This document shows, one piece after another, positions 1 through 64,000 of a DNA stretch of 64,000 nt (position 1 is the stretch's first letter; every line of letters begins with the position of its first letter). The translations under genes were made by a program, and so were the position numbers. The notes beneath the pieces were generated by a model. The model saw only the letters and a list, made by a program, of their open reading frames with translations. It was not told where the DNA came from and made no database searches. The DNA comes from Tilletiaria anomala UBC 951 (taxonomy: Eukaryota > Basidiomycota > Exobasidiomycetes > Georgefischeriales > Tilletiariaceae). Where the stretch lies: assembly GCF_000711695.1 (NCBI RefSeq), contig NW_013546961.1, positions 42,953 to 106,952 of the forward strand, read 5' to 3'.

Positions 1-112
1 GTCCGCTCCGCCAGCAGGCAACTTCCTTGCATTGCTAAGATGACGTGCATACCATGAGCCTAGCTCTTCAATCGGCAGCATACATAGCAAGTGCTCCACC
101 AGACCATGCGCG

Positions 113-1639
113 CTATGAGCCGGTACTCATAGCCAACGCCATCTTCAGCTGATCTTCCTCTGTGAGGTTCTCAAAGTCCTCCAGCGCCAGCTCGCGAGCA
201 GCGTCTTCATCACCGTCACCATCGTCGAGCTGCATCTCGCTCCACAGTGTCGCGTCGTCTGACAGAGCCATGGTGTCCGTACCTGTACCACCTCCGCCTG
301 CTGCTGTACGGCTCGCTACTTGATGCGCGAGCATGGCGTGCGCCGTTTGTCGGCGGGTGGAGATCTCGCACTGCTGATTACCCGCTGTGACAGCCGTAGC
401 TGACGCAGCGAGAAATTCTGGGCCACCAGCTCGCACCGTGCCCCGCTGCGAATCTTCCCATGCAAACGCTGCCTTTCCTTTGCCTTTGGATGGGCTAAAG
501 TCGACATCACGGAATGCAGCAGCTGCGCGTAAAGCAGCGTTGCTCGCTCCTGTACTCGAACTCGTGTCATTCGCGATTGACCCCACAGCCCCTTTAGCGG
601 CTGTTACGGCCCCTGACGACGAGCCAACACGCACTGTGCTCGTTAGAGCGACCTTAGAAGCCGCTGCTGTGGGCTGCAAAACATCGTCTGCTGCAGCGTG
701 GAATAGTTCTAGGGTATCTTCTTCTTCTTCGCGCGGCAAGGCGCTCATGCGAGCAGGCGCACGACTCAGCGAGCGATAGCTCATACCGGGCAGCTCCTCG
801 CCTCTTTCAGCTGCCTCGAGCGCCTCCTGCGCTTTTCGTTGCCTCATCGTGCGTCCCTCTCCGACGCGGAAGGGCTGGCTGAATGCCTCTCGTAGCCGTT
901 TGACCTTAATATCGCCAAATCCCGGGAGGTTGTTCAGCTCGTCGGTGTCCGTCTGCGCAATGCGCTTCAAGGATCCAACGTTGCTCGTGAGGGTCATGAC
1001 ATCCGTCTTGTTGACACCACGCACGCTGGTGAGGACGCTATTGAGTTGGGAGAGATAATCGTCGCCCACGCGCTCTTTGATGATGTCTGGAGGCTTGTGC
1101 TCAAACGCCTTATACGTCTCGATGTACCGCCCAACATCCTCAGGTGTCCAAGCCAACATCATGGTGAGATTGTTGATCAGCGCAATCTTGGTGAGCTCCT
1201 TGATGGCCGGCTGATGGTCATTCACGTCACACTGCACAAGCAGAATGCGCAAGGAGAACATGGTTCCGAGTGTGGAGATGCGTTGATGGATGTATTCGGG
1301 ATGCAAGCGATGATAGCGTAGACTAAGGAACAGGACACCGCTCGTGACTCCGACCTGGTAGTCTGGCACAATGTCGGCAAATTCCCATCCGACATTCTTG
1401 ATCCCTTTCAACACGGGATTGCCACGCTGCCGCGAGTTAACCAAGATGGTCGAACCACCTCCTTGACCTGCGATGCGAGGACGTGGACGTCGCTGCGGCT
1501 GAGGCTGAACGGCACGCAGTCCTGTTGACGAGGTGCTACTGTTGGATTGACCCGGCACAACACGCTCACCGGCGGCAGCAGCTGCTGCTGTCGGGCTGTC
1601 TCGATGCTGCCGCGATAGCCCTGCGTCGCTCGAAGCCAT
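113..1639 (-). CDS. RAD10: DNA excision repair protein Rad10/ERCC1
   Basis: Single exon, 508 residues, ATG at 1639. The protein is the non-catalytic partner of the XPF/Rad1 endonuclease that cuts 5' of lesions in nucleotide excision repair and trims flaps in recombination; it acts in the nucleus. After a low-complexity N-terminus of about 60 residues, the ERCC1 central domain begins at the GGGSTILVNSRQRGNPVL block (60-78) and runs to about 180, carrying the family signature around residues 90-135. A tandem helix-hairpin-helix region follows (about 200-258, with LNNLPGFGDIKVKRL), which in the family binds Rad1 and DNA. A further 250 residues are disordered and Ala/Ser-rich, so the protein is about twice the usual length. 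The last 16 residues (EEDQLKMALAMS core) match a ubiquitin-interacting motif, which is unusual for this family. The family call is firm; the role of the tail is inference. Confidence 0.95.
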   Translation of the reverse strand: MASSDAGLSRQHRDSPTAAAAAAGERVVPGQSNSSTSSTGLRAVQPQPQRRPRPRIAGQGGGSTILVNSRQRGNPVLKGIKNVGWEFADIVPDYQVGVTSGVLFLSLRYHRLHPEYIHQRISTLGTMFSLRILLVQCDVNDHQPAIKELTKIALINNLTMMLAWTPEDVGRYIETYKAFEHKPPDIIKERVGDDYLSQLNSVLTSVRGVNKTDVMTLTSNVGSLKRIAQTDTDELNNLPGFGDIKVKRLREAFSQPFRVGEGRTMRQRKAQEALEAAERGEELPGMSYRSLSRAPARMSALPREEEEDTLELFHAAADDVLQPTAAASKVALTSTVRVGSSSGAVTAAKGAVGSIANDTSSSTGASNAALRAAAAFRDVDFSPSKGKGKAAFAWEDSQRGTVRAGGPEFLAASATAVTAGNQQCEISTRRQTAHAMLAHQVASRTAAGGGGTGTDTMALSDDATLWSEMQLDDGDGDEDAARELALEDFENLTEEDQLKMALAMSTGS

Positions 1640-2133
1640 GCTGCGCCGAGCCCCACGTCCAGTAAGCAGCGAAAGACTTGGTTGTGTCTTCCTCCCGCTG
1701 CTCTCTCTATTTCTCTCGGAGGGTTGGAAGCAGTCCAGAATTCAGTTCAGGACGGACTGCGTCTTGCCATGCACAGCTGGCCATGCGCAAAAGCCAAAGT
1801 GCTGCTCTCTCTGGGAGTTGGTTAAGGGTGGCTGGCCCCAGTTAAGCGTCAATCAGTCAGCGCGTTGCTTGCGTTGCAATACGGAGCACGTGGGGAGGGA
1901 TTGGCTCTAACCAACACGTGAGCGAATGGCGGGTCGGGACTCGGGATTCGGGATCCATGTGGGAAGATGTGGGGTGTTTGAGCGACATTTTGGTGCCTCT
2001 GCAACGAAGTATCAGTTGAACCTTGGCGACGGACGCTGCAGATCCAGGACCCAGGTCTTGACGAGCCCATCGCGCAAAGGACAAACATTGAAGAAAGCAG
2101 CTTGGAGCCCAAGAATCAAATCTTCGCGGGACA
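1640..2133. promoter_or_regulatory. Divergent promoter RAD10/DPH2
   Basis: This 494-nt spacer separates two genes transcribed away from each other. It holds a CT-rich tract near 1689-1720 and two CACGTG E-box sites at 1887-1892 and 1915-1920, 28 bp apart, which would suit a bHLH factor such as a Cbf1-type protein. No convincing ORF lies in it. Confidence 0.5.
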
Positions 2134-4395
2134 ATGAGTGATTCGCTTTCGGCAGCCGCCGCGGCGGAGACTGCTGCAGCTGCGAGCTCATCGTCACGTG
2201 GCGTAAATGGCGCTACGACCGCTCCGGTAGTATCAGCCTTCTCGCACGCCGATTCGGACATCATAACCCATGAGGTCGAGCTGGACGAAAGCTTGCTCGC
2301 TTCCACGTCTCAAAATTCCGGCATGAGCATCGAGGAGCTGTACGACATTCGTTCCACCGCGCTCAAAATCCTCGGCTTTGATCCTCAGGGCGACGCGAAG
2401 CGGAGGGTCCATCTTCGGCGCTTCAAGAGCATCGCACTGCAATTCCCAGACGAGCTGCTCTGTGACTCCGTTCCGATATACTGGGCCTTGAAAAAGGCAC
2501 TGCGGGAGTTGCTGCAAGGTCAAGCTATAGATGGAAGCGGTGGAAATGAACCAGCAGAGGAGCCCGAGCTCTACATTCTCGCCGATACAAGCTACGGCAA
2601 GTGAGTGTTGGTGGTACCTTTGTGTTGACCCTGGCAATGTCGATACACGCTAACGTTTTGCCTCAATGTTGCCGGTAGCTGCTGTGTCGACGAAGTGGCA
2701 TCTGCCCACGTCTCTGCAGACTTGGTCGTACATTACGGGCATGCATGTCTGTCCCTGACTGCGCGGCTACCAACTCTGTACGTCTTCAGCAAGCTCTCAA
2801 TCAACGTCGATCAAGCTGCGTTAAGCTTGTCCGAAAAGCTTCAGTCTGCTTGGGACGATGAAGTAGAGGCCGAGGCGGAGCAGTCGAGTGCAACAAGGAA
2901 GGGCAAAGGCAAAGCGCGAAACGTTGCCCTGCTCTACGAAGTCGGCTACGCGCACAAAGCCGGACATATCGCGGCCGCCCTTCGAAGTGAATTCAAGAGC
3001 CGATTAAGGATGGGTGGTGAGAAGTACGAGGAAGTGCGAGTATACGTGGAGACAATCGATACTCGGGACAACTTCGAGGCCAAGCTGTCGAGAGATAAGG
3101 ACCAGGAGGGGCAAGTCACCACTGAGCGACTTCCCGGGGAGGGAGGCAAGCTTGCGCCTAGCGGTCCGTGTGCATGTACTCCCAAAGAAGAGGGATGGAC
3201 TTCCTCTTCCTCAGAGGTTCCGACCACTTGTGGTTGCGGCTCCACTGGGTATGCGCCGAACTTGTCAACATGCAATGCCTCGCCAGGAAGCGCGCGATAT
3301 CTGTCGCTACCATCGGAGCTGACGGTTGCCGAATGCGACATCATCTACATCGGTAGCGCTGAATCTCTTTCCCTCATCAATCTGCTGCTCTCTCACCCAC
3401 CCTCCACTCGCTTCCCGCGCCTGTTCATCACATACGACCCACGGGCTCATTCGGCGACGGCGCGGATAGAGGATGGGCGCGCCACGAATCGGCTGCTCAT
3501 GCGGCGCTACGCGCTGGTGCAAAAAGCAAAAGACGCATCTGTCGTCGGCTTGCTCGTCGGTACGCTCGGTGTGGTATCTTACCTTCCCTTGCTCAAGAGC
3601 CTGCGTAAGCTGCTCACAGGCAAAGGGAGCAGGCGCAAAGTGTACACAATCTCTGTGGGCAAACTGAACCCGGCCAAACTGGCGAACTTCCAGGAGATTG
3701 ACATCTTCGTGCTCGTCGCGTGCCCCGAGAACTCGCTCGCGCTGCACGGCACCGGTGGTGGCAGCCATGCGGGAAAGGACTACTTCAAGCCGGTCATCAC
3801 GCCTTTTGAGATGGTCGTCGCGCTCAGGAGTCTCGAGGAGGGGGACAGTTCGAGCGGAGGCTGGACGGATGGGTACGAGCTCGATCTGGGCAGATTGAGC
3901 CTGCGGAGCGAACAAGACAACGAATCTGTCAACGGACCAGACACGATGCCTGTGAATGGGAAAGAGGCAGGCGAGGGACCGTCACAGGGGCATCCAGCCG
4001 AGAAAGCGGCAGGTGATTGGGGCGATGATGGGGACGATGACGATTCGTACCAACGACGCCCGCATTTCTCACTCGTGACCGGCTCCTTCGTCTCGCGCCA
4101 AACCTACCGGTCAAACCAGGCACTGCGCCAAGACAGAGGGAACGCCAAAGCCATCGGAGCGGACGACGCACTGGCCAGCGGCGGCATCGACAGTCGGACG
4201 ATCGCGCTGCGGCAGGCGGACGGCACGCTGACGCGTGTGCTGGATAGTGCCTCGCCTGCACACCTCGAAGGACGTGCCTGGAAGGGTCTTGAGCGACGCA
4301 TCGGTCTGGACCCCCCCGCTGCTTTGGAGGAGGGTCGGGCGGGCATTGCGCGAGGATATGCAGATGCCGAGGGCACAAAGGAAGGAGGATCGTGA
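2134..4395 (+). CDS. DPH2: Diphthamide biosynthesis protein 2 (Dph2)
   Basis: Two exons, 2134..2600 and 2679..4395, give 727 residues. Dph2 pairs with Dph1 in the cytosol to form the non-classical radical-SAM enzyme that puts the 3-amino-3-carboxypropyl group on the target histidine of elongation factor 2. The splice restores the hallmark block ADTSYGNCCVDEVASAHV across the exon junction, where the unspliced reading stops right after TSYGK. The N-terminal block YDIRSTALKILGFDP and the phrase SIALQFPDELL are also typical of Dph2. The C-terminal third contains the family's HFSLVTGSFVSRQTY stretch. Unusual is an insertion with two CxC pairs and a fifth cysteine (residues about 320-354, DNA 3169-3273) embedded in a Ser/Thr-rich loop. 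The family call is firm, and the function of the insertion is unknown. Confidence 0.95.
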
Positions 4396-4502
4396 TGGTC
4401 GCCCTTCGAATGTATCAGAGTGCGTCACTCATTCACAGCATCAATGGTGCTTCTGCTCTTGACGATTCATCCTACTCTCATTACAAATGGAACTACTTGG
4501 GA

Positions 4503-5669
4503 TCAATCCTTCTTCAGCTCCCGTCTGATGACCATCGTCGTCTTGCTCTGCTGTTCATCCTCGCCGCCGAGCGCCTCGACCGCCCCATAAGGCTGGGCAC
4601 TGAGGTCGATCGCAGCTGCGCCTGCCACGGCTCCGCCTTCCATCGTGCAATCGTCACCGCGTGCTGACGCTGAGGCTGTTTGCGGTGGCAATCGTACGAC
4701 GTACATCTCGAGGCCGTCACCGACTTCGATGTGCCGCTCCGTCGCGCTTGTGAAGCTGTCTGTCACGATGCGCAGCACCTCCGGCAGCCCCATCGTCCCT
4801 GGCGTCGGCACCTTGTGATCTGCGGTTGACACCTGGTTGCGGAACATGATCTGAGCAAGAGAGCAACGTAGGTATTACGTGGCCTGGTTAGCGCCACAAC
4901 CAGCAAGCGAGGGGGTATACTTTGCAAAGGATGTGTGAACGGCGTACCTGATTGTCCAAGAAAGGCTGCAGAAGACTCTGCGCGGCGCCTGCCGCTCGGC
5001 AGAACTCTCTTTCGTAGCTTCCGACCGGGTCAAAGCTGTACACGGCGCCTTTCCCCTCCTCGTCGAGACCGCCGAGGATGTTGTAGACATAGTAGGGGAA
5101 GAAGCGCTTCGAGTAGAGGATGGTGCAAAGCATGCGTGCAATGCTGTGCAGAGGCATGGACCGCCCATGCGCATGTCGGTACAGCTCCAGCCGCGACTTG
5201 ATGCGTGCCACGAGCGCCTCGGCGTCAGCGGAGAAGCCGTTCGTTGCAAGCGTCGCACGATCATTTCTGGAGGATGACAAGGGTGTGAAGCAAAACCAAT
5301 CAGCGCCGTTGGTCCAGGGCAGCCCAAAACATCCTCCATGCCTTTCTCGCTCACAGCCTGAACACTTTGGGCTTGTACCGCGTCTGAATGTTGTACCCCT
5401 CGCTTTGCCTCGTGTCGCCGGCAATGACGCAGAAGTCTTTGCCCGCAACAGCCATGATCGAGCCACCTGAGTACGGGAGAGGGGAGGGAAAGGCAAATCC
5501 AGGACGATCAGAACGCCGTCTTTCTAGCCGGTTGATTCCCCACAAGAAGGGCGACAAAAGGCTCACCGTTGGAGGTGTATGGATTGAACTGGCGGCCGAC
5601 GGGACCAGCTGCTGACGCAGAGTAGGACATGCCGCCTGGCGCGGACGGTGGTGCTAGGACAGTCTGCAT
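4503..5669 (-). CDS. PRE7: 20S proteasome subunit beta-6 (Pre7/PSMB1)
   Basis: Four exons (5669..5567, 5466..5355, 5266..4948, 4850..4503) give 293 residues. The subunit belongs to the beta ring of the 20S core. Diagnostic blocks are SNGGSIMAVAGKDFCVIAGD, SKRFFPYYVYNILGGLDEEG and KGAVYSFDPVGSYER, which match PSMB1/Pre7 more closely than other beta subunits. The mature N-terminus lacks the catalytic threonine, as expected for this inactive subunit. I chose the ATG at 5669, in a GCCGCC ATG context; an in-frame ATG at 5630 would remove 13 residues. The C-terminus carries about 40 extra residues (acidic, Gln/Ser-rich) beyond the usual end, finishing in RRELKKD. All three introns restore conserved sequence and the total is a whole number of codons. 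Confidence 0.95.
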
Positions 5670-6897
5670 GGCGGCTGCGCGAGCTGGCAGGGCTATATTT
5701 TTTGAGGCTTGTTCTGACCTGTGTAGACCTCGCGATCAAAGCCGAGTATGGATACGTAGCCAGTCAACGAGATGGCCTGCCGTCGTCATCACAAGAAGTA
5801 TGCATAGTGGGGTGTGCTCCGATTGTTGGGTTGGCTTGCGCGTTCGTATAGGCAGCAGCACACGCAGCAGCGAAGACGAAGAGACGACGTGTGTGTGTAT
5901 GTGTGTCCGTTGTCGACTTCGGTTCCGCTCCATCTACTCCTTGCTAGACTCTCCTCTGGATCACTCGTGTTGGCCTGAAGAACCCATACTCTTCCACATC
6001 GACATCTCCGCCCCAGGCATTGGTAGAGGATCCACCAGTGTCTAGAACAGCGGGACTGTAGAGGAAGCTGACCATCGCCGATGCGTTGGCAAACTGCATA
6101 ACTTTTGCGTCCGCTAGGCATTATGCTGCTCGTCGGTAGACGCCAGCTCCAACGTCTGGAAGTGACAAGTCTTCTGTGCTGCTCGTGTCTGGAGCGGCTT
6201 CTTCAATCTAAGGTGTCCTGCGTAGGCTAGGGTCATTTTGAGAACCTATTGGCAGGAGGGAGGACTAGGAGCTCCATGCAGAGTCAATAATGAGCCCTTC
6301 ACTTTGGCGCTTGTTTTCGCTGGAGGAGTTGTCCTGACTCTGCTGCTTGGCATGCTAGCAGCCTACCCCTTCGCGTAGGAACGATAGGCCCTTGGCAGAA
6401 TGTTGCATGAAATCGACATGCAGAAGCGTACGACATCTCTGGTGTCGGCCCTCCACACACGTTCTTGGGAATCTGTGCAAAGCTTAGAATGCGGAGGGCA
6501 GGGGCCCATGTTTTACCCCAACAACTTCTACAAACGCCAAAATCGCTGTGGCCCGCGAAGAAGTGAATGTAGCTCCCGACGCTGCTGGAGTATCGATTTG
6601 TATGACTGCGGTGCACTTAAGATACAATAGAGACGACCAAGGGCAGGGACGCAGTCCGATAGTACAGGTGACTATAAGCCCACGAGAGTAGCGACAGTGA
6701 GAGAATGAGTGTAGTTTGCACTTGAGGATGATTCTTGTGCGGATAATGATCATGATTGGTTGAGCGACTAAGCAAGCAGTTGATTTAGTGATTGGAGGGT
6801 GCGCGTGTAGCAATGGTACTGGAAACGAGCATGCTTGTAAGAGCCGGAGCAGAGGCAGAAGTGGTGGAGCTTGACGACGCGGAGTTACTGACGCCGT
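5670..6897. other. Intergenic, no gene seen
   Basis: This 1.2-kb stretch lies between the 5' end of PRE7 and the 3' end of the seven-helix membrane protein gene. Short ORFs occur on both strands but none has an ATG with a plausible protein. A short GT-rich run sits near 5888-5908. I expect the PRE7 promoter on the left and the 3' UTR of the neighbour on the right. Confidence 0.5.
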
Positions 6898-8804
6898 CTA
6901 TCGCCCATGCTGGTGGAACTGACCCATGGGAATATACTTTTTGCCACCGTGCTGCTGACTATCTGGCGTGCCCGCTCGAATGCCAGAGACCGGAGGCGCA
7001 GCGTGTCCAGCAGACCCTGAAGCAGTATCTGCATGTCCATTTGCGCTGGCTGATCCAATATGATCGCTGCTGACAGCGATGATGATCTCGCGCGTCATCT
7101 CCGGCGTGGGAGTGATGGTGCGCGTGACGCTAGGCGATCGCCCACGTTTCAGCTGCCGCGGTGTGTGCTGCAACAACCGCTCGAAGGACGATGCTGACGA
7201 CTGTCGCTCGTTGGAAGAGACAGCGGCGCCGACCCAGCTGGAAGCCGAGTGCTGGCGCTTGATGGCAATCTGGGCTGATCCGCTCGATTGCTGTTGCAAA
7301 GGCATATGGACGCCGTGAAGACTGCCACTCGCGCTGAGTGTGCGGCGAATGCCAGAGGAAAAGGATTGGCTGCTATATGGGCGGGACAAGCTGCCGAACT
7401 GTTGCGCACGGTGATCGAAGCCACCGGGCTGATCAGCATCGGGCGAAGACACGATTGACGGTGGTGATATCTTGGCCTCGTAGTCGCGGAATGCAGGCGG
7501 GTTGTCATCCACGGCAACGGCGCCGGTGTACACCACGACTGGAACGCCTCTAACCCCTCGCTGTGCTTGCAGCATGTCTGCCGTCGTCATCCGTCCGACG
7601 ACGCGATCCCGCCGCCTGGAGCTCATCGAGCGGCGCAAAGGGTCAATAACGAGCAAGCCGGTCTTGCCGTCAGAGAACAGGTCGGAGTGGAATACGACTC
7701 TGCAGGCGATGATAGCGTTCATGATGGCCGAGACGAGAATGGGGATATTTTGCAGGATCATGTTGCGGTAAAACGAGAGGATGAAGATGCAGCTGATGTT
7801 GCAGCTGAACGAGACGAGGAAGTAGGCTGTACTCGAATTGAAGACGAAGCGGCGGAGCGTTTTGATGGATGCATTGTCTTGCAATGCGGCAAAATGACGA
7901 AGCTGCTGGACCTTGATCAGCGTCAGGACGTAGAGGACAACGTCGAAAATAGCGGCAGCCGTCCAGCCGAGCACTCTCCAATACGGCGCCGGCGCAGGCA
8001 TGCAGACCGGCCCGTGGCGCACCTGGAGCATCGGAGGGATGGCTTGGCCGTGGAAGCCGGCAACGGACCCAATCCAGCACCCAGAGACGACAAACATCAT
8101 TGCATACAACACTGGCACGAGGTATTGCGGGCCACTACCGCCCCACAGCGCTCGCAGGCGCAAAATAAAGATATTTGCTAGGCAGATCTAAACGTCAAGG
8201 GTGAAGGGTCAATGCACGCTTGCGCTCCCTCTTCGTACGAATCTGATCGCTGCAATCTACTCACGTAGGTGATGGCCATGAACGCGAAGATGATGGTGAT
8301 ACTAGCTTGGCAGTTGACAACATTTTCCGGGGGAAAGAAAAACCAGAAGGTAGAAATCGCACTTCCCCATATGGAGTACCTGTCGGCATTCACGCCAAGG
8401 GTGAGCACGGTGGATGCTCCGCGGGTTACAGGGCGAATGCGGTGACGGTAGCTTACCTCGATATCAAGACTAGCGTGCCGACCCAAGTGGGGCGACCGCT
8501 AAAGAGCTGCTTCCACCGGTAAATCTCTTCGTGAATCGTGACAATGTGCTCCCCTGAAAACGTGACGCGAGGGTTAGCGCCAATCAAGATAATATTCTTC
8601 AGCAACGAGTACCGAAGGCTTACAAATTAGGGCTCCACAAGCAGCGAGGATGATGAACCGGAAGATGTCGATCTGGTGGTATTGCTCAATCGGGTCAGCC
8701 GGGACGTAAAATCCCTGCCCCAGCGGGATGTTTCCTAGTGGTACACCCGACAAACTACTCCCTGCAGCTGTCGGCGCTTGGATGATGGCGGGTTTGCTGC
8801 TCAT
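6898..8804 (-). CDS. Seven-helix membrane protein, DUF6533-like
   Basis: Four exons (8804..8624, 8553..8457, 8379..8265, 8187..6898) give 560 residues. The first 330 or so residues contain about seven hydrophobic segments. The segment WEHIVTIHEEIYRWKQ (residues 61-76) between the first two helices resembles the signature of DUF6533, a domain of basidiomycete receptor-like membrane proteins. Splicing at all three introns rebuilds continuous helices, for example RYSIWGSAISTFWFFF and FAFMAITYICLANIFILRLR. The last 200 residues are cytosolic-looking, Ser/Gln-rich and disordered. The ligand, if any, and the pathway are unknown; a G-protein-coupled role is only a guess from the topology. The start is the first ATG of the ORF; the track of upstream sequence contains no earlier in-frame ATG. 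Confidence 0.8.
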
Positions 8805-10211
8805 TCTAGTTGTCGAATAGTGTTGAGAGGCAGGCGATGCCAAGGAGAAGTCGAGGAAAGATAGGCGACAGCGAAAGCTGTCGCAGGATGATTACTGCAG
8901 TGCGATGATGGAGAAACAGATGTACAGATGGATTAGGCAAGCGGAAACAAAGGAGACGGCGACTGAAGGGACAAAAGCGACTAGCAACGTTGAGCTGGAG
9001 GATGCTGGGATGTATATCGTTGGTGGCCAGGACAGTGACAAAGAAGAACTTTGTTGATGAGACGAACGACGGTCTGATGGTTGCTCGTGAAGAACCTCGA
9101 GACGCACGCCTTTTCCTCTCAGTGTGAATCGCTGAGGAGGGAACGGGAGACGAGACAGTCAAAGTTGTCGGCTACGATGCATTACTGTTTACTTTCTGTA
9201 TACATCTTCCAGGCTTCGGACGGAGCGCCTAGCATTGCCTCTGAGCAGGTGGAATTGCACCCTGTTGCACGGCGCAGTGCCGCTGTTCCTACTAACAAGA
9301 AATGGGGAGAAGAGAATTTCCGTCCTTGGGTTTCTTTTTTCGGCCCTGGAACAGACTCCACGAATCCGGATAAAAAAGAAGATTGATATCGATTGGATGT
9401 TGGAGACAGGAAGCGGTTTAACCTGATTGTCTGCGATGTTATGAATGTACCAGGTCGTGCCAACTGAGCTGGCTCCTCGTTGGAACTGGGTGGCGGAAGT
9501 TTAATTTCAACTTGGAAGGCGGGATGCGCCCCACACCGCTCCGCTTCGCCAAACGAGAGCACCCGCAAGCTGGCTCCTCACATGCACAGCAGACGCCGCC
9601 TCTTGCAAGCAGAAAGTTCATGCGAAACCCACGCGCCCACTGTCGAAGTGATGGCTCGGAGAAAAGAGGTTGAAAGCCATATGTATTCAAAAGAGCGAGA
9701 GCTGCAGGAAGCGAAGGAAAAAATCGGAGCGTCCGACACAGACACTGCGCTGCTCCGCTGTCTTGGCTTGCTGAACACTGCAGCTCTGGCGCGGTGCAGC
9801 ATTCAAGCGGTTAGTTCCTGGCTGCCACATAGCTACAGACAGGCACAGTGCTATCAAAATATCGCAAATCTACCCAAGTGGAGGGTGGAGCTGCTGGGCT
9901 GGGGAAGTGGAGAAAGTCTGTGCATTACCTCACAGTACGGCCACCGGAACCTCTTTCCGAATTTCCTAAATGATTGGAGATGCCAGACGCAGACCGACGA
10001 TGTGAGATGCTCGGTTCTCGAAGCTGTCACTATCATATGTGGTAGTTAACATGTGCCATTGCCTCTGAGGGTCTATGCTTGTCAGCACTCGCCATTCACC
10101 AGTGGGTGTCTCGCTAGCACCTATTTTCGGGTATTTAAGCGTTTCACGCTCGGGCTTCAAGACTCGGTAAACACATGCGGGGTGCCAACCAAGCAATTGC
10201 CAAGCCCTGAA
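8805..10211. other. Intergenic, no convincing gene
   Basis: This 1.4-kb stretch is upstream of the seven-helix gene and downstream of the copper-fist gene. The longest ORF (about 9580-10049, + strand) has no recognisable domain, so I treat it as chance. The left part should be the promoter and 5' UTR of the seven-helix gene. Confidence 0.45.
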
Positions 10212-11768
10212 TCAGACAGCGACGACGACGCCTTCTCCTTTGTCACACACGACCTTCTGGCACGCATCGCAAGCAACATGCAGCGGATGAACAGCTGTCT
10301 CGCGAATGTTCCCGGGCCCCTGGTTTCCCGCTCCGCCTTCTTTGCCATTTGCGTCGCCAACTAAATCGGGTCCGAAAGCCTGGACGATGCTGCCATGCAG
10401 GACCGCGCTGTGCAATGCTGGATTGGGCCTGTGTACTGACGGTGGCCATTCGTCATTGAAATCTTCAGTGGCTGCTGCCTCTGCTGAGGGGATCTTTGGT
10501 CGGAAGTCTGCCATTGATGCTGATGGTTGAGGAGATGGTTGCGATGAGGTCAAGGCAAGTGTCGCAGCGCTACCCATGCTCCTCGTAGGGCGAGGCAAGT
10601 CAGACATGATGCTAGAAACAGCACTGGTAGTGCCATCGCGATGAGCTGGTGAAGCAAATTCATCGGCTGTGCTCGATAGGCCCAGTCGGGGGTTCTGCTC
10701 CTCCTCTTGGCCGACGCGCGCGTTACCTGCATGATGCTGTTGTTGCCGCTCAACCCAGTCGTCGACAACAGGAATGCCAGTTGGCAAGCGCATGTCTACG
10801 TCACATGCAACGCATGTGTCACATCGATCTTCCTCCTCTTCTTGCTGGGCGTCGGCCACACTTGCGGGAACTTCAGAGCGGCTGTTGGTCTCCGCTAATC
10901 TAGGCTGCGCAGGAACAGCAGTGAGACGCTGCGAAGTCTTGGCCAGGTGGGTCTCATACAGCGGAGTGCTAGCTTCCGGTGGAGAGGTAGCCCTCGTTCT
11001 CTTGCTAGAGCAGCAGCTCGCTATGACAGGGGCTTCAGGATTGCCTGCGCTTCCTGACGCGAGGCACCCGCGACATCGACAGCCACCCTTGCAGTTGCAG
11101 CTCTTCTCCATCAAAGACTGAAGGCTTGGCATCTCTGCTGCGCGCAGTAGCATGTCGAACAGATCTTTTTCGATGGATGCTGTTAAGTCTGAGTATGACG
11201 GTAGCGAGACGAGGGGCGCAGGAGGTTGCTGTTCGATCTTTCGAAGTGGCGGCAGCGCGGAATGCTCTTGTGGTGATGCAGAGGATGAGCGTGAAGGATG
11301 AGACCGCTTGCTAGTCAGGGCCTGAAAAGGCATGAAATGGAGGCGCTGCAAGTCTGCCGCTGCGCTCGGGTCGACGTAAGAGTCGCCGCAGCACGTACAA
11401 GGCTCCTGAGAGCTTGACCCAGTCGGCTCCTGGCATTTGCAGGCACTCTTTGCTGCAGATTTCAGGGACAGTGACAAGCCCGAGGTGCTGTATTCGCTCG
11501 TCCGAAATTTCTTTGACGGCGACGCGGCAATCCTTGCATCGGAACCCCTGGAGAATCCAGGACTGGCGCTCTTGTGACCGCCACACGAGCATCTCCCATG
11601 CGCTGATCCGCCTTGCCTTCGCCTCTCCCGGCATATGTCGCATTGAGTTGTCGGGCGTCCTCGTGCTTTCACCTCTTTAAGCTCGCGGCCGTCGCGGTGC
11701 TGGCACTTGCTGGTGCGGTGACCAGCGATGCAGGTTGCACACGCGTACTTCTTTCCATCGATGAGCAT
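10212..11768 (-). CDS. Copper-fist transcription factor (Cuf1/Ace1/Mac1 family)
   Basis: Single exon, 518 residues, ATG at 11768. The first 46 residues are a copper-fist DNA-binding domain: MLIDGKKYACATCIAGH with zinc ligands C10, C13, C22 and H24, followed by the KARGRP minor-groove motif (34-39) and a CDIC pair. These proteins sense copper in the nucleus and switch copper or iron uptake or metallothionein genes. Downstream lie further cysteine clusters likely to bind Cu(I): CKCQ...CTCCG (about residue 115-130), CNCKGGCRCRGC (about 230) and CDTCVACD (about 325), plus a CDACQKVVC block close to the C-terminus. The rest is disordered and Ser/Pro-rich. I cannot tell from sequence whether it activates uptake (Cuf1-like) or detoxification (Ace1-like), so no symbol is given. 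Confidence 0.93.
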   Translation of the reverse strand: MLIDGKKYACATCIAGHRTSKCQHRDGRELKEVKARGRPTTQCDICRERRRQGGSAHGRCSCGGHKSASPGFSRGSDARIAASPSKKFRTSEYSTSGLSLSLKSAAKSACKCQEPTGSSSQEPCTCCGDSYVDPSAAADLQRLHFMPFQALTSKRSHPSRSSSASPQEHSALPPLRKIEQQPPAPLVSLPSYSDLTASIEKDLFDMLLRAAEMPSLQSLMEKSCNCKGGCRCRGCLASGSAGNPEAPVIASCCSSKRTRATSPPEASTPLYETHLAKTSQRLTAVPAQPRLAETNSRSEVPASVADAQQEEEEDRCDTCVACDVDMRLPTGIPVVDDWVERQQQHHAGNARVGQEEEQNPRLGLSSTADEFASPAHRDGTTSAVSSIMSDLPRPTRSMGSAATLALTSSQPSPQPSASMADFRPKIPSAEAAATEDFNDEWPPSVHRPNPALHSAVLHGSIVQAFGPDLVGDANGKEGGAGNQGPGNIRETAVHPLHVACDACQKVVCDKGEGVVVAV

Positions 11769-12332
11769 CTCGACTCGGCGGAGCTTATTGTCGACTCGGG
11801 TCGTGAGGGCTGAATAAAGCTGCCTCCTCTTGCTGACCTACCTGCTCGAGGCCCGTGGGAACTTGTGCATATTATGTACACATATTGTCGACCTGGCTTG
11901 GAATCTTGAATTCACGATTTCACGAAACGAAAGTCTCGACTCTCGACAATCGCTTGACCTCAATCCACCTGCCGCACCTCGATCAATCATCACCTTTACG
12001 TCCGCCCTGGGGTTGGGTGGGTTCATCGTCCAGTATCTGAGGAGGGGCGGCCAAATGCGATCACGTGACCCTGTCAACTATACACAGCCCTCCCATAGCC
12101 ACGCGCGGTCTCGTCTCATCAGCCGACTCACGCTTCGCTGGGTCCAACGCCAACACGCGACGGGCAACAGCTATAACAAGCGCACATGGCACACAACCTT
12201 CACTTCTGTCCGTATCGTCACTGTTCACTCTAGAGGTTACACATACGCCTGGCGTCGTCCCTACGATTGTCAACTTTGGTGATCTTGCCTCATTCTCGGC
12301 TGACACGCGTATCCAGAGACGAACGCGCAAAC
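11769..12332. promoter_or_regulatory. Divergent promoter, copper-fist gene/BIR1
   Basis: This 564-nt spacer separates two divergent genes. It contains a perfect palindromic TCACGTGA E-box at 12061-12068, 265 bp upstream of the BIR1 start. Nothing in it looks coding. Confidence 0.5.
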
Positions 12333-15262
12333 ATGCCGGCTGTCAAGTCTGGCAGCGCGACCTTCAATGTGCCTGCGACCTACGAGGCCGCGATGGCGTC
12401 AGAGGAAGCGCGAAGAGAGAGTTTCCAACGCAGCGCACCTCATCGCTGGCCGCATTTGGTGAACACAAGCAAAACAAAGTCCCAAGCGCCCCCATATCCT
12501 TCGCCGGAGGCTCTGGCGCGCGTCGGGCTCTTCTTTACCCCCGAAGAAATTGCGAGCTCATCCAAAGGCGCGCCTTCGCCGGGAAAAGACGCGTGCACGC
12601 ACTACATATGCGGCACACGCGTTTTGGATTGGCAACCGGGAGACGATCCTCTCGAGCGCTTGCGGCAGCTCAATCCCAATTGTCCATCTGTCCTCCTCGT
12701 CGAGAGTCGCGACAAGCAAGTCAATGCTGGACAATGGCGAAGCATAGCAGCAGCGGCAGCAGTAGCAACCCCGTTGGTTCCAACGCGAGGCAAACGCGCT
12801 CTTGGCAGCGCCAGAAAAGGCGACACAGAGCTTCCGGCTGCGTTCTGGCCTGATCCGCGATTGCTGCCAACGAGCGATACCATGGTAGAAGCGCGTCGCT
12901 TGACTTTCGGCGCAGGGTGGCCGTATGACCGGAAGAAGGGTTGGGGCCCAACCAGTGCCAAGGTCAGTTCGAGGCTACAAGGTGTGACAATCAGTGTGTC
13001 GGGTGGTACTGAAACGTCTATGTGCGATACCGCTTGACACATCTACACGCGATACCACTTAGATTGCTGCTGCCGGATTGCACTTTGAGCCATGCGAGGA
13101 TGGAGAAGACAATACACTATGTGTGTACTGCGGACGAACCTTGGGTGGGTGGGAAAAGGGCGACGATCCAGTGTGAGTTTACTCGACTCGCGAGGGTGTG
13201 GTGGGTAGCAAACTGATCTATTTTGGCTTCCACTCTGGACAGAGAGGAGCATTTACGCGGTGCGAAGGATACGCCATGTCCATTCTTCTCGTGCAAGTAC
13301 GTTCCGCCTGACAAGCTGGATGGCCTACGCGCCCATGTCTCTCAAGAAGAGGGGAAGGAAGACGTGGAAGAAGTTGAAGAAGTGGAAGGAGAAGGTGCTA
13401 GAGGTCGCGACGAAAACGTTGCGGTGGAAGACGCAGCGACTGAATCAGCGTCAACGCGGACAGGACGCGGGCGCTCTCGGAGGGACGCTTCGACAATATC
13501 AGCTGCAGTGTCATCCGAGTCATCAAGTAGAGGCCAAGAGCGCAGCGCATCTTCCCGTAGAACTACCACTCAGACAGCTTTGCGTCGAGAGGCTGTGGTT
13601 GCGAATAGCGCTGCTGAAGAGCACGAAGAGTACAGCAATGCGCAAGCGGAGGTACATGCAGAGCAGAATGCGGACGGGCCGGGAGGTAAATATGAACCGG
13701 ATCGCAAAGATGAGCCAGTGCCCGCAAAGTGTGTGAACACAGTGGCCGTGGGCAAGTGAGTCTACAGTAGTGATTGTCGCTCAGTGGATCTAGGCCTGAC
13801 TTTACGAACCTATAGGCGCCAAGCATCGAGGAAGACAAAGCCACAGGCGAGTAGCTCTGCACCAGCCGAACCCGCTGCCGAAGAGGACGCAGATGCGGAC
13901 GAAGACGTGAAGCAGGACGAGGCTGTGCCAGTGAAGACCAGCGATAGCGCTTCACCTACCGCTTCCGACGCAAAACAGGCTTCGTCTCAGTCTTCACGCG
14001 GAGGAGCAAGGAAAAAGGCCGGGATTGAAGCCGCACCGGTCCCGATACGCGCCTCTTCTCGAGCAGCGAGCCGGGCCGCAAGCCAAGGAATCAAAGCTAG
14101 CCTCGCAGAGGAGAAAGAGGCCGCCATCACGCGTCCAAAGTATCCAATAACAACGCCAAATGCCAGCTCTGACCCTGCCGCAGGTCCTGCCTCCGAAGCA
14201 CCATCTGCTGTTTCTATGAAAAACACGAAGCCCAAGGACACAAAGAAGCTGCAAGTCAGCGACGCGGCTGGCGATGGTTCCTTTAATCATACCGGAGCTG
14301 TCATCTCGGATGAGGACGCAAACGAGGAAGCGGACGGCACAGTCATCGAGCACGATGCAGAACCTCAAGCCACTACTCACACAGAGGGCGCCGATCTGGA
14401 AGTAGCAGGAGGCAAGCACAAGGCTGCTTCTGTAATCGGAAAATCTCGTGCGGCCAAATCCACTTCTATGAAGACACAACAGGCCGCTTCAGTCACTAAC
14501 GATGAGAAACCCCAGCGGACGACAAGGGGTCGGCCGAAGCTTGCTCAGGGCAACGCTCAAACATCCGTCGCCCCCGCAGTTGGCCAAGCAAATGACGTAG
14601 AATTACCAGACGCACAAGCTCAGCCCAACTCTACGTCCAGACGCACCACGAGGAGCCGTATTATCAGTAACTCAAGCATTGTTGGCGCTGACAAGACGTC
14701 AAGTCTGTCCACTTCTAAGACTACACGCTCGCAGAAGGCTAGCAAGCGGCCAGCTGCTGGGAGCGAAGTCGGAGACAAGGCTGAGCAGAAAGAAGAAGAG
14801 CCAGAAACAGAAGATGAGGCACCTGTCAAGCGACCCCTAGCACGAACACCTTCCGCGAAGTCAACATCGTCAGCCAAGGAAACGGACGCTACGCGAAGCA
14901 TTGCCGCTGCTGCACTCGACAGCAATGCGCCCGCAGCCACCGTTGCTCAGCACGAAGCCGAATCAGAATCCGCCAAGCCATTGTCGGAGTCATTAGCCGG
15001 GAATGCCGATATGGCAGCTACAAGCACTGTGAGCGCCACCAGCATGCTCACCAATCCTTCAAGCGCCACTCTGCTACAAAGCCTCAAGGGGTTGCACATC
15101 TCTGACGTTGAGTACAAGCTCAGCGTGCAGGGCTACCTGGATCTGATCAGCAAGAATCATTTGGCAGACATGGAGAGCGAGGGATTGCGGCGGATTGCGG
15201 AGATGAACGAGCAATCTCAAGCCAGGCGGGCTGAACTCGAACGCGTGCTCAAGGGCCGGTAG
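12333..15262 (+). CDS. BIR1: Survivin-like BIR protein, chromosomal passenger subunit
   Basis: Four exons (12333..12962, 13063..13172, 13243..13755, 13816..15262) give 899 residues. BIR1/survivin proteins tether the Aurora kinase-INCENP complex to centromeres and the spindle midzone. Two BIR domains lie in the first 265 residues. The second is canonical: C230, C233, H250 and C259 with the GGWEKGDDPVEEH core, and its DDPVEEH motif is rebuilt across intron 2. The first (about 20-125) has the LDWQPGDDPLERL core but carries His at position 90 where the first ligand Cys is expected and Leu at 110 in place of the ligand His. After a long disordered Ala/Ser/Lys-rich middle, the last 70 residues (SDVEYKLSVQGYLDLISKN onward) look helical, as in fungal Bir1 tails that contact Sli15 and Nbl1. 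The architecture matches fission yeast Bir1/Cut17. Confidence 0.88.
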
Positions 15263-15607
15263 GATTTCTGGGCTTCATGTTTCAACATTGACAAGCAGCA
15301 AAGCACGCAACCCGGAAGATTTAACATGTCTGCATTTGTACAATACGCAATCCATTAATCAAGTTTTTTCCTTTGTTTACTTTTACGGCGTCGTTTTGCT
15401 GGCATTCGCAGGACGCGTCGAAATTGTGCGCGCCGTGTGCCTTGCGCGTGGCGAGCTCGCGTGCTCCATCAATCCGTCAGAATGTACGCCGAATTTGGAT
15501 GCATATCTGCCGCTCTCACAGCTCGCTGGCAGCTTTTCGTCACCCGGCTTCCCATTTCAAAGGATTCAAGCTGAGCAGCTGCGATAGAATGAGTCGCAGT
15601 CTCCAGC
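15263..15607. other. Intergenic BIR1/DUG2
   Basis: This 345-nt spacer lies between two genes on the + strand and should hold the BIR1 terminator and the DUG2 promoter. I see no gene in it. Confidence 0.5.
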
Positions 15608-18600
15608 ATGACTGGTTCTAACTCACCATTTCAAAATGCATGCGAATCGCCGGACTTGCAATTCGCCATGGACTTGAGCGAGGGCGGACGCCGCACAGAT
15701 ACCGACCGCACTGAACGTCTGGGGAGGCAAGCCATTTCCTTTGACCGTGATGGGTTCACGAAACTTCGGGAGAGGCTATCAGGTAAGCTACGCCCTTTTT
15801 GAGAATTGAGAAACATTCTCTGACGGAGGCGCCTTCTAACAGCGATGGACGTTCGCGGCGAAGGGATCGCATCGTCGACAACCACACAATCTCTTATACA
15901 CTCAATATCACACAACTCGACTTCAGTGCTCTCTCTTGCTGTTGATGCCGAAAACGAGCTGATCTTCAGCGGATCCCAGGGCGAATGCATCTATGTATGG
16001 GACCTACATACTTACTTTCCCAGAGCCCGACTCGAAGGCCACACCTCTTCAGTCCTAGCGCTGGAGTTTGCTCCCGAAAGAAGTTGGCTTTTCAGTAGCA
16101 GCGGGGACAACACGGTGCGAATTTGGGACACAAAATCTCTGAAGCCCATCTACGTCGTATACCCGGCTGACGACAATGTTGGCGATATTTTTGCGCTGAA
16201 ATGGTGTGAGGAGTTGGAAACGCTCTTTCTCGGGTGTCAGAACACGTCGATACAGTGGATCAGCTTTACCGGTGCAGACCCATCGCGGTCAGCTGGTGTC
16301 AAAGAGGACACTAGCACCAAGCAGCACCCTGCTTTCTCTGCACCGCTTGGAGAGAGCAAGGGCACGCCTTTCGACACGCCGATACACAAGCCCAACAAAT
16401 TCTTCGATGGGGCCCCACTGTCCATGCGGCGAACAACCTTGGCAAGCAACGCAGGAGCTACGCCGTCAAGACACCAGACGGAACTCATCAGTCATGCATC
16501 CATCCTTCCAACAATACCGGCGGAGTCTGAGCCTGAGGCTGAAGCTGTGCAACTTTCGAGCAGATGCATTGTCGCAAGCGCGCATTACGGGTACATTTAC
16601 GCCTTGGAGCTCGTGCGACTTTCACCGGACAAGCCTCTGGTACTGATAAGCGGGTCAGGCGACGAAGACATCAAGCTATGGCAGGTTGAGTCGCCTTCGC
16701 CCGACCGACCTTTCGGTGGCTTGCATCACCTCGCAACTCTCCACAATTCAGAGGCGGGTGTCCTAGCGCTCGCTACCTGGCAGAGCACTCTCTTTGCAGG
16801 CCTTCAAGGTGGACATGTCGATGTCTGGGACCTGGAGACTCTGACAGTGCTGAGGACGCTCAAGGCAGGTAGCGATGATGTGCTATCACTCAGCGCGTTG
16901 AGAGCCTCTGGCTTAAAAGGGTCGTCCTCGGTCATGTTCACAGCCTGCGCAGATGGCACTGTCAAGCGTTTTGATGCTCGATTCCGCTGCACAGCTGAGT
17001 GGAAAGCTCATGATGGTGTAGTACTGTGTTCTGTGATTGCGATGCGTCCCGTTTCTCAGCAAGCCTCATCATCTCACTGCTTAGCGACGGAGGCACGGCT
17101 GCTTACAGGGGGTTCGGAATCACTGCTCAAAATCTGGAATATCTCAAGCAAAAACTCGCTTTGCAGCCAAGTACCCACGTCGGCTGCGCACGCAATCCTT
17201 GGCACATCGTTCGAAAGCCTCTCCGGCACGCCGGGAACTCCAACGTCAGGCGCGGACTTCAAAGTGTTGAGCAAAGAGCAAAGCGATGCGATGCTGGTGC
17301 GGTCTCTCTCCGACTTTGTCGGCTTCCAGAGCGTCAGCAGCGAAGACACGCGGGAGCAATGCAGGCAGTGCGCTCTTTGGCTGAAGAACTGCCTGACAGA
17401 GCTGGGTGCAGAGGCCAAGATCATTGCCGGCGCGCCACATCGGAACCCGCTCGTCATGGCCACGTTCCGCGGCAGATCGTCCCTGCAGGAAGCTGGTTTA
17501 TCCGGTCCTGCCGCCGCGAAGCAGAAGAAGAGAAAGCGTTGTCTGTTCTACGGACATTATGACTGCATTGGAGTGGACGGGCGGAAGTGGGAATCGGATC
17601 CTTGGACCATGGTGGGGCGAGACGGGTATCTATACGGCAGAGGTGTAAGCGATAACAAGGGACCAACGTTGGCGGTCGCGTACGCTGCGAGTCAGCTGCT
17701 TAGTCGACGAGAATTAGAAAACGATTTGGTTATGCTGATAGAGGGCGAGGAAGAGCGAGGCAGCGTCGGCTTCAAAGAAGCACTCATGAAGGCCAAAGAG
17801 GAGATCGGCCCTATTGTGAGTTGGATCAACTGGAGTTTGAGCTGGTCCTCAATGAATGCTGATCATCTCTTTCCGACCAGGACGTCGTGCTCTTGTCCAA
17901 TTCGTACTGGCTTGGAGAGGACAATCCGTGCATGACGGTTGGCCTACGTGGTGTGGTTCGCGCGACTGTCCGGATATCGGGACGCATGTCAGATGTGCAC
18001 TCTGGTGTTGAAGGTGGTGCTGTGCGCGAGCCAATGGTCGATGTAAGCGAATGCGTGGCGAAAGGCGAAGAGAAATATCCCTTGCTCATATTGGCTGATC
18101 ATGGCCATTTCCCCGACTGCAGATGATTAATCTGCTCAGCCAAGCCTCAACAGGCGACAAGGTATTAATCCCGCAATTCTACGACGCAGTGCGCGTAGTT
18201 ACGCCAGCCGAGCGGGAATTCTACGCCTCGATCGCAAAAATGAACCAATCAAGAGCGCGCAACGCCGAGGACTTGATCGCTCGTTGGCGTCTTCCGACGT
18301 TTAGTGTTCATGGCATCGAAGTCAGTGGGCCGGGTAACAACACTGTGATTCCCAACACAGTCGAAGCGGCCGTGAGCATTCGCATTGTGCCCGATCAGTC
18401 CCTCAAGAAGGTCACTGCGTCGCTCATTAGCCACATCGAAAGCACGTTCAAGCAGCTCCATTCGTCCAATGAGCTCTCTGTTTCCATCGACCATTCGGCC
18501 GATTGGTGGTCCGGTAAGCAGGACTCGCCGTTTGCGATGGCACTCGCCAAGGCGATCGAGGAGGAGTGGAACCAGTCGCCGGTGAAGATCTGTGAAGGAG

Positions 18601-18889
18601 GGGTGAGTTGCTTTTAGATGGTCTCGCGAACAAGCGCATGCATCGCTCGAATGAGTAGCCACTGACTGATTCTGCACTGCCCGAACAACTATGATTGCGA
18701 CGCGCATTGCAATAGTCAATCCCAGCGGTTGCCATTCTGGAGAAGGAACTCAATGCGCCAGCCGTGCATCTGCCTATGGGCCAAGCCTCGGACAGCGCGC
18801 ACTTAAGCGACGAGCGCATGCGCTTGCTGAACCTGCAGAAGGGCAAAGCGGTGCTTTCGACATTTTTTAAGAGTCTACCGTCTTTGTAA
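15608..18889 (+). CDS. DUG2: WD40/M20 di- and tripeptidase subunit Dug2
   Basis: Five exons (15608..15782, 15843..17815, 17881..18042, 18123..18602, 18716..18889) give 987 residues. Dug2 with Dug3 forms the cytosolic amidotransferase-like complex that opens glutathione at its gamma-glutamyl bond; Dug1 then cleaves Cys-Gly. The N-terminal half is a WD40 propeller (repeats ending in YVWDLH, RIWDTK, KLWQVE, DVWDLE, KIWNIS). The C-terminal half is an M20 metallopeptidase: metal-binding H630 and D632 in FYGHYDC, DNKGP, and the catalytic EGEEERGS, then dimerisation-domain blocks (DVHSGVEGG, PNTVEAAVSIRIVPDQS). Downstream splices join conserved sequence such as KICEGG to SIPAVAILEKE. The fusion of these two domains is diagnostic of Dug2 and the length fits fungal members. 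Confidence 0.93.
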
Positions 18890-19079
18890 CGGTAGCACTA
18901 GCATGTATAGAATGAGTTTAGTGCATCTCAATGCGAAAGATGAGAGGCGTAGGAGGAAGACGGTGACATATGCAATCTTGACATTTGCACTCTGAATGGA
19001 AAGCCCTGTGTTTTCCGAGAGGCTGCGCATAACATTTGAAATCCTACATGTACAAAATGGGAAAAGCATTGAGAGTGTT

Positions 19080-21084
19080 TTACAGATCAACAGCAACGAG
19101 CACGAGTCCTTTCGCAGGAACGAGCCCTTCCACGCCCGGCAGACACTTCGTCGACAGTTCATTCTCCGACTCTTCCGACACGATGACGGCGTCGCCTACC
19201 GCGTCTTCGTCACCCTCTCCGTCGCCCCGTCCCACGAGGTCGCCACATTCGGAAGAACCAGAGGAGCCGACAAGCGTCGTGCCTTCCTCGACTGAGCCGC
19301 TGAAGTTGCTGTTGCTCGACATGCTGCTGGTGGGCGATCCGAAGCGCGCCATGGCAGTGGACGACACCAGGCTCTCTTTGGAGCGCATTGATATCGATAC
19401 GCCCGCACCCGTTGCCCTCGCCGTCGCAGTGGCAGAAGCAGTGCCAGGCCCATAGCTGACGACCTGCCCGCCGACGTAGCACAGGCCATGCAGCAGGCTC
19501 TTGAAGTCGCGCGTCGTGTGGCGCTCGACGCATATGACGACTTTTTCGCAACCAAGTTTCTCGCTGGCGTGGTCGAGCACGCTGAGCAGCGACTCGCGCA
19601 GGTGCGGCGGCAGTGTCGCGTCGTTGTTTGCGGGGCTGTGGCTGGCACTGGCGCGGCTGGACATGATGCTGGGAGGCAAGGTGGAGGAGGACATGCTAAC
19701 ATCGTTGCTGTGCGCATAGGCGAAGGGAGCATCAGTGCCGGCGCTGTTTTTGACGGCAGATGAAGTAACAGTAGGCGGCAGAGATAGGTATAGTGTACGG
19801 CGCATCTCTCCCTCTCCCTCTTCATCCCCTTCATCACGCTCCACTTCGGTCTCATCTTCATCTTCAGCTCCGGCGGCAGCGCTGACGGAGGAGACAAGCG
19901 GGACGGCGAGAACGGCACCGCGCCAATCTTTGCAGACGAGCTCGACCGACGCATCCTCCACGACGATTGTCTTGCGAGTGGAGCTAGACATAGAGGCCGA
20001 CTTGGACTTGCGCAACCGTGCGAGCCGCTCGTTGGCGCGCTCCAGCTTGAAGCGCGGGAAGACGGTGCGCATGAATGCCAGGGCCACGCGCGCCGGGTCG
20101 TGCTTGACGTCTAGCACGATCTCGTCGGCCGACGACATGATCGACGGCGTTGCGTTCGGGGTAGGGGGCATGAGGCCCGCAACCCCAGCCGTAGCGCTGG
20201 CGCTGGCATCCGTCCGGTTGCTCAGGTTCGTGTGCTTTGTGGTTGTTTTTGCTTGCTGTGTAGCGGGTGCAGCTGTGATGGCGACGCCACGCAGCGTCTC
20301 GGTCAGGTAGTTCTGGTTCTTCTGTTTGTGCTCGTCGTGGCGGCTGCTACTACTGCGGCTGCTGCTATGGCTGCTGGCACTGCTCGCTCGTCTGGCGCGA
20401 TCATCGCGATGCAGGATGTCTCGAGCTGCTTCGCTTGCCGCATGGTGCTGTCGGCCTCTACCATGGCCTCCGAGCTCGTCATATACTGCCCATGCGGCTG
20501 TGGCGAACGCTGTGCTTGGACTGGCAGCTGCTGTGGCCGCGGGCAAAGGCGCGCGGGTGCACAGCGAGGGAGAGGCGGGGTTGGAGGATGGTGGCGTGGC
20601 AGGCGGTGAAGCGGGTGAGGGAGTGGAAGCGATTGCTTCATGGATGACGACGGGCGCATGCCTTGCGGATGCAGGAGCTCCGTCGCTCATCGGCCTGCCA
20701 TTCTTCATGCAGGCCTCCTTCTTGACCTGTCCGTCGGTGTGCACTTTATCGAACTGGCCAAGCTTGTCCGGCGAAGGTGAGTACGACGTAGCCCCTCTCA
20801 CAGGCCCACGTCGACCTGGCGCATTTGTTGTGGCGCCAGGAATTTCATCGGGAGTCACGTCAAAAGCACCACTTGACGACTCCATCTGGCGTAGTGCTGC
20901 TGCCGCTTCTGGAGCCACGGGTAGCGCCAGACTCGAGGGCAGAGAGGTCGGAGCGGGAGCTGGCGATGGCGCTGTTGTTCTTGTTGTTACTTCCCGTCAT
21001 GATGTCGTTGCTGACGGTGCTGTCGCCGGCACCCTTGCGATTGTTATAATGGACGGGATTGGTTGTATTGGATCTCAAAGTCAT
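19080..21084 (-). CDS. OAZ1: Ornithine decarboxylase antizyme, +1 frameshift gene
   Basis: The product needs two reading frames. ORF1 runs from ATG 21084 to a TGA at 20862-20860 (74 residues) and ends ...GVVKWCF. A TGA in frame just upstream of the ATG confirms the start. Reading TTT, skipping the T at 20862 and continuing at GAC 20861 enters ORF2 (593 residues, stop at 19080), for 667 residues in total. ORF2 has the antizyme core: VCKDWRG and LYLSLP, then SLLSVLDHASEKLGCEKVVIC and FKSLLHGLCYVGGQVV, matching the beta-sheet core that binds ornithine decarboxylase and sends it to the 26S proteasome without ubiquitin. The Trp-Cys codons before the stop parallel the TGG TGC TCC TGA site of vertebrate antizymes, and TTT as the last codon is used in some invertebrates. 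In the family, polyamines raise frameshifting and so close a feedback loop. Long Ser/Ala-rich insertions make this one about three times the usual length. Confidence 0.9.
20860..20871 (-). promoter_or_regulatory. Programmed +1 ribosomal frameshift site
   Basis: On the minus strand the end of antizyme ORF1 reads TGG TGC TTT TGA followed by C. The slow UGA-C stop and the slip from TTT to the +1 frame are expected to be stimulated by polyamines. The second frame is open for 593 codons from exactly this point, which is the direct sequence evidence. No strong 3' pseudoknot is obvious by eye. Confidence 0.85.
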
Positions 21085-21688
21085 ATTGGGAAGTCAACGT
21101 GGCGACTGTCCTGCTGGGCTTCGGGCAATGGTAGGCTCGGAGTATAACGATGGGATGGAGTACAGCGGGAGCTGCAGTGATGTCCTAGGCTGAATATGAG
21201 CGTTGCTTTAGACTTGCGCGTTTGAGTGCGTATGAAGGAGCCCGATTTCTAAAGGTCTGAGTACCTACGATGACGACGACAATGGCAACGACGACGAAAG
21301 AGGAGGTCCAGCCCGGATGAGACAGGACCTACATGATTTACAAAAAATGCAGAAATTGAATGCACAAGGACGTTACTGCACCCGACGGTCGGCCAGTCCC
21401 TCGTGCAGCCACGCGCACCCGGAGCGATGGGGAATGAACGAAAGCGGAGGTTTAGTTCGCTCACTTGCAACCCAAAGAGCGCTTCCCAAGGGAATTTATC
21501 GTTCGATGGATTGAATCTCGCAGCTGCCCGAAGGAGAGGCCTGTTCTTCGCGTGACCAGGCTGTCCATGCTATTGCTTCGAGCAAGCAAGTTAGAATTGG
21601 CTACTCACCTCGTCGCCGCCAAGCAGAGCAGAGTAGAGCAGAGCAGAGCAGCCCTCCAGATCCTAGCGATCCAACGTCTTGTGCAACT
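21085..21688. promoter_or_regulatory. Divergent promoter OAZ1/SUI3
   Basis: This 604-nt spacer separates divergent genes and should hold both promoters and 5' UTRs. The only distinct structure is an AGAGC-type short tandem repeat directly upstream of SUI3 (listed separately). No coding potential is seen. Confidence 0.5.
21622..21652 (+). repeat. AGAGC pentanucleotide repeat in SUI3 5' leader
   Basis: About six imperfect tandem copies of AGAGC/AGAGT occupy this stretch and end 36 nt before the SUI3 start codon, so they are probably transcribed in the 5' UTR. Confidence 0.8.
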
Positions 21689-23040
21689 ATGGCTTCCAAC
21701 GTGGAAGACCCCGGACAAAAGTCCACCAAAAGCGTTACCCTCGACGTCGACCCTCCTGCTGCAGCAGCTGTGGGCAATAGCACCTCCACCAATGCAAGCG
21801 CAGATGCCGAGAATGAGGAAGGCGAAGTTGAGCGCAAGCATGTCGACGACGAGCTCGCCGCCATGTTCGGCGGCATGAAGAAGAAGAAGAAGGCGTCGAA
21901 GAAGACTCAGTTCGCAGTCGATCTCGATAACCTCCCCGCGCGGAGAGACTTTCAGGCACCGACGACTATTGCGGGGGACAAGGCCAAGAAGGAGGAAGCT
22001 GCAGCGGCTGCCGCAGCGTCAGCAGCAGCTACTGCTGAGCCCGCGAGCCCGGCAGGTGTCGCAGCGGCCGAGGGAATGGAAGATGGCGATCTGAACGTGC
22101 GTGGACGCTTCTCATCGCGCTTTGTTCTCACTACTGACACCCCTACCCTACTTTCCCCTCTTCGGCGTACCTAAACAGTTCGGAGAGCTGAAAAAGAAAA
22201 AAAAGAAGGGAAAGTCAACCAAGCTAGCAGAATTTGAGAAGGAGCTGGCCGAGGCCGAGGCAGCAGCTGCTGCCGAGGAAGAGGATGAGGAGGAGGGCGG
22301 CGCAGGTGACGAGGACGAGGGCGCCAACGGCGAAGATGTCGTAGATCGGACAGCTGAGGGAGACCTGGGCGACAACCCATTTGCGCATGACGCTGGCGCC
22401 GACGCGGGAGGTGCCGGCGCCGGCGCTGGCATCAACGACAAGCCGGACGACCAACAGGCCTGGATCGGCTCCGAGCGTGACTACCACTACTCGGAGCTTC
22501 TCGGGCGCATCTTTAAGACTCTGCGCCAACACAACCCGGCGCTCAGTGGGGACAAGAAGAAGTACACAATCGTTCCGCCAAGCGTGCAGCGCGAAGGCAG
22601 CAAGAAGACCATGTTTGCCAACTCTCTGGACATCTGCAAGCGCATGCATCGCGAGCCAGAGCATGTCTACTCGTTCCTCTTTGCTGAGCTGGGTACCATT
22701 GGCAACGTCGACGGTAGCCAGCGACTCATTATCAAGGGCCGCTTCCAGCCCAAGCAGATCGAAAACGTGCTGAGGAAGTACATTGGTGCGTTCTCTTGTC
22801 CTTTCCAGCGCTAAATTGTGAAATGAAAGCTGACATCTCGTGACAATCTGCTGCCAACATTGAACAGTTGAATACGTCACATGCAAGACCTGCAAGTCGC
22901 CCAATACGATCCTCTCCAAAGAGAACAGAATCTATTTCATGACCTGCTCCACCTGCGGCTCCACACGTTCCGTCAGCGCCATCAAGACCGGTTTCCAGGC
23001 CGTCACTGGCAAGCGTTCCAAGCTGCGTGCAGCAGCCTAA
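21689..23040 (+). CDS. SUI3: Translation initiation factor eIF2 subunit beta
   Basis: Three exons (21689..22096, 22179..22785, 22868..23040) give 395 residues. eIF2-beta joins eIF2-alpha and gamma to carry initiator Met-tRNA to the 40S ribosome and is contacted by eIF5 and eIF2B. Two lysine blocks ([10 protein letters not shown] near residue 64 and [10 protein letters not shown] just after intron 1) correspond to the K-boxes that bind eIF5/eIF2B. The conserved core follows from [19 protein letters not shown] to [21 protein letters not shown]. Intron 2 splits the conserved [11 protein letters not shown] block, and the C-terminal C2-C2 zinc ribbon (CKTC...CSTC) closes the protein. The region between the K-boxes and the core is rich in Ala, Glu and Gly and is lineage-specific. 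Confidence 0.96.
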
Positions 23041-23223
23041 AAAGATGCGGAAATAGAACAAAAGGAAGCAAGACAGTCTTACATCTTCCGTTGTTACTCA
23101 TTCCCCTGTCATGCTTGCTGTACTGTCATTCTTTACCTATTGCATGTTCATGCTGTTTAGTGCAACGTTCTTCATATTACAGTGGCGAAACAGGGAGGCC
23201 TCGCAAGCCCGCGCACGCATACA

Positions 23224-26200
23224 TCAGCGCTGCTGTTCGCTCGCGGATATCCCGATCGTCGAGAGGCGTGGCGTGGCGGCAGTGGACGCCGGTGCGTGTC
23301 TGAACTGCTGCTCAAACGACTCGACGCCGCCGCCGAGGACGCCAAAGTTGTCCTGTGCGATGCGGCCTAAGTGCTCGAGCTGCTCAATGACCTCCTTCAT
23401 TGCGAGCGCGTACGAGTAGAACAACAGGTACTCCGTCCCTCCGCGCACCTGCCGCTTGCGCACGACCGGCAGCGCGCGGATACGCTCCAGCAGTGCCTTG
23501 CGCGCCGCATTTGCCGCGGGCAAGTACGGCGGCAGCGGGCTCTTGAGGTGGAACGCGCTGCCGAGGATGTAGAAATACAACAGCACGTTGCCGACCATCT
23601 CTCGCCGGTACGGGTTGACCGGAATGACAAAGTCGCGCCGTACCAGGTGATGCCACGCATCCCGACCCGTGACGCAGCGCATGCTGTGCAGCTTGTCTAA
23701 TATGCTCTGGCAGCTGTTGATCATCGCTTTGTACTTGGCGATGGGGAATGGCCCTGCAGAAAGGAGAAAGATTGGACGAGCACGTCAGCTTAATGTAACA
23801 AGAAGTTTCTTGTTTTTCCAGCAGGCGATGCTACTCACCTTTCAGACGCGGCTCATGCTTGGTCTGCACAAGCAGCCCTTCCAGTCGAATAATTGCTACT
23901 TGCAACTGCAGCTCCCTGCAGAGCGAAAGAGGCGAATTAGCGAAGTGATTTCCATCCGTCAGAATATGAAAGGCGACAGAAGACTCACAAAGGCTGGAAT
24001 TGGTCTCGCTGCCTAGAGCCTTCATCCGGGGCCAGCAGCGGCCGGCTCTCCTCATCCCCTTCCCAATCGTGCTGCGGCATCGTCGCTGGCCGGTCCGGTG
24101 GTTCTGCCGAGTAGCTAAGCACAAGACGCTGATAAAGGTAGGAGAGTTTGAACATGAGGTCCGCCATACCCTCCGCAAGTTGCCTTCGTGCCTCCATGGG
24201 CCAGACGAGATGTGTGAGCAGCGAAGCCCACGTGACGCCAATGATGACGGAGATCATGCGCTTGATCGCGATTTGCTCCACTTCGATCCCGAGCTTGCGC
24301 AGGTTGTAGCTGTACAGTGCCGTCAAATTGTACGTCAGCAGGACGAAGCGGCCTGCCGATGCGTGCTGGGGTTTGGCCACGATCGCCCAAAAGCACGGGA
24401 CGGAGAAAAGCGCGCCAAAGATTGGCAGCGCGACGTTGTTATCCGGGAAGAGCGTATAGGCGGTGTAGGCTGCGCCGGCTCCGATCACTGTCCCAGCAAT
24501 GCGCTGGAAACTCATCTGGTTGCTCTGGCCCACGGTGGGTGACATGACGATCATGTAGCTCACAAGCGCCCATTGGCCCTGGTAGTCCTTGAAGATGGGA
24601 CGTGTGGCATGGATAAACGCGGGCGCTGCCATGAGCGCAGCGCCAACACCCGTCTTGATGGAAAACTTGATATCGGGCCTCCGCAGAAAGTTGCCAAGAG
24701 ACCAAATGACGCGCGACATGCGCATATTCAATGTATCTGCCGCAGGCGTTTGGCCGGTGTTCACTTGGTGTGGCCGGTAGTCTGGGAAGGTGACCTGAGG
24801 CTCCTTCATTTTTCGCCTTCCCTGTCTGCAGCTGTGCCTCCTGCCACGCAGACTGAAGGAGGGCATGCTGTCGCAAGTACATAAAGATTTCAGCCATTGT
24901 TGCATAGGCATTGCCCTGCGCCGGACTATGCGCTCCTCTTGCTGACGGATCTGTTCCAGTGCAGCAGTGAGATACTGCAATTCTTTTGCGAACTCCTCCA
25001 AGTTGAAGACAAAGAAAAAGACAAGGAAGACCTGCTCATCCGGCATGATCTCTTCGTCGGCCAAGCTTTTCGTCGCTCTTGCGACAGCCTCCAGCTGATC
25101 GACGGACCTGCATTCGTCATACATAGTGTTCTCGTAAATCCGTTTGATCGAAATGCTCTGCTCGTGACGAAAACGCTCAAGAGCAAGACGAACGTCCTCA
25201 GATAGCAACGTGAAGCTACTGCCTGGAATGTAGTGGTTGTGTTGTGGCGGCTGCGTGGCGGTACTGGCAAAAGAAGCCTCCCGGGCAACATTGTGTTGTT
25301 CGTTCCCGCGAACCTCTGGTAGTGCCACGTCGCCTGCCGTCAAGAAAGCGGAGCGCAGATTGCGAAGTGTGCGACTGCTTGTGAACTGCAGATGGAGGAC
25401 AAATCAAAAGCGACAATCGGCCAAACATATCAGCATGCGCAAAGGGCTACAGCGTGGCGAGACTACGCAGCACCACTCACAACCAAGCTGCGCATATGTG
25501 GACCAATGAACTGCACAAAGTCGCCGAAAGCGTCTGTCCTAGCTTTCCACTGTCCATCATTGTCAGCGTCAACCTCTGCCTCTCCAGCAGCGAACGGATC
25601 TTCTCCTCCCGCCTCTGGTCGGCGCGCAGCAGCTTCACTTTCCATTGCAGCTTGCTTCGCCGCCGCTGCCGTTGCCTCCTTCTGCTTGGAGATGATCCTC
25701 TGTTGCAAGCCACAGCTACTCCTGAGACCGCCGAGATGCTGCGCGAGGCGGTTCATGCTGCCGACGACGTCGGCATAGCGGGCGGGCGCCTGGCCTCGCA
25801 TGCGTGCGTCGAGCATGCGTTCCATCTGCGCCTCGCGTAGGTTTTTCTTGAGCGAAGTGAAACTGGTGTGGTGGTCGTCGATTGCCTGCTTGATGCGCTC
25901 GCTGTCAAGGCTGAAGTTCCGCGGGTCGTCCAACAAGAAGGTCTTGGTGAGCACCTTGAGCAAGGTCGCGAAGCCGGTCAAGTTGCGCCTAATATCTGCT
26001 TGCAGTGCCTTTGTGGCGCTCTGCGGGCCGATGGCAAAGCAAATGAGGTTGGAGATGAACACGCCGCTGATGACACAGATGGTCACTTGCAGGCTCTTGT
26101 CGCTCGAAAAGCGGCCGAGGTGCGCGGCGCCTTCCTTGATCATGACGGTGAAGACGACAATGCCGATCATGCTGCAGGCCGTGTTGAATGACGGGCTTGC

Positions 26201-27994
26201 CATGCGCACTTTTGCCCACGCCATAAACCCCATTCCCCCGCCGAGGAAGATGGAGACGATGAGGAAGTTTGACAGCAGCGCAAGATCGAGGTTGTGCAAG
26301 AAGACAGCGGTGAGCATCGACAGCGTGGTCAACAGTAGAGAGTAGACAAATCCGACCAGGGCATACATGTCTGCCTCGAGCATGGCGCCGAGCGTCTTGG
26401 CGGGGTGGAAATAGACTGAAACAGTAGCGATCATGTGCAGATTGGAGATTGGCACCTTTTTGTCCGGGTCGTGATTTGGAAGCAGCATAGCGAGCCGCCT
26501 AGACAGCACGGGGGAAAAGGTACACAGCGAAGCGAGAAAGTATGCGATAAAGCATTTGAGCAGTCCGCGTTGGAGATTTGTGAGCCTGATTCCTCCGCCC
26601 ACAGTCAAGTGATGTTGCACCCACGCACGCGCTCGGTAAAGGACGCCGCGCAAGCTCTCTTGCTCGGCGAGCTTACGACGCTGATCTTGTCGCTGTAGCA
26701 GCTCTTCCTCTGCATCCGCTTCGAGCAGTGTCTTTGCTTCTGGGACGTAGGCAAGCGGATCTTCACAGGCTGGGATCGCCGATGGTGTCAGGATGTCGAG
26801 GTAGGAGACCGGTTCGGATGTGACCAACTGCGCTGCTTCTTCGATCTCTCTTTCTGGATCCATTCCGCTGTCATTGTCTGCATCGGTAGAAGTAGCTTCA
26901 GAAGCGCTGATGCTACCAATTGCAGCGCCCTTCCGCTTTGGAGGCGATAACAGCCTCTTGAAAGCGCCTTTAAGCAGGGGAGTCCGGTTCGAGGTTCCGG
27001 GGCTGCTCTGGCCATTGCTGCCTCTTGCCGGCTCCTCAGATGTGAAGGGATACCCGCGACCAGCCAGAGGAGCGTGATGCCATGAAATCGATTTTTTCTG
27101 CTCGAGGCTACGGGCTTCAGAGCGTTCCTCTTCGACTTCGACTTGGGCGCTTTGGTCGCCTTGTTCCAGCAGGTGCGCAATGCTTTGCCACTGGTCTGCG
27201 TGCCGCGCCGTCCCCCCCGACCGCTTGGAAGCGCGACATTGGCCGATCGACGCAGACTTGGAGAGCGCCGTGGCTAAAGACGGACGGGTACTGGAGGAAA
27301 AAGAAGCATTTGGAGTCGAAGAGAGAACTGGGAGAGAGGACGAAGCCGTCGCACCCGTGGGCCACGAGGCTGAGCCCTCGATAACCGGTTCTGCGCGAAA
27401 CGATGAAGCAGATGCAGTCGAAGAGTGCAGCTGCGGCGGAAAGTTTGCACGAGCGGCAAGGCTGTTGCTATCCTGAGCATGGTTGTGGACGCTTCCTCCC
27501 ATGTCCGATGTCAGAGCAGTGCTCAATCTACATCGCTGCCGCCTTCGAATCTCTCGCTGCTCACGAACGAGTCGCTGCTCCTCGGCCTGTTCGTCTTCCT
27601 CCAAATCATTTTGCGCATCGTGCGCGTCCAACACGGGACTGAGCCCATCATCATCTAGGCGCATGTAGTCGTCCTGATCTCTGTCCTTTTTGGCAGTTGA
27701 AGATGACGAAGTATAATCAGGGCGCAATGGGGTCGGAAGCTGCAGATGAGCAGTAGCAGCTACGGTACTGCATACAGCGGACCATAATGCTGTGTGCCGT
27801 CTGCGTGGGCTTTGTTGAGGTGCAGAAGTGACAGACCGATCGTTCAGATCAGTCGAAGGCAGGTCTGATCGATGAGCAGGACCGTGGTTTCCCCAATCGA
27901 ACACACCTCCCGGTCCCGGGGTCGCAGTAGAGGCAGGCAGAGCATGTGTATGTTCCAAGCGGGCTGTGGCGTCATAAGAAGGCAGAGAAGCCAT
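23224..27994 (-). CDS. ArAE_2_N/FUSC/DUF2421 multipass membrane protein
   Basis: Four exons (27994..25481, 25385..23989, 23915..23839, 23753..23224) give 1505 residues. The architecture is that of fungal 'putative ER transporter' proteins annotated with ArAE_2_N, FUSC-like and DUF2421 domains. A disordered N-terminus of about 450 residues precedes a first cluster of about six helices (GLLKCFIAYFLASLCTFSP onward), then a long helical cytosolic stretch, then a second cluster (FSIKTGVGAALMAAPAF, WALVSYMIVMSPTVGQSNQM), and a C-terminal DUF2421 region. The 77-nt third exon rebuilds LELQLQVAIIRLEGLLVQTKHEPRLKGPFP, a conserved phrase of the family, which supports the splicing. Some relatives are described as brefeldin A sensitivity-related; substrate and location are not established. 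A short Cys/Arg-rich stretch near 24800-24870 could hide an unrecognised intron. Confidence 0.88.
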
Positions 27995-30727
27995 GACTCT
28001 ATACCTGTATCAAAATTGTGGACGGAACAGGAGGTTGAAGCAAATACCGTGAGCTGGAGGGTGCGTCGTTTCTGACGTATAAATCGTCCTCGCACGGTGC
28101 GAACGAAGCCAGCTTCGAGCTATTTTCGGGCTGGGGCATCCTACTTCACGCAGCAGAGACTGGAGCCAAGTACATTGTCCCAGTAGGCACAGGCATTGCA
28201 GCGCTAGTCAGATCACCATATGCGCTGCTTCGCGGTATCGCTTGGCGTGGAGCGGTGCCGCTGATCGCTGACGCCACACTCGCATCAGTCAGCCTCGAAG
28301 CACGCCTGACAGGGAACATCAACGTCACTTGGTAAGAGGTGCAGGACGAGCACAACCCTACCCACGCCAAGATTTTCCGCTGCTCTTGGTCGATGCATAT
28401 GAGTGAGCGTGGAGGCTGCCAACGGAAAAGGCGCGAACCAGCACTAAGTAGCACCACCATGTCAGGGGTCGGCTGTTGACCATCGAAGATCGTTGGACTT
28501 GCCTTCCGCAAGCTGAAAGTAAGTGCGAGGTTCGGTGCAACCAAGGGTGGGTGCTGGATGCTTGGTCTGGTGGCTCGAGCGTATGCCTCTTGGGAGACCT
28601 TTTAATCGTACGAAAACCCTCGAGGATGAGACCTTCCATTTGCCTTGTTGGACTGATTCACTGCCGTTTCCTATGTAAAGAAGGGACCTATGATGCGATG
28701 ATGGATATACGCATCGGCGAAGCAGGCTGTTTCCAAAAGCTTCCCCAGCCAACAGCGTGCTCGCTGGTCGGCGCTTATCGCCTGTTAGCGCTCACACTCA
28801 GGCGGGAGCCGGGCGGGCGAACCTCGGGTCTGTGCGTGCGACGCGTGACTTCCTGCGCGACGTGAAAACTGACATCACACAAAAAACGTATGCACTTCCG
28901 TTCTGTGGTATGCGGACTCGCCTCTCTTCGCGCAATCTTCGTTTTTGCCAATCGCAAGAGACGACAGAACCTTTGCGAGTTGCAACACCAGAGAGTACAT
29001 TATTTACAGAGTACTTCGAATGCGATATTAGAATTGTCGATTTGTGAGGTGCTACAAACCTCAGAGCCGCAGGTCCCGCTTCGTGTACATTCCGTGGTTC
29101 TGTCCCTGTGTTGAACTGTAGCGGTACGGCAGGACTTCATTGGCGTGTCCTGCTCCGCTTTCCACCCTCGCGGGGGAGTGTGAGGGAACATAGCCGAATT
29201 GGGTCCTGAAGGCACTGGGGGGGTGGCGCGTTGCTAGGCATGTTCAGACTATCGCAATGCTGTAGGCGACGAAAAATTCTTTCGCTGATCAAAGCTTGGC
29301 AAAATTAGCTGAATCTTGTTGTCCTTGATCCTGCAGCCCAGAAAGTCGCCGATCGTTTATCAGAAATTTGAGCCTCCCGATGCTTGGACTTCGAGGGCCG
29401 TTCTGAGAGCGATGACGATGGCATCGCTGGTAACACTCATCAAAAAGCCCTTTCATATCATATCGAGGTCAGGGCCGCTCTTGTCGCCAATCAGGACAGT
29501 CCATGCTTTCGGAAGGGTCTTGCGAGGAGTTTCTCCGAGGCAAAGTGTCGCCTCCGTCCAATTGTCGACCCCGAGAATGATGCTGACTGGCGCAACTCGA
29601 TTGTTGCTCGCAGTTTGTTGTCAATCTCATCATCCTCCGCTTTTGACTTTCGGCTCAGGGTTGCAGGCAGCGCAGATGCGATATGTGAACGCTCCCGGTC
29701 GCCTCGCCCGTTTGTGAAATGGCCCAAAGTCACTTTTGCCATTGTATATAGCTTGTAGCTTCTCGCGTCGAGGTTGTATATGTTGTATTGGATGGTCCAA
29801 AGAAGCCCATCGCTGTAGAGAGAGTATCAAGACACTGTAGACTTTCGTCCAGATCCTTATCAAAGACTTTTGAGTTGTGAAGATTCTTCGATTCGACCGT
29901 GAGGTGATCCCACGACCGCGGGATGCAGCGGAGTGCATGCTGCAGCCGAGGATTGAACATTTCCCAGTTGCCTTCGTTCAGCGGGAGTAAGGTGAAAAGG
30001 ATGCGATAGAATTTTGCAATTGCTCTTCAAGGCTGACCTCCCTCTGTCTTGTTTTGCTGCTTCGCCCCAAGGTAGCACTAGGCATGCTCCACGTTTCGCT
30101 GTTTCGTTTCACTTGAAGTTGAACTTCGTCATGGACATTGACGGAAGTGTCCCAATCCGCATACCTTTTGTCGCGCTGTCGAGCAGTCTCTGTTTCATCG
30201 CCACGATTCGCCTGTTTTCGAACTTTTTCACCTCGTTGGAGTTTAAGCTGTCGATTGTGCTCAAAATGCCATCTGAGCACTTCTGGCGGAATCTTGAGAC
30301 GTTCAAACGGTATGTGTGCACCCTAAGGTGTCCGCAGCGCGAATATCCTATGCGCATAAGAGCAATCTACGCCTTGTCTGCACGCATTTTATGGAAGGAA
30401 GAAACAAAGATTCCTCTTGAAGAGATCGAAAGTCACACGCTTCCCGCTCGCAGCGACCAATGCATGGTGCTGGTCAGACGGGAAGCGCTGATGACTGCGA
30501 GCGAGCCTCTTCAAGAGTGGTTCTTCACCGTGCCTTTCGGGGAATGCTGAACGCCTTCGGGAAGATCTGGTCGCAGGAACACAACAATCAGTTGGTTTGT
30601 ATTATGCTGTCGCCCCTCCGAGCTTGATCACTTACACCCGTTCGAACAGGCTATCACTCTTGCCTTTTTCTGACTCGTCCTGCTGGTTTCCTGCAAAGAT
30701 GGCATCTATGTTCGCTAAGCGGGATCC
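27995..30727. other. Gene-poor stretch with fragmentary ORFs
   Basis: No gene with a recognisable domain was found in these 2.7 kb, and base composition is visibly less GC-rich than the flanks. Three fragments look protein-like but are not complete: a + frame at 28039-28336 ending in NINVTW; a minus frame at 30324-29978 beginning after a TTAG acceptor-like site; and a minus frame of about 100 codons ending at 29730 that overlaps it in another frame. The last two could be a gene broken by a frameshift near 30035. The competing + strand ORF 30131..30550 starts with ATG and has 139 codons. I cannot decide between them by eye. Confidence 0.4.
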
Positions 30728-31144
30728 TTAGTGGTGCCAGCTATCAGTCTCAGACCCCTCATGACTTCCTCCCGGGTAGCCAACTGCGGTGACGATGAAG
30801 ACATCGACGAGTGTTTCTTCGTCCACAGAGCGTTCATCCATATTTGCGCTTCGGTCGTGCACAGCTGGTGCGGTTTGCACAGCTGGCTCTACCCCCTTCC
30901 TCCCGGGGTCCTGAAGGCTATCTGATGTGTCGCGTGCTGCATGCGAGGCGCCGTGGTCAGCAGTCGAATCATGGAACCTTGTCGCCTGGAAGGCGTGAGA
31001 CTCATAACTAGGCTTCATCCTGTGCGTCGATTGAGACGCTTCATACAAGTCCTTCACGGTAGAAAGATGCGGGCTCCAACTTTGCAATCATTACCTGCGG
31101 AATTTCGGGGCAGTCAGACCTGGAAGGTTGGTGAGTCGCGCCAT
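30728..31144 (-). CDS. Hypothetical small protein
   Basis: A two-exon model (31144..31095, 31019..30728) gives 113 residues beginning MARLTNLPGLTAPKFRR. The 75-nt intron has GT..AG ends and joins two open frames in phase. The product is hydrophilic and probably disordered, with no domain I recognise and no signal peptide or membrane segment. A TCACGTGA site lies about 110 bp upstream. The model rests only on frame and splice signals, so it may be wrong. Confidence 0.3.
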
Positions 31145-31627
31145 CGAGAGGAGAGCGAGGGTTGGGAGTGGGATCTAAAAAGCTCTTGCATTGGATTCTT
31201 GGCCTGGTTATCAGAGCATCAATTGCATGCTTGACTACCATTCAGCCTGCGTCACGTGAGCGATTTCAGTGAAACGAATCGTAATCCTGTGGGGTTCCGG
31301 GAGTTAATCTCAGTCTGAGATTGCTGAATGAGAGCCAGGGTTGGGTTCAAAGCTAAGGAAAATGGAAGGGGAAGGAAAATATTGTCGGAAATCAGGTATC
31401 ACCTTCCTCAAAAATCCCAGATATTTTTTCGATTCAACGTCTGAATATGAACAGTGGATCACCGATCACAAACGAGAGGGAGGTCAGGTGAAAGGCAAAT
31501 CGTTTCGTAGCCTGTCGTTACATCTTGCACTTCAGGCATGCGCGGCACTCAAGCCCCACTCGCTGTTGCGCTCGCAGCTTGGTCATTCTGACACATCTCT
31601 TGACGGCCTGAAAGCCTTCTTGCAGCC
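31145..31627. promoter_or_regulatory. Spacer upstream of OPI10
   Basis: This 483-nt spacer contains a palindromic TCACGTGA site at 31252-31259 and no convincing ORF. It should include the OPI10 promoter. Confidence 0.4.
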
Positions 31628-32511
31628 ATGTTTGCCGTCGTAGTCGCTGGCCGGCTTCCGCTGACCACGCCGCAGCAAATCGATCCAACTCATATTGTCT
31701 TTCCGCTGGAAGAAGCGAACAGCATCAACCATGTTACAGTCTTCATGGATGGCTCACAGGCTTTCCCTCCTGGCTACAGCGCAATTGTGCATTTCCTGTG
31801 GCCAGGCGAGGGGAAGGAGTGGATGCTTTTAGGATGGTGCGTGTTACATGTGTTCTTCCTCTCTCCCTCTTTATATGCCTGACAACATGTGGATCCTACG
31901 TCCCATCAGCCTTCGGAATGCGAAGCCTTCGGCTATCTTCAAATTGAGAGGGACTGCTATTCCTTCTTCTTCTTCATCTGCAGGGGCCACGCCCGGCGGC
32001 AGCGACAGCCTGTTCGCTTCGGGCGGAGTGGGGCAAAGTACATCCGAAGGTGTCACCGCTCAACTCGGGATCAGCATTGAGCTGGATGAGGTCGTAGATG
32101 CTCAAATGGCTGCTCTAGCACATGCCACGGGTGGCGCGGCTGGCGCTGCGGGAGCTGGACCCGCAGATGCTAGTGCTGCCAGCGCGAATGCTGGTGCGCT
32201 CGTCAAGGCGGGAGAGAGAGACGCGACTTTGTTGATCGAAGCTGCATTGGCTGTGGCACCGCGAATAGGTACGGCTCATGTCTGGCAATTCAGTGTTCAG
32301 ATCTTAAGCTTGTATCTCACCTACTGACTGCTGCACGTCACCTTACCTCCTTCTCTGCCAATGCAACACAGCCAAAAATGCATTTTCGTACCTATCTTCC
32401 TTCGCACCCGATTCGGCGCCGCAGACAGCGCCTCTGCTTCAAAAGTGGCTTGAACAATTCGAGCGCAAACTCAAGGCGCAGGGAGCAGCCTTTCTGGAGA
32501 AGGACGTTTAA
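31628..32511 (+). CDS. OPI10: Hikeshi/Opi10, Hsp70 nuclear import carrier
   Basis: Three exons (31628..31836, 31910..32268, 32372..32511) give 235 residues. Hikeshi carries ATP-loaded Hsp70 through nuclear pores after heat stress; the yeast orthologue Opi10 was first found through inositol excretion. The start MFAVVVAGRLPLT matches the family start, followed by FPLEEANSINHVTVFMDG, the aromatic stretch with WPGEGKEWMLLG, and AKPSAIFKLRG rebuilt across intron 1. QLGISIELDE and the C-terminal NAFSYLSSFA...LQKWLEQFERKL match the conserved C-terminal helices. An Ala/Gly-rich loop between these blocks is longer than usual. Intron 1 is placed after TG so that LLGCLRNAKPS reads through. Confidence 0.93.
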
Positions 32512-32801
32512 TGTGTTTGATCGCTGAAGTGCTGAAAAACTGAAGGGTCGCCAGTGCACCGTGTGCAAGCAATGATACAAAAGGTTTTTGCGTTCTGACA
32601 AAGACCCTCCTGGTATAAATTGACAGCTCAACCACGACAAATGTAGCATATGTGACGAGGAGATACATTAGATAGTGAATCGTCAACTGGAGGCTTTGTG
32701 CAGGATCTCAATGTTGGTGCACCTGGTACATGAAAGGCATGAATGTCAGAGCCTCGAATGAGGTTCCTCGAGACTCGGGTGTCCATTCCTCGCCCACCTG
32801 T

Positions 32802-33740
32802 TCATTCACTCACAGTGTTGACAACCACATTTTGCCACTCTGTCAGCGTCCGAAAATAGACGTCATCCCCCTTATCCACCAGACCATCTGGAGACCATAC
32901 GAGCAAGCGATCAAATGTCCCTACGATGCTCATCACCTTGCCCTCCGATGGCCCGCGCATCGCAGCAGACTCTGCATGGCCAACGGGTCCTCCGTCTACC
33001 CCTTCCCCTTCGCTGCGTTGACTTGTTTGTGGCCAATCCGCTTCCAGGTCGATATCTTCCGCCAAAACCTGTATAGGCGGTGACTTCGGTGCTGATGGTG
33101 ACGGTGCGAATTGCTGCTGATGTTCCCTGTCCGACGTGTCCGAGTCTGAGTCCGAGTCTATTGCGAATCGTGTCGGTACGGTGGGCCCCTTCTTCCTTAC
33201 TTCCTTGCGCGGCGATGTCCATTTCTCTACCAGGCTGTCCGTATTCCTAGGTTTCCCAGAGCCGATACGCTTGGAATGGAGCCCGTGCTGTGCTGGATTA
33301 TCTCGCGGGAGCGTTGGAAGTAGCTGTTGCATCGCTACGGGTACATCGAGCACGACGCCTGTCCATCCGGGCGGCAGACTCAGCGGTGTGCCATGAATCC
33401 CCCGGCCTCTGAAAGCTGATTCGTAGCACTCTTCTCCAGATATCGATAAGTGACCACCCCCCTTGCACAAGCTCTCGGAATTGGGCCCTTGCTCTGCCTT
33501 CAAGGCCGCTTCATTCGCTATAGCAGCCGATGTTACTGGCTGTTCCACAGGAGCCGGTGTCATGACCATGAATGGACCAACGGGCGCTGGACCACTATAT
33601 GAAATCGTAAAAGGCATCAGGTGTGGTTGTACAGATGATGGCTGGTCATGACGCCGTCCGTTGCAGTCCAACGAATTAGGGGCAGACGGCGCTTTCGGAT
33701 CCCGCGGCCGGCCGATCAATATGGTGGGCAAAGCGGGCAT
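32802..33740 (-). CDS. RNH203: Ribonuclease H2 subunit C
   Basis: A single open frame; the first ATG is at 33740 (312 residues). RNase H2C is a structural subunit of the nuclear enzyme that removes ribonucleotides from DNA and RNA from hybrids. The family blocks are PFTISYSGPAPVGPFM near the N-terminus, FRGRGIHGTPLSLPPGWTGVVL in the middle, and VGTFDRLLVWSPDG with TEWQNVVVNTV at the end, in the right order. A disordered insertion of about 120 residues (DSDSDSDTSD and Pro/Ser-rich) separates the middle and last blocks, so the protein is roughly twice the human length. The frame stays open upstream of 33740 to about 33840 without an ATG, so a further 5' exon is possible. Confidence 0.82.
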   Translation of the reverse strand: MPALPTILIGRPRDPKAPSAPNSLDCNGRRHDQPSSVQPHLMPFTISYSGPAPVGPFMVMTPAPVEQPVTSAAIANEAALKAEQGPNSESLCKGGGHLSISGEECYESAFRGRGIHGTPLSLPPGWTGVVLDVPVAMQQLLPTLPRDNPAQHGLHSKRIGSGKPRNTDSLVEKWTSPRKEVRKKGPTVPTRFAIDSDSDSDTSDREHQQQFAPSPSAPKSPPIQVLAEDIDLEADWPQTSQRSEGEGVDGGPVGHAESAAMRGPSEGKVMSIVGTFDRLLVWSPDGLVDKGDDVYFRTLTEWQNVVVNTVSE

Positions 33741-34253
33741 GCTCGCAGTGGTTCTGGCGACAGGCGTAGGTTGTTCGCCGGTTGCTTGACGTAAAATGTC
33801 GCCCTCATACACACTGGATTGAGCGTGGAAGTGGTGTTATTCTCTGCTATTTGAATGGAACCTCAGCTACAATGTATGCACATGATCTTTCTCCAGGCCT
33901 CTTGCGTGTGCGTTGCAACGTAACATCGGTGAGAACAAGTTGGGCAAACGCGAACGCGCCACGCGTCACGCAACGACTGCCTGTTCTGTACGCCTTTCGG
34001 TGCAAGGTCAAGGTCGACCCAGATTAGGGTTGCTGTTGGGGTACGATCGAGATGCGGATGTCGATGAGATCATGAGAATGACCGAAAGGAGGTTGAAGTC
34101 TCCAGCGTCGAAATGATGGTCTGGATTGCAATCCGCACATGCTGTTTCTGAACGCACAGCGGCATATGTATTTTTGTCGCTAGTGCCCATTCATTCCTTT
34201 TAGGTCGCTTCCACCTGGACTCCTGCCCGATTTGAATTATTGCAAGCGCAGCG
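33741..34253. promoter_or_regulatory. Divergent spacer upstream of RNH203 and a small gene
   Basis: These 513 nt lie between two divergently transcribed genes and should hold both promoters. I see no other feature in it. Confidence 0.4.
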
Positions 34254-35002
34254 ATGTCTGAGACGAAGGGGACGAGCGGCGAGGCTGCGCCCAACAACAG
34301 TGAGTGCAATCATCAATGTCCTTGTGATACATAGTACCTTGTGAAATGGAGCGCTGCTTCACAATCCTCGTGTGTATTTCTTTGGCCGTTACACCGAGTT
34401 TGATACATCACATCCTTGCCATTTCCAGGCGCTTTTGCAAATGACGGATCATTCATGGAACAATTCAAGAGAATCCAAGCGGAAAAGCTCAAAGCTGCAG
34501 GAGCCTTTCCACCTGTGGCGAGCGCAAACGCAAGCCCGACACTACAGCCTGCAGCATCATCCACACCCTCTCAAGGCTCACCACTGTTGGCGTCATCACC
34601 GTTGACATCTGGAAAGAAAGCAGATGGGAAAATGGACGCGGTGGAACGGTGAGCAACCTCCAAACGCTTCGCATCGACTCGTGCTCGGGGGGTATGCTAA
34701 ACCAGAATGGAATCTTCGTCTTTTGTAGACGAAAAGCAATGGAAGAGCGAATTGTGAGTGTTTCAGCGATGGTGCTCCTGCTGTACAGTAACATCTGATG
34801 GACGCACCTTCCCGCTTTCAACCCTGGTCGTGCACAGCGGAATCGAGGGAAGCGCAAAGCTGAGAACACAGGAGACGAAATGGAAGCACAAGTCAAGCAA
34901 GCTCGGGACGCGAAGGAGGAAAGGTACCTTCAAGAAGTGCGGAGAGCCGAGATGAAATCGCTTAAAGATGCCGGCAGCGGAGTAAGGAGCCTGGTCAAAT
35001 GA
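34254..35002 (+). CDS. Small coiled-coil protein, unknown function
   Basis: Four exons (34254..34299, 34429..34648, 34729..34753, 34838..35002) give 151 residues. The model is supported by four in-phase splices, including a 25-nt exon, each with good GT..AG ends. The N-terminal part holds FANDGSFMEQFKRIQAEK, which has the look of a conserved motif, then a Pro/Ser-rich linker, then a charged helix (AMEERIRNRGKRKAE to YLQEVRRAEMKSL) likely to be a coiled coil with a nuclear localisation-like KRK. I do not recognise the family. It ends 92 bp from the 3' end of MRC1, which is convergent. Confidence 0.65.
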
Positions 35003-35093
35003 CAATCTTTATCGATGATCATGTTTGATTGCTATGCTACATTGAGGCATGTGATATGTGATAATTAGGTCCTTGGGATTATTCGTCGCTGGC

Positions 35094-38000
35094 TCATTTG
35101 AACTTCTGACTTCTGCTCGACAGGGCAGTTAAGACTTTCGCCTTTGTCGGCGCCTGCGTAGGGTTCTTCATCGCAGCGCCTGCTCCGCTTGTGTTCGTCG
35201 TCCACGTCGATTTGCTGCCTGCTTTCTTTTGCTGCGACGCGTCGGCTGTGCGAGCGGCGCGACCGTTCGTCAGGAAGCTCGTCACAGACGAACCATGTCC
35301 TGCGCCTGACCGGCCGCCGCCACCTTCACCTCCCATCTGGAAGGTCTGTGCGCGATTCGAGAAGTCGTTCTCCTGGGCGAACTCTTCCAGCCTCTCTTTG
35401 TTAGGGGCAGTGCGGGCTTTGAAGAGACGGAGGTGGTAGTCCTGGTAACGTGCGGGCAAATGATTTGTCAACATGATGCAAAGCAGCCTGAGAACTTGCA
35501 GACGCACATCTTCTTCGGCCTGCCCTGCCGACGCTCCATGGAGAGTTGAAGGCGCTAGCGCTATTGCCGCTTCCCTGCTCCTCAACCGGTCATGCACCTC
35601 AATCTGACCCTCGTCGTCGCTATTTAGTTCCCGTTTGCGCTTTAGCTGCTCGGCCTCCTGCTTCTCATGCTCAGCAGCCTCGCGCTCATCCTCCGATTCA
35701 TCATCCTCGATCCGCTGAGCCTTACGCCTTAGCTCCTCTCGCGCAAGCCTCTTCTGTTCACGCAAATGCTTGCGAAGCTCTGCCATGTCAATCTTCTCCC
35801 GCGTCGGATCATCGTCTGCAGAGCCTCCCTCTGAATGATCAGAATCATCGCCAGATGAATCTCCACCATCCACCTCTGCCAAAAAGTTCATGCCGCTTTC
35901 AGCTTTCTCGGCGGCGCCGTGGTAGCTTCGGAGGAAGGCTGCACATTCAGGGTTGTTTTCTTAGCGCAGATGCCGTAAACAAAAACGTCAGTAATGGGCT
36001 TAAGCATGTACCAGATAACGGAAGACTCACTCAGAGCCTCCAAGCCATCCTCGCCATCGACCGTGCGCTTGTGCGCGCGGTATGCAGCCGGCATCTGGAT
36101 ACGTCGCAAGTCGTCTGCATCGTCTGCATCCTCGTCGAGTGCGTCCTCCATCGCGCTGCTACCCTTCTTCGACAAGCGCCATTTACCGTCGACGAGACGT
36201 GTAACCCGCTTCTCCAATGCCGCGTCATCTTCAGCTTGATGCTCTTTGACTTTCTGTCTCATCATCTCATCTTTCATCGCCTCATCTTTTTCCTTGACAT
36301 CATCGACGAGGCCCTCGATGTCTTTAGCATCTCCATCGTCCTCAGAGTCCTCCTCATCTCCGCCATCGTCCTTCTCGTCATCGCTGAAGACGCCCGCCAT
36401 TGCACCGCCCTTGCGCTGCCTCGAGAAGAAACCGCCGAGCTCCTCCTCTGAGTCTTCCGCAGCCTCACCCTCAATGAATGCAGACTTGCGCTTGCGCGAT
36501 TCGGGCTGTTGTTGCGGTTGCTCAGCAGCTGCGGCCCCGGCCATGAGTGCTTGGAATGCATTCTGAGATTGCGTTGGAAGCGATGATTGCGCCTCTTGCA
36601 GCTCCTCGGCCTCGTCCGCACTTTCCTCATCCCTGAACTCGGACTGTGACACGGTTTGCTTACTTGACCCCCTCAGATGCTGTGCGGACTTCTGCTCATC
36701 CTCTCTCATTGCAAGCCCTTTGTTAGACTCCGCTGCAGGCGACGATTGGCGGTTGCCCAGTCTGAAGCGGCGCTTGATACGCTGCTGCGGCTCCTTGCTT
36801 GGGCTTTCTAGCGGCGGTGATTCGTGCTCATCCTCGACACTCTCAAAGAAGCTGTGTTGTGGAGTTGCCCCAAGCCAGTCTTGGCTCTGACTCTCGATCG
36901 CTTGACTCTGCATTGATGGCTTCGTCTGCGTGTACAGCCCGTACTTGTTGAGATATTGCTTCGGCGTGTCCAACATCGCCCTCCGTTGCTGCAACAGATG
37001 CCGCTGCTCAGCCTCATCAGCCTCTGCTTCATATCGGTCAGCATCCTCGGTGTCGATGGATGGAAGCATATCGTCAGAGTCAAGGACGGCTTTGGAGGCC
37101 TGTTCCTTGCGCAGCGCTGCAAACGCGTCATTCGCCGCAGAAGCTTGGTTGTCTTCATTCTGCGTACTGGCCCCCGCTTGCGTCTCTTGGAAGAATTGGC
37201 TGAACCCGCCAATGCCCTCAGTACCGAGGACGGAGGAAGGCTGTCGGCCGATTGGCGCACTCGGGAGGCCGAAGGACTTGGCTTGAGTTTGTGTATTTGT
37301 GAAGAATTGCCCAAAGACATCGTTCGAAAGGCCCGGCTCGTCTCCCAGTTTGAGATCCGAACCAGACGCTGTAAATCCGAACGGTCGCTGCGTCTCGATT
37401 ATTGGCGGCGGCGGCATCAGCTGAGATGAGCACGAAGTGCCTTGCGCTGGATTCGGTTCTTCCAGCTCCCCGACTTCCATCGCCGGTGATTGCTCCTGCT
37501 GCTGCACGAGCGGCCCAAGGACGGAGCGTGATCCGCTGCCCTGCGAGATCGACCTGCATTGCGGACTGGGACGAACAGTTTCTTCGTCGTCCTCATCTGA
37601 CGCAACAGCATGGCGGCGATGTGCACGGGCGGTCTGGTGGGTTGGACCTGCATCTTCATCCTCGTCGTTGTCCTGTTGGCCGTGCACTTCAGCGGTTGCT
37701 GCGGATCTGAAACTGTGTTGGCTGCTTGGAAGACTGCGTGGCGGGGGGTCGTTTTCCTTCTCACTATCCTCGTCATTCTCCTCGCTGCCTGAGGCAATGT
37801 CAAATTGTGCACGGCTGGCTTCTTCCTGCTCGATGTCGCCGCTGAATGCGCTCCCGGCGTCAAAGTCCGAATCATCGGCATTGTCGTCGTCGTTCCCTTC
37901 ACCGCCCTCCCCGACAGCCTTGAGCGCCTCCTCGATCTCTTCCGCAGTCGCATGCACGGTGCGCTCCGTGGGATCATAAGCTTTGAGAGCCTTGATGCCT

Positions 38001-40500
38001 TTCTTAGCCGCCAGATCGGCTTGCAAGGACCGCTTCTGACGGTTCTGCAAGCGCATGCGCTCTCTAAGACTCAAGTTGAGCGACCCATTGGTGACATGGT
38101 CAAATCCGGGCGCATGCTTGCTACTGTGCACTGGAGCGTGAGCGTGAGACGCTGGTTCTGGGGTTGCCTCCTTTGCGAAGGTCGCAATGTCCTCAGCGAA
38201 AAGGACGGCACGACCGCCTTTGACAATGCTGTATTCATCTTTCGCACAACCTGGAGCCTGTGGGGTTGAGCCCATCGTCACGAGTGATCGCACATGCTTC
38301 ACCTCCATGTCTTGCAGAACGGCAAGCGGCTTGCTATCCATCGCACGGTCTCCGGCGCCGTTGCCTTCTGCACTGCCAGCCCGATCATGGCTGGGCGCGA
38401 TTGCCTTCTTTTTGGCCTCGTGCCTGGCGAACATTATCAACTTCCGTTCTTGCCAAGCTTGCTTGGCGGCCTTGCGCTCGAGATCCTCAAGGTGACTTTT
38501 GAGCATGTTTTCCACAGTGGTCTGTAGACGTGGATCTTCATCGTCTGACTGTTCCAGAAAGAGCTCCCGCTTGACGCCCGTGGACATCGAATCAGCGGCA
38601 CGTTCAGTCGGATGCTGTGCCCGTGGCGGGGTGGTCCGGGGAGAGATCCTGCGCGGTTGGGCGGAGCTGGAAGCTTGCGTGCTGGGTCCAAAGTCCTCGA
38701 TGGGATCAGAAGGATGTGTGCCAAACACGCGGCGCCCCAGCACATTCCCGGAGCGTCTGAGCTGTTCATCGCGCTTGCGCTGTTCTTCTTTGGCTTGGAT
38801 TCGTTGCCGCATTTCAGACAGGCCGAAGAGCTGCGGCGGCGCCTTCTCCACCCGACTCTCGTACGCTTCGCGTGCTTTGCGCGTCTTGTTGACACGCTCC
38901 AGCCGCTCGGACTCTTTGATCATTTCCTCCTTCTCGCGCGCGCTGAGCGGCTGTGCAGCGGTGAAACACGAAGTGGCGTTAGTACTGCACATAAGATTGC
39001 GTCTGCTGCTTGAGGCAGGAAGTGACATACTTTGATCTTTAGAGGTTTCGCAGCCTCAGTTCTCCTGCTTCCCTTGGTCTTCTTCGTCTTCGGCTTCGTC
39101 CACAGACTTTTCTCGTAGCCGGTACAACTGCCGTCACCACTGCTTATTTCACTGCTAGATTCTTCATCCTCCACCAGTTTCGTCTGCGGCTTGTCCCCCT
39201 TGTTTGCCCTGCCATCTCGTCGGTTCTGCTTGAATCGTTCCAGCATTTCCTTGCGTTCGAGTGCTTGCTCCGTCTTCTTCTGGCGCGCGACAGTTTGCAG
39301 CGTCTTGCCAAGATCGGGAAGGTCGTTGTCGATGTCGCTACCGTCACTGTTCATGATGTCATCATCATCCTGGTCGTCCAGCTCATCAAGTTCGTCACCT
39401 TCCGATTCATGATGTTTGCCGGAAAGTGTGTGCTGTATGGCAACAGATGCCGGGATGGGCTTGAAAGCAGTTGATGGACCAGCTTTGGCCGCAGGCATCC
39501 CTTCTTCCACTTCTTCTAACACTGTAGCAACGCGGCGGCGCTCGGCAAGGGCTTTGAGCTTGTCCGCCTTGGAAGGCCCGGCCGCAAGACGCGCACCACG
39601 AGAATCATCACCGCTCGAATCCGAGTCATTTTGGATGCTGTCGCGTTCATCTACGGCTTGCGGACGGCCCACACGTTCGAGGCGATGTGATGGATTCGCA
39701 TTGACATTACGCGCCTTCATCTTCCCAGCGAACGTGTTGCTCTTGAGCCTGATCGGCTCTACAGCAGCTACTTCATGAGCGCTATCGTGCTCTCCTTCTT
39801 GACCGCTCGCAACATCACCAGCACTCTCCGCGTAGCTACTCCTGTTTTGAAGCTGGCTTCTGGATCCCGACGGCTTGGGTTTAATGCTTGGAGGAATGTG
39901 TTCGGAGGACGGTTGCGTGGGGCGATGACCTTCGAGGAAGGACGTCGGCAGGGAGCTCAACTGTGAAGAACCGACACTTCGATGGTGACGCGAAGTCATG
40001 GCGTTTGCAGTCACAGACGCGTCTTCGCCCAGTTCGCCCTGGAGCGGACGCATTGACTTGCCATTCACGGCGCGCTCGGAACTTTGACTTTCGTCGTCGT
40101 CACCGGGCAAAGTAGTCGCTGTAGTTTCCTCAGTGTGATTGCCTGAGCTTTGCCGCTGGCGCTTGCGTGGCGAAGGGCTGGAGGCCGTAAGGTCGGCTGA
40201 GGCATTTGGTTCAGTGGTCGCGGTAGACTGAGACGAGCGCGCATTCTGGCCAACCTTGTCCGAAGCGATAACGGTGATTGCGCTCGAGGATGGTGGAATG
40301 AATCGCGTTCGCCGCTCTGCAGCGTTAGTTTCAGCACCTTCCTGACCCTTTTCCTCGTCCAAGGACGTGTCTTCTTCGTCCTGAGGCTCCACGGAAGGCC
40401 GCTGGCGGCCATAGGTACGTCGCGTTTTTGGCGCGTTACTGATCATCGGATCCGGCAATGAGCTGAGCTCGGATGACTCCATTATTGCCACTGCCAGCAT
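35094..40500 (-). CDS. MRC1: Replication checkpoint mediator Mrc1/claspin
   Basis: Three exons (40500..39031, 38950..36031, 35959..35094) give 1751 residues. Mrc1 travels with the replisome and passes the stalled-fork signal from Mec1/ATR to Rad53/Cds1. Evidence: the N-terminal KTRRTYGRQR motif; many SQ/TQ kinase sites in the middle (TNTQTQ, SQSQDW, PTQSQ and others); the MRC1-like domain near AAEDSEEELGGFFSRQRKG with the acidic stretch after it; and AYRAHKRTVDGEDGLEAL joined across the second intron to NNPECAAFLRSYHG and SGMNFLAEVDGG. The C-terminus SSVTSFL and LTALSSRSQKFK is typical. Without this splice the frame runs on as a false C-terminus that stops at the ATG of an apparent separate 265-codon ORF. 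An in-frame ATG at 40482 is an alternative start. The protein is larger than the yeast orthologues because of disordered insertions. Confidence 0.87.
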
Positions 40501-41213
40501 CGGACATGCAGCCGAGAATTCTCGCAGCCAATGCAATGGCGATCAGACAGCAGGGGCAGGGACGATGATGGCCGGCAACTCTTGATGTAGGGTAAATGAT
40601 GCATACCTATGCGAAATGGCTATGAACCTTGTTCACTTGGGCCGCAGTCGGTAGTCAGGTAGTCACAGTCTTGATTGGGCAAGGGAGACAGACGCCTGCT
40701 AGTGGTGGCACACGAGAATCGCGTCGCGTCGCATCATGGTTTTTTTGCACAACGATGGCGGCGCTACGCGATTCACCCTAACCCTAATGCTTTCCCGACT
40801 CCACCGCTCGATGGCCTATCATCGCTGTATCGGTTCTTCGCCGCTCGACTTTCTCCTGTGCACAGACCACGGACCACTGTTCATGCAGCAAATGTTATGG
40901 ATTTTCAAGTCTCCACAAATTCCTACTATAACTATTCGTACGTGCGAAGGAACTGACCGAAGTCAAACAGGCTGGGGAGCTAATCAAACGTGGTGCGGGA
41001 TGACGCTGGTGTTCGCGCGCGCTACAGAAAGGACAGGCACGCCTGTGAAGTGTACAGCATCGATAGCCAAAACAAGCACCGGCGTCAAGGGACGGGAAGC
41101 TGTGTTGTTACATTGCCATGTGCATAAGCGTTTTGTTCTACATGCGATGTGGCCCCACTATGTGTCTTGAAAAGCTTGGAGCGAGCGAGCGAATGTCCCA
41201 AGCTCACAGCTGC
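40501..41213. promoter_or_regulatory. Spacer between MRC1 5' end and RPS26 3' end
   Basis: This 713-nt stretch should contain the MRC1 promoter and the RPS26 3' UTR. A telomere-like ACCCTAACCCTAA element lies in it. No gene is seen. Confidence 0.45.
40775..40788 (-). repeat. Telomere-like motif (two TTAGGG units)
   Basis: The + strand reads CACCCTAACCCTAAT, that is two tandem TTAGGG units on the minus strand, about 275 bp upstream of the MRC1 start. Such teloboxes bind Myb-type telobox factors in some fungi. Two units can also occur by chance. Confidence 0.5.
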
Positions 41214-42502
41214 TTAGACACGGGCAGTTGGCGCCGCAGCACCACCTGCCTGAGCACCAGCGGTGTTCTGGGCACCAGCGACGGCACTGTCACACAGGCA
41301 CAAAAAAGAAATTTGGAGGTTAAATAACAGGCGCAACACATTGTGTACCGCCCAACTCTGACGAGCACAACTCACGGGTTGATCTTTTTGCCATCACGGT
41401 TGAAGCGAACGCGCACGGGAGGTGCACGGTTCTTGCGACCAACACGCGAGCGAACACGAACGACGTGGGCGTGGATGGCGCACGAGACGCAGTAGTGCAG
41501 CTTGATGTAGAGCTTGGGCAGGGCGTACTCTGTTGGCAATGCAGCAAAAGCCGTTGATCAGAACATGCTCGTGCAAGACTTTATATCCCAGCTCCACGCC
41601 CTCGGTTACAACGGCGAAAGATCGCGCACCCTGGAGGTGTGCAATGCAAGCAGAAAAGTGGACTGTGCTACTGGAGCGCCGACTAACTGATCTGCGCAGC
41701 ACGTGGCAGAACTCGACAGTCTGGCTCACGCTCATACCCATGGCATTTTATGCATGGCTGGAACCAAGCTCCATAATGTCACACTGGCAACCAATGTGCT
41801 TACTCACCAGCGTAAACCGAAGCCTCGCTCATGTCCCTGACAGCAGCGGCCTCGACGATGTTCCTGACAGTGAATCGCTTGATGGCCTTGTCCTTAGGAG
41901 TCGCCCGGGCACAGTTGGAGCAACGGACGAAGGCCACGTGGCCACGTCCGTGCTTGTTACGGCCGCCATTTCTTCTCTTCTTCGTCACTGAAGCGTAGAA
42001 GAAGAATTGATTAGCTTCCAGTGATGGATGCGCAGAAACTAGCAGCATTGGGGGCAGCAATGCACATCTCCGAGTGGATGTAGTCTCCTTCAATCGTTTG
42101 CTCCATGCTGTTTTGACGCCTGCCAACATCGCGCAGCCGTCGCGCGGGGTCAGCAGCGTTTGTCGGCATGAGAATGTCTGCGAGGTGCACCTTGCACACG
42201 CATGGCAAGCCTTGAACATCCATTGCTCAGGGATGAGAGCAATCTTTCTACCCTTGACCAAAGCAGGCTTGGATCATAAGGCTGTAGAGCTGCAGCCCAC
42301 CACGACAGCGGTTATACCTGCGTCCTTGCCGCCTTTCCTCCGCCATGCCAGATCATCGCACCAGTGTTTCCCCAGCTCATACCACTCGATGTTGCGCGCC
42401 TAGCCACAGGCGACTCGATACCCTTCATTGTCCCCGCTGCATCAGCCTCTGCTATCCGAATTGATGCTGCCCTTCAGCTGCTGCTATGTGTCTATACTCA
42501 CT
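41214..42502 (-). CDS. RPS26: 40S ribosomal protein S26
   Basis: Coding exons are 42502 (one base), 41987..41808, 41529..41376 and 41286..41214, for 135 residues. S26 sits at the mRNA exit channel of the 40S subunit. The protein starts (M)[17 protein letters not shown], has the zinc cysteines CSNC and [22 protein letters not shown] and the C-terminal [26 protein letters not shown] block, all diagnostic of S26. The initiator codon does not exist in the genome as a unit: exon 2 starts with TG after a CTTCAG acceptor, and the only good upstream donor (GTGAGTATAG at 42501) follows an A, giving A|TG. The resulting intron of 514 nt is much longer than others here. The C-terminal Ala/Gly tail is species-specific. 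Confidence 0.92.
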
Positions 42503-43045
42503 CTTGGGCAATTGGTGTGACACGACAGACTAGAAGGAGGAAGGTGGTCATTAAGATTCAAATGACTAAAGGTCCTCGCCGTTAGCAGGAGGCGGCTGCG
42601 CGGGTGAGCAACTGCGGCGGAATGGCTGCAGCCCATGCGTTGGGCGTTGGGCGGGGGTGAATGGGCGGGTGGTCGTCTCCCCTGCCGCAGCACCCTTCCC
42701 AGGTGTCGATAAAAAACCTCCACACTCATGGGACACTTTCGGGCTCATGCTTCTTCTACGTTTGGGTCCAAGTCACGTGCATGACGCGTCAATGTGCCCT
42801 TGGTCGATCCACACTCCAAACACACGCAACATGTGTGCCACGTCGGAGATCACAGGCACTGTGCCAGTGTGAGATTGTTCAACCAGCGAAGCACGTAACG
42901 TCGTGAATGGGCACGTTCGTACGCAATCTCACAAGGTGCCATACTGTTGATCCATTTCTTTTGGTCGATGGCCTGATGGCAGCGTCTTGGTGACATTGCG
43001 CATGCCAGAATCAAGTTTGAGTGTCGGCGAGTGAAGCAGGGAGCG
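42503..43045. promoter_or_regulatory. Divergent spacer upstream of RPS26
   Basis: This 543-nt spacer holds the RPS26 non-coding first exon and promoter and the promoter of the + strand gene at 43046. A TCACGTG site lies at 42773-42779. No other gene is seen. Confidence 0.45.
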
Positions 43046-46000
43046 ATGGCGATGACTCCAACAGCAGCTCCACTGCCGGCTGCCGGCTCCGCCGCCCCAT
43101 CGACCCCATCAATAACCGAGAAGCTCGCGGCGTTGAGGTCGAGGCTCGAGCACGCGGGAGAGCAGGGCTCTGCCTCCTCACGATCACATCAAGCATTCAC
43201 TGTGCAGGATGATGTTTTGCACAAGAGCCCGGTCAAAAAGCAGGCGCAGATGTCTTCCATGACAGCTGGCGATCGGCGAACCCGCTCAGCCCTGGGAGAA
43301 GTGACAAATGCAACTACCAGCAGCATCGGACACACAGTCCAACGAGCAGCCCTTTCCACCTTGCATAAGAGCTTCTCGAAAGACCAGGGAGGTCTTCCCT
43401 TGGGAAAACGACCAAGGGCACCGAGGTCACCTTTCATTGCACGCATTTTGCAGCAGCAGGAACCAGCGTTGGACTCGTCCACCAGTCCGAATCCGAGAGC
43501 AAAGAAGACTGGTCGAGTGGAGGAGCATTCTCAGGGCTGCGGCTCGAAATATGAACGATTTGCGTCAAATCAAATCGCAAGCTCGCTCGTTGAATCATCG
43601 CAAACATCGTCCAATCCCGGGAAGAGGCAAGCTCGCAAGTTCAAGTCTGTAGACGCTGCCTGGAAGCTTAGCCAGTTTGCAGGCGAAGATCTGAGCTCAA
43701 ATATCAATGAAAGTGACCTACGCACGGTGAAAGTCGACGGCGGCAAAAAATGCAGCTTGCGCGCGGACAGTTCCTTCCTCCGCGAAGTCAAGGAAAATGG
43801 ATGGGACAACATGGAACTGGGCAGTCCGGTGCGGGTGCGCTACGTCTATGGGCCACCGCTCAAACCACGGGCTTCTACAAGTATCAAAAAGGAAAGCAAA
43901 TCAGAAGAAAAGTTTGTCTCAAAGGGGCGAAAGAGTGCTCCTGCTCGAACTACAGCGCCATCAAGGACTGAAGACGAGGTCGATCAATCGCTCAGTATTG
44001 CCTCGTCTCAAGTGTTTAATCAGAGTGTGCGATACTCTCGCAAGGAGCGCTCCTCCACACTTCCGCCTCCGGGAAAGACGGAACAGATGCTATCGGAAGC
44101 GAAGCAGCCAGACAGCCCTGGTGATGATCCGCTCCTGCTGAAAGGAGCACAACTAGAGAAGTTTGCAGCTTTGCATACGGCTAATGGGCTATCAGTAGGA
44201 GAGGAGCAGGAGGAGGAAGGAGAGTTGGGCGAATCAAGTTTCACCCAAGAGACTATTGAAAGGCAACGTGCAAGAAGTCAATCAGTCCATCTCTCCGTGA
44301 CCAGCGCTCCTTTCAGCACTGCGGTGGACAGCACTGCAGCGAAGACCTACAATTGGAGAGGTGAGCTGTCGCACTTTTGAGGGCTCATCTTCGTATTGTT
44401 GACCCCCAGGGAATGATGCCCTCAGCGGATATGGAAGATGGTTCAGATTCAGATGAGAATGCGCTGGAAGACCAAAATTACAATGTGCTCCCTCCTCTGA
44501 TAAATGATGAGCTCCAGGCTTGGGCACAGGCAGCCGACGCGAGCGCGATCGTGGAGGAAGGCCACCAAGAGTCATCCCAAGAAGTCTCGAACGGGCTGAT
44601 CGACCCTACGCCCCTTGCAAGTCAGGATTCTCAGTTTCGGGAAAGCCAGTCTGCTTCTGTGCTGGGTGAGGAAGACAGCGGAAGTCGATCCCACATCCGC
44701 ACTCAAGAAGCCATTGGTGCTGAGGTGAGAGCAATTCAGTTGCCATGCGATTCTCAATGTACTAACATGTCTCGGAACAGGACTCGCCACAGTCACAACA
44801 CAATTCCGACGCGTTGGACACCTTCATGGAAGACTCTGATGCCGAAAGTGAGGACAGCATCGAATTGATCGGCAACAGCGCAAGTAGGTACCGGGCACGC
44901 AGCAAAACTCGTCAAGCACCTGAGCACTTGCAGACCGACCCCTCAGAACTCGTGCCGGAGGAAGAAACGCATTGGCTTGACGACGGGGAGGGTGAAGGCA
45001 TCATCTATCATGACGACGATCAGGCGGTGCAGCAAGGGAGCGAAGGACAAGAACCTCGTGATGACTCACAGCAACACAGCGAGGACCACGCTCAGTCGGA
45101 GGCGATGTACGAAGAAGTCGACACCAGCATGGAGTCCGCGATCGTTGACAAGAGCATTGCTGCTGTCCCGTCCGTGGTCAACCGCGCTCCCTCTACAGTC
45201 GTTATCGAGGATGAAGGAGACGAAGACGAAGAAGAGGATGCAGAGCCGTCCACAGGGTCCCATGATGGCTGTGACTCGGAACATCTAAGAAAGCCAAATG
45301 CTCCCCTTTCTGTCAGCGACATGTCCGCATTCAGCACTGTGGGAAGCAACCTGGACAACATGTCAGCAGAGCGGTCCCAAATGCTCTCGCGCCTGACACC
45401 TACGCCGATCGTTGAAGTTTCAAGTGTCGATGCCGACGCTGCTGCGCGAGCTGCCGCCATATTGAAACACTATCATCGCTACATCGAAGAGGGCTGCCTG
45501 GTGGAAACTGAAGTTGCGTCAGCAAGCGAAAATCAATCGCTGCCACACATGCTTCGCAGGGAAGAGCAGCGACTCCTGGCGGGCGCGCAACATGGCACAC
45601 CGCATGCTCCCTCTGCGACGCCGGCCTGCGGAGCGTTGGCATCCATCAATACGCCGAAGCCCCCCGGCGCGTTCCCAGTGTCGCCGCTCGTGGTAGCCTC
45701 AGCCCATAAGCATGCGAGCGTCGCCATCGCGCCTGTGTCCTCGCTGTCTTGGCGAAAGAGCGACTGGTCTGTGCTCGAGAAGATGCTCGTGAAACACATC
45801 GAAAGCAATGAAGCCTGGGTCGCGAGTCGCGACAATCCGTCCAAAGCTGCGGCAATCAGAGCAATCGACTCGGATGAGGTTGTCACAGCGTTCCTCCTAA
45901 GCCTAGGAATTCAGCGTTCGCGGCTGTCTATTGCTGGTGACTGGTCCGAAAAGGCAATTAGGAATAAAGTCGACTCGCTGCAGAGGATGCTTTGTCGATA

Positions 46001-46949
46001 TGCGGAGGACATCTCTCCAGGGACGCTGCAGGAGGATCTGCGGCGCTCAAGACGGGCAGGGCCTCCATCCGAGGTTGGCTCTGATCGCTCACGCATGAGC
46101 AGCGCGGTACCTGACGATTCAGGCCTGTCAATGCGCCCTGATAATATGGCGGCGCTATCATCCGTCTCCACAGTCGCAAAAGCCGCAGCTCGTATTTCCC
46201 TGGGGGCTGCCTTCGCAAGGGGGTCTCATAGCACGCCGATCGCAGCAAAGGCGACCCGCTTGCCCGGGCTGCAGGAGAGTTGTGAAGGCGCTGCGGTACC
46301 CCGGAAGGACCTTACAAAGCCCAAAGCGGGAGGAATCAGCTCGTCAAAGCCACCCTGCTCTGCCCTCGATCTAGCACAAGTCAAAGCCGGTCTCATGAAG
46401 ACCAACGATGCCATTGGGGGCAAGGAACGTGCAGACGAACTGGCTGAAGCTTCGACATGGTGTGTCGTCAACGAACTCAAGACTGCAATGAATGGAGTTG
46501 AGCGTCCGCGCAGCTTGCAGCCAGGCGACCCAGTGTCGGCTGGCATCCTGGGCTTCCTGAGGCGGAATCGGGCTAGCATCAGCGGCAGAGTCGGCGACGT
46601 CGCCACAACCAGCCAAGCAAATGCGAGCATGGCCAACTCTTCCATCTCGTCCATCTATCCGACGCTCCCTGGCGCAATCCAGGTGCGCACCTCGCAGGGA
46701 GGCCAGTCCAAAGTTCAAGCGACGGTACTTTGCACGATGGGCCTCAACGCGTTGAAGGAGGCGCAAACGCGTTCGCAGGATCTCGCGCAGAGCCGCGTCA
46801 ACGGTACGTGGCAGAGTCCTTTGACGCTTCGCAAGCAGCAGCAGCAGCAAATGACTCGTCAGCAAGGGCACACGACGTCGGAGCTCGCAAATGGTGACGT
46901 GACATTCGACAACTCGAAGCTCTTCTGGCAGGTGAAAGAGAAGCAGTAG
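43046..46949 (+). CDS. Large disordered protein with a Myb-like segment, unknown
   Basis: Three exons (43046..44360, 44426..44724, 44781..46949) give 1260 residues. I do not recognise the family. An N-terminal helix (SITEKLAALRSRLEHAGE) is followed by a basic, Ser-rich region with SPVKK-type sites, then a strongly acidic middle (EDEGDEDEEEDAE). The only part that looks folded is around residues 850-940, SWRKSDWSVLEKMLVKHI to DWSEKAIRNKVDSLQRMLCRY, which has tryptophan spacing loosely like a SANT/Myb domain. The C-terminus repeats Gln (KQQQQQ). The composition suggests a nuclear, phosphorylated protein, but that is inference only. The ATG at 43046 is the first in frame. Confidence 0.7.
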
Positions 46950-47140
46950 TCCTCCTCCTACACCCAATTCTATTTTTCAAACTACCTGTCCGTCTCCTCA
47001 AATGTTGTGACAAATCCCGTACGATACGAATGAAATACAAATATGCCCATTGCAGATCCGGATATACTGCGAAAGCCGGTGACACGTGTACCGAGTGCTG
47101 ACTAAGAGAGGGCTGCCTGCCTGACCGGCTGACTGGCTGC

Positions 47141-50100
47141 TTATGCGAAAACGGTGCTGGCAAGCGTGACCTTGCGCATCTTCTTGAAGCTCCACGACCC
47201 CCCTTTGTCCGCCATTCCCGCGGGCACTTGCAAAAGGCCAGCTGTCGATGAGGGGCCCACGTTCGCCTTGGGCGCAGCGCCGTCCTCGGCCGAGGCCGCG
47301 CTGACCGACAGCTCCTTGCGGCTGGAGTTGGAGAGCTTGCGCCAAAAGTTGGGACGGACGGTGCTCGTGGTGCTCGACGACGTCGCACAGTCCTTCCGCT
47401 GGCTGTTGGAGCGAGACAGGCTGCTGTTGCTGCTGCCCTGCTCGCCCCCGCTCGCGAGCAGATGCGCAGGCAATCGCAGCAGGCTGTTATCGTACTGCGA
47501 GTGGCGAGACCGAGCGCGCTTGCCGGCGTCCAGATCGATGAAAGACTGTGTAGCGCGGGAGATGCTGCCTTGCACGCGGAGACTGGCATTTGCGTCAGTG
47601 GCATCACCCATCCCGAGCGCCTTGCCGCCACCATCGCTGCTGCCGTGCAACTTGCTGGCGGCCTGTCGGAGCATGCGCAAGTCCTGCATGGAACCGCTCA
47701 CGGCCATGGCGCGCGAGGTGGTGCTGCTGACCGATAGCGGCGGATTGGACTGACGACCCTGGCGCCTTAGCGTCGTCTCCAGAGTCGCCTTGTTGGTGGT
47801 GTCAGGGAGAAATGACGACAATGCCGGCTGCTGTTGTAGCTCGTACAGGGCTTCTTCACAGATGCCGAGGCGGCGCAGCGCGGCAGAGCTCAAGCCGAGG
47901 CTGCCAGTGCGCCCATGTTGCCTACGGCTATTGGGACGCGGTGGAAGACCATCCTCCTCCTCCTCTTCTTCTTCATCCTGATCATGCGCATATACAACGT
48001 CCCGCTCCTCGTCGCTGTCGCTGTCGGTGTCAATGTCCGCAAGTCCATCGGAGCCAAAGAGGCCTTGACCCTGCGCTTCTCCCTGCACGTCGTGAAATCC
48101 GCTATCCCCGCGCTCTTGATCACTAGCAGCGCCAAGCTCATCCACGACGCTCGGGGCAATCGGGATAGCGCCGGCAGCAAACTTGTTCATTTTCGCCGTA
48201 GACGCAGTAAAAGGTCGCGCAGCGGCAGCGCCTTGCTCAGCAGCGCTGCGCGCGCTGCTCGAACGTGGACGCCCATGCGCAGGTGCGGGCGCAATGATGG
48301 GTGAGCCGGCGCTGCGCGGCGTGCTGCTCGAAGCGAGCCACGAGCCGAGCAGCCCTGACGGTAAATGCGCGCGACTGCTGCTGCTGCTGCCGCTGCTAAA
48401 AGTGCTGACGGTGCTCGTGCGCGCGCCCGTGCTGGCAGGTGCTGCAGTGTCCTCGTCCAGCTGCGCCTGAATAGCGAGTGAGCTGGCGCGCCTGCGGATC
48501 GTCGGTGTCGACGGCCCAAAGGGCGCTGCGTCGGCGGGTACGGCAAGGAGGCTGGAGGAACCGTGGTTTGCTACGCTTGCACACACGTCGGCACTCGTCG
48601 CTGCGTGCGCGCACTGTAGCGCTGCACCATCGAGGTTGCAGTCGGAGTCCATCGAGACTCGGTGCAGTCGCTGACGCTCTGGTACACCCGCCAACGTGTT
48701 CTTCGCTGTCGACGCAAGCAAGCGCGCCTGCGAAACAAGGGCCGGCGAGTAGTACGTCCGAGTATCGCAGTACATCTCGCCCTCCTCGCTGCCGGTGCCA
48801 CCGGAAGCCTCGGCCTCAGCCTCCTGCTCCGTGAGCTCGGTCTGCAGGCTGCGCGCCGAGCCGGCGGTGGAAGGGCGCGAGGAACGCGAGTGCAGCGACG
48901 GACGCGTCGACGCTGCAGACGAGTGCGTGCAAGACGTGCACGTCGCGCTCGATGTGCGCCTACTGGTGCTTGCTGTTGCTGCAGCTGCAAATTCCACATC
49001 GGCGGGCGAAGAAGCTGGGGCCGGAGCCGGCACATCCTCGGTGCGGACGCGCGCCAGTGTCGTGCGGCGCAGCTGCGTAGCCCTGGGCACGGTGCGGCGG
49101 ACGCGCGCATGGCGCGGCGCAAAGAACGCGTCGACGTCATCGTCATGATCGTCGCTGGACGGGTACGTGGCGTCGGCATCAGCATCGTCGCCGTCGCTCT
49201 CCAGCTCGCCGCTGAGCCATGCGAGGCTCTTTCGGGCGTCGTAGAGCGAGAAGACGCCATGCTGCTGCGATGGTGGCGGCGGGGAGCAGCTGTCAGGCAC
49301 ACAGTCGTGTGCGTCCTCGGGGCCGGGCGATGCTGCTGCTGAAAAGCCCGCAAGCGATGACGGGTTCGTGAGCGCCGCAAAGCCACGCAGACCCATGCCG
49401 CCGCCGCTGTGCAGCTTGGCCGTGCCGCAGCTTGTCGCTGTGTCGCTGCTGCTATTACTGCTACTCGATGATGACGATGACAGCGAGGCAGCAGCGGCGC
49501 TGCTCGTCGAGCTGGCGCGCTGCCGTCTCCGTCTCCCTCCGCCGGCCGCGAACATCACTGGAGCAGAAGGGGAAAAGAAACTGTAGCCGTTCGAGATGAA
49601 GCTGGACCAGTCGTCACGTGCCTGCGCGTCCGTCTCGGCGCCGAGGGTGCGCGCAAGCAGCGCAATGTGCAGCGAGGCGTGCGAGAGGAACTCTGTGGCA
49701 TTCGCGTCTGCCTTCACAGTCGCGGTTGCCGCCGCAGAGTCCGGCTGCTTGGACGGCAGCGGCGCAGCGGGCAGCGGCGACACGGGCGGCGGCGGCGGCG
49801 GCGACTGCACGACGGATGGGGGCGGGGACGAGGACAGAGATAAAGACAGTGGCAGGCGCGCAAGCGATGTCCGGCGTGCATGGCGCGATGCGACAAGCGC
49901 GTCAGAGAGCGTCTTGCTGCGGCGCTTGCGCGTCTGCGCTACTGGCGGCGTTAGCGCTGTGGTTGCTGCTGTTTTGGCATCAGGCGGACACCCGAACAAC
50001 GCGAGGGACGCAGGCATAGACACCGCGTTGGGCAGAGCGACGCAAAAGCTCCCGCTGCGCGCGGTGTGCTGCTGCTGCTGGCGCTGCGAGGCGCTGCTGG

Positions 50101-50350
50101 TGGCCGCGGCGGCATCAAGGCCGTGCGCGACGGTGGCGGTGCTAGCACGCGGACGGCCGTACCACGATTCTTGTGGTGTAATTGGCTGCTGCCGGGCGAC
50201 GGACGACAGGGCTGCCGATGCGGCTAAAGCTGAGCCAGCAGAGGCCATGCTGGAGAACGAAGCGCTGGAGCGCGCGCGGGGCGTGCGCTCCAGCTCTACC
50301 TGCGTCGCAGCGCCGCCGCTGCTGCTCTTGCTCTCTGGAGACGACGTCAT
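47141..50350 (-). CDS. Ser/Ala-rich low-complexity protein, unknown
   Basis: A single exon of 1069 residues from ATG 50350. The protein is dominated by Ser, Ala, Arg and Thr with acidic patches (DEEEEEEEDG), has no signal peptide or membrane helix, and no domain I know. Several short motifs such as ESWYGRP and the C-terminal SWSFKKMRKVTLASTVFA look specific and may be conserved. The long open frame is partly explained by high GC, which also opens the other frames, so the gene call rests on length, the ATG and the sensible C-terminus. It faces the preceding gene tail to tail with a 191-bp spacer. Confidence 0.6.
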   Translation of the reverse strand: MTSSPESKSSSGGAATQVELERTPRARSSASFSSMASAGSALAASAALSSVARQQPITPQESWYGRPRASTATVAHGLDAAAATSSASQRQQQQHTARSGSFCVALPNAVSMPASLALFGCPPDAKTAATTALTPPVAQTRKRRSKTLSDALVASRHARRTSLARLPLSLSLSSSPPPSVVQSPPPPPPVSPLPAAPLPSKQPDSAAATATVKADANATEFLSHASLHIALLARTLGAETDAQARDDWSSFISNGYSFFSPSAPVMFAAGGGRRRRQRASSTSSAAAASLSSSSSSSSNSSSDTATSCGTAKLHSGGGMGLRGFAALTNPSSLAGFSAAASPGPEDAHDCVPDSCSPPPPSQQHGVFSLYDARKSLAWLSGELESDGDDADADATYPSSDDHDDDVDAFFAPRHARVRRTVPRATQLRRTTLARVRTEDVPAPAPASSPADVEFAAAATASTSRRTSSATCTSCTHSSAASTRPSLHSRSSRPSTAGSARSLQTELTEQEAEAEASGGTGSEEGEMYCDTRTYYSPALVSQARLLASTAKNTLAGVPERQRLHRVSMDSDCNLDGAALQCAHAATSADVCASVANHGSSSLLAVPADAAPFGPSTPTIRRRASSLAIQAQLDEDTAAPASTGARTSTVSTFSSGSSSSSRAHLPSGLLGSWLASSSTPRSAGSPIIAPAPAHGRPRSSSARSAAEQGAAAARPFTASTAKMNKFAAGAIPIAPSVVDELGAASDQERGDSGFHDVQGEAQGQGLFGSDGLADIDTDSDSDEERDVVYAHDQDEEEEEEEDGLPPRPNSRRQHGRTGSLGLSSAALRRLGICEEALYELQQQPALSSFLPDTTNKATLETTLRRQGRQSNPPLSVSSTTSRAMAVSGSMQDLRMLRQAASKLHGSSDGGGKALGMGDATDANASLRVQGSISRATQSFIDLDAGKRARSRHSQYDNSLLRLPAHLLASGGEQGSSNSSLSRSNSQRKDCATSSSTTSTVRPNFWRKLSNSSRKELSVSAASAEDGAAPKANVGPSSTAGLLQVPAGMADKGGSWSFKKMRKVTLASTVFA

Positions 50351-51708
50351 GGCGACAAGTGGCAAAGGTGCAGTCACGCGTCAGGGGATGGAGGAGGCGT
50401 GGCGGTGGGGACGCTTGTTCGCTCTACACACGCTGCGCATGCGGATGCACTGGGTGGCACGCCGCAGCAAAGGGGGGACCGCGGGCTGTGTGTATGCGAC
50501 AAGGCGTCTTGCTGTGATGAAAGGGCAGGAGGAGGAGGAGGATGAGGAGGCAGTGATAGACGGTTGGTCAGATGGGGTGGTTGTTGTTGTTGTTGTTATA
50601 CGAGCAGCGTGCAGGCCGACAACGGTCGCGGAGAGGGGGCAATGCAATACGCGATGGTGATGGTGCCATGATGCGGCGGGGCTGGGAACAGGGGTGGGCG
50701 ATGCGCCGACTGGAGAACGACACCAACAGAGGCAACAGCGACGGGGGGTGTCGGGCGGTGTTGGTTGGTGCTGTGCACTGTTTGCTGCCAGCGAAGAGCA
50801 GAGTCGATGTGAGCCGAGCCACGCACCGTCTGGTGTGGCAGATGGGAAAGAGCAAGTGCTGCTGGTGTTCGCGCTGGCGCTCGTACTCGTGCTGCTGGCT
50901 GGCTGCAGTAATCAAGGAGTGAAAAGGCGAATAGAACCTTTTATCAGCAGAGGATGAGTCGGGGGGCTTACCCTTGCAGCTCGAACATACAGGTTTACAC
51001 ACACGCGCAGCGCCCAACATAATTGTACAGGGGGGGCCAAAGGAGGTTGCGTGCATCAGTGCCTTTTCAGCCAAGCCAGCCACATGTATCTATATACTCT
51101 CGGCCGAGACAATGGCCACTACACACACGCACTCTCTCTCCCGCTCAGCCCCAGACTCTATTGCTTTCGAGTGGATACATACACACATACCAGGCGATCA
51201 AGTGCTAGCGTGGTGTGCATGCGCACACTCCATACATAAAACACACGGTGGGAACAAAAAGATGAGGCAATCTTCCGTCTTATTGTGATTCGACCCCTGG
51301 CTTCTCTCTGCTGGGAACTGTGCCGGTTCACACGAAGCACACGCAGGCAGTTGCCTCTCTGTGAGCTTGCTTGTGGCGATCATGATGAAAGGGCAGGGAA
51401 GAAAAGTCGAGTCCAAAAGATATTAGGTCGATAATGATGTTCGAATGCTCTGCTGCGGAATCACTGCTGTTATGCTGATCAGCGAGTCACAAGCGGTGAG
51501 AGTCGGAACCTCGATGCCAGAGGGGGAGGGGGGACCCGAATGCTAGTCACGCCATGCGCATGGGTCGCTGCGCTTTTTCCGCGCTAGCTACCCACCTCGG
51601 CGAGGCAAATGCTGATGAATGATGGACACGAGCGCGAGAGAGAAAACAAGACGCGGAACGTAGACTGTAAGCGCCGATATGACCCGCATGCCGGCGCACC
51701 TGGCGCCC
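50351..51708. other. Intergenic, no gene seen
   Basis: This 1.36-kb stretch lies between the 5' end of the Ser-rich gene and the 3' end of the MscS gene. It includes a GTT microsatellite and stretches rich in CA and AC. Short ORFs on both strands have no recognisable features. Confidence 0.45.
50579..50598 (+). repeat. GTT/TTG trinucleotide microsatellite
   Basis: About six tandem copies of TTG lie in the region upstream of the Ser-rich gene. Confidence 0.85.
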
Positions 51709-54700
51709 TCAACCGTCGCCGCCCTGGATCGCCACGCCCTTGCTCTTCGACTTGGCCCGCCGCTTGCGCAAGCCCGTCCCGTCCAGCTCGTCCGCCGGCA
51801 ACGCAAAGCCCATGAACGACTTGACCTTCGCCGGCGGCACTCCGCTCGTCGCCGCAGCCGCACCGTGCGCACCTCCAGGGAGATTCGGGACGCCGCCGCC
51901 ATTGCCCGCACCCGTGCCCGGGCTGGGTGGTGGTGACTGGTCGAAGCTGTCGTCGTACATCGCATGGTAGCCGCCTTCGCCGTCCGCCTGGCTGACGTCC
52001 GAGCCGCGGCGCGCGGGCAGTGCGTCTGCGCCTGGCGCAGACGCTGGCGTCGAAGACGAGTTGTCGTACGACGGCGGGAGCTGTGCTGCGTCATCGCACC
52101 AGTAGATGATCGGCTGGTTTGGCTGCGCGTAGCGGATGCCGTGCTTCTTCATGTAGTAGCACAGTGCGGCGACGAAGGCGTTGCGGCAGTACCAGCGCAT
52201 GCCCCAGTCCTGCCACGTGCGGCGGTGCGTCATGCCGACTGTGCATTCGATGCTGCGCATGTAGTTGATCTTCTGCGGTACGATCGCCGTCGTCGGCTCA
52301 AACATGCGCTCCGGCTCGGTCGACAGCCAGTGGATCATGTCCGCCTCGACCGCGTCAAGCTTCTGCAGTGGCGTGTCGAACGCGACCTGGATCGCGACCG
52401 ACTCCCACTGGTACCCGCTGCGCCTGTAGTTGGTGATCATGATCGACGCCAGCACACTGTTCGCCACGTACATGTCCGTGTTGTCCGCCAGCGTAAATTC
52501 GGATGAGAGCAGTGACATGCGCTTCACCGCCATCACCACCGTCGTGCTCTCCTTAGTGATCGCGATCCGGTCGCCCGTGTCAAACGGATGCGTGACAAAC
52601 AGGAAGATGATGCTGTCGAACACGTTCTGCGCCGATTCTTTGAAGATGAACGCAAATGCGATCCCCAGCGTGTAGAACGTCGTCAGTGTCTTGGAAATGT
52701 CGACGTCAAAGATGGCGAACGCCTCAAACATGAGGATGACAAAGACGACAAAGTAGAATATGCGCTCCAGCTGGCCCACCGCGTGGTTGACATCCTGCAT
52801 CGACTTGCTCAGGAACCGGCGCTCTTTGTACGTCGCCAGCACGGTGTTCTTAATCTCCGACTGCGAAATGTCGCCGTTGCCATCGCGATCAAACACGGCG
52901 AATGCGGCGCGCGCCTCCTGCACCGTCGCGAACGCCGGCTCAAAGTCCGACGGGATCAGATACGACCGGCGATGGTGGCCACGGAACGAGCGGAAGATCG
53001 TCTTGGCGAGCCGCTTGGCCGCCTGCGGCGAATTAACATCCGCACCGACGCCGGTCGTCTTGCTCGAGAGTAGACTGAACGGATCCGTCAGCGCAACACG
53101 CGCGATCCTACTCGCTTTACCCGCGCCAGTTCTGACCGTCGAGGCGCCAGAGCGGATCGCCTGCACCGGCATGCGAGCGATCTTCGCGGCGCCTTTGCCC
53201 CCTCTCGCTGTCACAGTTGGCGAAGTACCGCCAGAGGTCTGCCCGCTCCCATTGCTCATGCTTGCTGTGATTGCAGCAGCAGCATCCAGGTCGACGGACG
53301 AGTGTGGCATAGCCGGGCGCTTCTTGGCATGTGTCCTTTTTCCCAAGCTCGCCGACGGAGGCGCAATAGGAGAGTGCACCCCGCTGCCTGGTCCATTCGC
53401 GCTGAAGGCCAAGGGCGTCGCGCGGCCCGAGCGGCTGTGGTTCCGATCCTTCCACTTGGGTCGGTAGTCCTTGAGCCTGTCAAAGGTGCGCAGCGCATTG
53501 GTCACCGTCTCGATACGTTCCGCATATGCCGACTTGTGAAAGGACATGGCGATGCACTTGATGATGATCTTTTCGACACATATTGTGAGTATAACGAAGA
53601 ACTACGAGCGCAGTGGAGCGAGAATAAGCCAATCAGTCTCGCCACCCTTGGTCACGCGCTTGTCCAACTCTTCTCTCACTCACGAAAAACTCGACAACTT
53701 GGTAGATTCGGTAAAGATATGCGCCGCGACTGTGCGAAGGGTCGGTCTGGTTGTACAGGCCAAAGATCGGGTTGAAGAGGGTCGCCCAGCTCGCCCAGCT
53801 CATGGCTGCATATGTGATGGGCGAGATATACGCCTTGATCGCATTGTAGACCTCTGCGTACGTCTTGACCCTTTGGTTTGCCGTTCCCCAGACGATTTGC
53901 ACCAACAGGATACCCACGCGTGGGATGAGGCCGACGGAAAAGTGCAGCCACCACATGACGTGCAGGTTGAATGCGGCCCAGATGAACCACGCCTGAATGT
54001 TGTCCGCGACGTAGTCCTTGTGCGCGGTCTCCTGCGTGCTGACGCCGCCGGCCGGCCGGTAGACGAATTGAATCACGAGGACCGGAACGATGAGCAAGGA
54101 TGAGATGATCAAGTTTCCGAGGAACGTCACGCCCAGGAAGCGAATGATTGCCCACAGCGAGATTCGGCCGATCTTGACTTTGCGCTGTTGTGCGATCTCC
54201 TCTTCGAACTTGGCGCTCTCCTCGACCGCTTCATCGTCGGACCAGTTGAAGTTGGCGCCATCACTGTAATCTTCCGCGCCATCGCTCGACACTTCAGAAT
54301 CGCGCTGAGACAGGCCAGGGCGCAAAGGCATGCCTGTGTTGCTGTTGATCGGAAGGCCTTCGGAGCGAGGTACATAATCACCCTTTGCAGAGGCGTGCGC
54401 CTGGTTGTGGGCAAAGGCCCCATGCGACCCGGACGCCATGATCTGCTCCTTGCTCGGCCAGTCCGAATTGGCCCCGAGACCATCGGGCTTGCTGAGGTTG
54501 CGCATGCGCATGTCCGCCAGCGGATCCATGACGGCAATACGAGGTGCCTGCGGAGCTGCAGGCCGCATAATCCCTCGTGAAGCGATGGTTGGCGAAACAT
54601 GCACAGCCGTATCAGAGCCATTGACAGATGCATCAGCGTCAGAAAGAGGAATCTGTGTGAATGCGCCTGCGGTGGGTTGAGTCGTGCCTTCGGCCTGGCT

Positions 54701-54961
54701 TGGCTCAGGCACTGCAGCCTGCGTACCAGTGCTGTTGGACATGTCAGGCTGGGCGTTGCGCATATAAACCCCCTGTCCTTGCCTTTCGCTAGAAGGGTCC
54801 TGGACTGTAAATCTGCTTTGGTATCCTGGTGGCCCGAGCTCGTAGGGGGGAGAAGCTAATCCTCTTGTGCGCTCATACTCGGCAGAGTTCTGGGATCGGG
54901 ACCACGAGGACCGTGGATCAGAGGGCCCTCCACCCTGTTGGGGATCCCCCGAAATCGCCAT
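51709..54961 (-). CDS. EF-hand MscS-type mechanosensitive channel
   Basis: Two exons (54961..53684, 53601..51709) give 1056 residues. It belongs to the fungal MscS-like channels (Msy1/Msy2 of fission yeast), which sit in the ER or cell-surface membranes and shape calcium signals on hypo-osmotic shock. A disordered N-terminus of about 260 residues precedes four or more helices (SLWAIIRFLGVTFLGNLII onward). The splice joins YRIYQVVEFF to FFVILTICVEKIIIKCIAM, completing a helix. A canonical EF-hand loop DRDGNGDISQSE sits at 664-675. The pore helix and beta domain follow (FIFKESAQNVFDSIIFLFVTHPFD, DRIAITKESTTV). The C-terminal 100 residues are disordered. A start at the inner ATG of 53547 would lose the first helices, so the two-exon model is preferred. 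Confidence 0.93.
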
Positions 54962-55674
54962 TGTAAGCTGAGGCCGGCTTTAAGGTCCAGAAGCAGATGG
55001 CGGGGTGTGAAAGTGAGAGCTGGGAGATGCAGTTGTAAGGGCAAGCTCAATCGGCCGACTCGCTGCAAATCATAGACAATGCGGCTTGAGGGGATGTATT
55101 GCGAGCATGTGCATGCGCGTTGCGGCCACAGCGCGCGTGCTCCCCTTTCTCCTGGGATTGGTGTGCTTCAGAATAAACGTTGTTTGTCACGATGGATTTC
55201 AGAAAGACTGATAGCATGCTGCTGTGCGAGATGAACGTCGGGATGCTGCAGGTGGAGGATGAGTTTGTCAAGCTCTCCATGATGATGATTTCAAGGTCGT
55301 CGTCATACTGCCGCTGGGGAAGCCTAACCCTATCTCCCTTCGCTCGGTGCTCAGCACGAGCCCCACCTTGTGCCGCCAAGCAAAACTTTGGAAACCTCTG
55401 GTGACAGGATGTGGCGACGGCACAGTAGCAGCCCGCCAGCCCTTGACACTTTCACAGACTCGCACAGGCCATATTACTCGCACGAGCGGAACAAAGATAC
55501 CACAAATTACTCAACGCTCGCCACCCAATCATTCGTACAAAGGCAGCCCTACTACGTCATCCGAAGATCCAAACTACGCCACAGTGTCCGGGTATACGAC
55601 AGGAGCATGTGTCATGCTAGGCTACAAGGGGATTCTCCAAAGTACAGTGCGATTTTTGCTACAAATGGGACATA
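54962..55674. other. Spacer between MscS gene and MFS gene
   Basis: This 713-nt stretch should contain the MscS promoter and the MFS terminator. Overlapping short ORFs occur on the + strand (55347-55852), but they run into the opposite-strand MFS exon and look like chance. Confidence 0.4.
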
Positions 55675-58501
55675 TCACGTCTCCGTCAACGACGGGAAGC
55701 TTCGCGTCGCTCGCCGTGGTGGCCCCTTGGTCGAAGGTGAGCCAGGGCACTCAGAGGCGATATTGCTGATGCCGCTGGTTGTGCCGCCGCGCGCATGCGC
55801 GAATGAATGGGATTGCGAGTGCGAATACCCGTGCCCGTGCGAGTCTGAGTGATCGGGCAACATCGCATTGGGCATAGCGAGCGCGAGGAAGAACGCGGGC
55901 AGGAGGATGACGGTGGCACTGATGCAGATGGTGCGCATCACGTCAACCCACGCATCGATGATGCCCGTGCGAACCTCGCTACCAAGCGGATAGCTGAGCG
56001 CAACTTGCAGGCTCCCGTAGATTTCGTGCACCTCTGCCGGCGACATCTTTGGCAGATGAATTTGCAGCAAATGTGGCAGGTAGCCCGATACAATCAGGCC
56101 CGCTGCGGCAGAGCCCATCGCTGCGCCAATCTCCGTCGTAAGCAGCTCAAACGCGGTAACGAGGGCGACGTCGCTGTGACGCACGCAGATCTGGCAGGCT
56201 ACCTGCATGGTGATCGCGATTGCACCGCCTCCGACGCCTTGCAGTAGCTGGCACAGAATGAGCATGAACGTCGGGTCATGCGCATTGCGGTACCGGACCA
56301 TCATCGCTACTCCAAGCAGGCGTACACACACGCCTCCCACCATGAGGGTACGATAGCGTCTCGTAGCCGACATGAGGTAGCCAACCAGGATACCCATCAG
56401 CGTCGATGTGATGTTTTGCGTCGTGGCAAAGTATGCCGTGCGAGTCTGCTCCCACGAGCGCAGGATCTGGATGAATGCTGAAAGGTATGTCCACGAAAGC
56501 GTAAAAGACGCAAAATCAAGCAGGCCGATGAGCTGCCAGGAATACGTAAAATCAAAGCATTGTGTCAGTCTCGCGCTTTTCGGACCGCGTAATAGATGTC
56601 CGCTGCTCACGCAGACGTATATGACCGGCTTATTAGATAGCACTCGGAATGGAATGATCGGAATGGCGGCATTCGTCTCCCAATAGAGGAAGAGGACGAG
56701 CAGCGTTGCGCCTCCAAATGCAATGTATGCTGCAGCTGCAGTGCTGAAGCGATCCCGCAACGTGAGGGGTAGCAGGACCAAAAGCCAACCGACTGCAAAA
56801 AGCAGTAAGCCGAGAAAATCCAGCTCTGCGAACAGCCTTCGGAACTTGAAGCGGAAGGTTGCTGCCCTGCCCTTGTTCAGACTACGTCCCCTCTCGAGCG
56901 CGCGCTCGATTGCATGCTTCCGAGCCCGTCGTTGACCAACCGCGAGTGTGACGAGCAGCGGCATAGACGCAAGCGGAATGACGAACGTCCAGAGCCAGAA
57001 ACCCCACCGCCAGCTTGCTTTGCGCATGACAATGTCTACAAGCGGGCCAGCAATCGCAAAATTGATGAGGTACGGCACATTGATGATGCCCAAAACCAAG
57101 CCTCGGTATTGCGGTGTAGTGGTATCTGCAATAATAATAGACTGAAGACTGTAGGAGAGAGCAAGAACCAAAAAAGTCAGCTTCTAGATCCCGCATCTGT
57201 GAGGCTCTCTGCCTACACTCACACCTGCAACCCAGTCGTGCCTGCTGACTGGATGACAATGCCGCCGATGAACATCTTGATACCATCGGAACTCGCAACG
57301 ATGACATATCCGAGCGCATACAGAGCCACTGAGAACGAATAGGCCTCTGCGCGGCCGAATACGTCGGACATTTTGGCGATAGGCGGCTTGGCGACCGCAA
57401 AGACCATCTGCTGCGCGATCGCCACAGTGCTGAAAGACGCCAAGGCGCCGAATTCGCTGAGGCCAAAGTTAAAATAGAGATAGGATGTGTTGGCTTCCAG
57501 AGAAGTGAAGAAGCAGATGCAGAAGATCTGCATATCGTATGGCAGAGTTTAGTGAACATGCACATACACCTTCATGTAACCATCTCACCACCACTCACCG
57601 AAGCATACACGACAAAAAACATTCGTCGTTTCCGCTTCTTCGCAGCGGCTGTGCCGCCCATCACACTGTGTCCAAACTCAGCAAACTCCCCTTCACTCTG
57701 CATAGACCTCCTGGATTCGGTCGCTGCACTCCAGCGACGCGCGCTTCTGCCTTGGTCCCTCATTCTCGCTGACGACATCGTTATGTCGTCTTCGTGCGCC
57801 TGTGAAACGCTATCCGGCGGCGCAGATAAGAGACCGTCGTCACTGTGAGTATGCGCGCTGTTTGCTACTTGTGGCCGCGGTAAAGTCACCTCCCGGTCGT
57901 GCGCTAGAGCGGGATGCCCCAGCAGTGGCGCTGAGATGGACGATTCGTTCTCATACGCCAAACCGTAGTCATGCGACCCCCTACCACCGTAGTAATCGCG
58001 GTGGTACGAGGGTTGCAGGATCCAATCCGCGTCCAGCACGCTCAAAGGCCTGCCGGTCATAGTTGAGGGTGCCATGCCGATCGTGCCGCGCGTGTATGTC
58101 GCCAAGTCCGCTGTGCTGTCTGACACTTCGGAATCCGATGAGTGGAGCGACTCTGAGTCGTCTGATAACATCTGCGAGGATGAGTATGCCCTCCGCTGCG
58201 TTCTTGCTACCCTTTCTACTAGCGCTGCATTGACGTGGTCCGCATGCTCTGCATCCCCTATCCGATAGCCCTCTACCGCTTCTGCTCCCACCTTTCTCTC
58301 CCTTCCTGGCGCCGATTCCAGTCCTGCGCCCGCACTTGATCCTGAACCGTCGGTGATGATCTCGCCGAGCGGCTGATCCGAAGCCTGCATCGCCGCCCCT
58401 CCTTCTCGTACGCCCACCTCTGCGGTGAGCGAAGCTGGTAACGCGAGCGGCGCAACATCTATAGATGGCCCGAAATCACCAAGCCTGTCTCCTACCCGCA
58501 T
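55675..58501 (-). CDS. MFS transporter, siderophore-iron (Arn/MirB) type
   Basis: Four exons (58501..57599, 57527..57223, 57148..56611, 56532..55675) give 867 residues if the ATG at 58501 is used. About fourteen helices are expected. The first is rebuilt across intron 1 (RRMFFVVYAS|IFCICFF), followed by SYLYFNFGLSEFG, and AKPPIAKMSDVFGRAEAYSF, the motif A variant typical of siderophore transporters. The 78-nt intron at 56610-56533 is a multiple of three and without a stop, so unspliced reading inserts 26 false residues before LIGLLDFASFTLSWTYLS. The N-terminal 290 residues are disordered and acidic. The C-terminal tail has six histidines in about 20 residues (around 55785-55860). The open frame continues upstream of 58501 into the DUF4112 gene; see that entry. 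Substrate is inferred from family only. Confidence 0.82.
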
Positions 58502-59340
58502 GGTCTCCCTCGCTCGTTCCCCTGCAGTATGGCGCTGCGTCGCTCGGTTCGTTATGCTCGGACTGCTAGCGCTGGAGCTTGCGATGAATGCCTCTGAAAC
58601 TCGCGGTTCGCCTGGGGCAGGTAGGAATGACCCAGAGGGAGGGAATGACAGGGAGAAGGTGCCGTAGCGGCACTGTCCTCTGTTCTTGCACATGTGATCT
58701 TCAAATGCATTCAGATTCCGAAGATTGGACTGCGTGGTTGGCATGAAAGGGAGGAGTGCAAGCGTCAGTGTCCATCGCACAGTCGCTCAAGCGGGCGTGA
58801 AGAGATTCGCACCTCGAAGGCGACATCTAACGCGTCACCGAACACGGGAACCAGTCCCAGCAACGTATCAAACACGACGTTGAGAACCAAGAGTGCCAAC
58901 AGGCTGAGGGGAACGCCGAAGAGAGAGATCAAAAAGATCTGGTACAGCCCCAGAATGAGCCCGAAGTAGTCCCCGATTACTGGGATGATGCCGATGATCG
59001 AGTCAACGCCGATGTTGATGCCAAATGGCAGCCGCCGTCCAAAGAAAGGAATGGCATCAAGATACCAAGCTATAGTTCGTATGTGGTTGTAGAGCTTTTG
59101 CGCTTCGAGCGATGTGCGAGGATGTCGTAACCGCACAGTGTACTGCGGATGAAAGCCGGTCGAAGACTTTAGGTCATTGAATGCATCGTCTGACGGCGTC
59201 AACGCTCCCATCACGGTCGCACCATTGCCTGCTGGCCGAGGAGGCAGTGTCGATCGGGCCCCACGTTGCTTTTCCAAGTTAAATGCTGCTTGGATGGACT
59301 TGTTCAGCGCGAAGCGAAAAGGAGAAAGGAGGACGGACAT
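58502..59340 (-). CDS. DUF4112 membrane protein, possibly fused to the MFS gene
   Basis: Exon 1 is 59340..58813 (176 residues from ATG 59340) and splices through an 83-nt intron with an ACTGAC branch site to 58729. The DUF4112 domain runs from LYNHIRTIAWYLDAIPFFG through DSIIGIIPVIGDYFGL and VFDTLLGLVPVFGDALDVAFE, with two or three membrane segments. The splice continues as SNLRNLNAFEDHM, which fits the usual LRN end of the domain, so the intron is probably real. After it the frame stays open, with no stop, into the MFS transporter frame, giving a possible 1119-residue fusion (55675..59340). If the intron is retained the protein stops at 58765 with 191 residues. The function of DUF4112 is unknown. 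Confidence 0.75.
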
Positions 59341-59962
59341 TGCGCGAGGGGGGGATTGGGAGCACGCGGGAGGGGTCCGGCTGGACTGGGTAGAGTCGAC
59401 GTGTCGCTCAGCGACAGCCACACATTGGTACGCATCAGTCCATTGCCAGCGATCACTATCCAGTAGGCAGCATTGGAAAGATGCTGTTATTATGCTGAGC
59501 TGATCTGTGATCTGATCGTATCATACTGGTGTGCGATGTAAGAGACCGCGAAGAGGGGTCGCCCTTCTGGAAATCAGACTGCAGATGCTCAACATTTGAG
59601 ACAATTTCCGCGCCAGAGCAATTTCTGATGCGTCTCATTTGACTTGCCCAGCATCGGTTCATGCCGCCCCTTCCAACGGGAGCATCAACAGCCTGTTTGC
59701 TAATATCCGATCACATGCCTGAATCAACTCGAACAACACTCAAGGTGCGCGGTGTATGTGCAGCGGCCAATGTCGAAGAGCTATAGTGCAACGGCTTGAT
59801 GAGACCGCACGGCGCTTCCCTTTTTATGTCGAGTATCGACGCGCTTTGCACGTTGTGATACTAACGACGTGCATCTCATCACGCTATGGTTGCTCGGGCC
59901 TCGTCCTCCGCACAAGCTAGGGCATCTGTCGATCTCACTTGATCCACCCCAGACTCGGGCCT
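59341..59962. promoter_or_regulatory. Divergent spacer DUF4112 gene/acylphosphatase
   Basis: These 622 nt lie between two divergent genes and should hold both promoters. I see no ORF or repeat worth naming. Confidence 0.45.
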
Positions 59963-60353
59963 ATGAGGCCGATGGCGCCACTTTTCGCCATGTTAGGGTT
60001 CAACGTGTGAGCTCAGACCCTCAAATGACACCTTGGGAACGACTTTGTCCGTCACGTGCTCACCCTGACACCGTGCTACTCGTCTTCTGGCATGTAGAAC
60101 CGGCCAAGTGCAGGGCGTCTTCTTCAGGCGGACCACCATCACGACCGCCCAGAGCCTATCGCTGCACGGCTGGGTGATGAATGTCGCAGACGGATCAGTT
60201 ATCGGCCAAGCGCAAGGGCTGAAGGAGAATCTGGACCAGTTAGTGGAATACCTGCATCGAGGTCCTCCCACCGCACACGTCGAGCATGTAGAGATCCAGG
60301 AGAAGGCAGACAATCCCGCACTATATGAGCGGGAGTTTGGCCCGCGAAAGTGA
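59963..60353 (+). CDS. Acylphosphatase
   Basis: Two exons (59963..60006, 60098..60353) give 99 residues. Acylphosphatases hydrolyse carboxyl-phosphate bonds of small acyl phosphates in the cytosol. The splice creates FNVTGQVQGVFFRRTT, in which the GxVQGVFFR loop binds phosphate through its arginine, and the catalytic asparagine follows in HGWVMNVADGSVIGQAQG. The remaining KENLDQLVEYLHRGPPTAHVEHVEI is the conserved second half. Size and single domain are typical. Three in-frame ATGs (59963, 59972, 59990) precede the motif; I chose the first. The unspliced frame lacks the VTGQ segment in phase, which is why the gene is easily missed as a short fragment. The intron has a CCTGACAC branch-like site. 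Confidence 0.92.
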
Positions 60354-63300
60354 GCTTGGGCTGAGACCAAGCACCTCATATCGCTCCATGCACCTGTTGG
60401 TAATCCATGGATTCGAGCTTTGAGCACTCAATGTAATAGGATGAAATCTGGAGGACCCAGCGCGTGGCTTGTCAGTCTACAGGGTCCATTGATCCGGTTG
60501 CAGTGATAAGACTGTACACACGCGCACGGTGGCCCATCCAAAGTTCCATTCATGTCTCGACTCTCGAGCGTCTGATAAGACGGTCGCAAATGCGTGGGAA
60601 ACGAGCTCGTGAGATAGAAGTAACCCCGTACATACATTCGCCGCGCGGCTTCGTCGGGCTGGACCCTGTCCTTGCAAAATCTGTATATTTTGCGCGGGGC
60701 CTTGGTAGCTGTGCCTCCAGATTATTTATGATTATGATTGCCCGATCCTTGGCAATTTGTCGACCCCCGTGCGAACACAAGCCTTACAGCGCAACTCGAG
60801 ATCGGGCCTGTCCCTGTCAAGTCCCCACTCTCCCCCCCCCACCCCCACTCCTCCCGTCCCTGTGGTGTGTGGTGCGTAAAGGGTTTCGTGTACTAAGCGT
60901 ACGTAACTTGCATCCATACCAAGCCAACATGGGAATTTGCTACTCGACGTGGGCCCATCCGTTTCTCGCAATCGCGACGGTCGCGCCCTGGTTCCTGCAA
61001 TAGTGGAATCGAGGATGTCAATGCTACAAAGCATACGTAGCCTTTCGCTTATCCATCTCTGCGGGATGGCTCGAGTTATCAGTATGGGTGGTATAAATGC
61101 AGCACCGAGCTGTCACGCAGGCTTGTTCACGATGGTGTTTCGGCTGAAACCCCATCCGTTCATGTCGACCCCTCTCACTAGGGAGGCACGAATACAAGGT
61201 TGCGACAGCGACTTAGAGACAGGGGGAATCAACAAGAGGCGGAAAAGTGAAGATGCATGCGGAGCGACTGGGGTCAGCCTTCAACACGCTCGGCTTACTT
61301 GGAGTCGGAGACTGGCGGTCACTCGGTGACGTCTGTGATGGCGACAACAGCGACTCCAACAGCGACAGCGACTCCAACTCGGGCAGGAAGCCCAGCTTCG
61401 ATCTCAATTCAGACATTGACGGCTTAAACCAGTGGATAAAGGGAGACATTTGCGCCTTATCAGCTCTGTCGCCATCATCGTCACACGAGTGCCTCTCGCT
61501 GCCGTCTCCACCATCACCGCCAACACAAGCAAGCTTACTCCTGGCACCAGTGATATTACCGACCAAGGAAACATTAATATCATAGTGCGAAACGGCCTGG
61601 TCCATGCGAAAATGCCAGCCATCCATGGCTAAAGCAAAGCCGCTACATCGCCACTGGTACTGCTCCTAAACACCCTGAATCCGGTTTCTGCGACTATTCT
61701 ACATGCTCCGTAAGGAATCGACCAGGCTCTGTCCAAGCGTGCAAGAGCTGACCAAGGGCTCGATTATCGATGCAACTTCTCTGCCTCCTCTCCTCTTGCA
61801 CGAGCGGCACTCAGTTCTGGCATCCGCATCAAGCCAGCAATATGCGCCACGCGCTCATATGACATCGACTATGGCTGGCTTCTGCAACACAGCCGAGGGC
61901 AGCAGTGCGCTTCCCACGTAGCACGCTCAATCTGTCTCGACTTTATCAGCTCCGCTGCACTACTTGCACCACGTTATTCTCGCTATAAATGCAACCGCTC
62001 GGTGCCGAGGGATAAGCTAGCAGCAAGGGGACAGGACTATGGCTCGGACACGCAGCACTTGCGCTGGTTTCCTGCGTCGCCATGCAGTCGGTAGGTAGGC
62101 CTTTGCAAAATGAGAGCAGCGGTACAATAGCGTCGCTCTCTGCAAGCGTCAAACGCATATCGTCTGCGCCACCAGCAAGATGAGAGGAAGTACGCCGTAT
62201 ACACAGTCGCCGTTCCATGCGTCTTCGTTACAGAAGGCACAAGGAGATTGATCCTTTTCACACGTACTCCATAAAGAGCACATACGAGCTCGCGAATTTG
62301 CAACCTGCCATGATATTGCGTATCCTCTCCTTAAACCTTGACAAGTAAACCCCTGGCCGTTTGCTTTATGCGCGCACTGTTGTTTACCGCCTTCGTCAGT
62401 ATGCATTCGCATGAACATAGGATATGCTCCAGCGTGCTATTGTGAAAGTCGATTGTCTCCACGCGCTGTTCACCGTTAATACTCGTATGTTTCATAGATA
62501 AAACGTTTGATGCACTTGCAACGCTGCAGGCTGGGCTTGGATGTCTCTTTGCCTTCTTCCACACTCTTTCACCTCATCCGTAGACGGTTGTGGACGTCGC
62601 ACGTCGATGTGTACTTACGCATGCGGAAGTAGAGAAGTTGGCGGCAACTGACCAAGCGTGACTCGGCCGAGAGATCACCAATCAACTTAGCCCAATACGT
62701 TACGTAGCGCTGCGTTCCTGAATTGCAAGGAAGAACAAGAAAGTCACAACAGTGGCGCGTGCCCGCAGCAGACTGCCTCACTGGTTGCACAGTCCTCGGC
62801 GCGTCCGAAACAGGCGCTATGCAGTCACGCACCCGCATGAGAGAGGGGCGTGGTGTTGATGGATCTGCATGGAGCAGTTGCACCGATTGTGGTCAACTGT
62901 CTCCTGCCGAGTATGGAGTAACCTCTTTGCCACAAGCTGACGACGAAACAGCACGTGGACAGGTGCTCAGACGGCAGATGATAGGTATGGGCGTGCTCGC
63001 AACACATAGAGATGGATGTGCCTCCAGAGGCTTCCAAGATGCGTGCTTGTCGGCCGCCGAGGGAGAGAAGCGCAAGCGTTGCCCTACAAGAAAAGCGTGA
63101 GGTGCCGAGCCTTGATCAAACAAGCAGGTCCGGTGCAATAGTGATGTCGGCGCCACTTTCGTGGTTTGCCCCACCGCCATCGTCTTCACCTATTCTTACG
63201 CACGATCCTACGACACGTTCACTACTACCACCACTGCCCCCCTGTCTCAATTTCTCAGCTGCAGCATCGCGTTCACCACTTTCGGCTGGCACCGACCTCG

Positions 63301-63395
63301 AGAAAGCGAGCTTGAGCCTCTACTTTCCACCCGCGCTGAAGAAAACGGCCTATCCACGTCTCGAACCAGCTGGGTCCCCAAGGCTGTTCTCCGCC
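60354..63395. other. Intergenic, no convincing gene
   Basis: These 3 kb contain no ORF with a recognisable domain on either strand. The best candidate, a minus-strand ORF of 137 codons at 61626-61213 with an ATG, is Ser-rich and has no similarity I can name. A C-rich tract at 60823-60860 is listed separately. The right end may be the promoter and leader of the sphingomyelinase-like gene, whose frame is already open from an ATG at 63144. Confidence 0.45.
60823..60860 (-). repeat. G-quadruplex-like tract on the minus strand
   Basis: The + strand has five C runs (4, 9, 5, 3 and 3 bases) separated by 1-6 bases. The minus strand therefore fits the four-G-tract rule for a G-quadruplex. Confidence 0.6.
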
Positions 63396-64000
63396 ATGCG
63401 CTCCATGGTCATACTGGCACTGTGCGTGCTGCTCACATTCTCCCTTCAGACCATCGCAAGGCTCACACCTGCCCAGGACGCCTCGGCAGCACAAGAGAAC
63501 GACGGTCACAGCTCCTTTTCGTACCTGGCCAAATACACTGCGCCTTCTGCCTTTCCGACCTCGGCCTTTTCGTCATACTACCAGCCACCGAGCGGTACGA
63601 CCGTGCAGCCGCGCCCGGCTATCACGAATGGTATTCCGGGAAACCAAGCGGCAGGTGACTACTTCCCAGACCAGGTTGCCGCGCCGTCTTTCCTCCCGAC
63701 GGGCGCACCCTCCAGTGAGGCGGTCTACCCTCTGGCAAGCGCGTCTCCCAAGCCGCCGTCCGATGTGAGCGCTGAAGCATTCGCGGCGCAGATCCAGCAG
63801 GACATCTCCACCATCATCGATACACCGTCCAACGCGACCTACACCAACTGCACGCGCTGCGTCTTGGCGCTGCAGCTGGGCCAGAAGCTCGCCCGCGCCT
63901 ACCCGCAACAGGTTCCTGGCGTGCTCGTCGACCTGTGCAAGAGGTATAAAGGCGGCAAGCCCATCGCCAACCAGGCGTGCGAGCGGCAGTACGCACCTTC
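63396..64000 (+). CDS. Acid sphingomyelinase-like phosphodiesterase (5' part, cut by window)
   Basis: The frame is open from 63144 to the window end. I prefer ATG 63396 because it starts a clear signal peptide (MRSMVILALCVLLTFSLQ); the ATG at 63144 would add 84 low-complexity residues ahead of the same helix. After a Pro/Ser-rich linker the sequence ISTIIDTPSNATYTNCTRC with ALQLGQKLA, LCKRYK and CERQY forms a saposin-B-like cysteine domain, the usual N-terminal module of fungal acid sphingomyelinase-type enzymes that act on the cell surface or outside the cell. The catalytic calcineurin-like phosphoesterase domain is expected beyond the edge but is not visible here, so the call is by the N-terminal module only. 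Confidence 0.72.
   Translation, partial: MRSMVILALCVLLTFSLQTIARLTPAQDASAAQENDGHSSFSYLAKYTAPSAFPTSAFSSYYQPPSGTTVQPRPAITNGIPGNQAAGDYFPDQVAAPSFLPTGAPSSEAVYPLASASPKPPSDVSAEAFAAQIQQDISTIIDTPSNATYTNCTRCVLALQLGQKLARAYPQQVPGVLVDLCKRYKGGKPIANQACERQYAP

Follow-up and report, generated by a model that had tools for sequence, protein, structure and literature searches.

How a single protein could be produced from two overlapping reading frames, the first of which is closed by a TGA only 74 codons after its ATG, is the question raised by this locus on the minus strand of the stretch of DNA analyzed here (64,000 nt in full, and referred to below as the window). Judged from its sequence, the locus is very probably a gene for an ornithine decarboxylase (ODC) antizyme, the functional product of which would need a +1 ribosomal frameshift. 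Antizyme restrains the level of polyamines in the cell. The reading that best accommodates the evidence is that of an ordinary member of the known family of antizyme genes expressed by +1 frameshifting, which has representatives in other fungi and in animals.

Two Frames and Their Junction

The initial annotation had proposed a first frame of 74 codons beginning at ATG 21084 and a second, of 593 codons, in the +1 register. Both were re-derived on the minus strand, and the features that define them and their junction are as follows.

20863 to 21084, minus strand: ORF1 of the antizyme, 74 sense codons, with its ATG at 21084 and A at -3 (stop-codon scan and codon usage)
19080 to 20861, minus strand: ORF2, in the +1 frame, 593 codons plus stop, continuous and entered at GAC 20861 after the shift
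20860 to 20871, minus strand: shift site and 5' context, TGG TGC TTT TGA, then C; an exact match occurs nowhere else in the window

A second in-frame ATG of ORF1, also with A at -3, is present at 21000. On the minus strand, ORF1 ends in AAG TGG TGC TTT and is followed by the TGA at 20862-20860, while the +1 frame is free of stops from 20996 down to its own stop at 19082-19080. Skipping the T of the TGA results in GAC 20861 being read next, with 593 codons before the ORF2 stop, and the predicted ORF1-ORF2 fusion product comprises 667 residues. This is the layout of antizyme genes with a +1 frameshift, namely a short, stop-ended ORF1 and an ORF2 that is open in the +1 frame through that stop. 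No donor-like motif of the form GTRAGY or GTRNGT occurs within ORF2. On the plus strand, a frame of 278 amino acids is open at 20311-21147, facing ORF1 and the beginning of ORF2; this antisense frame is probably a by-product of composition.

The 12-mer TGGTGCTTTTGA, at 20871 to 20860 on the minus strand, has a single exact match in the window. With up to two mismatches allowed, eight matches were found compared with a mean of 5.6 in shuffled sequence and, because this count is near the shuffle expectation, the 12-mer alone proves nothing. Being by itself no evidence, its weight is placed instead on its position at the junction between ORF1 and ORF2 of an antizyme gene, which is where the site TGG TGC TTT TGA C had been placed by the initial annotation. 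The site has the composition of antizyme frameshift sites: a shift-prone codon followed by UGA, with UGG as the second codon upstream. It had further been pointed out that the last sense codon is TTT and not the common TCC. The TTT is present as stated, but it is not remarkable in this phylum; UUU-UGA was the shift site in all 35 ORF1 sequences analyzed (34 from Agaricomycetes and one from a Dacrymycete) according to the excerpted text of PMC4505036, and the frameshift of the Ganoderma lucidum antizyme GlAZ is given at 'TTTGA' in that of PMC9604110, so that TTT in place of TCC constitutes no novelty.

Coding Character of the Frames

Codon usage was scored with a model derived from 12 of the window's other ORFs. 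That ORF1 stays open for 74 codons is unremarkable, as 1515 of 20,000 shuffles were likewise open. Its codon-usage score was 0.127 per codon, a value attained by none of 192 out-of-frame, stop-free windows and by 37 of 203 in-frame windows. Over the region in which ORF1 and ORF2 are open together, the scores were 0.101 for the frame of ORF1, 0.025 for that of ORF2, and -0.174 for the remaining one. ORF1 has coding character, with a codon usage like that of the window's other ORFs. With ORF2, its own reading frame was the top-scoring of the three sense frames in each of 11 segments; nine of these were clearly positive, and those of residues 61-150 and 354-370 were about zero.

Identity of the ORF2 Product

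The antizyme core that the initial annotation had recognized in ORF2 was confirmed by comparison with Pfam, the match to PF02100 (ODC_AZ) having an E-value of 2.5e-11 and a score of 43.9 bits, above the curated cut-off of 24.2.

19440 to 19619, minus strand: antizyme core segment, ORF2 residues 415-474, aligned with positions 36-95 of the 114 of PF02100

The only other family listed for ORF2 was LPP20 (E 0.71), below its cut-off. A phmmer search of PDB sequences with a 57-residue core returned four entries up to an E-value of 10, all of them antizymes and all weak (E 0.35-0.88); they are consistent with the assignment as an antizyme and do not constitute independent proof. The same PDB sequences searched with the full ORF2 did not yield the antizymes, and gave a single non-antizyme match (E 0.88) to a low-complexity stretch. 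Much of ORF2 outside the core consists of low-complexity sequence, and long acidic stretches flank the core. An AlphaFold2 model of residues 242-593, built from the single sequence, reached a mean pLDDT of 36.9 and was too poor to use. ORF1 had no match in Pfam, and a search of the whole window at the Rfam gathering thresholds also gave none. Relatives of the gene were sought among prokaryotic and viral contigs and none was found, a result with no bearing on fungi.

A Putative Stimulator 3' of the Shift Site

Downstream of the TGA, within ORF2, the sequence can be folded into a pair of stem-loops which had not been noted in the initial annotation.

20784 to 20845, minus strand: putative 3' frameshift stimulator, consisting of AAAU (20845-20842), U, an 8-bp stem 1, U, and an 8-bp stem 2

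Stem 1 starts at 20840, which is 19 nt past the end of the TGA, and the 8 bp of stem 2 include one G-U pair and are supplemented by an inner 3-bp helix. A putative stimulator of this kind has been described for basidiomycete antizymes, in which two adjacent stem-loops begin 19 nt downstream of the site and stem 1 is preceded directly by an AAAU that does not vary; the description extends to the Ustilaginomycotina and Pucciniomycotina but not to the Tremellomycetes (PMC4505036). A conserved loop 2 of seven bases also belongs to the published element. The element found here follows that pattern, with two adjacent stem-loops from 19 nt after the TGA. It departs from the description in having a single unpaired U both before stem 1 (after the AAAU) and between the stems, as the AAAU is said in the same excerpt to abut stem 1 and the stem junction to be unbroken in all sequences but one (PMC4505036). 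Apposition of the two Us would reconcile the fold with the published description, but U-U is a non-standard pair.

When 103 nt from the UGA were folded, both stem-loops were present, and nine of 200 shuffles were as stable (z -1.84). The 60-nt segment of the element, which was trimmed to the element only after the 103-nt fold had been seen, has a folding energy of -33.6 kcal/mol, equaled by none of 200 shuffles (z -4.71). Sixty-nucleotide windows as stable as this numbered 19 among 25,576, all with at least 41 G+C compared with 38 in the element; among those matched for G+C to within two, three, and four bases either side, as stable a fold was found in none of 7169, two of 10,077, and five of 13,166, respectively. 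Within the coding sequence, moreover, no 60-nt region folds more stably than the element, the best of 365 non-overlapping sense windows being -29.4 kcal/mol vs. -33.6 kcal/mol. A descriptor of AAAT followed by two stems, with tolerances (gaps of 0-1 nt) that were chosen in knowledge of the fold and of the description in PMC4505036, matched both strands of the window five times at 5+5 bp and twice each at 6+5, 6+6, and 7+6 bp; at 8+6 and 8+8 bp, the antizyme element was the only match on either strand. None of 20,000 shuffles of the 100 nt reproduced the element at 8+6 bp. On the basis of the shuffles, the descriptor counts, and the G+C-matched fold windows, a chance origin of the 3' element was rejected. 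A 31-nt piece in which both stems are incomplete was no more stable than its shuffles (z -0.01), and the terminal 100 or 150 nt of ORF1 showed no 5' RNA structure beyond that of shuffles (z -0.93 and +0.64, respectively). The putative stimulator, a strong element in the published position, lends support to frameshifting as the mode of expression.

The start of the element, comprising AAAU together with the initial bases of stem 1 (20835-20846, minus strand), also encodes Glu-Ile-Pro-Gly. Vertebrate antizymes carry a similar Ile-Pro-Gly near the equivalent place. The conservation of AAAU recorded in PMC4505036 may therefore be exerted partly at the level of protein.

Alternative Explanations

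An interruption of frame by a single base is the appearance typical of a sequencing or assembly error, and one extra base, or decay to a pseudogene, would make the frame break artificial. The break falls precisely at TGG TGC TTT TGA, however, with a family-like 3' element downstream of it, and the 593 codons of ORF2 are uninterrupted and show coding bias, such that an artifact of this sort has next to no probability. The same negligible probability is given to an intron that spans the TGA and joins ORF1 to ORF2 in one frame after splicing. On paper, the frames could be joined by excising any of 91 GT-AG segments 35-499 nt long, but only in two of them is a donor that agrees at three of four loose positions combined with a YAG acceptor; these two are without a branch-like CTRAY motif, and each would take the shift site and the 3' element out of the message. 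A TGA-removing intron was therefore rejected on its splice signals among the GT-AG pairs scanned over that range of lengths.

A different means of bypassing the TGA would be initiation within ORF1, at a codon already in register with ORF2.

20883 to 20885, minus strand: ATG in the ORF2 frame, context CGCCAG ATG GA, eight codons before the shifted GAC

This ATG is a possible shift-free start for ORF2. In such an arrangement, ORF2 would be made by ribosomes that reach AUG 20885 by leaky scanning past two AUGs, and ORF1 would be an overlapping upstream ORF. The codon shares the frame of ORF2, is followed by G at +4, and begins a run of 601 codons; yet, counted from 21084, it comes third among the AUGs, with C at -3 compared with A at -3 in both earlier AUGs, and initiation there would leave unexplained the context of the shift site, the codon bias of ORF1, and the presence of the 3' element at the published distance. 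As the sole origin of ORF2, it is thus considered very unlikely. There is a slim chance that antizyme arises by two routes, a polyamine-sensing +1 shift being accompanied by low-level, shift-free initiation at AUG 20885; were this true, the second route would maintain an unvarying baseline of antizyme not subject to feedback. The initial annotation had expected that automatic annotation would probably call only ORF2 from a false start or split the gene, and for the false start ATG 20885 now supplies a concrete candidate. That it would be taken as a false start in automatic annotation is likely.

Proposed Mechanism of Expression

With frameshifting retained as the preferred reading, the earlier proposal of an antizyme encoded by two overlapping frames and a +1 site is upheld by the ODC_AZ match, the frames, their junction, and the 3' element. 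The shifting itself, its rate, its dependence on polyamines, and the action of the product on ODC are inferred from the known antizyme family, for which slippage in the P site at UGA, the contribution of stimulators, the response to polyamines, and the delivery of ODC to the proteasome are set out in the excerpts of PMC4505036 and PMC5009743. By analogy, ribosomes would start at AUG 21084 and read 74 codons, bringing UUU to the P site and UGA to the A site, where most of them would be expected to terminate. A fraction would slip by one base, from UUU to UUU in the +1 frame (the next base being U), and then decode GAC. Shifting would be made more frequent by UGG UGC on the 5' side and by the two stem-loops on the 3' side, and the shifting fraction would be expected to rise with polyamines. 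The predicted 667-residue antizyme would then bind and inhibit ODC and send it to the proteasome.

Neighboring Genes and Annotation

A Pfam scan of ten neighboring ORFs gave matches for eight of them: WD40 with M20 peptidase, M20 dimerisation, FUSC, Rad10, a diphthamide synthesis protein, an MRC1-like protein, an MS channel with EF-hand, and an MFS transporter. Beside the antizyme gene, at 15824-18617 on the plus strand, WD40 repeats are combined with the M20 peptidase, and the M20 dimerisation domain is found in a separate downstream ORF; the two M20 ORFs are probably split by an intron. The WD40 and M20 gene at 15824-18617 is presumably a Dug2-type peptidase. At 23985-28009 on the minus strand, an ORF of 472 amino acids that matches the FUSC/ALMT families adjoins an ORF of 848 amino acids on the same strand, which has no Pfam match and is partly membrane-protein-like; the two are possibly one gene split by an intron. 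The neighboring genes are in keeping with a fungal chromosome, and the placement of the fungus among the basidiomycetes rests mainly on the shift site and the 3' element.

Standard annotation pipelines cannot recognize antizyme frameshift sites, as stated in the abstract of PMC2375905, and the gene identified here adds to the antizyme genes that would probably be called wrongly by ordinary annotation. It is also a clean case, displaying the shift site along with its 5' context and the two stem-loops on the 3' side. Its use is modest, involving annotation and an additional sequence for the 3' element, and the known picture is unchanged.

Comparison with Known Systems

The gene resembles that of vertebrate antizyme 1 in having TGG TGC before the shift codon and an antizyme core, the latter likeness being seen in the weak PDB matches. 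It differs in the shift codon, which is TCC in vertebrate antizyme 1.

In site and 3' element, there is a likeness to the antizyme mRNAs of the Basidiomycota (Yordanova et al., 2015; PMC4505036), which, in the text excerpted, share with it UUU-UGA (stated for the 34 Agaricomycetes and one Dacrymycete), a +1 shift into a second frame, and AAAU with two stem-loops at 19 nt; the element here differs from theirs by one unpaired U flanking stem 1 at either end. A nascent peptide conserved in the Agaricomycetes is described in the same excerpt as absent outside the Agaricomycetes and one Dacrymycete (PMC4505036). With some basidiomycetes other than Agaricomycetes, UGG takes the place of the codon that adjoins the shift codon (PMC4505036, as excerpted), whereas here UGC is adjacent and UGG lies one codon further upstream. 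GlAZ of G. lucidum is likewise encoded by two ORFs with a 'TTTGA' site and, according to the excerpt of PMC9604110, has a short product of 66 residues, compared with 74 here. Its full-length form is given there as 333 residues (PMC9604110), whereas the 667 residues predicted for the product of the present gene are about twice as many, much of ORF2 being low-complexity sequence.
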